Part shown: positions 1 through 63,834 of the stretch, in pieces
How positions within the stretch are numbered: position 1 is the stretch's first letter
Layout of the letters: the number at the start of each line of letters is the position of its first letter
Assembly: GCA_028684815.1 (NCBI GenBank)
Contig: JAQUFE010000009.1
Location: forward strand, 1-63,834
Direction of reading: 5' to 3'
DNA length: 63,834 nucleotides
Source: Sulfurimonas sp.
GTDB lineage: Bacteria; Campylobacterota; Campylobacteria; Campylobacterales; Sulfurimonadaceae
The notes under the pieces: model-generated
Told to the model about the DNA's origin: nothing
Database searches by the model: none
Seen by the model: the letters and a program-made list of their open reading frames with translations, nothing else
Made by a program: the position numbers and the translations under genes

Positions 1-171
1 AATGAAAATAGAGTTGTAGAGTATAAGTTTAAAATTAAAAAAGGTGATGAGATAGAGGTCATCCTTGGATGGTTTTTAGTAGATCCAAAAGCTGTTAAAA
101 AACTAGGACTTGAAGATGAAAAAGAGGTCACTGAGTTTAAAGTCTTTAAAAAAGAGGTTTTTGGCTTTTAA
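1..171 (+). CDS. C-terminal fragment of an unidentified protein
   Basis: The window opens inside this gene. Only the last 56 codons are present, in frame from base 1 and ending with TAA at 169-171. The visible tail is rich in lysine and glutamate, has one hydrophobic patch (ILGWFLVDP), and ends in KKEVFGF. No cofactor motif or membrane helix is visible in this part and I cannot assign a family. A 93-bp gap with a promoter separates it from the next gene on the same strand. Confidence 0.75.
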   Translation, partial: NENRVVEYKFKIKKGDEIEVILGWFLVDPKAVKKLGLEDEKEVTEFKVFKKEVFGF

Positions 172-228
172 AAGATGCCTTATTGATGCACTTGAGTGAT
201 ACTTCATTGGGCTATATTCTTTTCATAG

Positions 229-234
229 TATAAT
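229..234 (+). promoter_or_regulatory. -10 promoter element TATAAT
   Basis: A perfect TATAAT lies 30 bp upstream of the DUF4139 start. An AAAGGT ribosome-binding site follows about 9 bp before the ATG. Epsilonproteobacterial vegetative promoters usually lack a clear -35, and none is seen here. Confidence 0.5.
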
Positions 235-264
235 ACACATATATATAAATCAAAAGGTATATCT

Positions 265-1581
265 ATGAAACACTTAAGCGCGCTTTTTCTACTCTCATCT
301 TCAATTCTTTTTGCTTCTACTCTCTCAGAGAAACCAACTTCATCTTCGCTTATCGTCTATAATAATGGAGTTGCCCTTGTACATGAACAAAGAGATTTGA
401 GCCTTCAAAGAGATGATAAAGAGATAGTTTACTCTCCTGTTGCAAACACAATCATCACAGACTCAGTGAGCATCTCTTTGCCAAAAGAGGTAACTCTTTA
501 CTCTGGGCAATACAGATATGACCAACTAAGTTTGCGTAAACTCTTAGATGCGCACATTGGCAAAAAAGTTAGAATTTCTAGAGAGGAGTTTACACTTCTC
601 TCTCACGAAGCAGACACAGCACTACTAAAAGATAAAAAAGACCAAATCACATCAGTACAATCAAAAGATATTATCTTTGGGGCTATCCCAACTTCACTTC
701 TAACAAAACCCTCTTTAGTCTATAATATTGAGACAAGAAAAGCGATAGATGCTAAGATGGAGATTGACTACCTTATACGAAACATTTCTTGGAAAAGTGA
801 CTATATATTAAATCTTGATGGCGATAAGGCAACTCTTGTGGGCTGGATAAGTATAGATAATCGCTCAGGAAAATCTTACAACAACACACAACTTCATGTT
901 TTAGCTGGGGATGTAAATAGTGTTCAAACTCCAAAAATAGCAAATAGATATGCTCAAGAGATGGCTTTAAGCCAAAGAGTTGAGCATCTCTCACATGAGG
1001 GTTATCACTTTTATAGCATAGATTTTAAAGTAGATATCTCAGACCAAGAAAAAACGCAAATAAAATTTTTAAGTAAAAATGATATCAGCATCAAAAGGCT
1101 CTACAAAGCACAAACTTCAAGCCCACTAACTCTAAACTCACAAGTAAAGCATAGCGTTGAGCAGATTATAGAGATGCAAAAACTTGATGTTCCTCTTCCA
1201 AAGGGAGTAGTTAGAACCTACTCTCCATTAAAAAAACAAAAAGTTTTTTTAGGTGAAGCACTTATTTCTCACACTCCAAAAGATACAAGCGTTGAACTCG
1301 CTATTGGAAATAGCTTTGACCTTGCTCTAAGAGAGGAGATTATCTCTCGCTCAGATACAAAAGAGCACTACGATGCTACTATAAACTACACTTTAAAAAA
1401 CTCCTCTGATGAGAAAAAAACTGTAGAGGTTTTAGTGCCATTTAACAAAAATAGCACAAGCATCATAAAAACAAAAGAGAAGTTTTCTTACAAAAATGGT
1501 AACCTTGTCTCTTTTAAAGTTGTACTAGATGCTAATGCCCAGAAGAGTTTTAGTGTTAACTTTGTAAGTAAAAAGATATAA
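265..1581 (+). CDS. Secreted DUF4139 domain protein
   Basis: This is a 438-aa exported protein of unknown function. Residues 1-17 form a signal peptide (MKHLSALFLLSSSILFA). The rest is beta-rich. It has the DUF4139 pattern: an early YNNGVALV segment, the central stretch IDYLIRNISWKSDYIL near residues 166-181, and a C-terminal half with alternating polar and hydrophobic strands that ends in a beta-sandwich-like tail (VNFVSKKI). Family members occur in many bacteria and have no settled biochemical role. The ATG at 265 has an AAAGGT ribosome-binding site. The exonuclease gene follows after 12 bp, so the two may be co-transcribed, though no functional link is evident. Confidence 0.75.
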   Translation: MKHLSALFLLSSSILFASTLSEKPTSSSLIVYNNGVALVHEQRDLSLQRDDKEIVYSPVANTIITDSVSISLPKEVTLYSGQYRYDQLSLRKLLDAHIGKKVRISREEFTLLSHEADTALLKDKKDQITSVQSKDIIFGAIPTSLLTKPSLVYNIETRKAIDAKMEIDYLIRNISWKSDYILNLDGDKATLVGWISIDNRSGKSYNNTQLHVLAGDVNSVQTPKIANRYAQEMALSQRVEHLSHEGYHFYSIDFKVDISDQEKTQIKFLSKNDISIKRLYKAQTSSPLTLNSQVKHSVEQIIEMQKLDVPLPKGVVRTYSPLKKQKVFLGEALISHTPKDTSVELAIGNSFDLALREEIISRSDTKEHYDATINYTLKNSSDEKKTVEVLVPFNKNSTSIIKTKEKFSYKNGNLVSFKVVLDANAQKSFSVNFVSKKI

Positions 1582-1593
1582 AAAGGATAATTT

Positions 1594-2334
1594 TTGGCAA
1601 AAAAATATGTAATACTAGATACAGAAACAACAGGTATAGGCGAAAATGACAGGATAATTCAACTAGGCTTTATGGTGTTAGGTGCAAAAGAGATAGAGGT
1701 TTATAACGAGTTTTACTCTAGCGAGGTAGATATTAGCTTTGAGGCTATGGAAGTCCATGGCATCACTCCAGATATGCTAGAAGGAAAACCCTCTTGCGTT
1801 GATAGCGAGGCTTACAAGAGACTTTGTGAGTTAAACTCTAAAGAGAACTATCTAATCATCCACAATGCTGATTTTGACATAGGGATGCTCCAAAAAGAGG
1901 GTTTTGTAAATGAGATGAAAGTTATAGATACTCTAAGAGTTTCAAAACATGTACTTCCCGATGAAGAGTCACACCGACTCCAATATTTTCGCTACAAGAT
2001 GGGGCTTTACAAAGAGGAAGAAAAAGAGGCAGAGGAGCTTGGCATTGTAGTAAAAGCTCACGATGCTATAGGAGATGTTTTAGTTTTAAAACTCCTTTTA
2101 TCTAAACTCAGAGTTGTAGTACAATCTTCTTTTATAGGCGAAAATCCTGTTGAGAAGATGGTGGAGCTAACACAAACTCCTATCTTTGAGCACTACTTTA
2201 GATTTGGAAAATATAGAGGAAAAACTCTAAAAGAGATAGCAGTATCAGATGCTCCTTATCTTAGATGGTTGCTAAAAAATATGGAAAACCTTGATGATGA
2301 TATGCGTTACTCTATCAACAAGGTTTTAGAGTAA
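1594..2334 (+). CDS. DnaQ-like 3'-5' exonuclease with ExoX-type C-terminal domain
   Basis: This is a 246-aa DEDDh exonuclease, probably for DNA or RNA trimming or repair. Exo I is ILDTETTG with D9 and E11. Exo II is the HNADFD segment with D95. Exo III is HDAIGD with H156 and D161. All four metal ligands and the catalytic histidine are therefore present. Residues about 205-246 (FRFGKYRGKTLKEIA and following) match the DUF3820 or exodeoxyribonuclease X C-terminal module, a putative nucleic-acid-binding tail. The start is TTG, preceded by AAGGAT at a good distance, and no ATG lies nearby. It is not the replicative epsilon subunit as far as can be judged; a stand-alone repair enzyme is more likely. 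Confidence 0.8.
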   Translation: MAKKYVILDTETTGIGENDRIIQLGFMVLGAKEIEVYNEFYSSEVDISFEAMEVHGITPDMLEGKPSCVDSEAYKRLCELNSKENYLIIHNADFDIGMLQKEGFVNEMKVIDTLRVSKHVLPDEESHRLQYFRYKMGLYKEEEKEAEELGIVVKAHDAIGDVLVLKLLLSKLRVVVQSSFIGENPVEKMVELTQTPIFEHYFRFGKYRGKTLKEIAVSDAPYLRWLLKNMENLDDDMRYSINKVLE

Positions 2335-2392
2335 AAGTCATAAACATTTAAGTCGCTCTTTGGTTTGTGTAAAGTAAAGCTTATAAAGCCTC

Positions 2393-3778
2393 TTAAGAGA
2401 AAAATACAGAAGCCAGAAAAAAGAGTAAAAGCGCAATTGCAGCGCTTATGAGAGTATATGGGAGTTGAGTATTTACATGTTCAACCACATCACAATCGCT
2501 TGCCATTGAAGATATGATGGTGGTGTCTGAGATAGGTGAGCTATGGTCGCCAAAGATGCCACCAGATATAGCAGCTCCTAAAACCAAAGCGATGTTAGCA
2601 TCTAGCGCTACAGCCATAGGAACAGCTATTGGTATCATAATACTAAAAGTTCCCCAACTAGTTCCCGTTGAAAAAGAAATGAGTGAACTTAGTATAAATA
2701 CAACAGATGCTAGAAGATAAACATTCAAACTCTCTTGTGCTAAAGATGCCAAATACTCACCCGTTTTTAACTCACTTGTAACCTCACCTATGGCAAAAGA
2801 AAAAAGTAAAATTATAGCTATGGGAAAGAGTTTTACAGCTCCTTTAAATGCACTTATACTCCAAGTTTTATAAGTCATATTTCTTTTTAGTATGTAGTAA
2901 AAAAACATGAACACTAGAGTTGTTAAAACTGTGTAAAAGATGGCGCTTGAACCGTTGCCTTTTAGTAAATTTCCATCTCCACTAATGTAGAGATAAACAA
3001 AAACTAAAATAACCATTAGGGCTATTGGGACTATCATAAAATACATGCTTTGTATTTTTTTCTCTATGTGTTGCTCTTTTGTAGTCTCAATATTTATATA
3101 TTTAGCTTCTCTCATTGCGCCTATATCAATCTTGAACCAAACAGCTACAAATGTAACAATAAGCGCTACCATCGCATAGAAGTTAAATGCTATAGACTCT
3201 AGAAGTATAGTGATAGCATCACCTTCTATAACGCCACTTTGAATCTGTGTTGCAATGAGTCCTAAAAGAAGTGCACCCCAACCATTTAAGATTATCAAAG
3301 AGCTTACTGGAGCTGCTGTTGAGTCGCAAACAAAGGCTAGTTTGGCAGCTGGGATCTTATACTCTTTAACAAAACCACGACCGACAGCTCCTGCTATTAG
3401 TGAGGTGATAGAAGACTCTATAAAGATAGCTAAACCAATGATATAACTAAGTATTAGTGCTGACCTAGCGGATTTTACAAGGCCCAGTCTCTTTTGCATA
3501 AACTCTACAAATCCCTCGATGCCACCACTTTGCTCTATAAGAGCCATAATGCTACCAACTAAGATAGCAAAACCAAGTGTTTTTAAAATCCAAGGCTCAC
3601 TAAGGAGTGAGATAAAAAGTTCAAAAATAGCTCTTATACTAAGTATGATAGAGTAGTCATGAAGTATAAAAAGACCTAAGACAATCCCACTAAACAGAGA
3701 GATTATAACACTTCTAGTATAGAGTGCTAAAGTGATTGCAAGAAGTGATGGAAGAAGAGATAGAGCAGATGTTTCTAT
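2393..3778 (-). CDS. Na+/H+ antiporter, NhaC family (non-canonical start)
   Basis: This is a multi-pass inner-membrane antiporter of the NhaC type, exchanging Na+ for H+ or acting on a related substrate. Family signs are the motifs SSPISDTTIISS, GTSWGTFSIMIPIAVPMA and AFVCDSTAAPVSSLII. The first in-frame ATG is at 3547 and gives only 384 aa, but clear membrane coding continues upstream in the same frame for 77 more codons (LLPSLLAITLALYTRSVI and onward). That extension contains no ATG, GTG or TTG before the upstream stop at about 3809-3811. The most family-like start is ATA at 3776-3778, two bases after the TAG of the acetyltransferase gene, giving 461 aa, a normal family length. Either an ATA start, coupled reinitiation or a damaged start codon is implied. 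Confidence 0.75.
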   Translation of the reverse strand: METSALSLLPSLLAITLALYTRSVIISLFSGIVLGLFILHDYSIILSIRAIFELFISLLSEPWILKTLGFAILVGSIMALIEQSGGIEGFVEFMQKRLGLVKSARSALILSYIIGLAIFIESSITSLIAGAVGRGFVKEYKIPAAKLAFVCDSTAAPVSSLIILNGWGALLLGLIATQIQSGVIEGDAITILLESIAFNFYAMVALIVTFVAVWFKIDIGAMREAKYINIETTKEQHIEKKIQSMYFMIVPIALMVILVFVYLYISGDGNLLKGNGSSAIFYTVLTTLVFMFFYYILKRNMTYKTWSISAFKGAVKLFPIAIILLFSFAIGEVTSELKTGEYLASLAQESLNVYLLASVVFILSSLISFSTGTSWGTFSIMIPIAVPMAVALDANIALVLGAAISGGIFGDHSSPISDTTIISSMASDCDVVEHVNTQLPYTLISAAIALLLFFLASVFFS

Positions 3779-3780
3779 GG

Positions 3781-4404
3781 CTAGAACTCTATAGCTAAAA
3801 GTACCAACCCTGCTCTACCAAACTTCTCTTTGTAGATTTCACACTCTTTTTGTCGAACCTCTTTAAAGCCTAGTTTTTTATAGTAAAGTAGAGTCTCTAA
3901 TGAGCCAATCTCAACCATAGCTTGAGCTATTCTATAACCCTTTAGTCTTGCACTTAAGAGACTCTTTTGCATTAAAGCCTTTAATACTCCAACATCTATA
4001 AAACCCTCTATCTCTTCCATAAAGTCAAAGATAAGAGTTCTCTTATTTAACTCAAAATCACAAGCCTCTAAAATCTCTAAATACTCATTACTACCATTGT
4101 GTCTCTCTATCTCTTCTATTGCCTCTACAAAAGAATCTCTTGTTGAAATTCTAGGTTCATACGTACATAGTGAGCCTACTTTCTCACCATCTATCTCAGC
4201 TATTAAAAAGTTAGTGTAATGACAATAGTTCTTAGCGTTTGTAGTAGTTAGCTTCTCTAAATATTTTAAAGTCTCTTCATCTTTTTTAGTTGCAAATATA
4301 AGATCAAACATTCCATATTTTTTTTCAGCACGAGAACTCTGCAGTATCATTTGTGCCAAAAAAGGGGCGTCTTCACTTAAAGCTTTTCTAATTTTTATAC
4401 TCAT
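3781..4404 (-). CDS. GNAT-family N-acetyltransferase
   Basis: This protein of about 207 aa has a GNAT layout. An N-terminal strand-helix unit (IKIRKALSEDAPFLAQMILQ) leads to the core strand FLIAEIDGEKVGSLCTYEP. A later segment (KGYRIAQAMVEIG) sits at the acetyl-CoA pyrophosphate-loop position, and LLYYKKLGFKEVR is the typical GNAT strand 5 and helix 5. The substrate is unknown. I prefer the ATG at 4404 because GGATGA lies 5 bp upstream; an upstream TTG at 4416 would add four residues. The NhaC antiporter begins immediately after its stop codon, which suggests one transcript. Confidence 0.75.
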   Translation of the reverse strand: MSIKIRKALSEDAPFLAQMILQSSRAEKKYGMFDLIFATKKDEETLKYLEKLTTTNAKNYCHYTNFLIAEIDGEKVGSLCTYEPRISTRDSFVEAIEEIERHNGSNEYLEILEACDFELNKRTLIFDFMEEIEGFIDVGVLKALMQKSLLSARLKGYRIAQAMVEIGSLETLLYYKKLGFKEVRQKECEIYKEKFGRAGLVLLAIEF

Positions 4405-4586
4405 ATTTTCATCCAAAATTATTTATCTTCATATAGTGGTAATAGTACCATATATTATGATAAATTCATTCTTAATTTGTAGTATTTTGCTAAATTCATT
4501 ATTTGTAGTATAAATAGATTTGATTTTGTGGGTTTTGTGATAGCATAGGCTCTACTCAAATGAGAGTAAAAGCTCTATTTAGGACT

Positions 4587-6179
4587 TTAATCCTCTTTCG
4601 TCATTCTATCTTTTGCAACAATTCCAAGAAGTGAGAGACCGACCCTAAGCGAAAGAGCTACAACTTCTAAAAGTTTTAAAAGTTTTGTTTCATCATCACT
4701 TCCTATGATTCTGCAATCATAGTAAAATTTATGTAGAGATGCCGCTAGAGATTTTAGGTACTCTGGGAGTTTTTGAACTTGGCGAGAACTAAATGCATCT
4801 TCAATGACTTCTGGCAGTAAAAGTGCATCAAAGAGTAGCGCATCCGCACTCTCATTAAGTCCTTTTAGTGAAGATGCCATAATCTCCTCTTTACTAAAGT
4901 TACTCTTTGAGAGGATAGTTTGAATCCTAGCATGAGCATACTGTATATAAAAAATAGGATTTGAGCTATCTTGCTTTTTAAATTCATTTAGATCAAACTC
5001 TAGTGCAGTATCACTCTTTTTTGAGGCAAATATAAAGCGAAGTGCATCTGAGCCTATCTCATCTACAATATCACTCATAAGTATGACATTTCCTGCGCGC
5101 TTACTCATTTTGTATGGTTCGCCATCCTTTAGCAAACTAACCATTTGAGAAAGAAGAGTCTCTAGTTTTTTGCTATCATAGCCAAGATACTCAACTGCAG
5201 CATTTACACGGGAGATATAGCCGTGATGGTCAGCTCCCCAGATATTTATATAGTGCTCATAGCCCCGCTCAAACTTTTTGTTATGATAGACTATATCACC
5301 AGCTAAATAAGTTGGGCGACCATCTTCACGGACAACCACTCTGTCGTTATCATCGCCTTTAGCCTCAGATGCTATCCAGACTTTATCATCCTTTGTGTAG
5401 ACACCATCACCCATCTTCTGCATCACTCTGTGCCAATCATCATATAAAGATGACTCATTTACAAAGCTATCAAAGTGAATATTTGTAGCGGCTAGTGTAT
5501 CTACTACAATCTTCATAACACCATCTTTAGCCCAAAGTGCAAGCTCTTTTTGGCGAGACTCATCACTTAGAATCTCTTTACCAAACTTAGCCACAGCATC
5601 GTGAGAAAGAGCATCAAGATAGTCACCTCTATAGTAGCTCTCTGGATACTCTACACTCTCGCCTAAGATATTTTCACGACCATAAAGTTGGATAGAAAGC
5701 CCTAATAGGTCTATCTGATTACCAGCATCATTTACATAGTACTCAGCAGTAATGTCATAACCCAAGTGTTTTGCTAGTCTATAGAGAGTATCTCCATAAA
5801 CTGCGCCCCTTGCATGACCAATATGAAGTGGCCCTGTAGGATTTGCACTAACAAATTCTAAGAGAATTTTGCTATTTTTTTCTTGTTTACCAAACTCACT
5901 TTGGTTCTCTAGCGCCCAAGAAGCATACTCATTTAAAAAATCTTCACTAAGGCGGAAGTTTAGATAGCCTTTTAAAGATTCAACACTAGAGAAAATTTCA
6001 TGATTATCAAATGAAGATGCTATCTCCTCAGCTATAAGCATTGGAGATTTTCTAAGTTCTTTGGCTAAAGAGAAAGCTATTGGTGTAGAAAAATGTCCAA
6101 AACTTCTATCTTTTGGTTTTTCTAAAACAACGTCACAATCAAATTTTTCACGCAGAAGTGATGATACTCGTTGTTTCAA
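4587..6179 (-). CDS. argS: Arginyl-tRNA synthetase
   Basis: Class I aminoacyl-tRNA synthetase of 530 aa that charges tRNA-Arg with arginine in the cytoplasm. The HIGH signature (GPLHIGHARG) is at residues 119-122, and the KMSKS-like loop reads KMSKR near residue 355. The C-terminal helical region, with the FYIQYAHARIQTI segment, is the anticodon-binding domain. Length is normal. The only possible start is TTG at 6179, because TAA (the tatA stop) lies two codons upstream in the same frame. The pairing with tatA matches the order I recall from Campylobacter jejuni. Confidence 0.97.
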   Translation of the reverse strand: MKQRVSSLLREKFDCDVVLEKPKDRSFGHFSTPIAFSLAKELRKSPMLIAEEIASSFDNHEIFSSVESLKGYLNFRLSEDFLNEYASWALENQSEFGKQEKNSKILLEFVSANPTGPLHIGHARGAVYGDTLYRLAKHLGYDITAEYYVNDAGNQIDLLGLSIQLYGRENILGESVEYPESYYRGDYLDALSHDAVAKFGKEILSDESRQKELALWAKDGVMKIVVDTLAATNIHFDSFVNESSLYDDWHRVMQKMGDGVYTKDDKVWIASEAKGDDNDRVVVREDGRPTYLAGDIVYHNKKFERGYEHYINIWGADHHGYISRVNAAVEYLGYDSKKLETLLSQMVSLLKDGEPYKMSKRAGNVILMSDIVDEIGSDALRFIFASKKSDTALEFDLNEFKKQDSSNPIFYIQYAHARIQTILSKSNFSKEEIMASSLKGLNESADALLFDALLLPEVIEDAFSSRQVQKLPEYLKSLAASLHKFYYDCRIIGSDDETKLLKLLEVVALSLRVGLSLLGIVAKDRMTKED

Positions 6180-6182
6180 AGT

Positions 6183-6422
6183 TTACGCTTGTGTTGTAGT
6201 TTTTGGAGCTTCTGTTGAAGCTGTAGTTGTAGTTTCAGTTTCTACTTTTTTAGGAGCATCAGTAGAAGCCATTTCAGCTTCATCAACTTCTTTCATCTCA
6301 CTTTTAAAGTTTTTGATTCCTTTACCAAGCCCTTTTGCTAAATCAGGTATCTTTTTTGCACCAAATAAGAGTACGATAATTCCAAATATTATTAGTAGTT
6401 CAGTTCCACCAGGCATTCCCAT
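6183..6422 (-). CDS. tatA: Sec-independent translocase subunit TatA/E
   Basis: This 79-aa protein forms the oligomeric pore-like component of the twin-arginine export pathway. It has a short N-terminal membrane helix (residues 8-21), the [17 protein letters not shown] amphipathic helix with the family's conserved FG and P, and an acidic, threonine-rich tail. Its clients in this window would include the Rieske protein and the sulfide dehydrogenase flavoprotein, both with RR signal peptides. The ATG has AAGGAAAG upstream. Its stop codon lies one sense codon before the TTG start of argS in the same reading frame, so the two must be translationally coupled or initiated separately. Confidence 0.95.
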
Positions 6423-6454
6423 GTTCTTTCCTTTTTTTATAAAATTAATGCGAG

Positions 6455-6460
6455 AGTATA
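6455..6460 (-). promoter_or_regulatory. -10 element TATACT for tatA-argS
   Basis: On the minus strand TATACT lies 32 bp upstream of the tatA ATG, in the 85-bp gap after gmk. It would allow tatA-argS to be transcribed separately from the upstream gmk block. Confidence 0.4.
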
Positions 6461-6507
6461 GCTATAATTTGCTGTAATTACTCTTATCGCTTAGAGCAAA
6501 ATTGATG

Positions 6508-7137
6508 CTATTGCTCTATATCTTCCCAATTTTGAACAAATTCATTTATTCTGTGAGTAGGGACTTTTATTCTTGCTGTTTTTGCAATCTGTCTTAACAC
6601 ATCTGCTGCTAAATCAAAATCATCATTTATTACTACAAAGTCATATTCTGAAGTTCTTTGAATCTCTCTTTTAGCCATTTTAATGCGATTTTCAATCACC
6701 TCATCAGAGTCTGTTGAACGATCCACTAATCTTTTTTTTAACTCTGATAAAGATGGGGGAGTTATAAATACAGATGTCGTAATATCTCCTAACCTGTTTT
6801 TTATAGCAGTGTTTCCTTGTACATCAATATCAAAAATCACTAACTTACCCTGACTCAAAGCTTCTTTAACAGGTTTTAAGGATGTTCCGTAGTAGTTTCC
6901 ATGCACTAATGCATACTCCAAAAATAGATCTTGCTCTATATCTTTTTGAAACTCCTCTTTGCTAACAAAATAGTAATGAACTCCCTCTTCTTCTCCCTTT
7001 CGCATGGGGCGGGTAGTCGTAGAGATAGAAAAATAATAATCTCCTATATCATTTATTATTGCATTTATTAGGGAGCTTTTTCCAGCACCGCTAGGACCAG
7101 ATAGTACTAAAACAACACCGTTTTTTTTATACATCAT
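6508..7137 (-). CDS. gmk: Guanylate kinase
   Basis: This 209-aa enzyme phosphorylates GMP to GDP with ATP. The P-loop GPSGAGKSS is at residues 14-22. The GMP-binding region follows as STTTRPMRKGEEEGVHYYFV and EYALVHGNYYGTS, and the lid region contains RLVDRSTDS. Length is normal. The ATG overlaps the stop of the upstream acidic-protein gene by 4 bp, so translation is probably coupled. In Helicobacter and Campylobacter gmk also sits next to a gene for a highly acidic protein, as here. Confidence 0.96.
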   Translation of the reverse strand: MMYKKNGVVLVLSGPSGAGKSSLINAIINDIGDYYFSISTTTRPMRKGEEEGVHYYFVSKEEFQKDIEQDLFLEYALVHGNYYGTSLKPVKEALSQGKLVIFDIDVQGNTAIKNRLGDITTSVFITPPSLSELKKRLVDRSTDSDEVIENRIKMAKREIQRTSEYDFVVINDDFDLAADVLRQIAKTARIKVPTHRINEFVQNWEDIEQ

Positions 7138-8816
7138 TTTTCGCCCAATGTTATATTAATATTTATCTTCATACCCTTTAAAGATGCTGCTACATCTTTA
7201 TCTGAAAGTGCTTTTAGAAGTTTTTTAAGAGACTCTACGCCCTCATCATCAGAACTTATCTCTTGTGGTAATTCTAATTCCTGAAGCTCATGAGGCTCAT
7301 TTTCATCAAACTCCTCAAACTCTTCTTGCATCTCATCTTCGACTTCCTCGCCAATAGCTAGTTTAATATCTCTAGTATTTAACGATTCTAACTCATCAAT
7401 ATCACTCATATCTATATCCAATAGCGCATCCTCATCAAGCTCACTCTCTAAGTCCTCTTCGCTAAGTCCAAGCACAGCATCTTCAATTGTGCTCTCCAAA
7501 TCATCATCGCTTATATCATCAATATTTAGCTCATCTTCTTGAGTTAACTCTTCATGTTCCTCGTCTATCTCTTGCATCTCATCATCTGTCTCTTGTAGCT
7601 CATCAAAATTTTCATCTTGACTTGCTTCTACACTCTCTTGCAAATTTTCTTCTTTTTTAGGCTCTTCTATAACTTCTTGCTGAGCCAATTCATCTTCAAG
7701 ATCAAACTCTTCTAATTCATCTAAATCCTCAAGGCTAAACTCGTCATCTTGACTTGCTTCTGCACTCTCTTCTTCTATATCTTCAACCATCTCTTCTTTT
7801 TCGACTTTACGCTCGAGCCCATCAGCCGCCTTATCTTGAGCCTTTTCATCTTCTAGCTCAAAACCCTCTAACTCATCCAAATTATCAAAATTAAACTCAT
7901 CATCTTTTTTTATTTTTTCTTCCTCTTTGTTCTCATCATCAAGTTCTAAATTATCCAAACCACTAAGACTATGTTCGTCTATCTCTTCATCTTCCAAGCC
8001 ATCGAGATCTAACTCTTCATCATCCAAATCAAAGTCTTCAAAGTCTAAATCATCCAAGTCATCATCATCATCTTTCTCAGCTTCTTGGAGGAGATTTTGT
8101 ACCTCTTGAACTTCATCTTTATCTAAAATACTCTCACTTTTTTCTTGAGTGCTACTTCCAATATCTTCATCATCCAAGCCATCTAGTTCTAAATCATCAA
8201 CTCCATCACTTTCTTCAAGATCTATATCCATATCATCAAGTCCATCATCTTCTTCAAGGTCTATGTCCATATCATCAAGTTCTTCATCATCTTGTTTAAC
8301 AGGGGCTTTAGCATCTTCTTCTACAATTTCTTCAAATCCATCTAAACTTTCAAGCTCATCCATAATATCCAAGTCAACATCTTCAATTTCACCCTCTTCT
8401 AAATCATCATCAAACTCTAAAGGTTTTGCGTTGTCTTGTGCATCTGAGTCGCTAGGAAGTGTTTTTATTAGGTCTATTTCATCTTTACTAGCCTGCTCCT
8501 CAGAGCTATCTAAGCTTGCAAAAAGTTCGACTAAGTCAGTTGGTAAAAATGGTTTTCTTAAAGTTTCTGTAAAGCCCTCGACCGCCTCAGCATCTCGTGA
8601 ACAGATATACAATGACTTGTTAAAGGTAACTTTTTCTTTAATCTCATCAAGAATCTCTTGTGTATAAATGGCATCATCTACTACAAAAAGGTCGTAGTTC
8701 TGTGTTTTCAAATCTTCTATGTCAGTGATTATGTCTAGTTCGTCAGATGTTTTTTGAGCACTTAGCGTGACAAGCTTAGTAACTACTGGATTTTCATTTA
8801 GAAGTAAAATTTTCAC
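7134..8816 (-). CDS. Highly acidic protein with receiver-like N-terminus
   Basis: This 560-aa protein consists mostly of aspartate and glutamate. Residues 1-100 resemble a degenerate response-regulator receiver fold (MKILLLNENPVV, then a YDLFVVDD strand end). Residues about 105-500 are low-complexity Asp/Glu with short leucine-aspartate repeats, including a 13-residue tandem duplication. The last 40 residues (SLKKLLKALSDKDVAASLKG and a short beta end) look folded and may bind a partner. It occupies the place of the poly-E-rich protein next to gmk in Helicobacter pylori and of the highly acidic protein next to fliR in Campylobacter jejuni. A flagellar or scaffolding role is only an inference from fliR beside it. 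Confidence 0.8.
   Translation of the reverse strand: MKILLLNENPVVTKLVTLSAQKTSDELDIITDIEDLKTQNYDLFVVDDAIYTQEILDEIKEKVTFNKSLYICSRDAEAVEGFTETLRKPFLPTDLVELFASLDSSEEQASKDEIDLIKTLPSDSDAQDNAKPLEFDDDLEEGEIEDVDLDIMDELESLDGFEEIVEEDAKAPVKQDDEELDDMDIDLEEDDGLDDMDIDLEESDGVDDLELDGLDDEDIGSSTQEKSESILDKDEVQEVQNLLQEAEKDDDDDLDDLDFEDFDLDDEELDLDGLEDEEIDEHSLSGLDNLELDDENKEEEKIKKDDEFNFDNLDELEGFELEDEKAQDKAADGLERKVEKEEMVEDIEEESAEASQDDEFSLEDLDELEEFDLEDELAQQEVIEEPKKEENLQESVEASQDENFDELQETDDEMQEIDEEHEELTQEDELNIDDISDDDLESTIEDAVLGLSEEDLESELDEDALLDIDMSDIDELESLNTRDIKLAIGEEVEDEMQEEFEEFDENEPHELQELELPQEISSDDEGVESLKKLLKALSDKDVAASLKGMKININITLGEK
8213..8290 (-). repeat. 39-bp tandem duplication inside the acidic-protein gene
   Basis: Two adjacent 39-bp units (8213-8251 and 8252-8290) encode consecutive 13-residue blocks, each containing LDDMDIDLEE. 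The units differ at a few positions. This suggests slippage-driven length change in the acidic region. Confidence 0.8.
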
Positions 8817-8862
8817 AAGCTTTCCTTTGAGGGCATAAATCCTATCATTGTATCAAAAAAAA

Positions 8863-9627
8863 CTAAAAAAACATCTCTAAATAGTTAAATGCACCTTGCA
8901 TTTGTGTCTTTAAAATCAACATTGTAGCAGTTAGTGTAGCTATTATAACCATAAGAGCTACGGCAATTTTAATAGGAAAACCAATAACAAGCAAGTTAAA
9001 CTGTGGCATCGTCTTCATAAGCATTCCAAATATAATGTCTTGTAAAAATGTTAATGCTATGATTGGAAAAGCTATCATAAATCCGACTAAAAACATATTT
9101 GCTGTCGCTTGTATAGTGTAATCAAAAAGATTTTTCTCCATCAAAAAACCGCCAAGAGGTATGGCGCTTAGTGAACCATCTATAAAAAGAAGTAACCAGT
9201 GGTGTAGATCGATGGAGAGTAGTACCATAAGTCCAAGTAGAGACAAAAACTGAGAGATAATTGGCATAGATATTCCACTTTGTGGATCAATCGCACTAGC
9301 CATGGAAAAACCCATCATAAAAGAGATTATTCCACCAGCAAAAGAGATGACATTATAGGCTAAGAGTAAAATAACACCTATAGCCAAACCAAAGAAAAGC
9401 TCACTTAGTATGGCTAACAATATAGTTGCAGCATTTATCTCAATTTGCAGCGGGGGCATGGATGAGTAAAAAACTATAGTAAAGAAAAATGCCATAGTGG
9501 CTTTTATATTCATAGGAATATTTTGGTGTGAAAAGATTGGTGCAGCCATAAAAAGTGCCGCAAAGCGAAAAAACAATAGCACAAAGCCAACTACATAAGT
9601 ATCAGTAAAAATCCCCGCCCAAGACAT
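8863..9627 (-). CDS. fliR: Flagellar export apparatus protein FliR
   Basis: This 254-aa inner-membrane protein is part of the FliPQR core of the flagellar type III secretion gate. Six or so hydrophobic segments run through the protein, with the conserved ASAIDPQSG motif near residues 110-118 and a C-terminal hydrophobic tail. The ATG at 9627 follows the ABC ATPase stop by 7 bp, and the acidic-protein gene follows 46 bp later. The same neighbours occur in Campylobacter jejuni. Confidence 0.95.
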   Translation of the reverse strand: MSWAGIFTDTYVVGFVLLFFRFAALFMAAPIFSHQNIPMNIKATMAFFFTIVFYSSMPPLQIEINAATILLAILSELFFGLAIGVILLLAYNVISFAGGIISFMMGFSMASAIDPQSGISMPIISQFLSLLGLMVLLSIDLHHWLLLFIDGSLSAIPLGGFLMEKNLFDYTIQATANMFLVGFMIAFPIIALTFLQDIIFGMLMKTMPQFNLLVIGFPIKIAVALMVIIATLTATMLILKTQMQGAFNYLEMFF

Positions 9628-9634
9628 CTTCTAA

Positions 9635-10279
9635 TCACTTAACCATTATAAGTTCTTTATCTTGTAGTCTATAGACTCGCTTGCATCTAGATGCTAGTTC
9701 TTCATCATGAGTAACTAAAATCATAGCCGCTTCTTTTTCTTCTATAAAGTCAAAAAAGATATCCATAACTTCATTTGCTGTAGCTTTATCTAAGTTTCCA
9801 GTTGGCTCATCAAGAAACAAAATACGAGGTTTTTTAGTAAGCACCCTTGCAATTGAGACTCTTTGTTGTTGTCCGCCTGAAAGCTCTGTTACCTTTTGTT
9901 CTATATTTTCATAGATGCCAAGTCGTTTTAAAACAGAGTCGTCTATCTCTTGCTTTGAGAGCATTGCGGCAACTTCTAGGTTCTCTCTTGCGCTAAAACC
10001 TCTAAAGAGATAGTGAGACTGAAAGACCAAGCCCAAAGAATCTCTCTTTATCTTTGATAGCTCTTTTTTGCTCATCATCTGCACATCTTTGCCAAAAATC
10101 TCAACGCTTCCAGCATCTGGAGCTAGAAGGGTTGAGAGTATATGAAGTAGAGTAGATTTACCGCTTCCGCTAATGCCAATGATAGCAATAGAGTCGCCCT
10201 TATCAAGCTCTAGAGATACATCCCTAAATAGTTCATATTCAAAAGTGTGTGATATATTTTTTGCAGATAGTAAATTCAT
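9635..10279 (-). CDS. ABC transporter ATP-binding protein, LolD-like
   Basis: This is a stand-alone nucleotide-binding subunit of about 214 aa. Walker A is GISGSGKST, the signature is LSGGQQQRV, Walker B with its extension is ILFLDEPTGNLD, and the H-loop is ILVTHDE. This layout is that of the LolD/FtsE/MacB branch, which works with membrane partners in lipoprotein release or similar mechanotransmission. No permease gene adjoins it. I start it at the ATG at 10279 (MNLLSAKNISHTF). The frame is open to 10342, but that would overlap the 3' end of the dehydrogenase gene. The same gene sits between fliR and tsf in Campylobacter jejuni. Confidence 0.88.
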   Translation of the reverse strand: MNLLSAKNISHTFEYELFRDVSLELDKGDSIAIIGISGSGKSTLLHILSTLLAPDAGSVEIFGKDVQMMSKKELSKIKRDSLGLVFQSHYLFRGFSARENLEVAAMLSKQEIDDSVLKRLGIYENIEQKVTELSGGQQQRVSIARVLTKKPRILFLDEPTGNLDKATANEVMDIFFDFIEEKEAAMILVTHDEELASRCKRVYRLQDKELIMVK

Positions 10280-10317
10280 AAGAGTTATTATATCAGTTAT
10301 AGCTAAAAATCTGTCTT

Positions 10318-11517
10318 TTAGCTTTGAAATATTTTTCCACAACCTTTTTTTGCAACTCTACTGAGTCTTATGGCATAGACTCTTTCTATTAATTTTTTAA
10401 CGATATATGCTAAATAACCGTTAAAGTATAAGCCTAAAAGTTTAGATGCAGCGTAGTTTCGGCCCAAGGCTATAAGCATACCTCGTGATGCTATCTTATA
10501 CGCTTTGAGCTTTTTATCTGCTATTAAATTTTCTATATTTTTAGCACAATACTCTGCCATCTGCTCTGCAATATCTGCTGTTGGCGCTAGAGCTTTACCC
10601 TTACTATAGATAGTGGTGCAATCTCCAATGGCAAAGACTTCGCTATGTTTTTTTACTTGCAAGAACTCATTTGTCTCAATATAACCACGCTCATTTTTGT
10701 CTAAATTTAGCTTATAAACAAGAGTATTTGGCTCAATTCCACCTGCAAAAATCATAAAGTCCATTGGTAAGACTTCGCCATCACTTAAGCTGACACTAAC
10801 CCCATCTAGTCCTACAACTCTTCTCTCATTTTTTACAACAACACCAAGTTCGCTGAGCCTTTTTTTTGACTTTTGCATAAGCTCTTCATCCATACCTTTT
10901 AGTATGTTTTTTGCAGAATTAATAAGTACTATATTTAGCGTTCTACATATAAAGTTATTTTTATTATAAAACTCTCTTGAGTAAGATGCCATCTGTGCAA
11001 CAACTTCTACCCCGCTAAGCCCTCCTCCTGCTACTATTATGTTTAGAGGTTCAGCTTGGGCTCCGCCATCGCGTACTTTGTTAAATAGTGACATCTCAAA
11101 TCTTTGCTTAAAATACATTGCATGGCGTAGAGATTTAACTCCATAAGAGTGCTCTTTTAAGCCTTTGATATTTGGTAGAAATTTTGTTTTTGATCCAACT
11201 GCAATAACAAGGTAGTCGTAGTTATATCTTTGGATTTGAGTGATGACTTTTTTATTATCAAAATCAACACTAGTAACCTCTTGCTTACAAAAAACTACAT
11301 TCTCTTCAAAGCCCATACAAAAAGTATAGAGATCTTGTGTTACCTGCGCAAAGTCCTCTTCATTTGCAATAAGGTCATAAACCTCTGTTTGCATGTAGTG
11401 GTATGAGTTTTTATCAAAGAGTGTGATTTGGTTTTGTCTATTTTTAGCTAGGTACTCAACAGTGCGAAGACCAGCATATCCGCCGCCAATAATGATGATT
11501 TTATTTGATTTTTCCAT
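10318..11517 (-). CDS. Type II NADH dehydrogenase-like FAD oxidoreductase
   Basis: This 399-aa flavoprotein resembles NDH-2, the single-subunit non-pumping NADH:quinone oxidoreductase. The first Rossmann motif (IIIIGGGYAGL) binds FAD and the second (IIVAGGGLSGVE) binds NADH. FAIGDCTTIY near residue 297 is the conserved FAD-contacting GD segment. The C-terminal region carries basic and hydrophobic residues suited to peripheral membrane binding. No CxxC pair of the SQR type is evident, which favours NADH over sulfide as donor. It has no visible Shine-Dalgarno; a TATACT element ends 6 bp before the ATG, so the mRNA may be leaderless. It is an extra gene relative to the Campylobacter order at this place. 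Confidence 0.82.
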   Translation of the reverse strand: MEKSNKIIIIGGGYAGLRTVEYLAKNRQNQITLFDKNSYHYMQTEVYDLIANEEDFAQVTQDLYTFCMGFEENVVFCKQEVTSVDFDNKKVITQIQRYNYDYLVIAVGSKTKFLPNIKGLKEHSYGVKSLRHAMYFKQRFEMSLFNKVRDGGAQAEPLNIIVAGGGLSGVEVVAQMASYSREFYNKNNFICRTLNIVLINSAKNILKGMDEELMQKSKKRLSELGVVVKNERRVVGLDGVSVSLSDGEVLPMDFMIFAGGIEPNTLVYKLNLDKNERGYIETNEFLQVKKHSEVFAIGDCTTIYSKGKALAPTADIAEQMAEYCAKNIENLIADKKLKAYKIASRGMLIALGRNYAASKLLGLYFNGYLAYIVKKLIERVYAIRLSRVAKKGCGKIFQS

Positions 11518-11536
11518 GATGAGAGTATATCATCAT
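11516..11536 (-). promoter_or_regulatory. Palindrome over the NDH-2 promoter and start codon
   Basis: ATGATGA (11516-11522) and TCATCAT (11530-11536) form a perfect 7-bp inverted repeat with a 7-bp spacer. On the minus strand the spacer carries the -10 element TATACT (11524-11529), 6 bp before the ATG at 11517. The arrangement suits a repressor operator. On the plus strand a run of T follows, but no plus-strand gene ends here. Confidence 0.35.
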
Positions 11537-11605
11537 TTTTTATTTTATGAAAATATTTAGTGTAGAGGCATTACTCTTACGCAAAGGCGCAAAAGTAAAG
11601 TGGAT

Positions 11606-12661
11606 TTATCCCATTTGTGCTGCAACTTCTGCAGCGAAGTCGTCAACTTTTTTCTCAATTCCCTCACCTACTTCAAGACGAACAAATTCAACAATCTCAG
11701 CAGTTCCGCCAAGTTTAGCAGCTGCATCTTGTACAGCCTGGGCTACTGTTTTTTTGTCATCTAGAACATAAGTTTGATCTAGTAGAGCTTGCTCTTTATC
11801 AAGAGTAGTATTATCATCAATAAAACGAGCTAGTGAACCTGGGATGATTTTATCCCAGATTTTCTCTGGCTTACCTTGAGCAGTAAGTTCAGCTTTGATA
11901 TCAGTCTCAGCTTGTGCTAAAACTGCATCTGTAAGTTGGCTCATAGAGATGTACTGAGGTATATTTTTTAGAGTTTTTCCTAAACGAACTAACTCCTCAT
12001 TCTCTTTTTTGATAGCTTCAATTCTACCAACAGTCTCACTTGCAACATACTCAGCATCAAAATCTTTGTAGCTTAGTGTTGTAGGTTTCATAGCAGATGC
12101 ATGCATAGCTACTTGCTTAAGAGTATCACGCATACCCTCAGCAGTTTTAGCGCTATCACATTTTGCAAGAACAATAACTGCTATACGGTTGTTAGAGTGA
12201 ATATAACCGTTTAGTGCTACAGTCTCATCATCAGCGCTAAGTGTAGCAAAACGACGAATATCTATCTTCTCACCTATCTTTGCAACGCTCTGTGAGAAGT
12301 ATGCACCAAATGAGCTTGATTTGATAGCTTCTACATCAGCAGGAGAGTTACTATATATCTCTTCTGTTGTTTTTAAAATAAGATCTTTAAAACCATCATT
12401 TTGAGCCACAAAGTCAGTCTCAGAGTTAATCTCAACAATAGTAGCTTTAGAGAAGTCATCAGCGATTTTAAAACCAACTAGACCCTCAGCTGCAACTCTA
12501 TCAGCTTTTTTAGCTGCTTTTGCGATTCCTCTCTCTTTTAGAAGTTCAGTTGCTTTTGCCATGTCTCCATCAGCTTCAACTAAAACTTTTTTACAATCCA
12601 TCATAGGAGCATCAGTTGCACTGCGCAACTCTTTAACCATTGCTGCTGTTATATCTGCCAT
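11606..12661 (-). CDS. tsf: Translation elongation factor Ts
   Basis: This 351-aa guanine nucleotide exchange factor regenerates EF-Tu-GTP. The N-terminal UBA-like domain ([19 protein letters not shown]) is followed by the TDFVAQND motif that contacts EF-Tu. The length matches the longer epsilonproteobacterial form. It starts 2 bp after rpsB and is co-transcribed with it. Confidence 0.97.
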
Positions 12662-12663
12662 GA

Positions 12664-13440
12664 TTATGCTTCCTCTGTTGTTGCTACTGGTGCTTCCTCA
12701 GCTACTTCAACTTTCTCAGTTGGAGTCTCTTCCTCTGCAACTTCTTCTTCAACTGGTGCATCTCTTAGAGCTTTACCTTCATTGATTGCATCTGTCATCT
12801 CACGGCAAAAAAGTTGGATAGAGCGGATAGCATCGTCATTTCCTGGGATTGGGTAAGTGATAAGATCTGGGTCACAGTTTGTATCTAGTGGAGCAACAAC
12901 TGGGATACCAAGACATCTCGCTTCTAAAACTGCGATGTGCTCTTTTACAGCATCAACTACAAAAAGCATATCTGGTAATTTTTTCATATTACGTATACCA
13001 CCAAAGTAAATGTCTAACTTCTCTTTTTTTCTTGTAAGCATTAAAGCTTCTTTTTTAGTTAAAAGATCGATTTGACCATTTTCTTGCATCTCTGTAATAA
13101 CATCAAGTTTACGGATAGACTTTTGAATAGTTGGGAAGTTAGTAAGCATACCACCTAACCATCTGTTATCAACATATGGCATACCACAAGCGATAGCTGC
13201 ATCTCTTACAGAGTTACGAGCTTGTTTTTTTGTACCAACAAAAAGAACAGTTTTACCCTCAGCTGCTGCATCCATAACGATTGTATATGTGTTACGGAAA
13301 TAACGAAGAGTCTTTTGTAAGTCAATGATGTAGATATTTTTACGAACACCAAAGATGTATTTTTTCATTTTCGGGTTCCAACGACGAGTTTGGTGTCCAA
13401 AGTGTACACCACATTCCAATAGGTCTTTCATAGTTACCAT
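12664..13440 (-). CDS. rpsB: 30S ribosomal protein S2
   Basis: This 258-aa small-subunit ribosomal protein has the S2 motifs [27 protein letters not shown] and [14 protein letters not shown]. The C-terminal 30 residues are a glutamate-rich tail beyond the folded domain. AAGGAT lies just upstream of the ATG. The leader of roughly 140 bases between promoter and start includes AGGCTAAAAAGCCT, a short hairpin near the start that could take part in S2 autoregulation (inference). Confidence 0.98.
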
Positions 13441-13586
13441 TAGGTATCCTTAAACAGGCTTTTTAGCCTTAATTTATAGTTAGTTAGCTTTGAGAGTGCC
13501 GAACAAATTTCCCTTAAAAAAGAGAGTTGCACTAACTTTTTGACACTTTCTGTTAATATTTTCTTTAAAAAAAGAAAAATCCGCGA

Positions 13587-13592
13587 ATTATA
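13587..13592 (-). promoter_or_regulatory. -10 element TATAAT for rpsB-tsf
   Basis: On the minus strand TATAAT in the context CAGTATAATTCG lies about 147 bp upstream of rpsB. A T-rich tract lies before it. It is the best candidate promoter for the rpsB-tsf operon. Confidence 0.55.
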
Positions 13593-13621
13593 CTGAAGTT
13601 TATTTTAAAAGTAGCTTTTTC

Positions 13622-14092
13622 TTAAGCCTTTTGTAGCCCTTGAAGCTCAAGCTTTACTTTTGCAACATGCTCTTTTACTCTAACTTTTTCAAACACAGCT
13701 TTTATAACTCCCTCAGGGTCTATGATAAAAGTAGTGCGGACTATCCCCATATACTCTTTACCAAAGTTTGTCTTTTGTTGCCAAACTCCATACTCTTGCA
13801 TCATTGTAGTCTCTTCATCACTTAGCAGTGTGATACCAAGCTCTTTTTTCTCTATAAAATCTCGATGTTTTTTAGTTGAATCTGCACTTACGCCTATAAT
13901 GATGGCATCAAGCTCACTAAAATCAGGTGCAGCTTCAGTAAATTCACAAGCCTCAGTTGTACATCCTGGAGTATTATCTTTTGGATAGAAGTACAAAACT
14001 ATCCACTTTCCCTTTAAATCTCTCAAGCAAATCTCAATATCATCTTGATTTGGCAAGCAAAACGCTGGTGCTTTATCGTCTATTTTTAACAT
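13622..14092 (-). CDS. bcp: Thioredoxin-dependent thiol peroxidase (Bcp/PrxQ)
   Basis: This 156-aa peroxiredoxin reduces hydrogen peroxide and organic peroxides using thioredoxin. The peroxidatic cysteine is C44 in NTPGCTTEACEF, with the resolving C49 five residues later, as in the alpha-2 Bcp subgroup. The FYPKDNTPGC context and R123-like TTFIIDPEG segment are conserved. AAAGGAA precedes the ATG. Its leader lies in the hairpin-rich intergenic region described separately. Confidence 0.95.
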   Translation of the reverse strand: MLKIDDKAPAFCLPNQDDIEICLRDLKGKWIVLYFYPKDNTPGCTTEACEFTEAAPDFSELDAIIIGVSADSTKKHRDFIEKKELGITLLSDEETTMMQEYGVWQQKTNFGKEYMGIVRTTFIIDPEGVIKAVFEKVRVKEHVAKVKLELQGLQKA

Positions 14093-14121
14093 ACTTATTT
14101 CCTTTAATTTATTTCATAAAT

Positions 14122-14342
14122 TTAAGGGAACCTTATGTCCCTTAATTTTTCTTTGTAAAATGAAGGAGACCCTTCACTTTATTTGTCACGATATCGGAAG
14201 TAATTCCGCTACCTACGCTAATACCCCAAGGGTACTCCATCGTGCGCGCTAAGTTTTGCTCAGCGCAAGGCTCTCGGTGCTTGTGCCTCTTTTATCTCTC
14301 GTTCCATCCTCTCCTGAGGTGGAACTTGGGCTTGAACAAGTT
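14122..14342. other. Hairpin-rich intergenic region, function unknown
   Basis: Six short inverted repeats follow each other with no ORF of note. They are TTAAGGGA/TCCCTTAA (14122-14129, 14138-14145), a 10-bp pair with one mismatch (14157-14166, 14171-14180), CGGAA/TTCCG (14195-14208), GCGCT/AGCGC (14246-14266), GTTCCA/TGGAAC (14301-14325) and AACTTG/CAAGTT (14323-14342). It could be a structured RNA, or a pile of REP-like elements; the CTCGTTCC motif near 14298 is shared with the REP family at 56411-57497. Confidence 0.5.
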
Positions 14343-14358
14343 CGGGTTATAAAGAGTA

Positions 14359-14823
14359 TCAATAAACAAACATCAAAAAGTAAACCCAGATGCCAGTTAG
14401 TGAGGTTAATACAACTCCACTAAATGTTATGATTCCTACCTTTTTATGTTTGTTCTGCTTTAGTAATTTTTTAGACATTGTAATAGCCATTCCCCAAACT
14501 ATAAGCGTAATAATGGAGACGGCTATATGAAAGACTAAGACTACAAAAGCGTAATTGTGTGAGACAGAGCTCTCTTGCATAAACGCGTTAAATCCGCCAG
14601 CCATCCTTACCCCAGTCTCAAAATATCCCAAAACTATAACAGAAAATGCAAAAATAAATATCTGTACATAGGAGTGTAGTTTGTATTTTTTAGCTCTTGC
14701 TAAGAAGATAGCAGATGCCACTAAAAGTGGTAAAAATGCAACTATTAGCGTGACGACATCCATAAAAAACGGTGCTCTTGTTCCTAAAAAACCGGTATGG
14801 AACATATATTCTAAACTGCTCAA
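14359..14823 (-). CDS. Four-helix membrane protein, DUF420-like
   Basis: This 154-aa integral membrane protein has about four to five helices. Histidines lie at helix ends (KLHSYVQ, SHNYAF, VFHIAVS). The pattern is like DUF420 proteins, some of which are linked to cytochrome oxidase assembly; this assignment is tentative. It overlaps the DedA gene by 4 bp and so shares a transcript with it. Confidence 0.6.
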   Translation of the reverse strand: MSSLEYMFHTGFLGTRAPFFMDVVTLIVAFLPLLVASAIFLARAKKYKLHSYVQIFIFAFSVIVLGYFETGVRMAGGFNAFMQESSVSHNYAFVVLVFHIAVSIITLIVWGMAITMSKKLLKQNKHKKVGIITFSGVVLTSLTGIWVYFLMFVY

Positions 14824-15422
14824 CTTTTAATTCCTTTTTGATAATAAATATACCATGAACCCAATATCGCTAAAATTATTAGAACCACAATTGTAATCTG
14901 TTTTAAGTAAATGCCCAGTAGCTCTTGATTTTCACCTATAAAATAACCAAGCATCGTAAGTATAAATGCCCAGATGCCAGCTCCAAGCGCTGTATAGATT
15001 GAAAAAGTAACTATATTCATACGAGCTAAACCTGCAGGGATGGAGATGAGTTGCCTTATTCCTGGGATGAGCCTTCCTGTAAAAGTAGAGATGTGTCCAT
15101 GCTTTTTAAAAAAACTATCCATCTTTTCTAGTGCACTCTCTTTAATAAAAAAATACTTTCCATATCTCTTTAAAAATTTTCTTCCTAAACTAAGTGCGAG
15201 ATAGTAGTTTATGAATGCGCCAAAAAGTGAACCACCTAAACCACTTAGCATTATCATAGATATGCTCATCTGACCTTGAGACGCTAAATATCCAGCTGGA
15301 ACAAGTATTATCTCACTTGGAAATGGGATAAATGAACTCTCAACTGCCATCAAAAAAAAGATGCCAATATATCCCCAATCAAATATCAGATCAACTAAAT
15401 CTTGCGCTAACTCTTTTATCAT
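14820..15422 (-). CDS. DedA-family membrane protein
   Basis: This 200-aa protein belongs to the DedA/VTT superfamily of inner-membrane proteins implicated in lipid-carrier (undecaprenyl phosphate) or phospholipid flipping and in membrane homeostasis. Diagnostic segments are ESSFIPFPSEIILVPAGYLA near the N-terminus and TGRLIPGIRQLISIPAGLAR in the middle, which contains the conserved FxGRxxPxxR-type arginines. It overlaps murG by 4 bp, which fits a link with envelope synthesis. Confidence 0.9.
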   Translation of the reverse strand: MIKELAQDLVDLIFDWGYIGIFFLMAVESSFIPFPSEIILVPAGYLASQGQMSISMIMLSGLGGSLFGAFINYYLALSLGRKFLKRYGKYFFIKESALEKMDSFFKKHGHISTFTGRLIPGIRQLISIPAGLARMNIVTFSIYTALGAGIWAFILTMLGYFIGENQELLGIYLKQITIVVLIILAILGSWYIYYQKGIKS

Positions 15423-16438
15423 TTAAGAGCCTCTTTTATATCTTTTATCATCATATCTGCAACTCCTTTTATCGAGTGCTCTATAAGTTTTTTACTTTTT
15501 TGTTCTAAGGACTCATCCAAGATGCCAAGGAGTTTATCTTTTAAGCCATCTCCCTCTCTTTGACACCAGCCAAGTTCATTTTTTACAATAAAATTAGCAT
15601 TGTGAAATTGATGGTCAGATGCAGCGTAAGGGTATGGAACAAAAAGAGCTGGAAGTCCGTTTGCACTAAGTTCCCAAAGCGTGCTAGCCCCTGCGCGGCT
15701 TACCGCTAAGTCTGCCCTTGGTATAAGCTTGTCTAACTCTTTTGTAAACCCAAAGAGTTCAACATCAACGCTTAAACTTTCATACCCTTTTTTTACCCTC
15801 TCATAATCACTCTCTCCAGCTTGATGAATGATTTTAATATCTCTTTTTTTAAGCTCTTCTGCCACACTTAAAGCTAGGTCATTTATAGCCTTTGCGCCGT
15901 GAGAACCACCTAAAAATATAATGCACTTTAAACTCTCTCTTACCCTTTGATTCTCAAAGAAAACATCTTTTACAGGATAGCCTTTTATTGGTGAGTCTTT
16001 ATCATAAGCTGAGATAAACCTCTTTGCATAGGGCTTCAAAAGAGAGTTGAGTCTCCCTTGAACTGCATTTTGTTCATGTATAAAAAGAGGGATTTTAAGA
16101 CTAAGCGTTGCAAAAGATGCAGCAGCAGCAGAGAAGCCTCCAACACTATATGTGGCATCTATTCCATGTTTCTTTAGTATGGCTCTTGAAGCTAAAAATG
16201 CACGAAAGATATTCCATAATGCTCTTACTTTAGCGAAGCCCTTTTTATTTACCACACCGCTTGTGTTTAAAAAATAGACATAAGAAAAGTTACTTTTGTC
16301 TTCAAAGTATTTTCTATCTTGTCCACTTGTTGAACCTATGAAAATCACTTCAAAACCACTCTCTAGCGCTTTGGCTGATAGTGCATCTGCAATCATAAGA
16401 TGCCCACCAGTTCCACCACCTGTTATACATAACTTCAA
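15419..16438 (-). CDS. murG: UDP-GlcNAc:undecaprenyl-PP-MurNAc-pentapeptide GlcNAc transferase
   Basis: This 339-aa peripheral membrane glycosyltransferase makes lipid II by adding GlcNAc to lipid I. The first glycine-rich loop is GGGTGGH at residues 7-13. The second is FLGGSHGAKAIN, and the UDP-GlcNAc-binding site is SRAGASTLWEL followed by PYPYAASDHQ. The length is normal. It follows ftsW by 12 bp, a common cell-wall pairing. Confidence 0.96.
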   Translation of the reverse strand: MKLCITGGGTGGHLMIADALSAKALESGFEVIFIGSTSGQDRKYFEDKSNFSYVYFLNTSGVVNKKGFAKVRALWNIFRAFLASRAILKKHGIDATYSVGGFSAAAASFATLSLKIPLFIHEQNAVQGRLNSLLKPYAKRFISAYDKDSPIKGYPVKDVFFENQRVRESLKCIIFLGGSHGAKAINDLALSVAEELKKRDIKIIHQAGESDYERVKKGYESLSVDVELFGFTKELDKLIPRADLAVSRAGASTLWELSANGLPALFVPYPYAASDHQFHNANFIVKNELGWCQREGDGLKDKLLGILDESLEQKSKKLIEHSIKGVADMMIKDIKEALK

Positions 16439-16450
16439 TAGCTCTCCTCT

Positions 16451-17611
16451 TTACATCTTTGCTTTTTTAGATGCCATCAGCACCATTCCAACCGCCATGG
16501 CTGCGGCTATAACCGCTGAACCTCCATAGCTTAAAAAGGGAACTGAAATCCCTTTTATGGGAGTAATTCCACTTATGCCATAAGCATTTATCAAAAAAGC
16601 AAATGACAAAAGTAAGCCAACTCCGAGTGAAAAAAGGTAGGCGCATCTATCTCTTGAGCGATTTGCGATTTTGAAAATTCTCTGAAGTATCCACATAAAA
16701 AGAATAACCACCACAAAAACACCCATAAAGCCAAACTCTTCTGCAAGTCCAGCTAAGACAAAGTCTGTGTGAACTTCACTTAAAAAGCCCAGTTTAAAAG
16801 TCCCATTTGCTAGCCCTGTTCCAAAGATGCCACCGTTGTGTATAGCGTTTAGTGAGTGACCTATCTGATATGGTTCTATCTCTGTTGGAACTCTTAATTT
16901 TTGAGCTATAGCTGCTGGGAAAAGCTCTAGTACACTATTTTGAGCTAGTGCCCACCAAGATTTAATCCTGCTTATGCGATGTTCTGCAGTTATTATAAAA
17001 AACAGAAAAAACAACATAGAGATAGATAAAAGTGAGAGGAAAAACCTAAAACTACTCCCTGCAAACATAAGCATAAAAAGAAGAGTCATCCCAAGCACTA
17101 CGACTTGTCCTAGGTCATTTTGTATAAAAGCTATCATAAACATAGCTCCAACAAAAACCAACGCGTACGGGATGAATCGTTTAAATTCTGCACCAATTCC
17201 CATACCATCATGATGGCCTAGTTTTCTTGAAAAACTCCAAGCCAAAAAATAGACAAAACCAACTTTAAAAAATTCCACAGGAGCGAGTGAAAACCCAAAA
17301 AGTTTTATCCATCTCTTTGCGCCACCAACTTCTGAGACTAAATATTCAGGCAAAAAGGGCATAGCCATCATCATAATCATAGAACCAAAAAAGAGAGTTA
17401 AACCTACTCTTTTTAACCACTTATCAGGGTCTAACTGTGCTAAGAGCCAGATAACAATAATAGCAATTAGACCAAAAACAGATTGTCTTAGAGCAAAGTG
17501 AAACTCATTTACTCCAAAAAGTAGAGTTGTGTATGCTGAGAGAGAGTAAGTTAAGATTACACTTATTAGAATCATTAAAGAGACTAGCGTAAAGAGTTTT
17601 CTATCTGCCAT
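16451..17611 (-). CDS. ftsW: FtsW-type SEDS peptidoglycan glycosyltransferase
   Basis: This 386-aa polytopic protein belongs to the SEDS family (FtsW/RodA/SpoVE). Typical motifs are GGAKRWIKLFGFSLAPVEFFK, FIQNDLGQVVVLG and the C-terminal ISVPFLSYGGSAV. The first of these holds the conserved residues of the extracellular loop. Being next to murG argues for FtsW, the division enzyme, rather than RodA. Its start overlaps the preceding gene by 1 bp. Confidence 0.9.
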   Translation of the reverse strand: MADRKLFTLVSLMILISVILTYSLSAYTTLLFGVNEFHFALRQSVFGLIAIIVIWLLAQLDPDKWLKRVGLTLFFGSMIMMMAMPFLPEYLVSEVGGAKRWIKLFGFSLAPVEFFKVGFVYFLAWSFSRKLGHHDGMGIGAEFKRFIPYALVFVGAMFMIAFIQNDLGQVVVLGMTLLFMLMFAGSSFRFFLSLLSISMLFFLFFIITAEHRISRIKSWWALAQNSVLELFPAAIAQKLRVPTEIEPYQIGHSLNAIHNGGIFGTGLANGTFKLGFLSEVHTDFVLAGLAEEFGFMGVFVVVILFMWILQRIFKIANRSRDRCAYLFSLGVGLLLSFAFLINAYGISGITPIKGISVPFLSYGGSAVIAAAMAVGMVLMASKKAKM

Positions 17612-18132
17612 TATTTGATTTTATTTATCTTTAGGACAAATTCTACTTCTGCTTTTGAGATATGGAGCTCTTTTGAGATTGTCTCTAGTGAGACACCTTG
17701 CTTGAAAAGTGAGATAATTTTTTCATCATCATTTCCATGAACTGAAGTAGGAATGGAGATCTGTTTTACCCCACTTTGTATGCTTGCAATTCTAAGATTT
17801 AACTGTTCATCCATAATAACTAGAGTCTCTTCTACTCTTTTTAGTCCCATAGATAAAGGCTTTACTAAGTCGTATGCTGTTCTTTCTACTTCTGCGTAGA
17901 TATCCTCATCACTCATGCGAGAGTTGTTAGCTTTTATCTCTTTTTTTGTAGCATTTAACTCTTTTTTTAAGTAAAAAATCTCTCTATTTAAGTCTTCTAC
18001 GACTGATGCAACTGAGCGGATATTTTTATGCGATTCTGAGTCTTTTGAGAGTACAAAATAGATAAGATATAAAATCATAGCGGCCATTGCAACTACGATA
18101 TACTCTATGTTTAAAAGCTCAAGATACCTCAT
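17611..18132 (-). CDS. Membrane-anchored coiled-coil protein with C-terminal helix-turn-helix
   Basis: This 173-aa protein has one N-terminal transmembrane helix (about residues 10-28), then a predicted coiled coil rich in Lys, Glu and Asn (residues 40-75). Residues about 140-173 (ISLFKQGVSLETISKELHI and the following helix) read as a small helix-turn-helix of the kind found in DUF6115/DUF2802-like proteins. It lies between ftsW and the PilZ-like gene with 1-bp and 4-bp overlaps. Function is unknown; the site next to ftsW suggests an envelope role (inference). Confidence 0.75.
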   Translation of the reverse strand: MRYLELLNIEYIVVAMAAMILYLIYFVLSKDSESHKNIRSVASVVEDLNREIFYLKKELNATKKEIKANNSRMSDEDIYAEVERTAYDLVKPLSMGLKRVEETLVIMDEQLNLRIASIQSGVKQISIPTSVHGNDDEKIISLFKQGVSLETISKELHISKAEVEFVLKINKIK

Positions 18133-18644
18133 TTAGCTTTAGCCTCACGGATTAGGACTCTCTCTCTAGCCGTCAAATACGCGCCCCACTCTTTTTCATC
18201 TCTTTCATGTATCTTCGTAACCTCTGCAAGTGATGCGTCAATGGCTCTAAAGAAAATTGGGACATCTCTTTTTGGATGCACTGGCATCTCAATCCTTGCA
18301 TAATATTCTACTCCACTCACAAAGACATCTGAACTAACTTTAAAGTGTTCAAACCCAATAGACTCTATATCTACCCTATGTTTTAAATGCACTCTTTTTG
18401 GCTTTTCATTCTTCAAAAACATCTCTAAGGCATCTATTTTTCTGTGAAGCTCTACAATTAAATTTAGTAGCACAGGATCACTATCAGCTGTCTCGCCTCT
18501 TCCTTTTGCAAGCTTTAGCCACTGGCTGATTGGGTCATCATCGCTCTCACTTAGTTGTGAAAACTCTTTGTTAAATCCCTCTTCATTAACACTAAGTTCA
18601 TCGTAAGCCATAGTGATATGTGCTGCAACTAAACGAACGCTCAT
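18129..18644 (-). CDS. Conserved hypothetical protein, possibly PilZ-like
   Basis: This 171-aa soluble protein has an N-terminal helical part (residues 1-95). A beta-rich part begins around KPKRVHLKHRVDIESIGFEHF and ends in an EWGAYLTARERVLIREAKA helix. The beta-barrel plus C-terminal helix outline resembles PilZ-type proteins, but the RxxxR and DxSxxG c-di-GMP motifs are not evident, so binding cannot be claimed. It overlaps the genes on both sides by 4 bp. Confidence 0.65.
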   Translation of the reverse strand: MSVRLVAAHITMAYDELSVNEEGFNKEFSQLSESDDDPISQWLKLAKGRGETADSDPVLLNLIVELHRKIDALEMFLKNEKPKRVHLKHRVDIESIGFEHFKVSSDVFVSGVEYYARIEMPVHPKRDVPIFFRAIDASLAEVTKIHERDEKEWGAYLTARERVLIREAKAK

Positions 18645-19570
18645 GATATAACCTTATCTAGGATAATAAAGATTAAAAAGCCAACCCCTAAGTAACCATT
18701 TACTGTAAAAAAAGCACGATCTATCTGAGTAAAATCACGCCTTACAATCTTGTGTTCATATCCTAGCATAAGAGCACTGAGTATCACTGCTAGGTAAGCA
18801 AAAAGTCCAAGCCCTGCTATCCAAACAAAGAGCGCCCAAAAAATAACAGTGAGCATATGAAATAAAAGTGATATAAAAAGTGTAGCATCTGCCCCAAATC
18901 TCGAAGGGATAGAGTAGAGCGAATGCTCTCTATCAAACTCTATATCTTGAAGTGAGTAGAGTAGATCAAATCCAGCCACCCAAAAGATAACACCAAGGCT
19001 TAGTATCACTGACCAAGGTGGAATATTTGCCTCTACAGCTACAACTCCTGCAATTGGCGCTAAACCTAAAGAGATGCCAAGAACCATGTGTGCAAAATGA
19101 GAAAACCTTTTGAAGTAGGAGTAAGAGCCCAAAATAAACAAGATAGGAAAACTAAGCTTAAATGCTAAATCATTAATCATATATGCTACTGCTACAAAAA
19201 CCAAGGCGTTTACAACTACAAAAATCATAATGCTTGAAGCGTCCAATCTTCCATCTACATTTGGACGCGACTCTGTTCTAGGGTTTGTGCCATCTATATC
19301 TCTGTCTGCATATCTGTTTAAACCCATAGCAAAATTTCTTGCACTTATGGCAGCTAAGACACCCATCAGGAGTAACCAGAAGCCAAACCAGCCATCAGCC
19401 GCAACTATCATGGCTATAAAAATAAATGGTAGAGAAAATATAGAGTGTTCAAACATCACAAGTTCATTAAAGTCTTTTATTTTGTTGATATATTTTTGCA
19501 AGTTTTTGCCTTGAGAGATTTTTGAGTTTATTTTACCCAAAGTTGATTTAAAATGATATAATTTTGCCAT
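18641..19570 (-). CDS. UbiA-family polyprenyltransferase, probable MqnP of menaquinone synthesis
   Basis: This is a membrane prenyltransferase of about 309 aa. Both aspartate-rich Mg2+/diphosphate motifs are present: NRYADRDIDGTNPRTESRP and LYSLQDIEFDREHSLYSIP. Organisms of this group make menaquinone by the futalosine route, where the UbiA-like MqnP prenylates dihydroxynaphthoate precursor, so MqnP is the likely role (inference). I start it at the ATG at 19570 because GGGAG lies 5 bp upstream; an upstream open frame to 19639 lies inside miaA. The ATG overlaps the divergent miaA ATG within one CATG. Confidence 0.85.
   Translation of the reverse strand: MAKLYHFKSTLGKINSKISQGKNLQKYINKIKDFNELVMFEHSIFSLPFIFIAMIVAADGWFGFWLLLMGVLAAISARNFAMGLNRYADRDIDGTNPRTESRPNVDGRLDASSIMIFVVVNALVFVAVAYMINDLAFKLSFPILFILGSYSYFKRFSHFAHMVLGISLGLAPIAGVVAVEANIPPWSVILSLGVIFWVAGFDLLYSLQDIEFDREHSLYSIPSRFGADATLFISLLFHMLTVIFWALFVWIAGLGLFAYLAVILSALMLGYEHKIVRRDFTQIDRAFFTVNGYLGVGFLIFIILDKVIS
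19557..19562 (+). promoter_or_regulatory. -10 element TATAAT for miaA
   Basis: TATAAT ends only 6 bp before the miaA ATG, and no Shine-Dalgarno sequence is present. With normal spacing, transcription would start at the A of the ATG, giving a leaderless mRNA. Confidence 0.5.
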
Positions 19571-20462
19571 GAACACTCCCATAAAACAACTCTCAATCAT
19601 AGGACCAACTGCATCAGGAAAGAGCGATTTAGCTATCAAAGTTGCACAAAAAATTGACGCTTATATCCTCTCCATAGACTCTCTTAGCATCTACAAAGAG
19701 ATTGATATAGTCTCAGCAAAACCATCAAAAGATGAGTTACAAAGTGTTAAGCATTTTGGTATAGATGAGTTATACCCAGATGAGTACTTTAGCGTTGAGA
19801 TTTTTATAAATCTCTACAAAAGAGTAAAAGAGTTGTGTTTAAATGAGAACAAAAACCTTATCATAGTTGGTGGAACTTCTTTTTACCTTATGTCGCTTTT
19901 AAGCGGATTATCGCCTCTTCCAACTATAGATGCCAAGATAAGTTCAAGCGTAAAAGAGGAGCTTAGTGAGTTAAATGAGTGTTATGAGCTACTCTATGGA
20001 GCTGATGCGGAGTATATGAAAAACATAAGTCCAAATGACTCATATAGGATAGAAAAAGCCCTACTAATTTTTAGAGCATCTGGGCTAAGTCCGAGTGAGT
20101 ACTTTAGAGCAAATCCTCCAAAGCCAATCATAGAAAATCTTGATATTTATAACATAGATGTAGAGAGAGATATTTTGAGAGAGAGGATAAAAAAAAGGAC
20201 ACAAAAGATGTGTGAAAGTGGGCTTATAGATGAAGTCTGTTATTTAGAGCAAAAGTACACAAGAGCACCCCACTCCATGAACTCTATAGGCATAGTTGAA
20301 GTCTTAGACTTTCTTGATGGCAAGTGTACAAAAGAGCGCCTTAGCGAGCTAATCTCAACCCACACCGCTCAGCTTGCAAAAAGGCAACAAACCTTTAACC
20401 GCACACAATTTAAAAATGTAATATCTGCAAAACTAAATGAACTGGAAGTTTTACTATCATGA
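19569..20462 (+). CDS. miaA: tRNA dimethylallyltransferase
   Basis: This 297-aa enzyme adds dimethylallyl to A37 of tRNAs that read codons beginning with U. The P-loop GPTASGKS is at residues 12-19. The following DSLSIYKEIDIVSAKPS matches the substrate-binding DSxQ/Y segment, and GGTSFYLMSLLSGL is the conserved GGTxxY motif. The C-terminal RQQTFNRTQF is the usual arm. Length is typical. It begins a short plus-strand operon with the nuclease gene. Confidence 0.96.
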   Translation: MNTPIKQLSIIGPTASGKSDLAIKVAQKIDAYILSIDSLSIYKEIDIVSAKPSKDELQSVKHFGIDELYPDEYFSVEIFINLYKRVKELCLNENKNLIIVGGTSFYLMSLLSGLSPLPTIDAKISSSVKEELSELNECYELLYGADAEYMKNISPNDSYRIEKALLIFRASGLSPSEYFRANPPKPIIENLDIYNIDVERDILRERIKKRTQKMCESGLIDEVCYLEQKYTRAPHSMNSIGIVEVLDFLDGKCTKERLSELISTHTAQLAKRQQTFNRTQFKNVISAKLNELEVLLS

Positions 20463-20893
20463 GACTATTTATCATTTTACTTTTAAGCATAAGTCTATAT
20501 GCAAAAGATTCCCTCTATTTTTTCCCTCAAGATGCTAAAGCGGCGCAAGATAAGATAGAAAAGCTTATCAACAACTCTAAGCATAGCATCGATATAGCTA
20601 TGTACAACTTTGGAGATAAAAAACTAGCTAAGCTCTTAAGTAAAGCTCAAAAAAGAGGCGTTAGTGTAAAAGTTTTTTATGATAAAAAAGATGTGGATTT
20701 TAAAAATATAGATGCAAAAACACTAAAGAAAAAACTCCATACAAAGATAGCTATTTTTGATAAAAAAACAGTTCTCTTTGGAAGCCCAAACTGGACTAAA
20801 AAGAGTTTTAAAGAGAACTATGAAGTCCTCTATATAACAGACGATAAAAAACTTCTTGCTAAGTTTAATGAGTTTTTTCAGACTCTAGACTAG
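20459..20893 (+). CDS. Exported phospholipase D-type nuclease (NucT-like)
   Basis: This 144-aa single-domain PLD-superfamily nuclease has an N-terminal signal peptide (residues 1-15). The single HKD motif is H94, K96 and D101 in LHTKIAIFD, followed by GSPN (residues 108-111). One motif per chain means the active site forms in a dimer, as in Nuc. Helicobacter pylori NucT, a surface nuclease for nucleic-acid use, is the nearest relative I recognise. The start overlaps miaA by 4 bp. Confidence 0.9.
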   Translation: MRLFIILLLSISLYAKDSLYFFPQDAKAAQDKIEKLINNSKHSIDIAMYNFGDKKLAKLLSKAQKRGVSVKVFYDKKDVDFKNIDAKTLKKKLHTKIAIFDKKTVLFGSPNWTKKSFKENYEVLYITDDKKLLAKFNEFFQTLD

Positions 20894-20947
20894 TTTTTTT
20901 GTAAATAAATTACAAGCCTCAAAGCCTTGATGAGATTGCGGCTCAAG

Positions 20948-21013
20948 CCCGCAATGACGAAAAGTAAAGCCCTCAATGATGAAAAGTCAAACCCGCAATG
21001 GAGAAATTAAGAC
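20948..21013 (+). repeat. Three degenerate 22-bp tandem units
   Basis: Units at 20948-20969, 20970-20991 and 20992-21013 share the core CCCGCAATGA followed by GAAAAGT. Just upstream, ATTGCGG with CCGCAAT forms a hairpin (about 20935-20955). It is non-coding and lies between two convergent genes. Confidence 0.6.
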
Positions 21014-21033
21014 CACCCTGAACTCTCCAATTC

Positions 21034-21060
21034 CGTCACCCTGAACTTGATTCAGGGTCT
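21034..21060. repeat. Dispersed hairpin repeat, copy 1
   Basis: CCCTGAA (21039-21045) and TTCAGGG (21051-21057) form a stem around CTTGA. The unit is almost the reverse complement of 46513-46540 and is related to a decayed copy near 63043-63065, so it is a dispersed REP-like element. Confidence 0.7.
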
Positions 21061-21141
21061 AACTTGATATACATTCAAGACCTTTATAATCTCAAACTAT
21101 ATTTAAAAGTGAGGCTTTAGCCTCGCATGAGGAGCTAAAAA

Positions 21142-23505
21142 CTACTTAGATCCTTTAGCCGTCTCGGCTAACTTCGCCCATGCCGAGTCTCTATCTGCTT
21201 CTATAGAGTCTTCATAAGCCATCTGGGCATCTTCGCCTCTCCAAAGTTTCTCATAAACAGTTCCCAATAAATACTTCTGTCTAGCCCTGTTTGAGTTTGA
21301 AATTTCTACCTTATCTAAAGATTTTATAACCTCTAGAGCTCTGTTTAAATCCCCTTTATTTATGTAGGCTTGATATAGGGCAAACTCTACAAATGGGCTT
21401 TGAACATAAGAGTTTGAAGCCTCTTGTATCTTCATAACTTCATCTGCATACTTTATGACTAGATTATCATCGTTTCTTTGGCTTCCTATTGCCATCACTG
21501 CAATATATCTCTCTATATCAATATAACTATCTCCATAAACTCTCTCTATATCTACAATACTCTCTACCATTTTGTTCGCATCTTCGAGCCTTTGATAGGT
21601 ATCAAACAAAATTCTATAAACATCTTTGTACTCAGAGTCTTTCTCTTGTTCTATAAGTACTACTAAATCTTTTGATGCCTTTATTACATCACTATAGTTT
21701 CCTGTTGCAAAATCAACTTTTATATAGCGATATAGCCACTTCTTCCTAACTTCCAAATCTTCTGATTTTAAATTTTTTAGAGCTGTGTTTTTTGCAAGTA
21801 TAAAGTCTGCACCTTTCATGGCACACTCATAGATGCCATCATCCCAACTATCAGAGAGTTTGATGGAATACTGCGCCGCTATATTTAAAACGCTATGACA
21901 CTCTTTTTCTTTTAGTGCCTCTTCCATAGCTCCAACGGCTGCATCGTTTATAATGGTTTGTGTATCTTCATAGCTTGTTGCATCTAGCTCTAAGAGTTTA
22001 TCTTTAACTGCTAAAACTTGCTTATACATTGAGTTCTCAAGCATTAGCTTTGCTTTTTCATAAATGGCTCTCTTACCTATAGTGTCATCTCTATATGTCT
22101 CTTCTAGTTTTTCAAAGTCTGCCAATTTAGTAGTTAAATTTGCATCACTTACATCAAAAAATAGAGAGTCTTTTGCTACTTGAACCTCAGGCTCGAAGAC
22201 TCCATCAGGAAATGTTTCAAAGTACTTGTTAAGTGCCATAAGTGCTTCTTGTTTTTTAGGAGTTTTTGCAAGCCATATACCAACATCTTTAACTAAGGAT
22301 TCATACTCAATATACTCCACATTTATCTCGTCTAAAAGTGCTTGTGCAATGGCTGCAGCTACTTCGTACTCCTCTTTTTCAAAAAGAGAGTCCATAACTC
22401 TCAAAGACTCCTCATACTTTGAGGCGAAGAAACTAGGCTTTGCATTTACTATCTTCATTGCATACTCACTAGCAATCTTATGATTCTCTCTTGCAACATT
22501 GTATTGTGCGAGTTTAAAAGCAGCTGTAGCTGCGATATCTATATCTTTTGTCTCATTTAGAGCTTTTTCATAGAATGCTAGAGCTTTTGAAGATGCCCCT
22601 GACTCTTCTAGCATCTCAGCTTTATATATATAACCCCATCTTGCAAATGGGGAATCTCCATGCTCACTAAATAACCTATCAAAGAAGTAATCAGCTTGAG
22701 TAGAGATGCCCTCTTTAGAGTAAGCTTTAGCAATAAGAGATAAAACTTCAGCTACATTATCATCTGATGAGTACTCTCTTAGATAGACTTTTGACAACTC
22801 TATAACTTCATCATTACTACCCTCTAATTTGGCGCTAACTTTTATCTTGTAGTAGAGAAGTTCAGCCTTAAAGAGTGAAGATGGATACTCGCGCATAACT
22901 TCATCTATAAGATCTAAAGTGCCTTCATACTCTTTTTGTGCATAGAGTTTTTTTATCTTTAGATATTCGCTAACATCGTTGACTTCTTTGATATGAACAG
23001 GTTTACCTTCCATATCGAGACTTCCTACATAAGGAAGCCTGTCTTTATCTAAGAAAAAGGGAAAGTTTATTGCTACATCTGGACTCTCTTGACTTTTTAA
23101 AAATGGCATCTCTTTAATGTAACCAACTATCATCCAGTGAGATGCTAGCTCTGCATTAGCTTCAAAGACATTATCGTCCTCTTTTAAGTTAAACACAACT
23201 GGATATAGTTTCATCTTTTTAAAAGGTGTGATGATTAGGAAAAATGTTTTATTTTTTATCTGTGATTCTATTTTAAAAAAGTCATTTTGGATTGGTTTTA
23301 GCTCTTTTGCAGGAGCTTTTGAGAATGCACATACTATCTGCACTACTTCTTTAAAGTCATCTCTCATCTCTTGACATAAAAATCTATCTCTATCTTTTAT
23401 ATGGAGTGTTGAGTAGTCCTCAAAGTTAGTTCTTGCGCCTTGTATGGAGACATCAAGTGCAAAAAGATTAAAAGAGAAAAAGGCTAAAAGCATCCACTTT
23501 AACAA
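21142..23505 (-). CDS. pflA: Periplasmic TPR protein, PflA-like flagellar motor component
   Basis: This 787-aa protein has a signal peptide (residues 1-16, ending FNLFA). A beta-rich N-terminal domain (to about residue 170) is followed by some 550 residues of helical repeats of the TPR/Sel1 type, for example YKAEMLEESGASSKALAFYEK near residue 290 and QKYLLGTVYEKLWRGEDAQ near the end. The length and architecture match Campylobacter PflA (about 788 aa), which builds part of the periplasmic scaffold that widens the flagellar motor stator ring. The symbol is given by architecture, not alignment. It stands alone between nuo and the repeat-bearing gap. Confidence 0.75.
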   Translation of the reverse strand: MLKWMLLAFFSFNLFALDVSIQGARTNFEDYSTLHIKDRDRFLCQEMRDDFKEVVQIVCAFSKAPAKELKPIQNDFFKIESQIKNKTFFLIITPFKKMKLYPVVFNLKEDDNVFEANAELASHWMIVGYIKEMPFLKSQESPDVAINFPFFLDKDRLPYVGSLDMEGKPVHIKEVNDVSEYLKIKKLYAQKEYEGTLDLIDEVMREYPSSLFKAELLYYKIKVSAKLEGSNDEVIELSKVYLREYSSDDNVAEVLSLIAKAYSKEGISTQADYFFDRLFSEHGDSPFARWGYIYKAEMLEESGASSKALAFYEKALNETKDIDIAATAAFKLAQYNVARENHKIASEYAMKIVNAKPSFFASKYEESLRVMDSLFEKEEYEVAAAIAQALLDEINVEYIEYESLVKDVGIWLAKTPKKQEALMALNKYFETFPDGVFEPEVQVAKDSLFFDVSDANLTTKLADFEKLEETYRDDTIGKRAIYEKAKLMLENSMYKQVLAVKDKLLELDATSYEDTQTIINDAAVGAMEEALKEKECHSVLNIAAQYSIKLSDSWDDGIYECAMKGADFILAKNTALKNLKSEDLEVRKKWLYRYIKVDFATGNYSDVIKASKDLVVLIEQEKDSEYKDVYRILFDTYQRLEDANKMVESIVDIERVYGDSYIDIERYIAVMAIGSQRNDDNLVIKYADEVMKIQEASNSYVQSPFVEFALYQAYINKGDLNRALEVIKSLDKVEISNSNRARQKYLLGTVYEKLWRGEDAQMAYEDSIEADRDSAWAKLAETAKGSK

Positions 23506-23644
23506 ATCTTCTTCCTTTGCTTGTTAATAATTAATCTATCCTAAAGCAAAGTTTTTGAGTACAAAACAATGCTTATCTCGCACTCTCGAAAAACTTGTTT
23601 TTCGTAGCTTCAGGGGGTTGCAAGGGACAGAATGTCCCTCCCAC

Positions 23645-23679
23645 AAAACGAAGTTTCTTTAGAAAACGAAGTTTCTTTA
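23645..23679. repeat. 17-bp direct repeat pair
   Basis: AAAACGAAGTTTCTTTA occurs at 23645-23661 and again at 23663-23679. A separate perfect hairpin CGAAAAA/TTTTTCG lies at 23587-23604. These occupy the gap between pflA and nuoN and encode nothing. Confidence 0.7.
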
Positions 23680-23701
23680 TAAAAACGGACGAGTTCGTTT
23701 T
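23676..23701 (-). terminator. Candidate terminator of the nuo operon
   Basis: On the minus strand AAAACG (23696-23701) and CGTTTT (23682-23687) form a short stem, and TTTTTAT follows. It starts 16 bp after the nuoN stop codon. The stem is short, so it may work weakly. Confidence 0.45.
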
Positions 23702-23716
23702 AGTGTACAAAATAAG

Positions 23717-25225
23717 CTAGTAGCCGCTTTTAAATACTAGAGCTGTAATAAACTCTAAAACAGGATTTATAGCAACAAAAGCAAAAATAGTTCCCACTGC
23801 TGCAAAGCCGATAATAGTTCTTAATGGATGTGTTGCATTTGATACAAAAACATGTCCATCTTTGTTAATAACAGGGTCTCTCATAAACATAAATACTATG
23901 AGTTTTAGGTAGTAATATCCAGCTATTGCAGAGTTTAATGCCATGATAAGAGCAAGAACTGTATATCCACCAGATACTGCTGATGATATCATATAGAGTT
24001 TACCCCAAAATAGTGCAAATGGAGGTATCCCAGCTAGACTTAGCATAAAAAGCCCCATTATTGTCGCTGCAACTGGTGCCGTTTGAACCATGCCTGCAAA
24101 CTTGTTATAACTATGGTCTGAGCTTTGGTGAAGTGGTAGATGCTTTTGGCGAGAAATCCAAAGCATACTAAATGCACCAAGGTTTGTAAAACTAAATAGT
24201 ATCCAGTATAGAAACAGTGCACTATTTGATTGTGTAGTACCAATAAGGACTGCAGCCATTACAAAACCAGCGTGAGAGATAGAACTATATGCTAACATTC
24301 TTTTCACATCATTTTGTACTAATGCCCAGATATTTGCAGCTGTCATAGTTACTACAACTACAATATAAAGGATTATTTCTAGCCATACTACACCACTATG
24401 AATCAAGAATTCAAACATTCTCATAGCTACAACAAAAAGTGCTATTTTTGGAACTATAGACATAAATCCTGCTGTCGCAGCAGATGAGCCTTCATAAACA
24501 TCAGGCGCCCATGTATGAAATGGGACAAGAGATAGTTTAAATCCAATAGCTCCTAAGAGAAAGGTTGTACCAACAAGAACAAAGCCCATATCAGCAAAAC
24601 CATTTTCTGTTAACACTGTAGCTATTTGGTTAATCTCTATAGAACCAGTTAGTGCATAAAACACCATTGCACCAAAACTAAAAAAGCCAGCTGCTAGTGC
24701 TCCCATAGTAAAATACTTAACCGCAGCTTCAAAAGCTTTGTCACGGTTGTGCATAGCTATCAATGTGTAGAGTGCAAGAGATGATGTTTCTAATCCTACA
24801 AAAATTAAGATTAGATTGTCTGTGGCAACCATAAACTGAAAACCACCAAGCATAAACAAAAAGAGTGCAAAAAATTCAGAGTAAGAAAACTCATGAAATC
24901 TACTATGCGTTAGAGCTAATGGGATAAAAAGCAACGATGCACCAACTATTATGAGTTGTGCTAAGATAGCAAGTCCATCTATTAGCATCACATCAAAGAC
25001 ACCCATTATAGTGCCACTTTCATTAAATATTCCAGCCGTTTGTGCAATTGCACCAAGGTCCATTAGCAAGAAAATGATACTTATCATTACATAAAGGGTT
25101 TTATCTAAATCACTCTTGAAAATATCAATGATTAAGATTAATAAAGCACCAATGATAGGGATTAACATCGGTGCGAGAGTCATCAAATTTAATGACTCTA
25201 GCGAAACATTTACTGGTTCTAACAT
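23717..25225 (-). CDS. nuoN: NADH-quinone oxidoreductase subunit N
   Basis: This 502-aa membrane subunit is one of three antiporter-like proton-pumping subunits of complex I. It has about 14 hydrophobic helices, with the conserved lysine-bearing helices in [18 protein letters not shown] and [16 protein letters not shown]. It is last in the operon and overlaps nuoM by 1 bp. Confidence 0.96.
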
Positions 25226-26766
25226 TAGTTTGTCTCCTTAACTCTAGTAACCCCATCCATTAGGTTAGGGATTCTCGTTTTTGCTTCTTCGCTAATAGCC
25301 TTATCGTGCATCAGTTGAACAACTGATTTAACTGAGTTGCTAATCGGGTCTAAGAGAGGCTTAGGATAGACACCTAACCAAACTGTGATAAGAACAAGAG
25401 GAACAAGAGCTACAAGCTCTCTTTTGTTTACATCTGGGAGATTTCTATTTTCTTCATTTGTAACTTCACCAAAAAACATCTTTTTATAAGCTGACAACAT
25501 ATAGATAGCACCAACTATAATAGCTATTCCAGCTAGAAGAGTTAAGATATGTGATTGTTGATAGAAACCTAAAAGACTTAAAAATTCTCCAACAAAGTTT
25601 ATAGTAAGTGGAAGACCAACAGATGCCATAAGCATAATTCCAAAGATTGTTGCATATCTTGGCATAACAGATGCAAGTCCACCAAATTCAGCCATCATCT
25701 TAGTATGTCTTCTATCATATATAACACCAACGAGCAAGAAGAGTGCTCCAGAGACTACACCGTGAGCTATCATCAAAAATATAGAACCTGTAATACCCTC
25801 AACGTTTAGTGCAAATGTTCCTAAGATGATAACACCCATATGTGATATCGAGGAGTAGGCTACAACTTGTTTTATATCCTCTTGAGCGTAAGCCACCATA
25901 GCTGTATATATAATCATTATAATAGCAATAATTGCTATAGGAAACATGAAAAACACAGACGCATCTGGAAACATCGGAAGTGATAGACGGATAAACGCGT
26001 ATGTACCCATCTTTAGTAAAATTGCCGCTAGTATCACAGAACCAATAGTTGGCGCTTGACCGTGAGCGTATGGTAGCCATGTGTGAAATGGAAACATTGG
26101 AACTTTAATGGCAAAACCAATAAAAAATGCCCCAAATAACCATAACTGAAATGTCTCAGGAAGTATAAGTCTATACCACTCTAGAAATGCAAAACTCCAT
26201 GTGCCTGTTGCTTGGTAGTAGAAGTACGCCATAAAAAGCATACCAACTAGCATAATAAGCGAACCTGTAAAAGTGTAGAGGAAAAACTTCACAGATGCAT
26301 AAATTCTAAGAGGTCCACCCCATGCACCGATGATATAAAGCATCGGAACAAGTGAAAGCTCCCAAAAAACATAAAACACAATAGCATCTAACGCAACAAA
26401 AACACCAGCCATTGTCATCTGTAAAAAGAGAAGTGAGATTATCATGTTTTTCACATTTTTAGTCTCACCAAGAGATGCTATACCTATCATAGTAAAAAAT
26501 GAAGCGAGTATTACTATGAAAAGTGAGATGCCATCTACTCCTAGAATGTAGTTGATTCCAAAAGCAGGAACAAGTGGAACCATCTCCATAAACTGCATTC
26601 CAGATACACTTGAATCAAACGAGAACCACAACAACAAAGATAGAGCAAACTCTATAAACGCAACTGCAACACCATAAGCTCTTATACTATCTTTTGCAAC
26701 AGCAAAACCAAATATCGCTGCTATTGCTGGAAAGAAAACCAAAATTGATAATATATTATCTAACAT
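25225..26766 (-). CDS. nuoM: NADH-quinone oxidoreductase subunit M
   Basis: This 513-aa antiporter-like proton-pumping subunit has the key glutamate helix near [17 protein letters not shown], the pumping-lysine helix [17 protein letters not shown], and the discontinuous helix [15 protein letters not shown]. Length and order are normal for complex I. It starts 3 bp after nuoL. Confidence 0.97.
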
Positions 26767-26769
26767 CTA

Positions 26770-28692
26770 TTAAACTCCTAAGCCCGATAAAATCAGCATG
26801 ATTTTATCAGAGTGTCTTGTTGCTAATCCAAAAACAACCGCTAAAGAAAGAAGAGCAACAAGACCTGCTACCATCCACTTTAACATTGTTGAGAGATTAC
26901 CACTTTGCATTTCTCTACTGTTTTCGCCCGTTATATAGATAACATTTGCAATCCCATCAACTGTAGCATCTACTACTTTTTGGTCTACATGCTTCCAAAA
27001 TACACATGAGAGCTCTCTATAAGGCTTTACCAAATACTCTTCATAAAAGCGTGGAATATAGTACTGGTTGATTAGTAGTTTATAGAAAAAACTCTTCTCC
27101 ATTGCGCTTGTTCCATCTGGAACTTTTACACTTTTACTCATATATTTTTTGTATGCAAAAAATATTGCAGCTATTACAAATAGTTGAGTACCAAGCGTTA
27201 TAACCCAATATGTGAGCGGATGGTGAATATGATATTCAATCGCTGGAAGTAGATTAGTTACCATCTCAAAGTATGAGAGTTTAAATGAGCCTGCAATAAT
27301 AGCTAACAAAAGAAGAGGGCTCATTGCAACAAGCATAAATTTATACGCTTCGTGAGGATGGAAACCAAAGAGTTTATATCTCTCCTCTCCATGAAAAATC
27401 AAAGCAATAATTCTAAAAGAGTAAAATGCAGTTAGACCTGCAGTTACAAGTAAAACCGTGTAGATAATATAGTGCTGTTCAACAAAAGCTGCCTCTAAAA
27501 TCAAATCTTTTGAGAAAAAGCCCGCAAATGGGTAGATACCAGCTAATGCTACTGATGCCAATGTCATCATTATCATAGTTACCTTCATTTTCTTACCTAA
27601 ACCACCCATTTTAAATGGATCAAGTTCACTATCCATTGCATGCATAACATTACCTGCACCTAAGAAAAGAAGTGCTTTAAAGAATGCGTGTGCCATTAGG
27701 TGAAAGAGTGCTACCCAGTAAGCTCCAAGTCCTGCTGCTACAAACATGTAACCTAGTTGAGAAAGAGTAGAGTAAGCAATAACACGCTTAATATCTCGAT
27801 TTACAAGAGCCATGGAAGCGGCAAAAATTGCAACAAAGGCACCAAGACTAGCGATAAATAGTCCAACATTTGGAATAAGAGCATAGAGTTCATGTGAGCG
27901 AATAACTAAGTAAACACCAGCTGTTACCATTGTAGCTGCGTGGATTAGTGCTGAAACTGGAGTAGGTCCTTCCATCGCATCTGCTAACCAAGTGTGAAGT
28001 GGAAACTGAGCCGATTTACCCATAGCCCCAACAAACAAGAAGATGCCTATCCATACTAATGTTGCATTCTCTAAAGCTGGCATCGCTGCAAAAGCTTCAT
28101 GATATTGAAGAGTTCCTGTGTTCCAGTAGATTAAAAAGATACCAATTAGCATCCCAAGGTCTGCTATACGGTTCATTATAAACGCCTCATTAGCAGCCCA
28201 AGTTGCACTCTCTTTTTGATACCAAAATCCAATAAGACCCCAAGAACAAAGACCAACACCTTCCCAGCCAATAAAAAGACCAGCGAAGTTATCACTCATA
28301 ACAAGAACCATCATTGAAAAAACGAATGCTGATAACCATGAGAAAAATCTATTAAAGCCTTTATCGTGATCCATATAACCAATAGCATATACATGAACTA
28401 CTGTTGAGACTAAAGTCACAACCATCATCATAGTAACACTTATCTGATCAACAATAAACCCAAAAGGAATATATAAATCACCAGCAGTAATCCAAGTCAT
28501 CATCTCAACATGAACAAACTGCCCACTTGTGATGACAAATATTAAAAGAATTGTACTAGCGACTAGTGAGACACCAAGAAGTAAGCTTGTAACAACACCT
28601 GTCACAAGTGTCTTAGGTGATGCACCAAATAGTGCAGCAAACAAAGAGCCCACGAGTGGTGCAAATAGTGCAGTATAGAGTAATAGTTCCAT
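26770..28692 (-). CDS. nuoL: NADH-quinone oxidoreductase subunit L
   Basis: This 640-aa protein is the distal antiporter-like subunit. Family motifs include GWEGVGLCSWGLIGFWY, AQFPLHTWLADAMEGPTPVSAL and DIKRVIAYSTLSQLGYMFVA. The C-terminal part past residue about 500 should form the long lateral helix that braces NuoM and NuoN. It follows nuoK by 4 bp. Confidence 0.97.
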   Translation of the reverse strand: MELLLYTALFAPLVGSLFAALFGASPKTLVTGVVTSLLLGVSLVASTILLIFVITSGQFVHVEMMTWITAGDLYIPFGFIVDQISVTMMMVVTLVSTVVHVYAIGYMDHDKGFNRFFSWLSAFVFSMMVLVMSDNFAGLFIGWEGVGLCSWGLIGFWYQKESATWAANEAFIMNRIADLGMLIGIFLIYWNTGTLQYHEAFAAMPALENATLVWIGIFLFVGAMGKSAQFPLHTWLADAMEGPTPVSALIHAATMVTAGVYLVIRSHELYALIPNVGLFIASLGAFVAIFAASMALVNRDIKRVIAYSTLSQLGYMFVAAGLGAYWVALFHLMAHAFFKALLFLGAGNVMHAMDSELDPFKMGGLGKKMKVTMIMMTLASVALAGIYPFAGFFSKDLILEAAFVEQHYIIYTVLLVTAGLTAFYSFRIIALIFHGEERYKLFGFHPHEAYKFMLVAMSPLLLLAIIAGSFKLSYFEMVTNLLPAIEYHIHHPLTYWVITLGTQLFVIAAIFFAYKKYMSKSVKVPDGTSAMEKSFFYKLLINQYYIPRFYEEYLVKPYRELSCVFWKHVDQKVVDATVDGIANVIYITGENSREMQSGNLSTMLKWMVAGLVALLSLAVVFGLATRHSDKIMLILSGLGV

Positions 28693-28696
28693 ATAT

Positions 28697-29005
28697 CTAT
28701 CCTTTCATCGTTGACATTAAGTCAAGATCTATTGCATTGTGTCGTTTATGCCAAACTATAAGTAGTCCAAGTCCCACTGCAACCTCAGATGCAGCAATTG
28801 CAATAACAAAAAATGCAAACATTTGACCAGTTAAGTCGCCATAAAAATGTGAAATCGCAGCAAAAGAAATATTTACAGAGTTTAGTAAAATCTCAGTTGC
28901 GAAAAAGAGCATCAGTAAGTTCTTTCTTCTCATCACACCTACTAATCCAATGGAGAATAAAATAGTAGATAGTACAAGATAGTGGTTGAGTCCTATTTCC
29001 ATCAT
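28697..29005 (-). CDS. nuoK: NADH-quinone oxidoreductase subunit K
   Basis: This 102-aa three-helix membrane subunit of the E-channel has conserved membrane glutamates in LFFATEILLNSVNISF and AIAASEVAVGLGL. The length is standard. It overlaps nuoJ by 4 bp. Confidence 0.96.
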   Translation of the reverse strand: MMEIGLNHYLVLSTILFSIGLVGVMRRKNLLMLFFATEILLNSVNISFAAISHFYGDLTGQMFAFFVIAIAASEVAVGLGLLIVWHKRHNAIDLDLMSTMKG

Positions 29006-29583
29006 AGAAGTACCTTTTTATTTTTTTCTTCTCTCATCTCTATAATCTCTCTATCACTCATAAGAGTAAGAGATAAGTCCATCTTTTTACCAGCGAGGAC
29101 TATCCCTGAAATCATAGCAACTAGCAACATTACCGCAGCTAGTTCAAAAGGAACAAGGTACTTAGTAAATAAAACCATTCCTATCTCTTGAGTATTTCCT
29201 GCTCCCTCAGTCATCGGGTAGTAAGCACTAATATTTTCTCCAATAAGTGGAGCTGAGACTATAACAACTACTAAAATAGCAGCTAGTGTAGCAAGACCAG
29301 TAATTAGATACTTGTTGCCTTTCTTCTCTTTTACATCTCTTGTTGTGTCAAAAAACATCATTCCAAAAGCATAAAGAGCCATTACAGCACCAGAATAAAC
29401 TACAATCTGCACCGCACCTAAAAAATCAGCTCCCAAAATAAAGAAAAATGCTGATATAAAAATCATTCCTGCTGCTAATGCCGACAGAGCATATAATGCT
29501 TGTGATGTTGTAACTGTAATGTAGAACATCGCTATTGTCAAAAAAGAAAACAGATAAAAAGCAATCGCTTCAAACATAATCAA
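29002..29583 (-). CDS. nuoJ: NADH-quinone oxidoreductase subunit J
   Basis: This 193-aa five-helix membrane subunit has a third helix (VQIVVYSGAVMALYAFGMMF) that carries the pi-bulge region linking quinone reduction to pumping in characterised complexes. It starts 5 bp after nuoI and overlaps nuoK. Confidence 0.95.
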   Translation of the reverse strand: MIMFEAIAFYLFSFLTIAMFYITVTTSQALYALSALAAGMIFISAFFFILGADFLGAVQIVVYSGAVMALYAFGMMFFDTTRDVKEKKGNKYLITGLATLAAILVVVIVSAPLIGENISAYYPMTEGAGNTQEIGMVLFTKYLVPFELAAVMLLVAMISGIVLAGKKMDLSLTLMSDREIIEMREEKNKKVLL

Positions 29584-29588
29584 ACTCC

Positions 29589-30200
29589 TTAATATGCTAG
29601 AGGTGTTTTTTTAACACGCTCATCTTCATGTGGTGTAATAGCACCAAAACCTTCAAACTCTAGTTGAGTCCCCGCTTTCATTGCCTCTAATGGCGTGAGC
29701 ATTGTTTTAAAATCTATAAATTGCTCTCTTTGCTCAGAGGCATTTTCATACTCTCCACCATGTGTAATTGCAAGCTCAGGACAGACCTCAGCACAATAAC
29801 CACAATAGATACAACGACCTAGGTTTATAGTATATTCGCTAACCTCTTTACGAGACTCTGCATCTATCTTAGTATCCATTCTGATACAGTTAGAGATACA
29901 GATCTTCTCACAAAGTCCACAACCAATACATCTCTCAGCATCTGATTCCCAAAGTCTCTTCATCTCATGAACAGCGCGATATCTTGGACCTATTGGCATC
30001 TTTTCCTCAGGATAGCTAACTGTGTGGATATCAAACTTTATCATCTCACGCAAAACAACCCAAAGTCCAACAAAAAGCTCAGCTCTAAAGGTTCGCTTTA
30101 CTACTCGTTTAAATTTGCCCCATCCATCAGTTGGATAGTCTTCTATGTCTACTAAGAAATACTCATTTGAGACATTTCTGTTGTTAAATTGTTCCATCAC
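29589..30200 (-). CDS. nuoI: NADH-quinone oxidoreductase subunit I
   Basis: This 203-aa peripheral subunit binds clusters N6a and N6b. Two 4Fe-4S motifs are complete: C91, C94, C97 with C101, and C130, C133, C136 with C140. The N-terminal amphipathic stretch (residues 25-60) rests on the membrane arm. Electrons pass from here to NuoB. It follows nuoH by 7 bp. Confidence 0.97.
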   Translation of the reverse strand: MMEQFNNRNVSNEYFLVDIEDYPTDGWGKFKRVVKRTFRAELFVGLWVVLREMIKFDIHTVSYPEEKMPIGPRYRAVHEMKRLWESDAERCIGCGLCEKICISNCIRMDTKIDAESRKEVSEYTINLGRCIYCGYCAEVCPELAITHGGEYENASEQREQFIDFKTMLTPLEAMKAGTQLEFEGFGAITPHEDERVKKTPLAY

Positions 30201-30207
30201 TACCCCC

Positions 30208-31194
30208 TTACATCAAAACTATAGCAGTTACTAAGATGTTTAAAACTGCAATTGGCATTAGCACTTTCCAACACAACCACATCAACTGATCTGGTCTTAC
30301 ATCAGGCCATGCAGCTCTTGTCCATAAAAAGAAGAAAAAGAAAAATGCCATTTTCCCCAGTAATCCTAAAGCCCCTAAAAGACTGCCATCGCCAAAACCA
30401 CCTAAGAAAAGAAGAGGGATAACAAAAGACATAAAGAACATATTTGCATACTCGCCTATAAAGAAGAGTCCCCATCTCATACCAGAGTACTCTGTACCAA
30501 AACCATCAATAATCTCATGGTCGTTTGCTATAAGGTGAAAAGGTGTTCTTCCAGTCTCAGCAAATGCAGCTATCCAAAAAAGTACAAAGGCAACAGGTTG
30601 AGTCCAGATAATCCAGTCACCAAAACCCCCAGCTTGATAGTTATTAAAGTCAATAAGTGAGAGTGAACCAACCATCATAATAGGTGCTAAGATAGAAAGC
30701 CCAGTTACCACCTCATAAGAGATAAAAACCGCAGCACCCCTTGCAGCTGAGATAAGTGAAAACTTATTTGCAGATGCCATACCGCCTAGAAGTGGACCAT
30801 AAAGACCAACTCCCATAACTCCAAGGATATATAAAATACCGATGTTAATATCTGCTACTATTGGATGGACTGTGTATCCAAAGATAGTAAATTGTGGCAA
30901 AAATGGAATAGCAGCTGCCGCCATAAATGCTGTAGCAGCAGTTACAACAGGAGCTATCTTAAATATAGGAGCTACCACATTTTGTGGAATCACATCCTCT
31001 TTAGTAAATAGTTTTACCCCATCAGCTGCTACTTGAAGTAGACCATATGGGCCAACGTTCATTGGTCCTAGTCGTCTTTGCATAAAAGCAAGAACTTTTC
31101 TCTCAAAGTAAGTCCCTAGACCTGCTAGTGCAGAAAAGACAAGTAAAACCACAACAATCTTTATAACTGTCTCAATTAAATATGCTGTTTCCAT
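30208..31194 (-). CDS. nuoH: NADH-quinone oxidoreductase subunit H
   Basis: This 328-aa membrane subunit forms much of the quinone tunnel. Conserved motifs are FERKVLAFMQRRLGPMNVGPYG and the acidic loop around AFAETGRTPFHL with E-rich downstream residues. It starts 3 bp after the second nuoG stop. Confidence 0.97.
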   Translation of the reverse strand: METAYLIETVIKIVVVLLVFSALAGLGTYFERKVLAFMQRRLGPMNVGPYGLLQVAADGVKLFTKEDVIPQNVVAPIFKIAPVVTAATAFMAAAAIPFLPQFTIFGYTVHPIVADINIGILYILGVMGVGLYGPLLGGMASANKFSLISAARGAAVFISYEVVTGLSILAPIMMVGSLSLIDFNNYQAGGFGDWIIWTQPVAFVLFWIAAFAETGRTPFHLIANDHEIIDGFGTEYSGMRWGLFFIGEYANMFFMSFVIPLLFLGGFGDGSLLGALGLLGKMAFFFFFFLWTRAAWPDVRPDQLMWLCWKVLMPIAVLNILVTAIVLM

Positions 31195-31197
31195 ATA

Positions 31198-33693
31198 TTA
31201 CACCCTTTCAATCGAAGCTTTATTAAAACGGTAACCGTTAAAAAGTGCCTCTGAATTTATTTTAGTATCAAATGTTGGTAGGACTGCTATATCCCCAGCG
31301 ATTTTATTATCACTTACGATATTGACAACTATCTCACCATTAGAGTTTTTCACACGAACACTCTGTCCCTCTTTAAACTCAGAGCTAGCCAAAAACTCTT
31401 CGCTAAGGTACAGACCAGAGACTTCATCAAGATTTGTAGTCTTATGGGTAAACTCTGTAAATTGTCTTACAGGGTTTGCAAGATAGATAATCATCTCAGC
31501 ATCTCTTAGTAGTTTTTCATCACTAAAAGGCTCCACATTTTGGTTTGAACCTTCTTTAACTTTTATATCCTCAAGTAGATAACCTCTATGCTCACTTCCA
31601 TCATTTTCGTAATGATTTGGCAAGTCATCGAAGTTAACATCTTTAAACCCTGCTTTTGCAGCAAGAGATGGCGTATAGTCTATCGTTTGCTCTGATACTA
31701 GCCCTAGCTCATTTGCTATGTCATTTAGCTCATAGCCATAGTAAGGTAGTGCAGCATTTGTCGGGTTTACTCTCTTGTTTATAGAAGTTAATGTCCCCTC
31801 TTGTTGGTTCATCGCAGGCATATCTAAATCACCATCGCCTAAAGCAGATATAGTAAAGTCTGCTTTTGTGTTATACCCAACAGTAAATGAGCCTCTCTTA
31901 TCATCAAGCTCACAAATAAGTGAAACACCCAAAGAGTTAGTTAGTGGCGGAATTATAGTTAGTTTTATCTCACTACACTTCTCTACAAGGGCTACAAGTC
32001 TTGCTATATTTTTAGAGTTAGGATGATTGTACATGTCCTCTCCAACTATCATTGCAAAGCTATCTTTTTTGTTAAGATTTTTCTCTAAAGTTTCCATAAA
32101 ACTATCATCTAGCCCTAAGATTTCTAAAAGAGCGTTATCATCAACTTCTACCTCTTTAGATACTTTTTTAGGCACCATTTTTTTCATTTCTACTTCAACT
32201 TCTTCTTCTACACCTGTCTCTTCATTGAGCTTCATCTCTTTAACGATTTCAACTATCTCTTCTTTTATAGTCTCTTCAACAGTTATAGTTTTTTTAGAGT
32301 GAAAGCCTTCTAAATACTCAAGCACATTTACAGGAAGTTTTTCTTTGTCTGCAAATAAATCTAAGATAAGGTAAAGCGCTACTTCTTCTTGAAGTGGAGC
32401 GTGCTCTACCGTCATAATACTCTTACCAAGTCCCTCTATAATAGGGTCTTTTACAGGGTGGAAATATAGCCCTGCACCCTTATTTACAGTCATTGAGTTA
32501 TTAAGAGCGTATCTTGCATTTGGGTTATCACTCTTAAGTGCTGCACCTATTGAGATAACAAAATTACAGTTGTGAGTAAGTTCTAAATCTCCGCTATAGA
32601 GCATACTTCCACTTACCTCACTATAGTTTTTCAAAAAAGTCTGAAATGATTTCGCTTCTTTGTTTATGAGTTTGTAACCATACTTCTCTTTTAGACTTTG
32701 CAGGATAAAAGCCTCTTCATTTGTAATAGTAGAAGTAAACTCTATAGTATCAGCCTTCTTAAAAGCCTCTATAGCAGATGCGAAAGCTTTCTCATCTTTA
32801 GATGCGACTCTATTTTCATAATCAAAACCATATCTACCAGCTCCGCAAAGTGAGACATAGTTCCACTCATTCATAACTCTATAGATCTTTCTCGTATCAT
32901 CTGAGACACTTGTATGTTTTACATCGTAGTAGATTTGACACCCTGCAGAACAGTGTCCACAAGTCGCAGGGATTTGAGTTAATTCCCATGCATTTGATTT
33001 GTACATAAAGTGAGTATCTACTAATGCTCCAACAGGACAAACCGCCGCACACTCTCCACAACTTGTACAATCAAGAACGTCAGTTCCATTTGTAAGTCCA
33101 ATAAGAGATTTGTTTAGTTTGTTCCACATTGAGTAAGCATCTTTTGGCATACTCTCTTTATACTCAGCTTCAAGTGCATCTCCGCCGCGAGGAACAGTCT
33201 TTAGAGAGTTATCACCTATCATATCTTTACATACAGTTACACATCTCTCACACACTATACAAAGGCCTGGATCGTAGTGAATATGTCCCCAATCATGAGA
33301 ACTTCTATCTACATCCTTTACTGCATAACTTTGAGAATCCACTCCCATCTCTAGAGTGTAGTTTTGTAGTTCACATTCACCTGACTGGTCACACACTCCA
33401 CATTGAAGTGGATGATTTACATCGTAAACTTCCATAATTGCACGATGCTCTTTAGCAATTGTTTCTGTCTTTGTTGTAATGTTCATGCCATCTTTGCTCT
33501 TTGCATTACAAGCATAAACTTGTTTGCCATCGGCTTCAACAAGACAGATGCGACACGCTAGCGTCGGACTACATCTTGTTAGGTAGCAGATAGCTGGGAT
33601 AAAGATATCATTAGCACGAGCAGCATTTAAAATATACTCGCCCTCCTCTGTCTCTATCTCTTTACCATCTATATTTATAGTAATTTTACTCAT
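31198..33693 (-). CDS. nuoG: NADH-quinone oxidoreductase subunit G, larger copy
   Basis: This 831-aa iron-sulfur subunit has an N-terminal 2Fe-2S ferredoxin domain with C36, C47, C50 and C62. The His-Cys3 motif (HPLQCGVCDQSGEC) of cluster N5 follows, then two 4Fe-4S motifs (CIVCERCVTVC and CTSCGECAAVCPVG). The rest is a molybdopterin-oxidoreductase-like domain without obvious cofactor ligands. An acidic Glu/Val/Lys insert lies around residues 470-520 and is absent from the neighbouring paralogue. It is the second of two adjacent nuoG genes, joined by a 1-bp overlap. Confidence 0.93.
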   Translation of the reverse strand: MSKITINIDGKEIETEEGEYILNAARANDIFIPAICYLTRCSPTLACRICLVEADGKQVYACNAKSKDGMNITTKTETIAKEHRAIMEVYDVNHPLQCGVCDQSGECELQNYTLEMGVDSQSYAVKDVDRSSHDWGHIHYDPGLCIVCERCVTVCKDMIGDNSLKTVPRGGDALEAEYKESMPKDAYSMWNKLNKSLIGLTNGTDVLDCTSCGECAAVCPVGALVDTHFMYKSNAWELTQIPATCGHCSAGCQIYYDVKHTSVSDDTRKIYRVMNEWNYVSLCGAGRYGFDYENRVASKDEKAFASAIEAFKKADTIEFTSTITNEEAFILQSLKEKYGYKLINKEAKSFQTFLKNYSEVSGSMLYSGDLELTHNCNFVISIGAALKSDNPNARYALNNSMTVNKGAGLYFHPVKDPIIEGLGKSIMTVEHAPLQEEVALYLILDLFADKEKLPVNVLEYLEGFHSKKTITVEETIKEEIVEIVKEMKLNEETGVEEEVEVEMKKMVPKKVSKEVEVDDNALLEILGLDDSFMETLEKNLNKKDSFAMIVGEDMYNHPNSKNIARLVALVEKCSEIKLTIIPPLTNSLGVSLICELDDKRGSFTVGYNTKADFTISALGDGDLDMPAMNQQEGTLTSINKRVNPTNAALPYYGYELNDIANELGLVSEQTIDYTPSLAAKAGFKDVNFDDLPNHYENDGSEHRGYLLEDIKVKEGSNQNVEPFSDEKLLRDAEMIIYLANPVRQFTEFTHKTTNLDEVSGLYLSEEFLASSEFKEGQSVRVKNSNGEIVVNIVSDNKIAGDIAVLPTFDTKINSEALFNGYRFNKASIERV

Positions 33694-35936
33694 TATACTA
33701 CTCTCACTATTTTAGTTTTTTCAAATCTATATCTACTTGAATCAAGGGCATCATCAAAGGTAGGATTTAGTGCAATTGTACCTTTTAGCTCACAATCAAG
33801 TTTAAACTCTCTTTGTAAAACTCTAGAGTTAAAAGTCATCTCTATCTTATCTCCATCAGAGATTTTTGCAGCTGCAGCAAATTGAGCTGAGCCTCTTAAA
33901 GTTGTGTCACGTTCTAGTTGTTTTGTTTTGTTTGTATATGCGTTAAACTGTAAAACTGGATTTGAATGATATATAATTGTACCATTGAACTCTGGTAAAT
34001 CTTCTATCTCTTCTAGTTCAGCATTAGCCTCACAAAAAATCTCATCGAGGATATAACCTCTACTATCATCTCCATGTTTTGATAAAAAGTTTTCTAACTT
34101 ATCAAATTCTACCGCTTTGAATCCACTGTTTTTACTTAACTCAGCTGTATAATCAACAGTATTTTTAGCCTCTACTCCACATGCAGATGCTAAGTCATTT
34201 AGAGTGTATCCCTCATAACTAAGTGCAACATTTGTAGGAAGGACTCTATTGTCAACACTTACAAAAGTTCCCTCTTGCTGATTTAGTGCTCCAACATAAA
34301 AATCTGCCGACCCAACCGAAGAGATAGTAAAATCTCCCTTTGCGTTATAGCCTACAACAGCATCTATGTTCTCATCAGCATCTAACTCACAAATCAAAGA
34401 GACTCCAAGAGTATTTACATCATTTGGGATAACAACTAGAGAGAACGAGCTATATTTTTCTATCATTGCTGCTAATTTTGCTATGTTTTTTGAACGCTTA
34501 TGTGAGATAATATCGCTTCCAATAATTAAGACACGGTTTTGTGCTCTACTAAATGACTTCATCATAAACTCAAACTCTTCTTCGCCTATGTTGCTCTCAG
34601 CACCCAAATAACCAAGATCTAAGTCATCAAAAAATACTCTTTCACTCTCACTCATATCTGCATCTGCGAGTATTGCATTTGCTAAAAGAGCCATTACACC
34701 CTCTTCAGTCCCAACTTCATACTTCATAAGTTGCGTGATAGTGTTTTGCATAAGTGCATCTTCTATAGGATGAGCATATACTATCTTTGCGCCATTATGT
34801 TTTGCAGCAGTTGTTAGTGCGTATCTTACAGCTGGATTATCAGTTGCTACTTTGCTTCCTATGATGATGGCAGCATCTGCTTGTTTTATAGCATCTAATG
34901 AGCCGCTATAATGAAGTTTTGAGCTTATTGAACTATATGAGTGCATAAACTCTTGATATTTTCTAGCATCTTCATTAAAAAGCTTTAGCCCTAGCTTTTG
35001 TTTTAAAAGATTTAAGATATGAGCCTCTTCATTTGTTATCATAGATGAAAAACGAATCGCTTTAGCGCTCATTAGAGCCTCTTTTGCTCTTAAAAACGCT
35101 AGCTCATCGCTAACATTTTTATTATCAAAATCAAAACCAAATCTTCCTGCACCACAAAGCGATGTATATTCAAAATTATTTTTTACTCTATAGATAGAAT
35201 CATCTCCGTTTATTGATGTGTGTCTTGTCTCATACTCTAGTGGACAGCCTCCAGAGCAGTGTGCACAAGTAGCTGGAATCTGGCTTAATTCCCAAGCATT
35301 TGCACTATATTTGAAGTTGGTGCTCACTAATGCTCCAACAGGACAAACTGCTATACACTCTCCACAAAAAGTACAATCAAGAACCTCAGAATTTTTAGGA
35401 ATTATAACTGAACTATAGCCGCCAAACTTGACTTCTATGGCATCATCTCCGATTACTTCATTACAGACATGAACACACTTTTCACATAAAATACATAGAG
35501 ATGCCTCATAACCAATAAGTCCCCAATCTTTTGTTTCACGAAATTGGTCACGAGCTGAGAAACTCTGTCTGCTTACATTAAACTCTAGTGTTTTATTTTG
35601 TAGGTCACATTCGCCTGATTTATCACAAACTCCACACTCTAGCGGATGATTTACATCGTAGAGTTTCATAATATTTGTTCGCTCAAGCTCTAAGGCTGGA
35701 GTGTTTGTTGTTATCTCAATGCCCTCAGTTGGAGGAGTATTACAAGAGAGAACAAAGCCATCAACTCCCCCAGCTTCAACCACGCACATACGACAAGACG
35801 CACAAGGCGTAGTCTTAGAGATATAACACATAGTTGGGATGTAGATATCGTTTTTGCGAGCAACATTTAGTATAGTCTCGCCTCTCTTTGCTTCTACAGA
35901 GATACCGTCAATTTTAAAGTTAATCAAATTACTCAT
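33693..35936 (-). CDS. nuoG: NADH-quinone oxidoreductase subunit G, smaller copy
   Basis: This 747-aa paralogue has the same domain order as the following gene. It has a 2Fe-2S domain (MCYISKTTPCASCRMC), HPLECGVCDKSGECDL, CILCEKCVHVC and CTFCGECIAVCPVGAL, then a long molybdopterin-type domain. It lacks the charged insert. Both copies retain complete cluster motifs, so neither looks decayed. Two tandem nuoG genes could give two alternative or stacked G subunits. It follows the nuoF-like gene by 13 bp. Confidence 0.92.
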   Translation of the reverse strand: MSNLINFKIDGISVEAKRGETILNVARKNDIYIPTMCYISKTTPCASCRMCVVEAGGVDGFVLSCNTPPTEGIEITTNTPALELERTNIMKLYDVNHPLECGVCDKSGECDLQNKTLEFNVSRQSFSARDQFRETKDWGLIGYEASLCILCEKCVHVCNEVIGDDAIEVKFGGYSSVIIPKNSEVLDCTFCGECIAVCPVGALVSTNFKYSANAWELSQIPATCAHCSGGCPLEYETRHTSINGDDSIYRVKNNFEYTSLCGAGRFGFDFDNKNVSDELAFLRAKEALMSAKAIRFSSMITNEEAHILNLLKQKLGLKLFNEDARKYQEFMHSYSSISSKLHYSGSLDAIKQADAAIIIGSKVATDNPAVRYALTTAAKHNGAKIVYAHPIEDALMQNTITQLMKYEVGTEEGVMALLANAILADADMSESERVFFDDLDLGYLGAESNIGEEEFEFMMKSFSRAQNRVLIIGSDIISHKRSKNIAKLAAMIEKYSSFSLVVIPNDVNTLGVSLICELDADENIDAVVGYNAKGDFTISSVGSADFYVGALNQQEGTFVSVDNRVLPTNVALSYEGYTLNDLASACGVEAKNTVDYTAELSKNSGFKAVEFDKLENFLSKHGDDSRGYILDEIFCEANAELEEIEDLPEFNGTIIYHSNPVLQFNAYTNKTKQLERDTTLRGSAQFAAAAKISDGDKIEMTFNSRVLQREFKLDCELKGTIALNPTFDDALDSSRYRFEKTKIVRVV

Positions 35937-35949
35937 ATATCCCTCCGCT

Positions 35950-37944
35950 TTAAGTTGCTATCATTGCTATATAGTAGCAACGCATACAGCGATCAGCTTC
36001 ATCCATCGCTTCTTCTTGAGTAAATCCAAGATTTACCTCTTTGTTATTCGTTATACGAACATCAACTGCTAGTTTTTGACTGTTTTGTCTAGGAAGACCT
36101 GGGAGCCAACCTGTTACCTTTTCTTTTTTATCATAGACTCTAAGTTTACGAAGATGGTCTTCCATGATCTCATCATCACTTAGCGTAATCTCTCCAGTTT
36201 GCAAATAGCGTGCCATAACAGATGCAGCACGTTTTGCTTGACCTACTGCATTTACAATAGTCATAGGGCCATACTCACAATCCCCAGATGCAAAGATGCC
36301 TTTTCTTGATGTCATATAGTCTTTGCCATTTGTCTTAATAGTTCCCCAAGAAGTCATCTCTAGCTCCCACTCTTTTGGAAGAAGTTCAAGGTCAGCTGAT
36401 TGAGAGACTGCTGGGATAATATAATCAGTCTCGATGCTATAAGATGCACCCTCAACTTTTAGCAACTGAGCGCGACCACCATCTGGATCTGGAACTAACT
36501 CAAACTTATCTATAAGAAGAGATTTTAAGATATCTTCTTCATCAACCATTGCATTTACTGCAGAGTGAAAAAGAAACTCAACGCCCTCTTCTACTGCTTC
36601 ATGATACTCTTCGTAAGTAGTATTTTTTATGATTGTTTCCTCATCACGACGATAAATCATATATACTTTTTTAGCATTAGCGCGGATAGCACAGCGAACA
36701 ACGTCCATAGATGTAAATCCACCACCTACACAAACAACTGTTTTACCGCTTAAATCTACTCTCTCGCCTATCTCATACTTATCCCAAAGGTTAATCTGGT
36801 CAAGCATCTCGATTGCTGACCAGTAACCCTCTATCTCAGGTCTCTCATTGTCACAACGAACTTGCTTTGAGATGCGAGTCCCAGTTGCTACCATAGTAGC
36901 ATCGTAGTCTTTCTCAAAACGTCTCATATCATCTGCATTGATTTTTTTGTTAGTTATGAAGTTTACACCCATATCTCTAACACACTCAATGTCTTGATTA
37001 TACTTATCAATTGGCATCCTATACTCTGGAACACCAACTGCCACCTCTCCGCCTAAAACAGGAAGCTCTTCGTAAACATCAACCTCAACGCCCTCAGCTG
37101 CAAGATAGTAAGCATTTGTAAGCCCAGCAGGGCCAGCTCCGATAACTGCGACTCTTTTGCCATTCTTAGGTTTTTTCTCTATTGAATGAAAAAAGCCAAA
37201 ACCATGATCTGTCTCGTAATCAGCTCCAAGGCGCTTTAGCTCCATAATGGAGATAGGCTCATCAAGATTTGTTCTTCTACAAGCATCTTCACATGGATGA
37301 GGACAGACACGACCACAAACATGTGCGAGTGGCATAGTCTCTCTAGTAGCCTTAAGTGAGTCATCAAATCTTAAATCTCTAACACCCTCTATATAAGCTG
37401 GGATATCAACATGAGATGGGCACATATCAGTACACGGTGCAGTTATTTTTGCAATATAACTAACATCTTCATTGTAGTGTTTTGATGGCTTTTGGTTATT
37501 TATACAATCCATAAAGACATCTTCAAAGTGAGTCATCAAATCAATGATAGGGTTTGGAACAGTTTTTCCAATCTCACATTTTGAAGTGATTTGCATGCTC
37601 TTGCCTATCTCTTTGAGATGCTCCATATCGCTGATGGAACCCTCTCCACGAGCAATTTTATCTAGCTGATCGTAGAGAATTCTACCACCCCATCTACCAG
37701 GTGCACATCGCCCACAAGCCTCAGAATATACCTGATATTGTGCAGCATACTCCATGCACAAGCGGATAACATCAACATCCGCATTAAAAAGAGAGACTCC
37801 ATCCCAACCTATAAAAGCTTTAGACTCACGATGGTCATCATAAGTTGCAGGCAGATTATAAGCCGACTCTTCCCACTCTTCTTGTGGTTTGCCGACATTA
37901 TTTACCAGTTCGCCATTCCAAGTGGAAAAATATACTTTACTCAA
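35950..37944 (-). CDS. NuoF remnant fused to GltD-like FAD/NAD(P) oxidoreductase
   Basis: This 664-aa protein occupies the place of nuoF. Residues about 60-150 resemble only the C-terminal cluster domain of NuoF (ACGRCAPGRWGG, then TSKCEIGKTVPNPI). Two Cys are at C77 and C80, the third position is G83 instead of Cys, and C123 is in place. The NuoF FMN/NADH Rossmann domain is missing. From residue 165 the chain is GltD-like: a Cys-rich 4Fe-4S segment (C171 to C222), FAD motif VAVIGAGPAGL near 266-276, a second nucleotide site (VVCVGGGFTSMD) near 410 and FASGDCEYGP. It is likely the electron-entry module of this complex I, with NAD(P)H or a ferredoxin-type carrier as partner (inference). Confidence 0.85.
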   Translation of the reverse strand: MSKVYFSTWNGELVNNVGKPQEEWEESAYNLPATYDDHRESKAFIGWDGVSLFNADVDVIRLCMEYAAQYQVYSEACGRCAPGRWGGRILYDQLDKIARGEGSISDMEHLKEIGKSMQITSKCEIGKTVPNPIIDLMTHFEDVFMDCINNQKPSKHYNEDVSYIAKITAPCTDMCPSHVDIPAYIEGVRDLRFDDSLKATRETMPLAHVCGRVCPHPCEDACRRTNLDEPISIMELKRLGADYETDHGFGFFHSIEKKPKNGKRVAVIGAGPAGLTNAYYLAAEGVEVDVYEELPVLGGEVAVGVPEYRMPIDKYNQDIECVRDMGVNFITNKKINADDMRRFEKDYDATMVATGTRISKQVRCDNERPEIEGYWSAIEMLDQINLWDKYEIGERVDLSGKTVVCVGGGFTSMDVVRCAIRANAKKVYMIYRRDEETIIKNTTYEEYHEAVEEGVEFLFHSAVNAMVDEEDILKSLLIDKFELVPDPDGGRAQLLKVEGASYSIETDYIIPAVSQSADLELLPKEWELEMTSWGTIKTNGKDYMTSRKGIFASGDCEYGPMTIVNAVGQAKRAASVMARYLQTGEITLSDDEIMEDHLRKLRVYDKKEKVTGWLPGLPRQNSQKLAVDVRITNNKEVNLGFTQEEAMDEADRCMRCYYIAMIAT

Positions 37945-37953
37945 AATAAATCC

Positions 37954-38178
37954 CTAAACTTTTTTAGCTACGATAGTCCAGTCGACTTCGTTAAACTTTA
38001 AAGAGTTCATCAACTCATATCCACTCTTCTTTACCAAATCTGCTGATTTTTGAATAGGAGAGAAATCACCTATCTCAAATAAAAAGATTGCAACTTCTCC
38101 TGCACTATGAGTAGCTAAAATCTCTTCCATTCTAGGCTCAAAATCAGACTTTAAGTGTCTTAAATCATATCTTTTCAT
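37954..38178 (-). CDS. NuoE-like small subunit of epsilon-type complex I
   Basis: This 74-aa protein ([13 protein letters not shown]..., ending DWTIVAKKV) stands where nuoE belongs. It has no cysteine and so cannot carry the NuoE 2Fe-2S cluster. Helicobacter and Campylobacter have a comparable short protein at this place in their nuo operons. AAGGAT precedes the ATG, inside the overlapping upstream small ORF. It likely forms part of the alternative electron-input module. Confidence 0.8.
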   Translation of the reverse strand: MKRYDLRHLKSDFEPRMEEILATHSAGEVAIFLFEIGDFSPIQKSADLVKKSGYELMNSLKFNEVDWTIVAKKV

Positions 38179-38281
38179 TAATCATATCCTTACTAATGAA
38201 TTGCTCTCGCACTGCAAGTTTTGCATCAGTTGTAGCTTCGCCTAAAAAAGTAAGGCTATTTGCTTCTCTTAGGCTAATCAT
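38165..38281 (-). CDS. Unannotated 38-codon small ORF in the nuo operon
   Basis: An ATG overlaps the nuoD stop codon as ATGA (38278-38281). A GAGG ribosome-binding site lies 8 bp upstream inside nuoD. The frame reads [20 protein letters not shown] and continues to a TGA at 38165-38167, 38 aa in total. Its 3' end overlaps the nuoE-like start by 14 bp, so it fills the whole gap between nuoD and that gene. The product would be soluble and charged, with no cysteine. This tiling and the strong ribosome-binding site are the evidence that it is translated; no homology is known to me. It could instead serve only to couple translation. Confidence 0.55.
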
Positions 38282-39519
38282 CTGTCAACCTCACCAAATA
38301 CAATGTTCGTTGTTCCAATGATAGAGACAACGTCTGGAATATAGTGACCTGGGAGTAGGTCTGTTAAAATCCCTGCGTGCCAAAAAGATGGAGCACGAAC
38401 TTTTAGTCTATATGGATATGGACCACCTTGAGAGTTTATGAAAAAGCCTAGCTCTCCTTTAGGTGATTCAGTCGCTACATAAACTTCTCCAACTGGAGGT
38501 CTCATACCTTGCGTCACAAGCACAAAGTGTTGCATCAAAGAGTAGTTTTGAGTCATGATATCTAGCTTTGGAGCAGAGACATACTTTGGAGCGTGAGCCA
38601 TAAGCTCAGTTTGCCCATCTTTTACACACTTCTCATACATATCTATAGTTTGGTAGAGTATCTTTGCAGACTCTCTCATCTCTTCCATAAAGATGCGATA
38701 TCTTGCAAAGTTATCGCCTTTATCAGAATAAGGAACATTAAATTCTACTTCATCATAAAGCTCATAAGGCTCTTCTTTACGAATATCCCAAGCTACACCA
38801 GAAGCTCTTAGCATTGGTCCTGTACAACCCCATGAAAGTGCCATTTCAGTAGAAATTGTACCAACCTCTTCCATTCTCATAAGCCAGATTCGGTTAGTAT
38901 CAAGAAGGTCTTCGTATGTTTTGATATTTTCTGGCAATTTATCTAAAAATGTCTTTAGTTGAGAGATAAAACTATCTTGAATATCTAATGGAACCCCACC
39001 TATACGGATAGCAGCATGTGTAAGTCTAGCTCCACAATAGCCCTCGATGATATCCATCAAATACTCTCTCTCACGAAACGCATAGAGAAAAACTGTCATT
39101 GCGCCAATATCTAGCGCAGTAGTTGCTAACCAAAATATGTGAGACATAAGACGGTTTATCTCTAAAAGCATCATGCGTATAACTTTCGCACGACGAGGGA
39201 CTTCTAAACCTATAAGTTTCTCAACTGTCAAAGCGAAACCGTAGTTGTTTGAAGATGATGCAATATAGTCCATACGATCAGTAGTTGGCATAAACTCATT
39301 GTAAATCATGTTCTCAGCCATCTTCTCCATCCCACGGTGAAGATAACCAATATCTGGATGCGCTTTTGTAATCATCTCTTGTTGAAGATGAAGCATTAAA
39401 CGCAACTGTCCGTGAGCTGATGGATGCTGTGGGCCGAAGTTTAAGATAAGCTCATTATCTTCTCTATCAAAAGTGATGTTCTCAAAAAACGGGGTTAATC
39501 TATTTTTTATTTGTGCCAT
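38278..39519 (-). CDS. nuoD: NADH-quinone oxidoreductase subunit D
   Basis: This 413-aa 49-kDa-type subunit, related to NiFe-hydrogenase large subunits, helps form the quinone-binding site beside NuoB. The N-terminal [16 protein letters not shown] holds the quinone-contacting histidine. Other conserved stretches are [11 protein letters not shown] and [19 protein letters not shown]. It follows nuoC by 8 bp. Confidence 0.97.
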
Positions 39520-39527
39520 ATCTCTAC

Positions 39528-40334
39528 CTATCTTTGAGGATCATCAATAACTACTGATGACTTTCTATCAAATTTTTTAACCATAAAAACTCCACCTTCT
39601 TCTTGGTAAGACTCTTTATGTTTAGGCTCATCGCCTGTTATCTTAGTTCCCTTAGGTACTTCATGACCTAAAAGAGTAAATCTCTCTGAATCATAACGAT
39701 CAACTCTTGCAGTGTCACGTATTTCAGGCCCTATAATATCTCTTGCTTCTTTGCCGTAAATCTTATCTACCTCATACCATGCAGCAAATTCATCGCCTTG
39801 TAACGGATAAGTCTTTAGAAGTGGGTGTCCTTGCCAATCATAAGGCATAAGAATTCTCTTCATAAAAGGGTGTCCATTTGCTTCTATGCCAAACATATCA
39901 AACATCTCTCTCTCAGACCAATCAGCCGAGCGAAAAAGCTTCTCAACCGAGTTTATAGCTTGACCTTTTTTTATAAAAGTTTTGATGCGGATTCTTTTTC
40001 TCTTTGCCATACTTAGCATCTGATAAAAAACCTCAAACCCACCACGATCTGCAATCCAGTCAATGGCACTCATTTCTGAGAGTTGAGAGTAAGCTCTCTC
40101 ATTTTTTAGCATCTCTAAAACTTTAAAATTATCTTGCGGATTTATATAAACGACTAATTGTCCAACTTGGATATAGGCATCTAGCACTTCAAATTTCTCT
40201 TTTATAGCATCTAAGTCTGCGCTAAAGAGCTCATCACTCTCTGGGCTACTTTTAGGAACTTGCGGAGATTTGTAAAATCTATCTGTATAGTATGGTTTTG
40301 CCTGTACATCATCTTTAGGTTTATAAGCTCTCAT
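39528..40334 (-). CDS. nuoC: NADH-quinone oxidoreductase subunit C
   Basis: This 268-aa peripheral 30-kDa-type subunit has the signature [24 protein letters not shown] in its middle. About 70 N-terminal and 50 C-terminal residues extend the core domain, so it is longer than many NuoC proteins but not fused to NuoD. Its start and the nuoB stop overlap by 1 bp. Confidence 0.95.
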
Positions 40335-40843
40335 TACATTAACCTTTTTGCTTTTTGTGCTCTTGAAGCGTGATTTGCACGGATTTTCTTCTGTAGAAGC
40401 ATTACGCCATATTGAAGTGTTTCAGGACGTGGTGCACAGCCTGGGAGATATAAATCTACAGGAATGATTCTATCTACACCTTGAACAGTTGCATAAGTGT
40501 TAAACATACCGCCAGTATTTGCGCATGAACCCATAGATATAACCCATCTAGGCTCAGTCATCTGGTCATAGAGTCTTTTTATAAACTCTGCGTGTTTTTT
40601 TGTAAGTGTTCCAGCTACTATCATAACATCTGATTGGCGAGGAGATGCGCGAAAGATAGTTCCAAAACGGTCAAAGTCATATCTTGAAGCACCAGATGCC
40701 ATCATCTCAATCCCACAACAAGCAAGACCGTAAGTAAGTGCCCAAAGCGAATTTGAGCGACCCCAGTTAACTATTTTATCTATACTTGTAAGTGCTACTG
40801 GTAAGCCAGCATTTTGTGTATAATTTACTTTATGTTGTGCCAT
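40334..40843 (-). CDS. nuoB: NADH-quinone oxidoreductase subunit B
   Basis: This 169-aa subunit holds the terminal cluster N2, which reduces quinone. The ligands are the adjacent pair C42 and C43, C107 in GSCANTGG and C136 in PGCAPRPE. It overlaps nuoA by 19 bp. Confidence 0.97.
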
Positions 40844-41214
40844 TCAAGCGCTCCTTTTTTCCATGCGTATATAAAACCGATAGTCAACAATAGTATAAAC
40901 ATTAACATCTCAGCAAAACCAAACCAACCTAGTAGTTTAAAATCTACTGCCCATGGAAACATAAAAATAATCTCAACATCAAAGAGTAAAAAAAGAAGTG
41001 CAAATAGATAAAACTGTGGCGAAATTCTATTTGGCTGTTTAGTCACCTCTGGTCCACACTCATAAACCGAGAGCTTGATTTTTTCACTATCCTTAGCTGC
41101 TAATGCACGACTCGCTAAACGAGCAATTACCGTTGTAGCTGTAAATGCACCAAATGTTATAACAAATAGTACAAATACACCAAAATACGGATTTGAAGTC
41201 ACTATATGCTCCAT
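40825..41214 (-). CDS. nuoA: NADH-quinone oxidoreductase subunit A
   Basis: This 129-aa three-helix membrane subunit has the conserved [10 protein letters not shown] loop and [14 protein letters not shown] helix. I start it at the ATG at 41214 because AGGTAGG precedes it and the length fits the family; a GTG at 41253 would add 13 residues. It is the first gene of the nuo operon. Confidence 0.95.
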
Positions 41215-41253
41215 ACAACCTACCTTTAAATAATTTTTTCCTTGTTTACTCAC

Positions 41254-41636
41254 AAGAGGGGCAAGAAAAAACAGTTAATGCACTATATCAAAAAGAGTAT
41301 TAAATATAATATACAAAAAGTAGAAGAATTTTAAAATGTCACCAAATGATACATCTTTATTTGCAGTTTGTAACATAGGTGTAAAATTGTAACACCGAGA
41401 GTTTTTATAGGTGCAAAAGTGCTGAAAACCTGCTTAAAAGAGAGATTAAGTTTTATATGAATAATTATAAGAATGTGTAATATAGAGACGTTATATATTT
41501 TTTATACAAATAATTGATTTTACTTTTAGAGATAAATAATTATTAAAAAAAAGCCAAATAAATGAAGTTAAATATTAGTAAAAGAGGATATATTAGTTAA
41601 CTTACAAGCAAAAAAAACATGGGGAAAAAAGGAGTA
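41254..41636. promoter_or_regulatory. AT-rich regulatory gap upstream of nuoA
   Basis: No credible gene is seen here. A minus-strand TATAGT at about 41282-41287 may be the -10 of the nuo promoter, 68 bp upstream of nuoA. GGTGT and ACACC arms flank an imperfect palindrome at about 41378-41396, and TTTGTAACAT lies at 41367-41376; the same 10-mer recurs at 44593-44602. These are operator candidates only. Confidence 0.35.
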
Positions 41637-41667
41637 TAGCTATAAGTTAATAAAAAACTTATAGCTA
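41637..41667 (-). terminator. Rho-independent terminator of the redox cluster
   Basis: TAGCTATAAGTT (41637-41648) and AACTTATAGCTA (41656-41667) form a perfect 12-bp stem with a 7-base loop. On the minus strand a T run follows (CCTTTTTT after 5 bases). It lies 8 bp beyond the cytochrome stop codon. Confidence 0.75.
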
Positions 41668-41675
41668 GAAAAAGT

Positions 41676-42083
41676 TTAGTACGAGCGAATACGGATGTGA
41701 CAAGAGGTGCATTGTCTGATTATCTGCGTGTAATCTTCAAGTGCATCATCTAAGTTGTTTGCATCTATGGATACGACTAAATCATCTGCATACATCTCTA
41801 TCATCTTTGCTCTTTTGTTAGCAAATTTGTCTGCTTCTTTTTTATCATCTGGAAGATATTTAGATGCATCAGCTGACTCTAAGATAGCTAACTTTGCTTT
41901 TAATTTTTTTACGCCATCTTTCATCATCTGCGGTTCTGAGTAGAAGCCACCTTTTTGTATCAACTCAACAGCCAAGAGCATCTCACGCATATCTGAAGAG
42001 AGTTGCGCCTTTTCCTTAGCATTGGCCAACAGAGATGAACTAAGAAGTAAAGTCATAGCTGTAGTTATTATAATCTTTTTCAT
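41676..42083 (-). CDS. Periplasmic monoheme cytochrome c
   Basis: This 135-aa protein has a signal peptide (residues 1-20). The middle is helical and charged, and one heme motif CTSCH (C125, C128, H129) lies near the C-terminus. A C-terminal CxxCH after a helical bundle is the class II (cytochrome c'-like) plan. It is the last gene of the flavoprotein-Rieske-cytochrome cluster, starting 9 bp after the Rieske gene, and is a likely electron acceptor within it. Confidence 0.85.
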   Translation of the reverse strand: MKKIIITTAMTLLLSSSLLANAKEKAQLSSDMREMLLAVELIQKGGFYSEPQMMKDGVKKLKAKLAILESADASKYLPDDKKEADKFANKRAKMIEMYADDLVVSIDANNLDDALEDYTQIIRQCTSCHIRIRSY

Positions 42084-42092
42084 ATTATTTCC

Positions 42093-42818
42093 TTAATATT
42101 GAATTATCTCTTTAGTGTACTGCGTCAGCTCAACCATAGTAGCGCTCTTAGTTACTTTTTTCTTTGCTTGCCTTGCATTTCCATAATATTTTTTAAATTC
42201 AGGTTTATAAGCTTTAAAGTATTCATGAAATTTATCTCCACCGAGAACACCAACTGCATAGATAGTGTCATCATCTGCAATCTCTAAAACAACTGCTGCT
42301 AGTGGTGATGAAGCTGGACCAGAGATGTTTTTACATCCCTCTTTAGCCTCAAAACTAGATAGATGCGATGAACAAACCACAACACCACCATGATCACATG
42401 CCATAGTTTTTTTGTCCTTTTGAACATATTGCAAGAAACTATCATCTGGAGTTGGATGTGCTAACTGATGTGAACATATTGCGCTATAAGCTACAACTGT
42501 TCTGTCTTTGCCAACCCCACCTTTCCAGATATACTCTTCCCCGTCGTCAGATTTTAATCTTACATCTTTGGCAGTACTTTCTTCTAAATCTAAAAGCATC
42601 GTAGGCGTTCCAATATATGGATATTGAAAAATATAGTTTGTCTCTTTTTTTAGATCAGCAAGTTTTATAGCTACACCATCCGCATTTAGAAGCTGCACCC
42701 TTTCATACGACTCATATAACCCATTACTAGCATACAATCTACCAGATATAGTTGATGGCGAAATTGCTACTAATGCTCCTGTAGCACCTACTACTCGTAA
42801 AAAATTTCTTCTATCCAT
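42093..42818 (-). CDS. Tat-exported Rieske 2Fe-2S protein
   Basis: This 241-aa protein starts with a twin-arginine signal (DRRNFLRVVGATGALV). The Rieske ligands are C115 and H117 in CSH, and C149 and H152 in CSSH, about 32 residues apart. An extra CDH (C141, H143) precedes the second motif. It resembles the Rieske subunits of arsenite-oxidase-like or bc-type enzymes, but no large molybdenum subunit or cytochrome b gene is near. It probably passes electrons between the flavoprotein and the cytochrome c encoded beside it (inference). Confidence 0.85.
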   Translation of the reverse strand: MDRRNFLRVVGATGALVAISPSTISGRLYASNGLYESYERVQLLNADGVAIKLADLKKETNYIFQYPYIGTPTMLLDLEESTAKDVRLKSDDGEEYIWKGGVGKDRTVVAYSAICSHQLAHPTPDDSFLQYVQKDKKTMACDHGGVVVCSSHLSSFEAKEGCKNISGPASSPLAAVVLEIADDDTIYAVGVLGGDKFHEYFKAYKPEFKKYYGNARQAKKKVTKSATMVELTQYTKEIIQY

Positions 42819-42897
42819 ATTGTCTATCTTCCTTTTTATATATTAAGTTATTTATTAAGACCCTCTCTTAAAAAAAGAGAAGGGGCTTTAAAATGAC

Positions 42898-44283
42898 TTA
42901 TGCGAATAGATCTCTCATGATTCCGCCGTACCAGTCACGAGTAGCTTTTGCAGTAGCGCTAGAGCGGTATTTACCACTTGGAGATACAGGTACAGTAGCT
43001 GCACTTACGATCATATTTTTTTCTTGGCTAAAGCTAAAATCATGAATAACCATAATAGCTTCTTCAGGGTTTTCACCAACCATAGAGTAACAAACATTTC
43101 CAGCCTTAATAGTACTAGTTTTAACTGGAAGTTCAAAAGCTTTTTTATGTAGTCTATTAGCAATTTCAAGAGCACATTGCTTACCAGTCCAGTTTGCAGT
43201 TTGCCCACTTGGAGGTACAGCGTGAGACACAACATCACCAACAGCATAAACATCTTTATCTGTTTTAGTTTGGAACGAGCAACCATTCATAACAACTTTT
43301 TTAAAGCTATCAGTAGTAGTCTCAACTCCACTCATCTCTATAACTGGGTTTGAGATATTGTTAGGTATAAGATTTAAAACTGAGTACTTAAGAGTCTTAA
43401 CTTTATAACCTTTATCTTCCATATCGTCTTTAAGATGGTATGTTACTGTTTTTGAAGCACTATCTACATCTTGGATTGTAGCAAAATCTATGTGCTCAAC
43501 TATATCTGGATATAAATCTTTCCATGTTTCCTTAAATGCAGCACCTTTAGAGACAGAGTTTGTAGCATTTAGCATTATTACTTTGCCAGGAATCCCCTCT
43601 TTTTTCATATAAGATGCAATCATAGTAGCACGCTCAAAAGGAGCAGGTGGACAACGGAATTTTCCAGCTGGGATAGTGATAACAACGTTGCCATCTTCCA
43701 TATCAACAAGTTGTCTTTCTAAAATAACATGCTCTTTTCCTGGGATAAGTGCACCTGGAGCTATGCGAGAAATATGATTGATTTTTTCATCATCCCACGT
43801 TGGAAATTGACCTTTGTAGTCATATCCTATACCCGGAGACATAACTAAAATCTCATACTCAACTATACCTTTAGTTGTGTGAATCTGCTTAGTGGCTCTA
43901 TCAATAGCAGTTACTTCTGCATGAAGTAAGCCATAACCATTAGCCTCAACTGGCTGAGCATAATCATGAACTAATGTTCCAAGATTAACGCCTTCTAGCT
44001 TGCCTAGATAAGTATTAGAAAATGGACAAGACATAAAAGTTTCATTTTTCTCGATTACTAAAACATCAAAACTAGCATCTTTTTTCTTTAACTCTTTAGC
44101 AACAGTTAAGCCACCAAAACCACCACCGATAATTACGACCTTATGTTTACATACTTTTTTACCTGCCTTTGAAGCTGATGCTGGTTTAGCACCCTCATTA
44201 CAGCCTGTAACTGTAGCCATTGTTGCAGCAGCTGCAACACTTAGTGCACCAAATTTTAGTGCTTCTCTACGATTCATTTTCAT
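42898..44283 (-). CDS. Flavocytochrome c-type sulfide dehydrogenase flavoprotein (FccB/SoxF-like)
   Basis: This 461-aa exported flavoprotein would oxidise sulfide. A Tat signal (NRREALKFGALSVAAAA) ends in VTGC with C28, so it could also be lipidated. The FAD motif VVIIGGGFGGL is at about 49-59. The signature FRCPPAPFERA with C211 matches the FCSD motif, and C398 in GNVCYSMVG is the likely second redox cysteine. YAVGDVVSHAVP binds FAD. The Rieske and cytochrome c genes follow, in place of the usual FccA diheme cytochrome. AAGGAG precedes the ATG. Confidence 0.87.
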   Translation of the reverse strand: MKMNRREALKFGALSVAAAATMATVTGCNEGAKPASASKAGKKVCKHKVVIIGGGFGGLTVAKELKKKDASFDVLVIEKNETFMSCPFSNTYLGKLEGVNLGTLVHDYAQPVEANGYGLLHAEVTAIDRATKQIHTTKGIVEYEILVMSPGIGYDYKGQFPTWDDEKINHISRIAPGALIPGKEHVILERQLVDMEDGNVVITIPAGKFRCPPAPFERATMIASYMKKEGIPGKVIMLNATNSVSKGAAFKETWKDLYPDIVEHIDFATIQDVDSASKTVTYHLKDDMEDKGYKVKTLKYSVLNLIPNNISNPVIEMSGVETTTDSFKKVVMNGCSFQTKTDKDVYAVGDVVSHAVPPSGQTANWTGKQCALEIANRLHKKAFELPVKTSTIKAGNVCYSMVGENPEEAIMVIHDFSFSQEKNMIVSAATVPVSPSGKYRSSATAKATRDWYGGIMRDLFA

Positions 44284-44676
44284 TAATTCTCCTTGGGTGA
44301 TATAAGAAATCCAAATCTTTAGGATAAAGACAATACTATAGGCTTTATAGTTATTAGAAACTTAAAGTAAAAAAATAATATAAGTAATTTTAATTTTAAT
44401 TCACTAATAAGTATAAGTTAAGATTATTTTATATGATTCAAAATCAAAATATTTTTAATTGTTAAACTGCAGAAGTACCTGTTTAGCGAACTTTAACGAT
44501 ACGAAGTATAAATAGATAGTGTATATATATCATATTTAGTGATATATTAAGGGGATATAATATTTTTGTCAGTTTATGACAAAATGTGTATATTTGTAAC
44601 ATTAAAAGAGAAAGGTTTAGTATAAAATTAGCTTCTTGCAAATAAATATACGCCTTTCATAATTTTTGATATTAAA
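44284..44676. promoter_or_regulatory. AT-rich gap upstream of the sulfide dehydrogenase gene, with palindrome
   Basis: No ORF of note is present. A perfect 8-bp inverted repeat, TTTTGTCA (44564-44571) and TGACAAAA (44577-44584) with a 5-base spacer, is a possible operator. It lies about 280 bp upstream of the flavoprotein gene and 93 bp beyond the pheA stop. The 10-mer TTTGTAACAT is at 44593-44602. A minus-strand TATAGT near 44322-44327 could be the -10 element. Confidence 0.4.
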
Positions 44677-45525
44677 TCAAGCTTGTAAGGTCTTTCTCAA
44701 ATAGTGAGGTATATAAGTTCCTAGCATCTTAACACTATTGGCAAAATAGGCTAGCTCTTCGAGTGCAAGTTTTACATTTGCCTCATCTGGATGCCCATCT
44801 ATATCTATGTGAAATTGAGAGAGCGTTAGCGTCCCACTTCCAGAGTAACTCTCTATCTTGATGATATTTACACCGTTTGTCGCAAAACCACCGAGAACCT
44901 TGTAGAGTGCTGCTGGTATATTTCTTACTTCAAAGAGGATAGAGGTAATGTAGTTTTGATGTTCCTCAAATCTAGGGACTATATACTCCTTAGAGAGAAC
45001 AAGAAAGCGGGTAGTATTGTTTTTTATATCTTGAAACCCTTCTTCTAATATTTCTAAGTCATAAATTTCTGCAGCAAGGCTAGATGCTATAGCAGAGTGA
45101 GTTTTGTCTTGCATCTCTATAAGCTCTTCTGCTGAGCCTGCAGTGTCGAACTTTGCACGAGCCTCAAGGTCGTACTTCTCTATATGAGTTTTACACTGAG
45201 CGAGTGCCTGAGGATGCGAAGAGACACTTTTTAAATCTTCTATCTTTGTTCCAGGAAGTGCTAAAAGACAGTGATTTACTGGCTGATAATACTCATCTAT
45301 GATGTAGAGTTTCATCTTTGGTATAAGTCTATATATCTCTTCAACTCTGCCTGCTGTTGAGTTCTCCATTGGAATCATCGCAACATCGGCTTTAGTATTT
45401 TCAACAAGGAGCATAGTTTCATCAAATGATTTACACGCGATAGCCTCATATTTTGGATACTTATTATAACAAGCTAGGTGAGAGTAAGCGCCTCTTACTC
45501 CTTGATAAGCGACTCTTTTTTTCAT
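44677..45525 (-). CDS. pheA: Prephenate dehydratase
   Basis: This 282-aa enzyme converts prephenate to phenylpyruvate in phenylalanine synthesis. The catalytic domain holds MENSTAGRVEEIY and the TRF motif at residues 172-174. An ACT domain begins near residue 193. It has no chorismate mutase domain, unlike the bifunctional PheA of many proteobacteria. The usual phenylalanine-binding ESRP motif of the ACT domain reads ESYS (residues 225-228), so feedback inhibition may be altered. It starts 1 bp after the DUF234 gene. Confidence 0.93.
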   Translation of the reverse strand: MKKRVAYQGVRGAYSHLACYNKYPKYEAIACKSFDETMLLVENTKADVAMIPMENSTAGRVEEIYRLIPKMKLYIIDEYYQPVNHCLLALPGTKIEDLKSVSSHPQALAQCKTHIEKYDLEARAKFDTAGSAEELIEMQDKTHSAIASSLAAEIYDLEILEEGFQDIKNNTTRFLVLSKEYIVPRFEEHQNYITSILFEVRNIPAALYKVLGGFATNGVNIIKIESYSGSGTLTLSQFHIDIDGHPDEANVKLALEELAYFANSVKMLGTYIPHYLRKTLQA

Positions 45526-45526
45526 C

Positions 45527-46441
45527 TCAATACCTTTTGCCTATGCACTCTATAAAATCTCTCTCGCTTAAATCTTCGACTAAGCTTTTAAAGTTTTTTA
45601 TAGAAAATAGTTTTAACTCATCACTTTTTAGATTTTTAAGCTCATTTGAGAAGCCACTTTTTGAGATGACAACATTTATATCAGCAGTTAACTCAGCCCT
45701 GTCGCACTGCTCTTTTAGTTTTGTAAGCTCACTCCTTTTTGCTTTAGAGTTAGAGTTTTTACAGATGCCAGCTACAATTTTTCCAGACTTTGTTTTTGCT
45801 AATATCTCTATCTCAGTATTTCTATCCCAGTAGCTTCCTATCTCTACAATTGGGTCTTCTTTAAAACTCTTTTTCATAACTTCCATCGCTAGTTTTGTAA
45901 AGATAAGTTCAAAAAACTCCTGTTGGCGATTAGCAAAACTCTCTTTTGACTCTTTAAAATCTCCATCTTTGATACTTTTAAAATATGGAGATATAAAAGC
46001 GAACCAAAATCGTATAAAAGATTTAGTAAAATTTAGTTTTTCATCTATCTTATCATCTGAGTTTGGTGGCGATTCTAGTGAGTACTCCGCTTCTAGCATA
46101 GCTCTTTCGTAAAGATTTTCCAAAGCGTACTCACCATCTGACCTTGAGATGCGAGCTTTTTTTAGAGCAGAGTGAGTGCGACGATCTCCCATAGCGATGC
46201 CACTTAGTAGTAGATGAGAGTGCCTATCGCTCTCTGTAATCTTTGTAATATCAGCGTGGATATATTTGTAGTTGTTCAAAACTTTATTCTCTATGAGCTC
46301 CTCTAGTGGCACACTCATATCAACGCTCCAGCTCATCCCGCCAAAGACGCAAAAGTATTTTATAGCTTGCTCCATATCTTTAGGATTATTTTGAAAGTAA
46401 AAAGAGCGAAATTGTTTTAAGAGTGATGGATGCTTTGCCAT
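45527..46441 (-). CDS. DUF234-type protein with restriction-endonuclease-like fold
   Basis: This protein of about 304 aa has an N-terminal helical part and a C-terminal DUF234 region. That region starts near SFIRFWFAFISPYFKSI and continues to EIGSYWDRNTEIEILA and KIVAGICKNSN, which fits a PD-(D/E)xK-like core (E, then E-x-D-like and K residues). DUF234 usually lies behind an archaeal-type ATPase domain, which is absent here. I use the ATG at 46441; the frame is open to a TTG at 46504, but that lies in a dispersed repeat. Function unknown. Confidence 0.7.
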   Translation of the reverse strand: MAKHPSLLKQFRSFYFQNNPKDMEQAIKYFCVFGGMSWSVDMSVPLEELIENKVLNNYKYIHADITKITESDRHSHLLLSGIAMGDRRTHSALKKARISRSDGEYALENLYERAMLEAEYSLESPPNSDDKIDEKLNFTKSFIRFWFAFISPYFKSIKDGDFKESKESFANRQQEFFELIFTKLAMEVMKKSFKEDPIVEIGSYWDRNTEIEILAKTKSGKIVAGICKNSNSKAKRSELTKLKEQCDRAELTADINVVISKSGFSNELKNLKSDELKLFSIKNFKSLVEDLSERDFIECIGKRY

Positions 46442-46486
46442 AAAAAGAGCCTTTAGTTTTGTTTTTGAAATTATACTTGAATTATA

Positions 46487-46694
46487 ATTGAATACTCTGA
46501 ACAATTATTAAGTTAGATCCTGAATCAAGTTCAGGATGACGGTTTGTTCAAGATGACAGTTCAGGATGACAACTTGTTTGTTCAAGATGACAGTTTATTT
46601 GTTCAAGATGACAGTTTATTTGCTCAATATGGCGCATGTCCCGTCATTCCGTGCTTGACACGGAATCTAGTTTATAGATTAATGAGAGAGTTCA
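46487..46694. repeat. Dispersed repeat element with internal tandem expansion, copy 2
   Basis: The ends (ATTGAATACTCTGAACAATT and GAGAGTTCA) and interior match 63011-63145. Inside, ATCCTGAA/TTCAGGAT and ATTCCGTG/CACGGAAT form hairpins. About four copies of a TTGTTCAAGATGACAGTTTA-like unit expand the left half. It is non-coding and lies between the DUF234 gene and the decayed secretion genes. Confidence 0.8.
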
Positions 46695-46700
46695 ATCTAA

Positions 46701-47468
46701 TTACCTCTCTATAAAGGATTCATCAAGTGTTTTAATGATAGGTTTTATCAAGTAGTGCATCACTGTTCTTTTGCCTGTTATGATATCCACTTGCGCTCCC
46801 ATCCCTGGGGCTATTTTGATTTGCTCGCCATTTTTGGCTACGAGATTACTCTTTTGAAGTGTTATTTGCACTTTAAAGTGATACTCTTCTCCTCTGCTGG
46901 TCTCTTCTATAATCGTATCTGGGCTAATATAACTTACCTCTGCATCAAACATTCCGTAGATGCTAAAGTCATAAGTGTCGAGCTTCACATATGCTTTTTG
47001 CCCAACTTTGACATAAGATATATCTATGGGGCTTAGTTTTGCTTCTATAACTAACTTATCATCCATAGGAACTAGTTCTAAGATAACATCTCCTGGCCTT
47101 ACTTTTGCTCCTAGTGTAGTAATTAAAATCTCTTTTACAATCGCATTCATTTGAGAGTTTATCTCTGAGCGCTGCAGAGTAACTGCTTTTTCTGTAAGAA
47201 GTTGCTCATTGATTGATAGCTCTTCTTCTGCTTTTGTCATCTCTTCTTGTGCAGTTTGGAAATATCTGTTTTTACTATTTAAAATCTTTCCTACAAGTTC
47301 AGATATCTCTTTTTCTATATTTATAAGTTTCATTCTCCCAATATCGCCAGATATTACCAAGGGTTCATTTAGCGTTAACTCTTCTTTTTTTAACTTTAGT
47401 GAATTCTCAAATGATTTTACCTCATCATTTATAGCTTTTTGTCTTAGACTAAAGAGCTTTTTTCTCAT
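46701..47468 (-). pseudogene. Truncated HlyD-type membrane fusion protein
   Basis: These 255 codons cover only the C-terminal part of a type I secretion adaptor. They comprise a coiled-coil hairpin (residues 10-100), the lipoyl-like half ATLQ-style segment near SQMNAIVKEI, and the beta-barrel/C-terminal domain (VIEAKLSPIDISYVKVGQKAYVKL to IAPGMGAQVDIITGKR). The N-terminal membrane helix and first half of the coiled coil, about 150-200 residues in normal homologues, are missing. Without the anchor it should not function. It overlaps the truncated ABC gene by 20 bp in another frame, as expected if one deletion fused the two. Confidence 0.8.
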
Positions 47469-48885
47469 GTGAATGAAGTTTATGGTTTATTGGCCGCTCT
47501 ACTCCTTGATTGTCTTGTGCTAGTTTGTATATATTGTTTAAGTCTTCTAGGGAGATTTTCGCCCTTCCCCACTGTACAAAAAGGTTTGGAAGCTGTGCTA
47601 TTGGCGTAAAAACTTTGTTTGATAAAATCGTTATAGCTATCAAAGAACCCATTGTAATATCTGCAGATGTAGTTATAATATATGCTCCTGTTGCCACAAT
47701 TGCCACATAGCTTATCTGCTGCGAAAAAGTAGCTAGGTAGCTAGATATATCTGTATAGTGCTTGATTCTTATCTCATCATCAATGGCATTTTCACTCAAA
47801 GCATTCCATTTTGAGAGTAAATTCCATTTTGCACCACTTGCTTTTATCTTTTGAGCGCTCTCTATGCTCTCTACTAAAAGTCCTAACTTTTTGTGAGATG
47901 CCATAGAAGACTCTTTTGTTAGTCTTGTGATTTTTGCTTTAAACATTACTCCTAAAAAGAGAGAGAGTGCTAAAAATGCCAAGATTACTAAACCAATTTT
48001 AAAGCCGCCTATCAAAACAATCACGCCAAAAAACATAAACAAAAATGGAAAATCTATAAAGAGATAGACACTAGCAGTTGTGATAAAAGTTCTTATGGAG
48101 CTATAACTTTGGAGTTGTCCTGAGATATTTCCTATACTTTTTGGTAAATTATCAGCCCTTATGTTTAAAAATCTCTCAAAGATATTGTGAGAATACTCCA
48201 CATCCATATTTTTACTAGCTTGGTCTATGATAGAAGAGCGAGAGAGTTTTAAAAGCATCTCTAAAAATATTGCTATAAAGACTCCTACAGTTAGAGAGAT
48301 AAGCGTAGATATTCCATTTGTAGGAATGACTCTGTCATAGACTTGCATGGTGTAAAAAGATGAACCTAAAGAGAGTATGTTGATGCTAAGAGATGCGATA
48401 ACCCCATAGACTAAAAAGCGCTTTTGGCTAAGTGCAATTTTTTTAAACATCTCTTTTGCACTCTGAATTTTTACCTCTTTTCTTTTTTCTCTTAAGAGTC
48501 TATATAGGCTATTTTTGGGGAAACTCTCTATACTCTCTACTCCATCTTTGCTTATGGTTTTGTATTTTTTATCACTCAGATATTCTATAATAATCTTTAT
48601 GCCAAGATTTGGGGAGATTACCATTACGGGCAGTTGAGTCTTACTAAAACTCTTTTGCCATAAGCTCTCCTCCAAATCATACTTTGCTAAATACTCATCA
48701 TAAAACTCAAGCACAAAGCTATCTTCTACAACTCCATCTAGGATTTGTATCTTTTTTAAAAAAACATCTTTATCATATCTGCTTGGTTCTGATTTTTTGA
48801 GTTGTTCGAGTAGGCACTCACAACTCAACCAAACAAAATCCTTGTCAAACTCTACCTTAGTGCTATAGATCACTTGTAACCTCAA
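47449..48885 (-). pseudogene. Truncated type I secretion ABC transporter lacking its ATPase domain
   Basis: This is a 478-codon frame of the LapB/RTX exporter type. Residues 1-130 are a degenerate peptidase-C39-like domain. About residues 150-440 are the six-helix transmembrane domain (SSFYTMQVYDRVIPTNG and VGVFIAIFLEMLLK are typical). It ends in the linker (ERPINHKLHSHE) where an ATP-binding domain should begin. No Walker A, signature or Walker B follows; the next sequence is the HlyD fragment. Normal homologues are about 700 aa. It starts at TTG 48885 or GTG 48873, overlapping the TolC remnant. Confidence 0.8.
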
Positions 48886-49741
48886 GTGTCTCTAAATCAA
48901 TTTTTCCTGTTTTTAAGCCTATCTTAAACTGAAGTATCTTTTTATCAATAAGAAGTTCAGCGTAGTTTATCTTCTGTTTGTTGAGTTCTGCGAGTGAGTT
49001 AACAACATCTATCCAGCTTTTTTTCTCAGATAAAAAAAGTCTCTCATTGGACTCAAATATTAGTTGTGCCACTTTTATATCCTCTTCTAACATATTTATA
49101 TGTGCAGATGCTGTAATGAGGTTGGTATAATCAGCCATTAAAATATCAAGCAGCTCTTTAAATTTTGTATTTTTTTCAAACTTTGCTCTACTTGTTTCTA
49201 TCTTTGTTTTATCAATTTTTGAAAGTCCTGAGAGTCCTGCTCCAGTTGTGATATTAAAACTTAAGTAAACTATAGTCTCCTCACCTGGTTCATAATCATC
49301 GTAAATAGTACCTTTTTTGTGTTCAGCTCTTAAGACTAGATTTGGCAACAGACCTGCCTTTGCACTATCTACTTCCGCATTAGCTATCAAAATTTTTGCA
49401 TCCATAATTTTTAAAGTTGGGTGTGTATCTTTAAGTGACTTCACTAACTCATCTACATCAAGATGCGTAGAGAAGATTTCTTGATACTCAAAGTTTATAT
49501 TGCAGTTTATATTTTTGCCAGTAAGTATCTCTAGTTGAGTTTTTGCTACTTTATGTTTTGCTTTTGTGATGATCAAATCAGATGAGATATGGGAGATTCT
49601 TGAGTTTAGTAGATTTTTATCACTAAGACTAAGTTCACCTGCATTCATAAACCTATCTAGCATCTCTAAGAGTTTATAGAACTCTCTCTTATTTTTATTT
49701 AGACAAACTATATTTAAGTAGATAGCAGAATCAAATGCTTG
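48863..49741 (-). pseudogene. TolC-like outer-membrane channel missing its N-terminus
   Basis: The frame has an ATG at 49663, but TolC-like coding continues upstream to 49741 (AFDSAIYLNIV, then KREFYKLLEMLDRF) with no start codon before an in-frame TAA at 49742-49744. It therefore lacks a signal peptide and the first repeat of the channel. What remains is the second half (PTLKIMDAKILIANAEVDSAKAG and the long helices). Full-length homologues are about 430-460 aa. The break lies directly at the promoter region of the divergent porin gene. Confidence 0.8.
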
Positions 49742-49793
49742 TTAAAAATATTTCATGCTATACTCCCTTTTTTTAAAAAATAAAAGATACTTA

Positions 49794-51089
49794 ATGAAAT
49801 ACATTACAAGCCTATTTATATGCACCTCTTTACTTTTAGCAGTAGAAGATTATGACATCAAACCTGCTGGAACACTCCAGCTACGATATGACGATCGCAC
49901 TAAAGAGTACACATCTTTAGGTCAAAAGGTATTAAAAGAAAAAAAGATTCATTATAATGATTATATTGTAGGTGGAACCTTTGGAGTTGAGACTTTATGG
50001 CAAGACTATACTTTTAATGCTCTTGTTTATGGGGTAGGAAGATTACATAAAAAGAATGGAAATGAGCTAAAAAATGTAAAGACATTTTACGATAATGATG
50101 TGGATGGATTTTTATATCTAGGTGAGCTTAGCATCCAAAAAAAATTTGGCAACCACTCTTTGACAATAGGCAGACAAACTTATAATACTCCGTTAGTAAA
50201 CAATAACTTTCGCATCACTCAAAACGCTTATGAGGGCATAAACTATACTTACTCAAACAGTGCTTTTAATTTTAAGAGTCTCTACTTTTACAAAATAAGC
50301 TCCTCTACTATGGCAAACAATGTTCCCTACAACCATAAATATGGCTTTTTAGGATATGGTCTAGGTTATAATATAGGCGGATTTACAACTCTCTCAAAGC
50401 ACATTATAAACAAAGATGTATCAACCAATGGCGCTATACATTTTCTTGCTAAGTATGGAGAAAAAGAGCGATATATAAGCCTTGAGAATCTTTATGTAGA
50501 TAATTTTTTCAACACTTCAAATCTTACTCTCTCTTACAATATAGAAAATTTTTATCTAAAAGCAGGGATGATTTATCAATTTTCAGTAGGCAAAAAGCAA
50601 ATTGAGAAGCATATACAAAATGCCCAACTTAACAAAAAACTAGAATCGCAGCACTATCAACTACAGCTAAAATATCAAAATGAAAAGTTTCAAATTGCTT
50701 ATAGCATCTCTAAAACTCCTAGTAATAAAAACGCTATATACAGTGGTACACTTATGAGTCCGTTCTCAAACCAACCCTCATGGTTAGTGGGTCTAAACAC
50801 TTCTCATGCAACTATAGCGGACACTCTCTCTCAAAAAATCTCTGCCACAACGAGCACAAAATTCTATGAGATGCCACTCGTACTCTCGACTGCTTATATA
50901 AAGTACGATATAGGAGATGCCAACGGCTTAACTCCAGATGCCATAGACACTTCCGAATGGTATCTGCATCTACAAGGCTATTTCTCAAAAAACTTGAGTG
51001 CAAAAGTTCAGTACTCTTATGTAGAAAACTATGACCCACTCACACACAAATCTTTTAATACAAAATTAGCACTAGAGTATAAATTTTAG
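49794..51089 (+). CDS. OprD-like outer-membrane porin
   Basis: This beta-barrel porin of about 431 aa has a signal peptide (MKYITSLFICTSLLLA). The GRQTYNTPLVNNNFR motif near residue 125 and the following AYEGI match the OprD family, and the chain ends in the strand ALEYKF with a terminal Phe. I start it at the ATG at 49794; an ORF start at 49755 would precede the signal peptide with charged residues. It would pass small nutrients through the outer membrane; the substrate is unknown. Confidence 0.83.
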   Translation: MKYITSLFICTSLLLAVEDYDIKPAGTLQLRYDDRTKEYTSLGQKVLKEKKIHYNDYIVGGTFGVETLWQDYTFNALVYGVGRLHKKNGNELKNVKTFYDNDVDGFLYLGELSIQKKFGNHSLTIGRQTYNTPLVNNNFRITQNAYEGINYTYSNSAFNFKSLYFYKISSSTMANNVPYNHKYGFLGYGLGYNIGGFTTLSKHIINKDVSTNGAIHFLAKYGEKERYISLENLYVDNFFNTSNLTLSYNIENFYLKAGMIYQFSVGKKQIEKHIQNAQLNKKLESQHYQLQLKYQNEKFQIAYSISKTPSNKNAIYSGTLMSPFSNQPSWLVGLNTSHATIADTLSQKISATTSTKFYEMPLVLSTAYIKYDIGDANGLTPDAIDTSEWYLHLQGYFSKNLSAKVQYSYVENYDPLTHKSFNTKLALEYKF

Positions 51090-51094
51090 CTACT

Positions 51095-51799
51095 CTAAAC
51101 ACCCAACATATTTACAATATCTTCATAAGTTCTATATCCAGAAGAGGTATTTATAACTCTGTTTTCTTTTACATAGATGAGACTTGGCATTCCTCTAGCC
51201 CCTAATTTTCCTGCTAGTGCAAAATCATTTTCAAGCTCTTTTCTTATCTCTTTGGAGTTAAAATATTTTTCAAATTCATCTATTTCAATGCCTTGCTCTT
51301 TGCAAATACCGTGATAAAATTCCAACTTTGTAGGGTCTAGTCCTTTTGCATAAAACTTTTCCTGAATTTTAGAGAAAAATCCTAGTACAGTTGAGCTATT
51401 ATCATCCTTGCCTTTTAAGATTTTCTTTACAATATAGACGCTAAGACAGGCAGGCAAAGTATCATAGTTGAACTCTTTTAAATCAAACAGCGAGTAAACA
51501 AATTTTTGATTAGTTCTTTTATGGATATTTTGCCACTCATTTTTTAAAAAACCCTTAAACTCCTCATTCCACTTATCGCCTCCACCAACTCTCAGTCCTC
51601 CTAAAACCACACTAAACTTTATACCCTCTTTTGTACAAAATTCTTGTATTTTTTTAAGCTCCTCTGACATTCCCCAGCACCACGAGCACATAGGGTCGCC
51701 TACATAAAAAAGCTCTGCTTTTTTTATATCAAGACTACCCTCTTTTGAATCTACACTAGCTATGGAACATAAACCAGTTTCACTATCACATATTTGCAT
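51095..51799 (-). CDS. DsbA-like thioredoxin-fold oxidoreductase
   Basis: This 234-aa protein has the CxxC redox site CSWC (C38, C41) in YVGDPMCSWCWG. An inserted helical domain follows, and the cis-proline segment is RGMPSLIYVKENRV. There is no signal peptide, so it is probably cytoplasmic, of the FrnE/YjbH-like DsbA branch. It could reduce or oxidise protein thiols or act as an adaptor. It converges with the porin gene, 5 bp apart. Confidence 0.83.
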   Translation of the reverse strand: MQICDSETGLCSIASVDSKEGSLDIKKAELFYVGDPMCSWCWGMSEELKKIQEFCTKEGIKFSVVLGGLRVGGGDKWNEEFKGFLKNEWQNIHKRTNQKFVYSLFDLKEFNYDTLPACLSVYIVKKILKGKDDNSSTVLGFFSKIQEKFYAKGLDPTKLEFYHGICKEQGIEIDEFEKYFNSKEIRKELENDFALAGKLGARGMPSLIYVKENRVINTSSGYRTYEDIVNMLGV

Positions 51800-51856
51800 A
51801 TATACCCTTTTAAAAATCGTTAATAATAATATTCAGCTCCAGTGAATGAGTAAACT

Positions 51857-53050
51857 TTAAAACTTCGTACTCTTCGCAAACTCTCTACCAAAATCTATGC
51901 AAGCTTCTACCTCAGCCTCATCTGGCGACCACTCTATTTTTAGCCCCTCGTTTACTAACTCAAATCCGCTCTCTTGTAGTTTTTCATTTAGCACTTTTAT
52001 ATTTTCACCACTCCAGCCATAAGAGCCAAAAGATGCAGCCATCTTCTCTTTAAAGCCTAGTGATTTTATAAGCTCAAAGGTAGATGCTAAAGAGGTTAGA
52101 ACTCCTCTGTTTACAGTAGGCGAGCCAACTAAGATAGCTTTTGATTTAAAGACTTCAGAAATGACATCATTTTTATCTTTTTTACTTAGATGTATAAGTT
52201 TTACTATCACTTCACTATCTTCTTCTTGCAGCCCTTTTGCAATGGACTCTGCCATAACTCTAGTTGCATCCCACATTGTGTCATATAGTATAGTTATCTG
52301 ATTTTCTTTATAGTTTGCTGCCCATTTTAAGTAGAGTTCAACTATCTGAGCAGGATTGTCTCTCCAGATAATCCCGTGAGAGGTACATATCATATCAATA
52401 TCAAGATTCATTGAGAGTATCTCATCTAGCTTTTTAGTCACTAATTTATTATATGGTGTAAGTATGTTTGCGTAGTATTTTAGACACTCAATAAAGAGTT
52501 CACATTGATCTACTTCATCATTATATAGAGCCGAGGATGCATAGTGCTGTCCAAAAGCATCGTTACTAAAGAGGATGTTATCTCCGCTTAAATAACACGC
52601 CATACTATCGGGCCAGTGAAGCATTGGCATCTCCACAAAGGTTAGCTCTTTACTCCCTAAACTAAGTTTATCGCCACTCTTTACCACCACAAAGTTCCAA
52701 TCTTGATGATACTGCCCTTTGAGTGATTTTACACAGTTTTTTGTGCAGTAAATCGGAGTATCAGGGATATAGCTCATAAGTTCAGGAAGTGCACCCGTGT
52801 GGTCTTTTTCCCCGTGGTTTATAACTATATAGTCAATCTTTTTTAAGTCTATTTTATTTTTAAGATTTTTGATAAAAACTTCAGTAAAAGGCTCTGAGAC
52901 TGTATCTATAAGGACAGTTTTTTCTTCCACAATCAAGTAGGCATTATAAGAAGAACCTCTGTGCGTCGAGTACTTAAAGCCTTGATAATGCTCTATCTCC
53001 CAATCAACATTTCCCACATGATAAACATTGTTTTTTATATTAAAATGCAT
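51857..53050 (-). CDS. Flavodiiron protein (A-type flavoprotein)
   Basis: This 397-aa cytoplasmic enzyme reduces oxygen or nitric oxide. The N-terminal metallo-beta-lactamase-like domain carries the diiron ligands H79, E81, D83 and H84 (HGEKDH), H147-region MLHWPDSM, the FSNDAFGQH aspartate and TSHGIIWR. From about residue 250 a flavodoxin domain (ITILYDTMWDATRVMAESIA) binds FMN. It has no rubredoxin domain, so it needs a separate electron donor. AGGAG precedes the ATG. It would protect the anaerobic steps of this metabolism. Confidence 0.93.
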   Translation of the reverse strand: MHFNIKNNVYHVGNVDWEIEHYQGFKYSTHRGSSYNAYLIVEEKTVLIDTVSEPFTEVFIKNLKNKIDLKKIDYIVINHGEKDHTGALPELMSYIPDTPIYCTKNCVKSLKGQYHQDWNFVVVKSGDKLSLGSKELTFVEMPMLHWPDSMACYLSGDNILFSNDAFGQHYASSALYNDEVDQCELFIECLKYYANILTPYNKLVTKKLDEILSMNLDIDMICTSHGIIWRDNPAQIVELYLKWAANYKENQITILYDTMWDATRVMAESIAKGLQEEDSEVIVKLIHLSKKDKNDVISEVFKSKAILVGSPTVNRGVLTSLASTFELIKSLGFKEKMAASFGSYGWSGENIKVLNEKLQESGFELVNEGLKIEWSPDEAEVEACIDFGREFAKSTKF

Positions 53051-53156
53051 TTTAAACTCCTGTTATGATATTACGCAACCCCTCTTATCATAGGAGTATG
53101 CCATTGGATAGCATACCTAAAAGCTACGAAAAATGTATTTTTCAAGAGTTACACAA

Positions 53157-54893
53157 TTATTTGTTTAAAAACCCCATTGACTTCTCGCCATCAAAGCTAG
53201 CATCTTTTTCTCTTCTTATCTCGCTAATAAATGCTTCAACGCTAAAGATTGGCTCTGGCATAACTGCTATTTTATAAGCTGTATTTTTTACTATCAAGTT
53301 AATCTGCCCACCTGTTAATGAGTACTTTGAGAGTTCTACTACATCAAAATTCTCTGCATAAGGAGCATTTTTTGGCAACATCTTTTTCCATAAGCTAAGT
53401 CTTTGAGCTTCATCTGGTTTCTTAAACTCTATCTTGTAATTAAAGCGTCTTGAGAATGCTTTGTCAATGTTCTCAAGCAAGTTTGTAGTAGCTATGAGCA
53501 TCCCTTTGAAGTTTTCTATCTGCTCTAAGAAGATGTTTTGCATCTGATTGTGCATCTGCTCTGAGCCACTTGTTGCACCACTTGATCTTGAGCTTAAAAA
53601 CTGATCTGCTTCATTTAAAAGTAGTATCGGCTCTGTTTTTGTCTTCTCACTTAAATCATAAAAAGTATCAAAAATCTTACGAACATTTTTCTCACTCTCT
53701 CCAACATACATAGAGAGAATTTTAGAGCAGTCAAAGGCTAAAACTTGACGCTTTAGAGATTTCGCAAGTGAGTAAGCTGTCATAGTTTTACCAGTTCCTG
53801 CGTGTCCGTAGAAGATTATCCTAGCATCTATTCCGCTTTTTTTATCTTTAACTCCCCACTCAACCAAACGCCCAACTACCTCTTTATCAACTTGACGCAT
53901 AAGGTTTTCTAGTGTAGTCTCTGTATCTTTTGCCAAAACCACATCTTCAAGTGAAGTCTCAGGCTCTATAAGTTCAAAAATATCTTGCTCTTCTATAAGA
54001 GCATTTAGTTTTAATCTACGCACTTTTTTATTTTTATGAGGATGAATGATGCTTTGAAGCACCTCATCTACGATATAAAAAGCTCTTGAGATGCCACCAA
54101 AAGGATTTAGCATCTCTTCATAGTCTATGATTCCCTCATTTACAAGGTTTGAACTCTCTTCTAAAAGTGAGCGGTTTTTTATGCGTTCATACTCATCTAG
54201 TGAGATTAAATCTATCAGCGTATTCATCTCACGAAGAGATGCATCTGATGAGCTATACTCTTCACGAAGAAGCGCTAAAAAGATTATCTCCTCTTTATAT
54301 TCAAGTTTTTTTTGTTTAAAAAATTTATCTAAAATAAGTTTTTGAGGAGTTTGTGCCACTCTTAGATTGATTCTGCTCTCTAGAAGTTGAAGCTTTTGTT
54401 GGATTCTATCAATACCTAAAGAGTGTTCATGCACATCTTGACGAATTGTACTCATCTTTTGATAAAGCTCTATGCGAAAAAATTGATCTTGAAGATACTC
54501 TAAATGGTCGCTATATGGCTTTATATCTGGAAGTTCAACCTCACTCGCTCCATCTTGGAGTAACTTTAAGAGTGATGGAGTTAGCCCAACTGCTGTGTTT
54601 AAAAGCTCTAGTGGAGTTATCTCTGATACCTTTACAGGTGCAAAACTTTGTTGATATATCCAACCTAGTTCTAAGAGGATTTTTACCTCTTTTAGATGCT
54701 CTAAGTGCTTATAATCATCGCTCGGATAAAGCTCACTCAAAAGATCTAAAACCAAGATATCATCTTGACCTTGAAGATACTTTTTTGTTAAGTTTTGAAG
54801 CAATGAAGCCTCATTTGCACTACACTTTAGTTGTGTAAATATTGGAGACTCTTCTATGTTTTTTATCTGTATAAAATCAACTAATATTTTCAA
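53157..54893 (-). CDS. AAA-family ATPase with long N-terminal domain
   Basis: This 578-aa protein has a helical N-terminal region of about 310 residues and one AAA module. Walker A is GHAGTGKT (residues 363-370). Walker B reads ILLLNEAD (423-430), with Asn in place of the usual first Asp. The second region of homology is TTNLLENIDKAFSRRF, with two arginines as potential fingers. The C-terminal lid follows. It is of the FtsH/CDC48-related class, but has no protease or membrane part. The start is TTG with AAGGAT upstream. Function is unknown. Confidence 0.8.
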   Translation of the reverse strand: MKILVDFIQIKNIEESPIFTQLKCSANEASLLQNLTKKYLQGQDDILVLDLLSELYPSDDYKHLEHLKEVKILLELGWIYQQSFAPVKVSEITPLELLNTAVGLTPSLLKLLQDGASEVELPDIKPYSDHLEYLQDQFFRIELYQKMSTIRQDVHEHSLGIDRIQQKLQLLESRINLRVAQTPQKLILDKFFKQKKLEYKEEIIFLALLREEYSSSDASLREMNTLIDLISLDEYERIKNRSLLEESSNLVNEGIIDYEEMLNPFGGISRAFYIVDEVLQSIIHPHKNKKVRRLKLNALIEEQDIFELIEPETSLEDVVLAKDTETTLENLMRQVDKEVVGRLVEWGVKDKKSGIDARIIFYGHAGTGKTMTAYSLAKSLKRQVLAFDCSKILSMYVGESEKNVRKIFDTFYDLSEKTKTEPILLLNEADQFLSSRSSGATSGSEQMHNQMQNIFLEQIENFKGMLIATTNLLENIDKAFSRRFNYKIEFKKPDEAQRLSLWKKMLPKNAPYAENFDVVELSKYSLTGGQINLIVKNTAYKIAVMPEPIFSVEAFISEIRREKDASFDGEKSMGFLNK

Positions 54894-54950
54894 TAGTATC
54901 CTTAAAATCTATAGTTCAAACTCATTTGGAGCATTTCTATATTTTATCAC

Positions 54951-54977
54951 AAAACTCAATTTTTAGGTTTGAGTTTT
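54951..54977 (-). terminator. Candidate terminator after nfo
   Basis: AAAACTCAA (54951-54959) and TTGAGTTTT (54969-54977) form a perfect 9-bp stem with a 9-base loop, 16 bp after the nfo stop on the minus strand. The T run is mainly within the stem end. Confidence 0.5.
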
Positions 54978-54992
54978 CAACATTCGAGTTAT

Positions 54993-55850
54993 TTAAACTC
55001 TATTTTCAAAAGAGTAGAGTAGTTCTATCTCCTCTTTCCAGATGCTATCATCTATGGTCTCAAGTATTAGCGGAATATCATTCATTCTCTCATCATTCAT
55101 TAAAAATCTAAAAGCATCTAGCCCTATCTCGCCCTCTCCAAGAGAGTGATGTCTATCTTTTTTTGAGCCTAGTGGTGGTTTGGAGTCATTTATATGCATT
55201 CCCATCAGGTACTCAAATCCTACAACATCGCTAAACTCACTCCAAGTCTTCTCATAAGCCTCTTTTGTTCTAATATCATATCCTGCTACAAACATATGAC
55301 AAGTGTCGATGCAGACTCCAACTCTACTTTTGTCTTCTATTTTTTCTATAATCTGCGCTAGATGCTCAAACTTATAACCAAGATTACTCCCTTGTCCAGC
55401 AGTATTTTCGATGACCGCTTTGACTCCGCTTGTCTTATCAAGCGCCATATTTATAGAATCAGCGATGATATTTATACACTCATCTTCACTAATGAGTTTT
55501 AAATGGCTCCCTGGATGAAAGTTTAGTCTATCAAGTCCCAACTGCTCGCATCTTTGAATCTCATCAACAAAAGCTTCTCTTGATTTTTCCAACTTATCAG
55601 CTTCAGGATGACCTAGATTTATAAGATATGAGTTATGAGGAAGAACATGTTTGGCTAAAATCCCACTCTCATCAAGTGCCTTTTTAAATTTATCTATAGT
55701 CTCTGTATCTAAATCTTTTGCAACCCACTGTCGCTGATTTTTCGTAAAGAGTGCAAAGGCTCTAGCGCCAATCTTTACTGCATTTTCGACTGCATTAAAT
55801 ACTCCACCACTAGCACTTGTGTGTGCTCCTACAAATTTTTTACTGCTCAT
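54993..55850 (-). CDS. nfo: Endonuclease IV (AP endonuclease)
   Basis: This 285-aa zinc enzyme cleaves DNA at abasic sites in base excision repair. The fold is a TIM barrel of the AP endonuclease 2 family, with [39 protein letters not shown] and [12 protein letters not shown] in order, which supply the three-zinc ligands. [11 protein letters not shown] is the typical C-terminal motif. Length is normal. It overlaps the lipoprotein gene by 1 bp. Confidence 0.96.
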
Positions 55851-56320
55851 TATTTTGTGTCCTTTATCTTAAATATTATTCTATTTTTTCTATCTTTAAA
55901 AAATGTTTCTTCTTCGCTCACTCTATAAACTATATCTACATCTTCATCCACTACTCTTTGCTCAAAACCAAACTCTGTCTGCACTCTATTTTTGCCACCA
56001 TATATCACATTTGCTAGTAAGATATTTTGAAGGATATCACTAGGATAAGATTCATTCAGATACTCTTTGTTAAAACTAGACTTCGTCATACACCCTTCGC
56101 TTGTGCAGATAAGATGGTTGATGCTAATCTTCTCTATGACCTTAGATGCAACAAAGAGTTCTAGCTCTATGGAATCCCCTGTATTTCTAACATATCCAAG
56201 ATCCGCAAATTTGAGTTTTTTTGTCTTTATGATAATAACTTTAGTCTGAGTAATCTCATAGTTTTTAACACTACAAGCACTAAATAAAAGCGCAAAAACG
56301 ATAAGTAAATATTTCATAAG
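55850..56320 (-). CDS. Small predicted lipoprotein
   Basis: This protein of about 156 aa starts at the ATG at 56320 ([20 protein letters not shown]). The signal peptide ends in a lipobox, LFSAC, with C15 as the lipid anchor. The mature part has mixed beta/helix character and no known domain; two more cysteines (CTSEGC) may form a disulfide. An open frame to 56542 exists, but that upstream part is REP repeat sequence and should not be counted as protein. Confidence 0.7.
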
Positions 56321-56410
56321 TAGGATTATAGCAAGATATGTGTTTTTCAAATACGAGTTATAAAATTTAAAGGATTTTTTTATTTTACTTATATAATTCA
56401 ACGGGATTAT

Positions 56411-56636
56411 CTCTCGCTCCAATGCTCCGCGTTGGAGTGTATATATACTTATTTCTCGCTCTCTCGCTCCAATGCTCCGCGTTGGAGTGTATATGTACTT
56501 ATAGGTTTGTTTGATTTTATTGAAACTTATATGCGTTACCACGCGGAGCGTGGGAACGAGAGGGCTCCGCGTGGTAACGAGAGGGGATTTGTGGGTTTTT
56601 CACTCTCGCTCCAATGCTCTGCGTGGGAGTGTATAT
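56411..56636. repeat. REP cluster A beside the RAYT gene
   Basis: Hairpin units of the type CTCCAATGCTCCGCGTTGGAG occur at 56411-56444, 56461-56494 and 56603-56636. An inverted partner (CCACGCGGAGCGTGGGAACG) is at about 56531-56562. A partial unit is at 56563-56583. The block 56459-56600 (left unit, spacer, inverted right unit, GGGGATTTGTGG tail) recurs at 57383-57497. The 358-bp gap 56321-56678 holds these repeats and no gene. Confidence 0.85.
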
Positions 56637-56678
56637 CAGCTTATTAATTTTACCACTTTCTCATATATATCCCAACCA

Positions 56679-57212
56679 TCAAAACATCCTCTCTATTTCA
56701 ATCAAACCATCTATCTCTTCATAATCCCTAGCACTACTATATCTCCAATGGCGAGGCTTATCTACATATCCTCTCTTTATAGGATTATTATGAATATAGT
56801 TTATTCTATCTAGCATCATCTGCTCAGTTTGTATAAGTTTAGGCTGTATCCCTTCTTGCCATAGTTGAAACTCTCTATCTAGTTTATGAGCTTTTTTATA
56901 AAACTCTAACTGTTGCAGTATTGTTGTGACATTTTTTTCTTTGAGTAAATTGATAATTTTTCTAGCTGTGAAGCTTTTAAACCTCGCCATATCTTTTCTA
57001 ATATCATCACTACTTGCTATAAAATGAAGATGATTTTCAAGTATTACATAGGCAAAAAGTTTTAGATTATGATTGGCTTGAAGATATTTCAGACTATGTA
57101 AAATTATCTCTACACTTTCTTTATTTGTAAAAATAGGAATCCAATGTAATATTGTGCATGTTAGAAAGTGAGGATGTGTTGGTTCATATATTTTATATCT
57201 GCTTCTGCCCAT
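56679..57212 (-). mobile_element. REP-associated tyrosine transposase (RAYT)
   Basis: This 177-aa Y1 transposase is related to IS200 TnpA. The HUH metal-binding motif is H61-L-H63 in ENHLHFI. The MARFKSFTARKI helix follows, with a candidate catalytic tyrosine in LEFYKKAHK (about residue 106). The end, NYIHNNPIKRGYVDKPRHWRYSSARDY, is the hallmark of RAYT proteins. RAYTs nick REP hairpin DNA and are thought to spread it. The gene has its own AGGAGA ribosome-binding site, appears intact, and is flanked on both sides by REP pairs. Confidence 0.92.
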
Positions 57213-57245
57213 CTGTTTCTCCTATATTCTTTTAACTCTTTTACA

Positions 57246-57276
57246 TATGCATTCCCACGCAGAGCGTGGGAACGAG
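57246..57276. repeat. Single REP unit upstream of the RAYT gene
   Basis: ATGCATTCCCACGCAGAGCG with its GTGGGAACGAGG end is one hairpin of the inverted-partner type, 34 bp upstream of the RAYT start. The surrounding gap (57213-57382) has no gene. Confidence 0.8.
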
Positions 57277-57382
57277 GTGCGGTAAATTTAAAATAATTAT
57301 GCCAAGTATTTATAATTTAATTAAAAAACATGGCAATATGCAATACTTATAGTGATACTTTATTACTTTATATATTTTATTT

Positions 57383-57497
57383 CCTCGCTCCAATGCTCCG
57401 CGTTGGAGTGTATATATACTTATTGGTTTGTTTGATTTTATTGAGATTTATATGCGTTACCACGCGGAGCGTGGGAACGAGAGGGGATTTGTGGATT
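57383..57497. repeat. REP pair B, direct copy of the unit in cluster A
   Basis: A left hairpin (CTCCAATGCTCCGCGTTGGAG), a spacer with GGTTTGTTTGATTTTATTGA, and an inverted right hairpin (CCACGCGGAGCGTGGGAACG) followed by GGGGATTTGTGG form one unit of about 115 bp. It matches 56459-56600, minus a 21-bp extra piece present there. Its right end meets the DUF1641 stop codon. Confidence 0.85.
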
Positions 57498-57498
57498 T

Positions 57499-57852
57499 TT
57501 AGAGCTGTTTGCCTATACCTTTTGTTAGGTTTAGCATAAAACTTAAACCTTTTCTTGTATCTTCATCCCCCATCAGCTTTAAGATGCCAAAGAGTGATGG
57601 TACTTCATTTTTTGCTGTCTCTCTTTTTGCATATCTAACTGCATTTTCTGTGATAAATCCTGCTGTTGCAAGGTTATCTACAGTATGAATCATCTTCTCA
57701 ACCATCGGTGAAGTTGTCATCTCTATGTTGTCTGAGATAAGTGCCATTAGGTCTATGAGATTGTCTATGCGTCCTGTTTGGATTAGCATTGTCATCTTTG
57801 CTTCTAGTTCTTGCATCTCTTTTGTTTTTAATACTTCTACTTTTTCACTCAT
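57499..57852 (-). CDS. DUF1641 protein next to SQR
   Basis: This 117-aa helical protein of the DUF1641 family has a glutamate-rich N-terminus and LFGILKLMGDEDTRKGLSFML near its end. DUF1641 genes often accompany sulfide:quinone oxidoreductase or formate dehydrogenase genes; their role is not established. It follows SQR by 9 bp, so the two form an operon. Its stop codon lies at the edge of a REP element. Confidence 0.82.
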   Translation of the reverse strand: MSEKVEVLKTKEMQELEAKMTMLIQTGRIDNLIDLMALISDNIEMTTSPMVEKMIHTVDNLATAGFITENAVRYAKRETAKNEVPSLFGILKLMGDEDTRKGLSFMLNLTKGIGKQL

Positions 57853-57861
57853 AATTTTCTC

Positions 57862-59052
57862 CTATACCATTCCACGAGCTGCTGCCCAGTAGATGCCTTT
57901 GTTAAAGCCTTTTCTTACAAAGCTACCTAGTTTACTACAAGGTGTTGGGGCAACATCTTTTTCATAGTTATACCAAAGTGGCATTCCACAAGAGAGTCCC
58001 ATTTGAGCTATGGCAATCACTAAGCCATCATAACTCTCACTCGTATATCCATGTCTAAGTTCAGATGCGATGTTATCTGCTACAACATCTGTTTGGTTAT
58101 GTACAGTTCCACCAGCTTTAGAGACTGGCAAATCAACCGTATCACCTAGAGTGTAAACATTTGTCAAACCTTTTACTTTTAGAGTTTGCTTATCTGTTGG
58201 AAGCCAACCCTCATCGTCCAATGCTTGTGAGATTCCTGACTCTCTTATAAACTTTGTAGCTACAAAAGGCGGTGTTGACATTAGTATGTCAAACTCTATC
58301 TCTTCGCCCTCAGCTGAGATAGCTATTTTCTTCTTCGCATCTACCTTGCTTAGTGTAAAACCAGATTGGTGTTTAACACCTAAACTATCAAAGATTGAAG
58401 GCAGTACATTTGAAGTAGGTTCTTGCATGAAAAGCCCGTTGGTTACGGATTGCGCCACAGTTGGATAGGTATAGACTATCTCTATATCATCTCGCACACC
58501 TCTCTCTGTCAAAAAATCGTGCAACATCATAGTTGTCTCAACTGGTGCAATACCGCACTGATGTGGAATATTTGGAGTTTTTGGAAAGTTTACAGTAACA
58601 AGGATTCTTCCCTTTTTGATGTCGTGAAACTTTTTTGCTAACTTTGTAGCACCTTCGTAAGTATAAAACCAATCTCCAGCCTCGTTAAGCCCTGGAATTC
58701 TCTCTGGTGCTACCTCACAACCTGTTGCTAGGACTAAAAAATCATAACTAAACTTTTTACCACTTTTTGTTTTAACGAAGTTGCTATTTGTGTTTATTTC
58801 CGTAGCTTTTTCTACCTCAAAATTTATCTCACTCATAAGAAGAGCTCTTTGATCTCTTACAAACTCATACCCTTCTGATTTTCCAAAAGCAACATACATA
58901 GCCCCTGGTTTATAGTAGTGATATTTAGAGTCAGAGATTAGTGTAATCTCAACCTCATCTCTATCTATTTCAGGCATTAATTTTTTTGCAAGATTATTTG
59001 CAGTCATAGTTCCAGCGGTTCCACCACCAACTATAAGAATCTTTTTCTTCAT
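57862..59052 (-). CDS. sqr: Sulfide:quinone oxidoreductase
   Basis: This 396-aa membrane-associated flavoprotein oxidises sulfide and reduces quinone. The FAD motif ILIVGGGTAGT is at 5-15. The three cysteines expected of an SQR are present: C112 (ATGCEVAPE), C166 (HQCGIAP) and C355 (GLSCGMP). YTLGDTVDLPVSKAGG binds FAD, and the C-terminal 30 residues are basic and could touch the membrane. AAGGAG precedes the ATG. A histidine kinase and response regulator lie just upstream on the same strand. Confidence 0.9.
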   Translation of the reverse strand: MKKKILIVGGGTAGTMTANNLAKKLMPEIDRDEVEITLISDSKYHYYKPGAMYVAFGKSEGYEFVRDQRALLMSEINFEVEKATEINTNSNFVKTKSGKKFSYDFLVLATGCEVAPERIPGLNEAGDWFYTYEGATKLAKKFHDIKKGRILVTVNFPKTPNIPHQCGIAPVETTMMLHDFLTERGVRDDIEIVYTYPTVAQSVTNGLFMQEPTSNVLPSIFDSLGVKHQSGFTLSKVDAKKKIAISAEGEEIEFDILMSTPPFVATKFIRESGISQALDDEGWLPTDKQTLKVKGLTNVYTLGDTVDLPVSKAGGTVHNQTDVVADNIASELRHGYTSESYDGLVIAIAQMGLSCGMPLWYNYEKDVAPTPCSKLGSFVRKGFNKGIYWAAARGMV

Positions 59053-59105
59053 ACTCTCTCTCCTTATTTTAGCTATGAGTAATGCTAACTTAAAATAAGA
59101 AGATT

Positions 59106-59111
59106 AGTATA
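59106..59111 (-). promoter_or_regulatory. -10 element TATACT for sqr-DUF1641
   Basis: A minus-strand TATACT lies 54 bp upstream of the sqr ATG in the 86-bp gap after the response regulator gene. It would let sqr be transcribed on its own. Confidence 0.4.
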
Positions 59112-59138
59112 AGGGATGCATAAGGTTTACATAAGATT

Positions 59139-59822
59139 TTACTCTACTTTATATCCAAGCCCTTTTACATTCTCTATAACACCTTGATAGAGTTTTTTTC
59201 TAATGCCAACAACTACCATTCTAATAGCATCTGCACTAACGCTTTCTTGCCAAACGCTATGCTCAATCTGCTCTATGCTCACTACAGATTTTCTATTTTT
59301 TAACAACAACTCAAGAAGCAGAACCTCTTTTTTTGTGAGTTTTATACTCTCTTGCCCTTTTTTTACTAGCTTTTGTTTATAGCTATATGAGTAATCTTCA
59401 TTTAAAAAAACCTCCTCACTTAGGGCGCTTTCCTTAGATGCACTTGAAGATATTGCAACTAAAAACTCATCTATATCTATGGGCTTTTTAAGATAAAAGT
59501 CAACATTTGATTCTACTGCTCTGTTTATGTACTCTGGCGTATTATAAGCTGTCATAACCACTCTTATAGTGTGTGGTGAGAGTTGTGTTATCTTTTGTAG
59601 CAGATGCAAGCCATCGACCTGTGGCATCTCGATATCTGAGATGATAACATCAGATGGACTCTTTTGAAAAAGCTCTAGTGCCTCCATGGCATCTTTTGCA
59701 ACTCTGACCTCTTTGAAGTAGATGGACAAAACACGGCTAAGCCACTTTAGCGTGCTCTCATCATCTTCTGCAATCAAAAGAGTAAGTGTTTGCAGTCTTT
59801 TATGAATGGCTTGCATCTTCAT
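59139..59822 (-). CDS. OmpR/PhoB-type response regulator
   Basis: This 227-aa protein has a receiver domain (residues 13-130) with acidic pocket E19-D20-D21, phosphoacceptor D63 in IISDIEMPQVDG, and VVMTAYN and FYLKKPI for the switch Thr and Lys. A winged-helix DNA-binding domain (residues about 150-227) ends in VVGIRKKLYQGVIENVKGLGYKVE. It overlaps its kinase gene by 23 bp. The sqr operon lies 86 bp downstream on the same strand and is a plausible target. Confidence 0.92.
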   Translation of the reverse strand: MKMQAIHKRLQTLTLLIAEDDESTLKWLSRVLSIYFKEVRVAKDAMEALELFQKSPSDVIISDIEMPQVDGLHLLQKITQLSPHTIRVVMTAYNTPEYINRAVESNVDFYLKKPIDIDEFLVAISSSASKESALSEEVFLNEDYSYSYKQKLVKKGQESIKLTKKEVLLLELLLKNRKSVVSIEQIEHSVWQESVSADAIRMVVVGIRKKLYQGVIENVKGLGYKVE

Positions 59823-61245
59823 AACCTTTTTTTAACATGATAGTAAACTTCGCACCATCTTTGATGTTTTTAACCGCTAAAAGTCCATCCATGTGGCTCT
59901 CAATAATTACCTTTGACATATAAAGCCCTATCCCACTTCCTTTGTCTTTTGTTGTAAAGTATGGATTAAATATCTTTGGCATATCCTCTTTTGAGATGCC
60001 ACCGCCATTATCAACTATCTCTATATGAAGATTGTTTTTGGCTCTTTTTATAATTATCTCTATTTTTGCATCTTGCACGCTTCTTGAGACTATAGCCATC
60101 ATTGAGTTATGAATCATGTTTAGTATCACTTGCCTAAACTCATTTGCAAAGCCTAAAACACTCAAGTCTAAGCTCTCATCTTTTGTTACTTTTATCGTAA
60201 TATTGTAGTTTTTTAGCTGTATATCTATAAGTCTTATGGCATCTTCAATGCTTTTTAAAACATTAAAACTCTCTTTTTGCTTAGATATCCTAAAAAACAT
60301 ACTAAAATCATCGATGGTTTGAGACATGTAGTTTAACTTTTGCATCATCTCAGCTTCTATCTCTTTTAAAAATGTAGCATCTATGTTTTTTTGGCTTGAG
60401 ATGTGTCTTAGACCTTGAACTATAAGGCCAAGACTATTTAAGGGTTGTCTCCATTGATGAGCTATGGAGTCTATCATCTCACCCATCGCGGCTAGTCTTG
60501 ATTGGTGGCACATTATCTCATGCTGTTGTGACCTTTTTGCGACTTCTATCTCAACTTGTTTTTTTAGTTTATCTTGATACATTATATCTTCTGTAATGTC
60601 TGAGGTTATCATGATAATCTCATCCCTACTCTCTAGATAAGCCAAAGACATACTAGCATTTAGATGCACTCCTGACTTTGTCACACAAACCTTTTTAAAC
60701 TTCTCAAAACTTCCAAACTCTATGGCTTTTTCAACTGCAGTCTTTGATGGAGCTGCATATTCAGCAGATGAGAGAGAGATGCAAGATTCGCTATAAAGCT
60801 CTTCCATCGTGTACTCCATCATGTTTTGAAAAAACTGGTTTGCGTAAAGGAACATTCCATCTCTATCTAAGATAGAGATGCCATTTGCTGCAAGATCAAA
60901 GACCGCTTGAAGCTCCTCTTTTTTAGAAGTAAGCTCACCCAAACTCTGTTTTAGTTTTGACTCAACTTCAAAGTAAGGGGTAATATCATAAAAGTAAAAA
61001 ACATCAGATTTAAAGTAAACCTCATATTCTCGCCCATCCCAGCTGATGACACTACTCTTAGACTTTTTTTTCTTAAGCTTTTTTAGCTTCTTGTAAGCCT
61101 TAGCATCAAAGATATCTTTTAATCTTTGATACCTTAATTTTTTTAAGCTTTTTTCGCCACCATAAACACCAACAACTACCTTACCATCACTCTCAATAAT
61201 GATGGACTTTGGCATATTTTTTAAAATATCTGATTTTTTTCTCAT
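59800..61245 (-). CDS. Cytoplasmic PAS-domain sensor histidine kinase
   Basis: This 481-aa kinase has no transmembrane segment. A lysine-rich N-terminal part comes first, then a PAS domain (about 107-225, with ISILDRDGMFLYANQFFQNM), a coiled linker, the phospho-acceptor H263 in AHQWRQPLNSLG, and a HATPase domain with NMIHNSMMAI, DNGGGI and GSGIGLYMSKVI. It probably senses a soluble cue such as redox state, though no cofactor ligand can be named. Start ATG at 61245 has a weak ribosome-binding site. A 10-G tract lies about 95 bp upstream. Confidence 0.92.
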   Translation of the reverse strand: MRKKSDILKNMPKSIIIESDGKVVVGVYGGEKSLKKLRYQRLKDIFDAKAYKKLKKLKKKKSKSSVISWDGREYEVYFKSDVFYFYDITPYFEVESKLKQSLGELTSKKEELQAVFDLAANGISILDRDGMFLYANQFFQNMMEYTMEELYSESCISLSSAEYAAPSKTAVEKAIEFGSFEKFKKVCVTKSGVHLNASMSLAYLESRDEIIMITSDITEDIMYQDKLKKQVEIEVAKRSQQHEIMCHQSRLAAMGEMIDSIAHQWRQPLNSLGLIVQGLRHISSQKNIDATFLKEIEAEMMQKLNYMSQTIDDFSMFFRISKQKESFNVLKSIEDAIRLIDIQLKNYNITIKVTKDESLDLSVLGFANEFRQVILNMIHNSMMAIVSRSVQDAKIEIIIKRAKNNLHIEIVDNGGGISKEDMPKIFNPYFTTKDKGSGIGLYMSKVIIESHMDGLLAVKNIKDGAKFTIMLKKGYEDASHS

Positions 61246-61307
61246 AAGGCATCATAACTACAACTAGTTTAAAGTACTAAATTTTTAAAAGCTATCCATT
61301 TAGATTC

Positions 61308-61430
61308 ATACGCATTCCCACGCAGAGCGTGGGAACGAGGGGGGGGGGTTATATGCATTCCCACGCAGAGCGTGGGAACGAGGGGAAAGTTCTGTCTCAC
61401 TCCCATGCTCCGCGTGGGAGTGTATATATG
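61308..61430. repeat. REP cluster C with a G10 tract
   Basis: Two units of CCCACGCAGAGCGTGGGAACG lie at about 61317-61337 and 61361-61381, and an opposite unit (CACTCCCATGCTCCGCGTGG) at 61398-61430. A run of ten G at 61339-61348 separates the first two. The units match those around the RAYT gene. The gap 61246-61537 holds no gene. Confidence 0.85.
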
Positions 61431-61448
61431 CCTATTAGTTTTCTTCTA

Positions 61449-61533
61449 GTTCCCAAGTTTCACTTGGGAATTCATACTCTAATTTCTATTGTCATTGATA
61501 TACACACTCCCAAGTGAAACTTGGGAACGAGGG
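61449..61533. repeat. Second hairpin family beside REP cluster C
   Basis: TTCCCAAGT/ACTTGGGAA form a perfect 9-bp hairpin at about 61450-61470. A variant copy in the other orientation (CTCCCAAGTGAAACTTGGGA) lies at 61507-61526 and ends in the same GGAACGAGGGG tail as the REP units. So the tail is shared while the stem differs. Confidence 0.75.
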
Positions 61534-61537
61534 GAAG

Positions 61538-62989
61538 CTAAGCATCTTTTAACGAAAGAAAATGCTCCATTTCACGAGCTCTTAGTATTCGTATCATATT
61601 TGTTGAGCCCTCAACACCTATTGGATCACCTGCTGTTAATATATAACTCTTATCAAGATGAAGAACTTTTCTATCAAAGCCTAGCACCATTAGCTCAGCT
61701 AGCATCTGATCCAAAGAGTCTCCCTTAACTAAAAAAGCGGGAACAACACCCCAGCACATAGTTAAAAATCTTGATACTTTTATGTCATGTGTTACACCAT
61801 AAATATCTCTACGAGGACGATATCTTGCTATTTTTCTAGCAGATGTACCAGAAGCCGTAAGCGCAATAATCCCCCATGCGCCCACATCTTCACATAGTCT
61901 TGCAGCCGCTTGATTTACACTATCTGCTGCATCTATGACTTTAAATTTTTTAAACTCATTAAAAGAGTAGATTTTTTCTGCTCCTTGAATCGCCTCAAAC
62001 ATGGTTTTTACTGCTAAAACAGGGTTGTGCCCCATTGCACTCTCTTCTGAGAGCATAACTGCATCTGTGCCATCTAAAACAGCATTGGCGATATCGCTAA
62101 TCTCTGCACGAGTTGCTCTATCTTTCTCTGTCATAGAGAGTAGCATCTGAGTTGCAGTTATCACTGGTTTTGCTGCCTCATTTGCCTTTCTTATAAGCAT
62201 TTTTTGTAGGCTTGGTACTTCATAAAAAGGCACCTCAATGCCCAAATCTCCACGCGCAACCATGATGCCATCACTCGCTTTTATAATTGCGTCAATATCC
62301 TCAATAGCATCAAACTTTTCTATCTTTGCAAAGAGTTGCGCTCTACCGCCATACTCTTTTAAAATCTCTCTTGCTTGAATCATATCTGAAGCATTTTGAA
62401 CAAAAGAGATAGCCATAAAATCGACATCATTTTGAGCGCCCCAAAGCATATCTTTTTTATCTTTTTTGGTAATTATCTCAATACTTAGGCGAGTATTTGG
62501 AAAGTTTACACCCTTTCTTGAAGAGAGCATTCCGCTATTTTCCACAATAACCTTCACGCTAAGAGCAGAAGCTTCAATGACTTTAGTGCGAATCATCCCA
62601 TCATAAAGATATATATAATCACCTACGCTCAACTGCTTTAAAACAGAGGGTTTGTTGATACAAGTGCGGTAGCTATTTTCACTAAGCTGCACGCCGACTA
62701 TCTCCTCTGCAACAAACTCTACAGTGTCATTTTCTTGAAGTTTAAAAGGCTCATCAATCATACCCACACGAATCTTTGGGCCACTGATATCTTGCAAAAC
62801 ACCAGTTAAGAGCCCAGTATTTTTTTCAGCTTGGCGAATTTTTTGTAAAACTTCATAGTGATACTCATGTGTTCCATGCGAAAAATTCAGGCGAAAAACA
62901 TTAACACCAGCTAAGATAAGTGCTTCTATAATTTCAAGAGAGTCAGATGCAGGTCCAACGGTAGCTATAATTTTAGTTCTTTTTTTCAT
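61538..62989 (-). CDS. pyk: Pyruvate kinase
   Basis: This 483-aa glycolytic enzyme converts PEP and ADP to pyruvate and ATP. Conserved stretches are KIIATVGPASDS at the N-terminus, NVFRLNFSHGTHEYH, IMVARGDLGIEVP, ITATQMLLSM and VMLSEESAMG. The C-terminal allosteric domain is present, so the length is full. It is the only carbon-metabolism gene in the window. A dispersed repeat lies just upstream of its start. Confidence 0.96.
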   Translation of the reverse strand: MKKRTKIIATVGPASDSLEIIEALILAGVNVFRLNFSHGTHEYHYEVLQKIRQAEKNTGLLTGVLQDISGPKIRVGMIDEPFKLQENDTVEFVAEEIVGVQLSENSYRTCINKPSVLKQLSVGDYIYLYDGMIRTKVIEASALSVKVIVENSGMLSSRKGVNFPNTRLSIEIITKKDKKDMLWGAQNDVDFMAISFVQNASDMIQAREILKEYGGRAQLFAKIEKFDAIEDIDAIIKASDGIMVARGDLGIEVPFYEVPSLQKMLIRKANEAAKPVITATQMLLSMTEKDRATRAEISDIANAVLDGTDAVMLSEESAMGHNPVLAVKTMFEAIQGAEKIYSFNEFKKFKVIDAADSVNQAAARLCEDVGAWGIIALTASGTSARKIARYRPRRDIYGVTHDIKVSRFLTMCWGVVPAFLVKGDSLDQMLAELMVLGFDRKVLHLDKSYILTAGDPIGVEGSTNMIRILRAREMEHFLSLKDA

Positions 62990-63010
62990 GTTTGACCTCT
63001 ATTTGTTGTA

Positions 63011-63145
63011 ATTGAATACTCTGAACAATTATTAAGTTGAATCCAAAATCAAGTTTAGGATGACGATTTATTTGTTCAATATGACGCATGTCCCGTCATT
63101 TAGTGCTTGACACGAAATCTAGTTTATACTTAATCAGAGAGTTCA
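63011..63145. repeat. Dispersed repeat element, copy 3 (short form)
   Basis: It starts with ATTGAATACTCTGAACAATT and ends with GAGAGTTCA, as in 46487-46694, but lacks the tandem expansion. Its hairpin arms have decayed (ATTTAGTG against CACGAAAT). The 323-bp gap 62990-63312 also contains a 7-bp hairpin (AATGCTT 63222-63228, AAGCATT 63235-63241) and no gene. Confidence 0.8.
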
Positions 63146-63299
63146 TTTATTAGTGATAATAGCATAATCTCTCCGCAAACGAATATCTAAGTTTTCAAAC
63201 AAAATTTCTCTACTCTTCTTAAATGCTTTTTTGTAAGCATTGCGCTACCACTTTTTTTGACAAGCTGCCATATTTTTAACTTCTTTATTTAAAATCCCC

Positions 63300-63305
63300 T
63301 ATAAT
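63300..63305 (+). promoter_or_regulatory. -10 element TATAAT for the Y-family polymerase gene
   Basis: TATAAT ends 7 bp before the ATG at 63313 and no Shine-Dalgarno is present, so the transcript may begin at or next to the start codon. Confidence 0.5.
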
Positions 63306-63312
63306 TCTAACT

Positions 63313-63834
63313 ATGAAAATACATATAGATATAGACTGCTTTTTTGTAAGTGCTGTTCGCATAATTGATCCATCATTGGAGGGGAAACCTGTGGCTATTG
63401 GTGGGAGGAGTGATGCTCAGATTTTTACAAAAGAGGCTAAGAAACAGAGTGTAAACCTTGAGAACTCTGGCTCTTTTGTTAGCACTTTTTATAAAACTTA
63501 TGAGAAGAGTGATGATATAAATGCTTTTGTGGATGCGGATGGAAGAGTTCGTGGGATTCTTACTACCTCATCTTATGAGGCTCGTTCTTTTGGGATTAAA
63601 ACCGCTATGACCATAAGAGAGGCTTTGATGCTTTGTCCGCATCTCATCATAAAAGCACCAAATATGTCTCTATATCAAAAACTCTCACATGAACTTCATG
63701 AGTTTTTACAATCAAAAATCCCTCTTATTGAGCAAGCTAGCATCGATGAGTTTTATGGAGATTTATCTGGTTGGGTGGAAGATGATGAAGTTGAGCAGTT
63801 TATTGATAACCTAAGACATGAGATAAAAAGAGAG
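63313..63834 (+). CDS. Y-family DNA polymerase (DinB/UmuC-like), N-terminal part
   Basis: The first 174 codons of a translesion DNA polymerase are present; the gene runs off the window. MKIHIDIDCFFVSAV holds the metal-binding D6 and the steric-gate region. Near residue 95, SSYEARSFGIKTAMTIREA is the conserved fingers motif, and QASIDEFYGDL has the catalytic Asp-Glu pair. An insert around residues 35-75 (SDAQIFTKEAKKQ and onward) is longer than in E. coli Pol IV. It is probably Pol IV, but UmuC cannot be excluded from this half. Confidence 0.9.
   Translation, partial: MKIHIDIDCFFVSAVRIIDPSLEGKPVAIGGRSDAQIFTKEAKKQSVNLENSGSFVSTFYKTYEKSDDINAFVDADGRVRGILTTSSYEARSFGIKTAMTIREALMLCPHLIIKAPNMSLYQKLSHELHEFLQSKIPLIEQASIDEFYGDLSGWVEDDEVEQFIDNLRHEIKRE

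Follow-up and report, generated by a model that had tools for sequence, protein, structure and literature searches.

A flavoprotein, a Rieske protein, and a mono-haem cytochrome as a probable sulfur oxidation module in Sulfurimonas

Encoded side by side on a contig from Sulfurimonas sp. are an FCSD-type flavoprotein, a Rieske protein, and a one-haem cytochrome. These proteins probably constitute a periplasmic module for sulfur oxidation in which electrons would run from the flavoprotein to the Rieske protein and then to the cytochrome, thereby replacing FccA or SoxE. Such a chain is the best reading of the locus, with both the activity towards sulfide and the electron path being inferred. The sulfide electrons of Campylobacterales are mostly attributed to SQR and thus to the quinone level. 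If the proposal is correct, the module would provide a second entry for sulfide electrons at the level of cytochrome c. The Rieske protein belongs to a type of carrier that none of the papers found assigns to sulfide dehydrogenases, and it would offer a candidate, open to testing, for the electron acceptor that is missing.

According to a 2015 review, known Sulfurimonas genomes contain no FCC genes (PMC4584964), which contrasts with the presence of this Rieske protein in 18 of 58 genomes of the same genus. A later paper describes a "non-canonical" fcc in Campylobacterota (PMC10066037), and other reports mention Fcc copies that group with those of Aquificales and archaea, together with Fcc transcripts in situ (PMC12403661), and Fcc in Sulfuricurvum PC08-66 (PMC4288042). 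In a search outside subscription papers and supplements, no paper was found that names a Rieske protein as the partner of a Campylobacterota FCSD.

The locus and its three proteins

The window, namely the entire 63,834-nucleotide stretch of DNA that was analysed, contains the three open reading frames on the minus strand between positions 41676 and 44283. Their features are as follows.

42898..44283, minus strand: flavoprotein of the FCSD type, 461 aa, encoded by the first module gene, with a twin-arginine N-terminus; assigned by Pfam and solved relatives
44200..44202, minus strand: C28, possible lipobox cysteine in V-T-G-C, from the sequence
44026..44028, minus strand: C86 (in MSCPFSN), aligned with the FAD-thioether cysteine of FccB
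43651..43653, minus strand: C211, predicted to form the redox-active disulfide with C398
43090..43092, minus strand: C398, predicted disulfide partner of C211
42093..42818, minus strand: Rieske [2Fe-2S] protein, 241 aa, with a Tat signal, an AioB/SoxF(Sulfolobus)-like fold, and a conserved C-terminal extension
42468..42476, minus strand: Rieske ligand box 1, C115-S-H117, both ligands in 97/97
42363..42374, minus strand: Rieske ligand box 2, C149-S-S-H152, both ligands in 97/97
41676..42083, minus strand: exported c-type cytochrome with one haem, 135 aa, predicted to be a four-helix bundle of class II, c'/c556/b562-like
41988..41990, minus strand: M32, invariant, candidate sixth haem ligand
41697..41711, minus strand: haem-binding CTSCH (C125-H129), six residues from the C-terminus

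The intergenic gaps are 79 bp between the FCSD and Rieske genes and 9 bp between the Rieske and cytochrome genes. Upstream lies a gene that, from its sequence, we take to encode a prephenate-dehydratase-like protein, and ~420 bp downstream are what are presumably NADH dehydrogenase genes, likewise named by recognising their sequences. The nearest relative genome has these flanks as well, apart from one extra open reading frame before the NADH dehydrogenase genes. A comparison with that relative gives dN/dS values of 0.14, 0.08, and 0.07 for the three genes, indicative of purifying selection on all of them. A scan for promoters and terminators returned 15 sites versus 15.9 in shuffled sequences and 2 versus 1.7, respectively, and thus lends no support to the operon borders. 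The genome itself is a draft of 101 contigs that is 96% complete.

A sequence-only reading of this stretch had described an FCSD-type flavoprotein with intact C211 and C398 and a possible lipobox cysteine at C28, a Tat-exported Rieske protein, and a cytochrome with one C-terminal CxxCH; each of these assignments agrees with the profile, alignment, and motif data. In the flavoprotein, the FCSD_central domain (PF21706) scores 96.5 bits (cut-off 27, E = 1.5e-27) and the FCSD-flav_bind domain (PF09242) 34.4 bits (cut-off 26, E = 2.8e-8). The nearest solved structures are the FccB chains 5n1t (2.7e-46) and 1fcd (4.8e-39), which we take to be from T. paradoxus and A. vinosum, respectively. Identity to characterised FccB, estimated from alignments, is ~30%. 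As in the list above, C86, C211, and C398 align with the matching cysteines of A. vinosum FccB and 5n1t, and in the former these are the FAD-linking and disulfide cysteines (PMC3504083). An alignment of 99 FCSDs, including two FccB references and two paralogs from the same genome, shows C211 in every row and C398 in 98, the single gap belonging to a broken copy. The protein has all of the residues expected for a sulfide dehydrogenase. C28 is located in a lipobox-like site, where the flavoprotein is probably lipid-anchored. A loose, permissive pattern for such sites matches 48 of 50, 17 of 34, and 3 of 11 FCSDs of the clades A, B, and C described below. Assignment of the flavoprotein as an SQR was rejected: its top NCBIfam match, SQR_III, reaches only 69 of 525 bits, and the FCSD domains are present.

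The position of the FAD thioether is occupied by cysteine in 83 of the 99 aligned FCSDs and by glycine in 16, all of which belong to clade B, and the flavin is therefore probably non-covalent in those sixteen. These clade B proteins (at loci L070, L073, L075, L083, L085, and others) read SGFISN or SGPVSN at this site and keep both redox cysteines.

For the Rieske protein, PF00355 scores 22.2 bits (cut-off 20.3), the Tat signal model TIGR01409 is above its cut-off, and the four cluster ligands are kept. Rieske proteins of the bc1 type carry two extra cysteines; the module proteins have alanine, threonine, or serine at the first of these positions (120) and serine, glycine, or alanine at the second (151). 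The AlphaFold2 model has a mean pLDDT of 77.7, the first 33 residues being poor. Its top structural matches are AioB chains (E = 2e-6), including that of 8ed4, which according to its title is arsenite oxidase with the native cytochrome c552 acceptor, and these are followed by Thermus and Sulfolobus Rieske proteins. The TM-scores are only ~0.4 when normalised to the query, which is longer than AioB, and the AioB model TIGR02694 gives 44.5 bits, far under its cut-off of 95.65. The nearest NCBIfam model is SoxL2, but with 67.6 of 582 bits the protein is not a member of that model. A role as the bc1 subunit was also rejected, PF00355 having identified a second, separate Rieske protein on another contig (C2) of the same genome. 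A search of plasmids with the Rieske protein returned only six distant records, and four of these carry the annotation arsenite oxidase small subunit.

The cytochrome contains a single CTSCH motif, and C125, C128, and H129 are present in 76 of 76 aligned sequences. M32, likewise methionine in all 76, is the residue that we infer, from class II cytochromes, to be the sixth haem ligand, and on this basis the cytochrome would be an electron carrier. The predicted model (pLDDT 82.9) is a four-helix bundle resembling cytochromes b562 and c'. Its structural matches are weak (best E = 0.034, none under 0.001), and PF01322 scores 17.8 bits, under the cut-off of 26.5. Note that the class II fold predicted by the model would also fit a gas-binding c' cytochrome.

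Conservation of the module and exchange of its flavoprotein

The recurrence of the three-gene neighbourhood in relatives had been set beforehand as a test of the sequence-only reading, and the neighbourhood was indeed found. Genome contigs were scanned with the Rieske alignment, using patterns derived from Campylobacterota, and the best 80 of the 88 relatives were examined. In 76 of these 80 loci an FCSD gene adjoins the Rieske gene on the same strand; of the four that differ, L101 and L126 are uncut whereas L156 and L169 are cut at the 5' contig end. The exact order FCSD-Rieske-cytochrome occurs in 44 loci, SoxY-SoxZ genes are inserted into the module in a further 10, and the remainder show other gene orders or are without the cytochrome. 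The median gaps across this set are 79 and 10 bp. Clustering of its neighbouring genes gave Rieske in 77 loci, FCSD in 74, cytochrome in 61, and the next most frequent gene in 23; no gene outside the module recurs to a similar extent. The recurrence of the three-gene order across the phylum, together with the purifying selection, indicates that the arrangement is more than chance. The cytochrome is encoded in 64 of the 80 loci and missing from 16, a few of which are at contig ends, and thus it may be replaceable.

Apart from one labelled Petrimonas, the titles of these 80 loci read Campylobacterota or "bacterium". The Petrimonas (Bacteroidota) contig, L117, carries a Sulfuricurvum-like FCSD-SoxYZ-Rieske-cytochrome module and is probably mis-binned. 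Genome G088 (L079 and L126) has a lone Rieske gene with no adjoining cytochrome gene and with no FCSD found in the genome, a probable remnant of the module. At two loci (L067, 10310-11515; L068, 9968-11179) a second flavoprotein gene follows the Rieske gene in the place of the cytochrome; its product, of 401 aa, is of the same broad superfamily and has no visible export signal. A porin-like gene is found near the module in 17 of the best 80 of 88 loci (the copy at L061 has no Pfam match) and is a possible route for the export or import of sulfur compounds.

Across the phylum, strong Rieske matches (E < 1e-100) occur in 25 of 298 genomes from seven families of one order, with six additional weak matches. 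Within the family, 73 of 151 genomes have a match at E = 0.001, or 72 when G123, whose sole match is weak, is left aside. Within the genus, the strong matches number 18 in 58 genomes. On the basis of this patchy occurrence, the module is accessory and patchily kept.

The FCSDs of these loci fall into clades A (50 rows, including that of the window), B (34), and C (11). A smaller, careful tree supports these clades at 96/96, 100/100, and 100/99, respectively. In that tree, clades A to C and a Deinococcota FCSD whose gene adjoins soxC are split from FccB and three alphaproteobacterial SoxF sequences by a branch with 100/100 support and a length of 2.64. Next, 97 Rieske proteins were labelled according to the FCSD clade encoded beside them (47 with A, 31 with B, 11 with C, and 8 with none). 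A-linked and B-linked members were found together in one Rieske clade, which has 39 rows, most of them from Sulfuricurvum (SH-aLRT 96). Constraining the A-linked and B-linked Rieske proteins to separate groups lowered the log-likelihood by 104.75 and was rejected (p-AU = 3.45e-5; quick tree, two-tree test). The mixed clade and the rejected constraint point to exchange of the flavoprotein with the Rieske protein kept. Judging from these trees, the FCSD ahead of the same Rieske lineage was exchanged between deeply separate FCSD lineages while the Rieske protein stayed as partner, as expected if it is a shared acceptor. It looks, then, like the constant acceptor, with the flavoprotein as the exchangeable part. 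This exchange of partners, which like the SoxYZ link and the kinship of the Rieske fold to AioB goes beyond the sequence-only reading, is the strongest sign of functional coupling, as distinct from a demonstration of electron transfer.

Proposed mechanism, the SoxYZ link, and rival explanations

The data show the gene order and its conservation, the key residues, the export signals, the kinship of the folds, and the exchange of partners. The scheme that we favour is conditional as regards the substrate, the lipidation, the direction and order of electron flow, and the formation of a complex. The Tat-exported flavoprotein would take two electrons from sulfide, or from sulfane sulfur on a carrier such as SoxYZ, at the C211-C398 disulfide and the FAD and would give them one at a time to the [2Fe-2S] cluster of the Rieske protein rather than to FccA or SoxE. 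The AioB-like Rieske protein would pass them to the class II mono-haem cytochrome, which in turn would feed the cytochrome c pool and the terminal reductases. The order flavin to Rieske to cytochrome is favoured because arsenite oxidase provides a precedent for a Rieske relay.

The genome of the window encodes two additional FCSDs and sox-like clusters. On contig C33 is a soxXYZAB-like cluster, and on contig C19 is a soxCD-Y2Z2-like cluster that runs on to, and ends with, the second FCSD (C19:27222-28553; loci L174 and L050). SoxY was identified by PF13501 and SoxC by TIGR04555, whereas some of the sox names come from recognising the sequences. A gene for a DUF302 protein directly precedes this second FCSD gene, and in a Ruegeria sox plasmid a DUF302 gene comes after that for the FCSD. 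The third FCSD gene (C19:42961-44325) lies 29 bp after a gene for an OprD-family porin (L050:17289-18929).

In a rival explanation, the flavoprotein would be a SoxF-like helper that acts mainly on SoxYZ, by reactivating it or by oxidising or loading its bound sulfur, with the Rieske protein and the cytochrome as the electron outlet and free sulfide as at most a side substrate. SoxYZ genes are in or beside the module string, at several positions, in 15 of the best 80 of 88 loci (L106 and L154 among them), and all 19 of the 19 SoxY rows, in which some genomes are counted twice, retain the carrier cysteine close to the C-terminus. The position of the second FCSD in the soxCD-Y2Z2-like cluster speaks for the same role, as do Sinorhizobium and Ruegeria plasmids in which an FCSD-family gene follows soxYZ-cytochrome c or soxBCD-cytochrome c genes. 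No SoxYZ is seen, however, in the module string of the window or of the other 65 of those 80 loci, and the FCSD clade does not include the SoxF sequences sampled from Alphaproteobacteria. We consider this role possible but unlikely. With regard to SoxC, it was above cut-off in none of eight genomes with an apparent SoxYZ-containing module versus 17 of 36 other genomes searched (Fisher two-sided p = 0.016, post hoc, with kinship ignored and the genomes partly incomplete); inside one genus the figures are 0 of 7 versus 10 of 27 (p = 0.078). The SoxYZ insert was read directly in three of the eight genomes and judged from the FCSD-Rieske gap in five. A SoxYZ link is suggested by the SoxYZ genes inside some modules and by the lack of SoxC in these eight genomes. 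Whether the module is a flavin-and-Rieske sulfur dehydrogenase that acts on sulfur bound to a dedicated SoxYZ carrier and can replace the molybdenum enzyme SoxCD is quite doubtful.

It might also be supposed that the Rieske protein and the cytochrome work for a different enzyme, such as a complex that resembles arsenite oxidase or one that oxidises quinol, and that the FCSD lies next to them by chance or for regulation. AioB chains are the best structural matches of the Rieske protein, and two uncut loci have a Rieske gene with no adjoining FCSD. Yet an arsenite oxidase large subunit was above cut-off in none of the 15 module-bearing genomes searched, by which assignment of the Rieske protein as the AioB of such an enzyme was rejected, and the second Rieske protein of the genome is a different protein. 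Moreover, chance is hard to invoke when the FCSD adjoins the Rieske gene so regularly and from alternative lineages; this explanation is improbable. A module for sensing or detoxifying sulfide or polysulfide, as opposed to an energy-conserving chain, would agree with the patchy occurrence in the genus and with a possible sensor role of a class II cytochrome. Against it stand the series of three redox proteins that are all exported and the lack of any recognised regulator among the genes that recur nearby; it is very improbable.

Comparison with known systems

In FccAB, the flavoprotein hands the electrons of sulfide to a two-haem subunit. The module flavoprotein resembles that of FccAB in its fold, its domains, its FAD-linking cysteine, and its redox disulfide cysteines, and the module is similar in its periplasmic location and its electron entry at the level of cytochrome c, both as predicted. 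It differs in that the place of the two-haem FccA is taken by a Rieske protein together with a class-II-like cytochrome that has one haem, and its flavoprotein belongs to a separate deep clade. The absence of FccA, already noted in the sequence-only reading, extends to all three FCSDs of the draft genome, none of which has a gene with at least two CxxCH motifs beside it. In the best 80 of 88 loci, no gene with exactly two was found up to 2.5 kb from the module, although genes with 5, 8, or 11 such motifs occur at individual loci. Like SoxEF, as exemplified by Paracoccus SoxF and the Ruegeria and Sinorhizobium plasmids, the module encodes an FCSD-family flavoprotein with a cytochrome, often with SoxYZ. 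In contrast to SoxEF, its FCSD is in a different clade from the alphaproteobacterial SoxF sampled, and no Rieske gene is among the annotated genes of the two plasmid stretches.

The description of the chain as an unusual variant stands with respect to FccAB and SoxEF. Yet the gene arrangement occurs widely in Campylobacterales, and a related cluster in Aquificota has already been listed. In that case, an uncultured Sulfurihydrogenibium-like bacterium, the order is dhsU1-Rieske-dhsU2-sox, and DhsU1, encoded beside the Rieske gene, was expressed, purified, and found to be an active monomeric sulfide dehydrogenase (PMC3504083). Compared by gene arrangement alone, both have FCSD-type genes beside a Rieske gene with cytochrome-like and sox genes near; the dhsU cluster differs in its phylum, its gene order, and its two dhsU genes. 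With FCSD genes in Campylobacterota already known and this precedent for a Rieske gene beside a sulfide dehydrogenase gene, the module is not wholly unprecedented.

Finally, the module Rieske protein differs from AioB in being longer, with a C-terminal extension, and in that none of the 15 genomes searched has an AioA partner above cut-off. AioB is nonetheless its best structural match, and in arsenite oxidase AioB is the relay between the catalytic subunit and cytochrome c (PMC5574378), the step proposed here for the Rieske protein.
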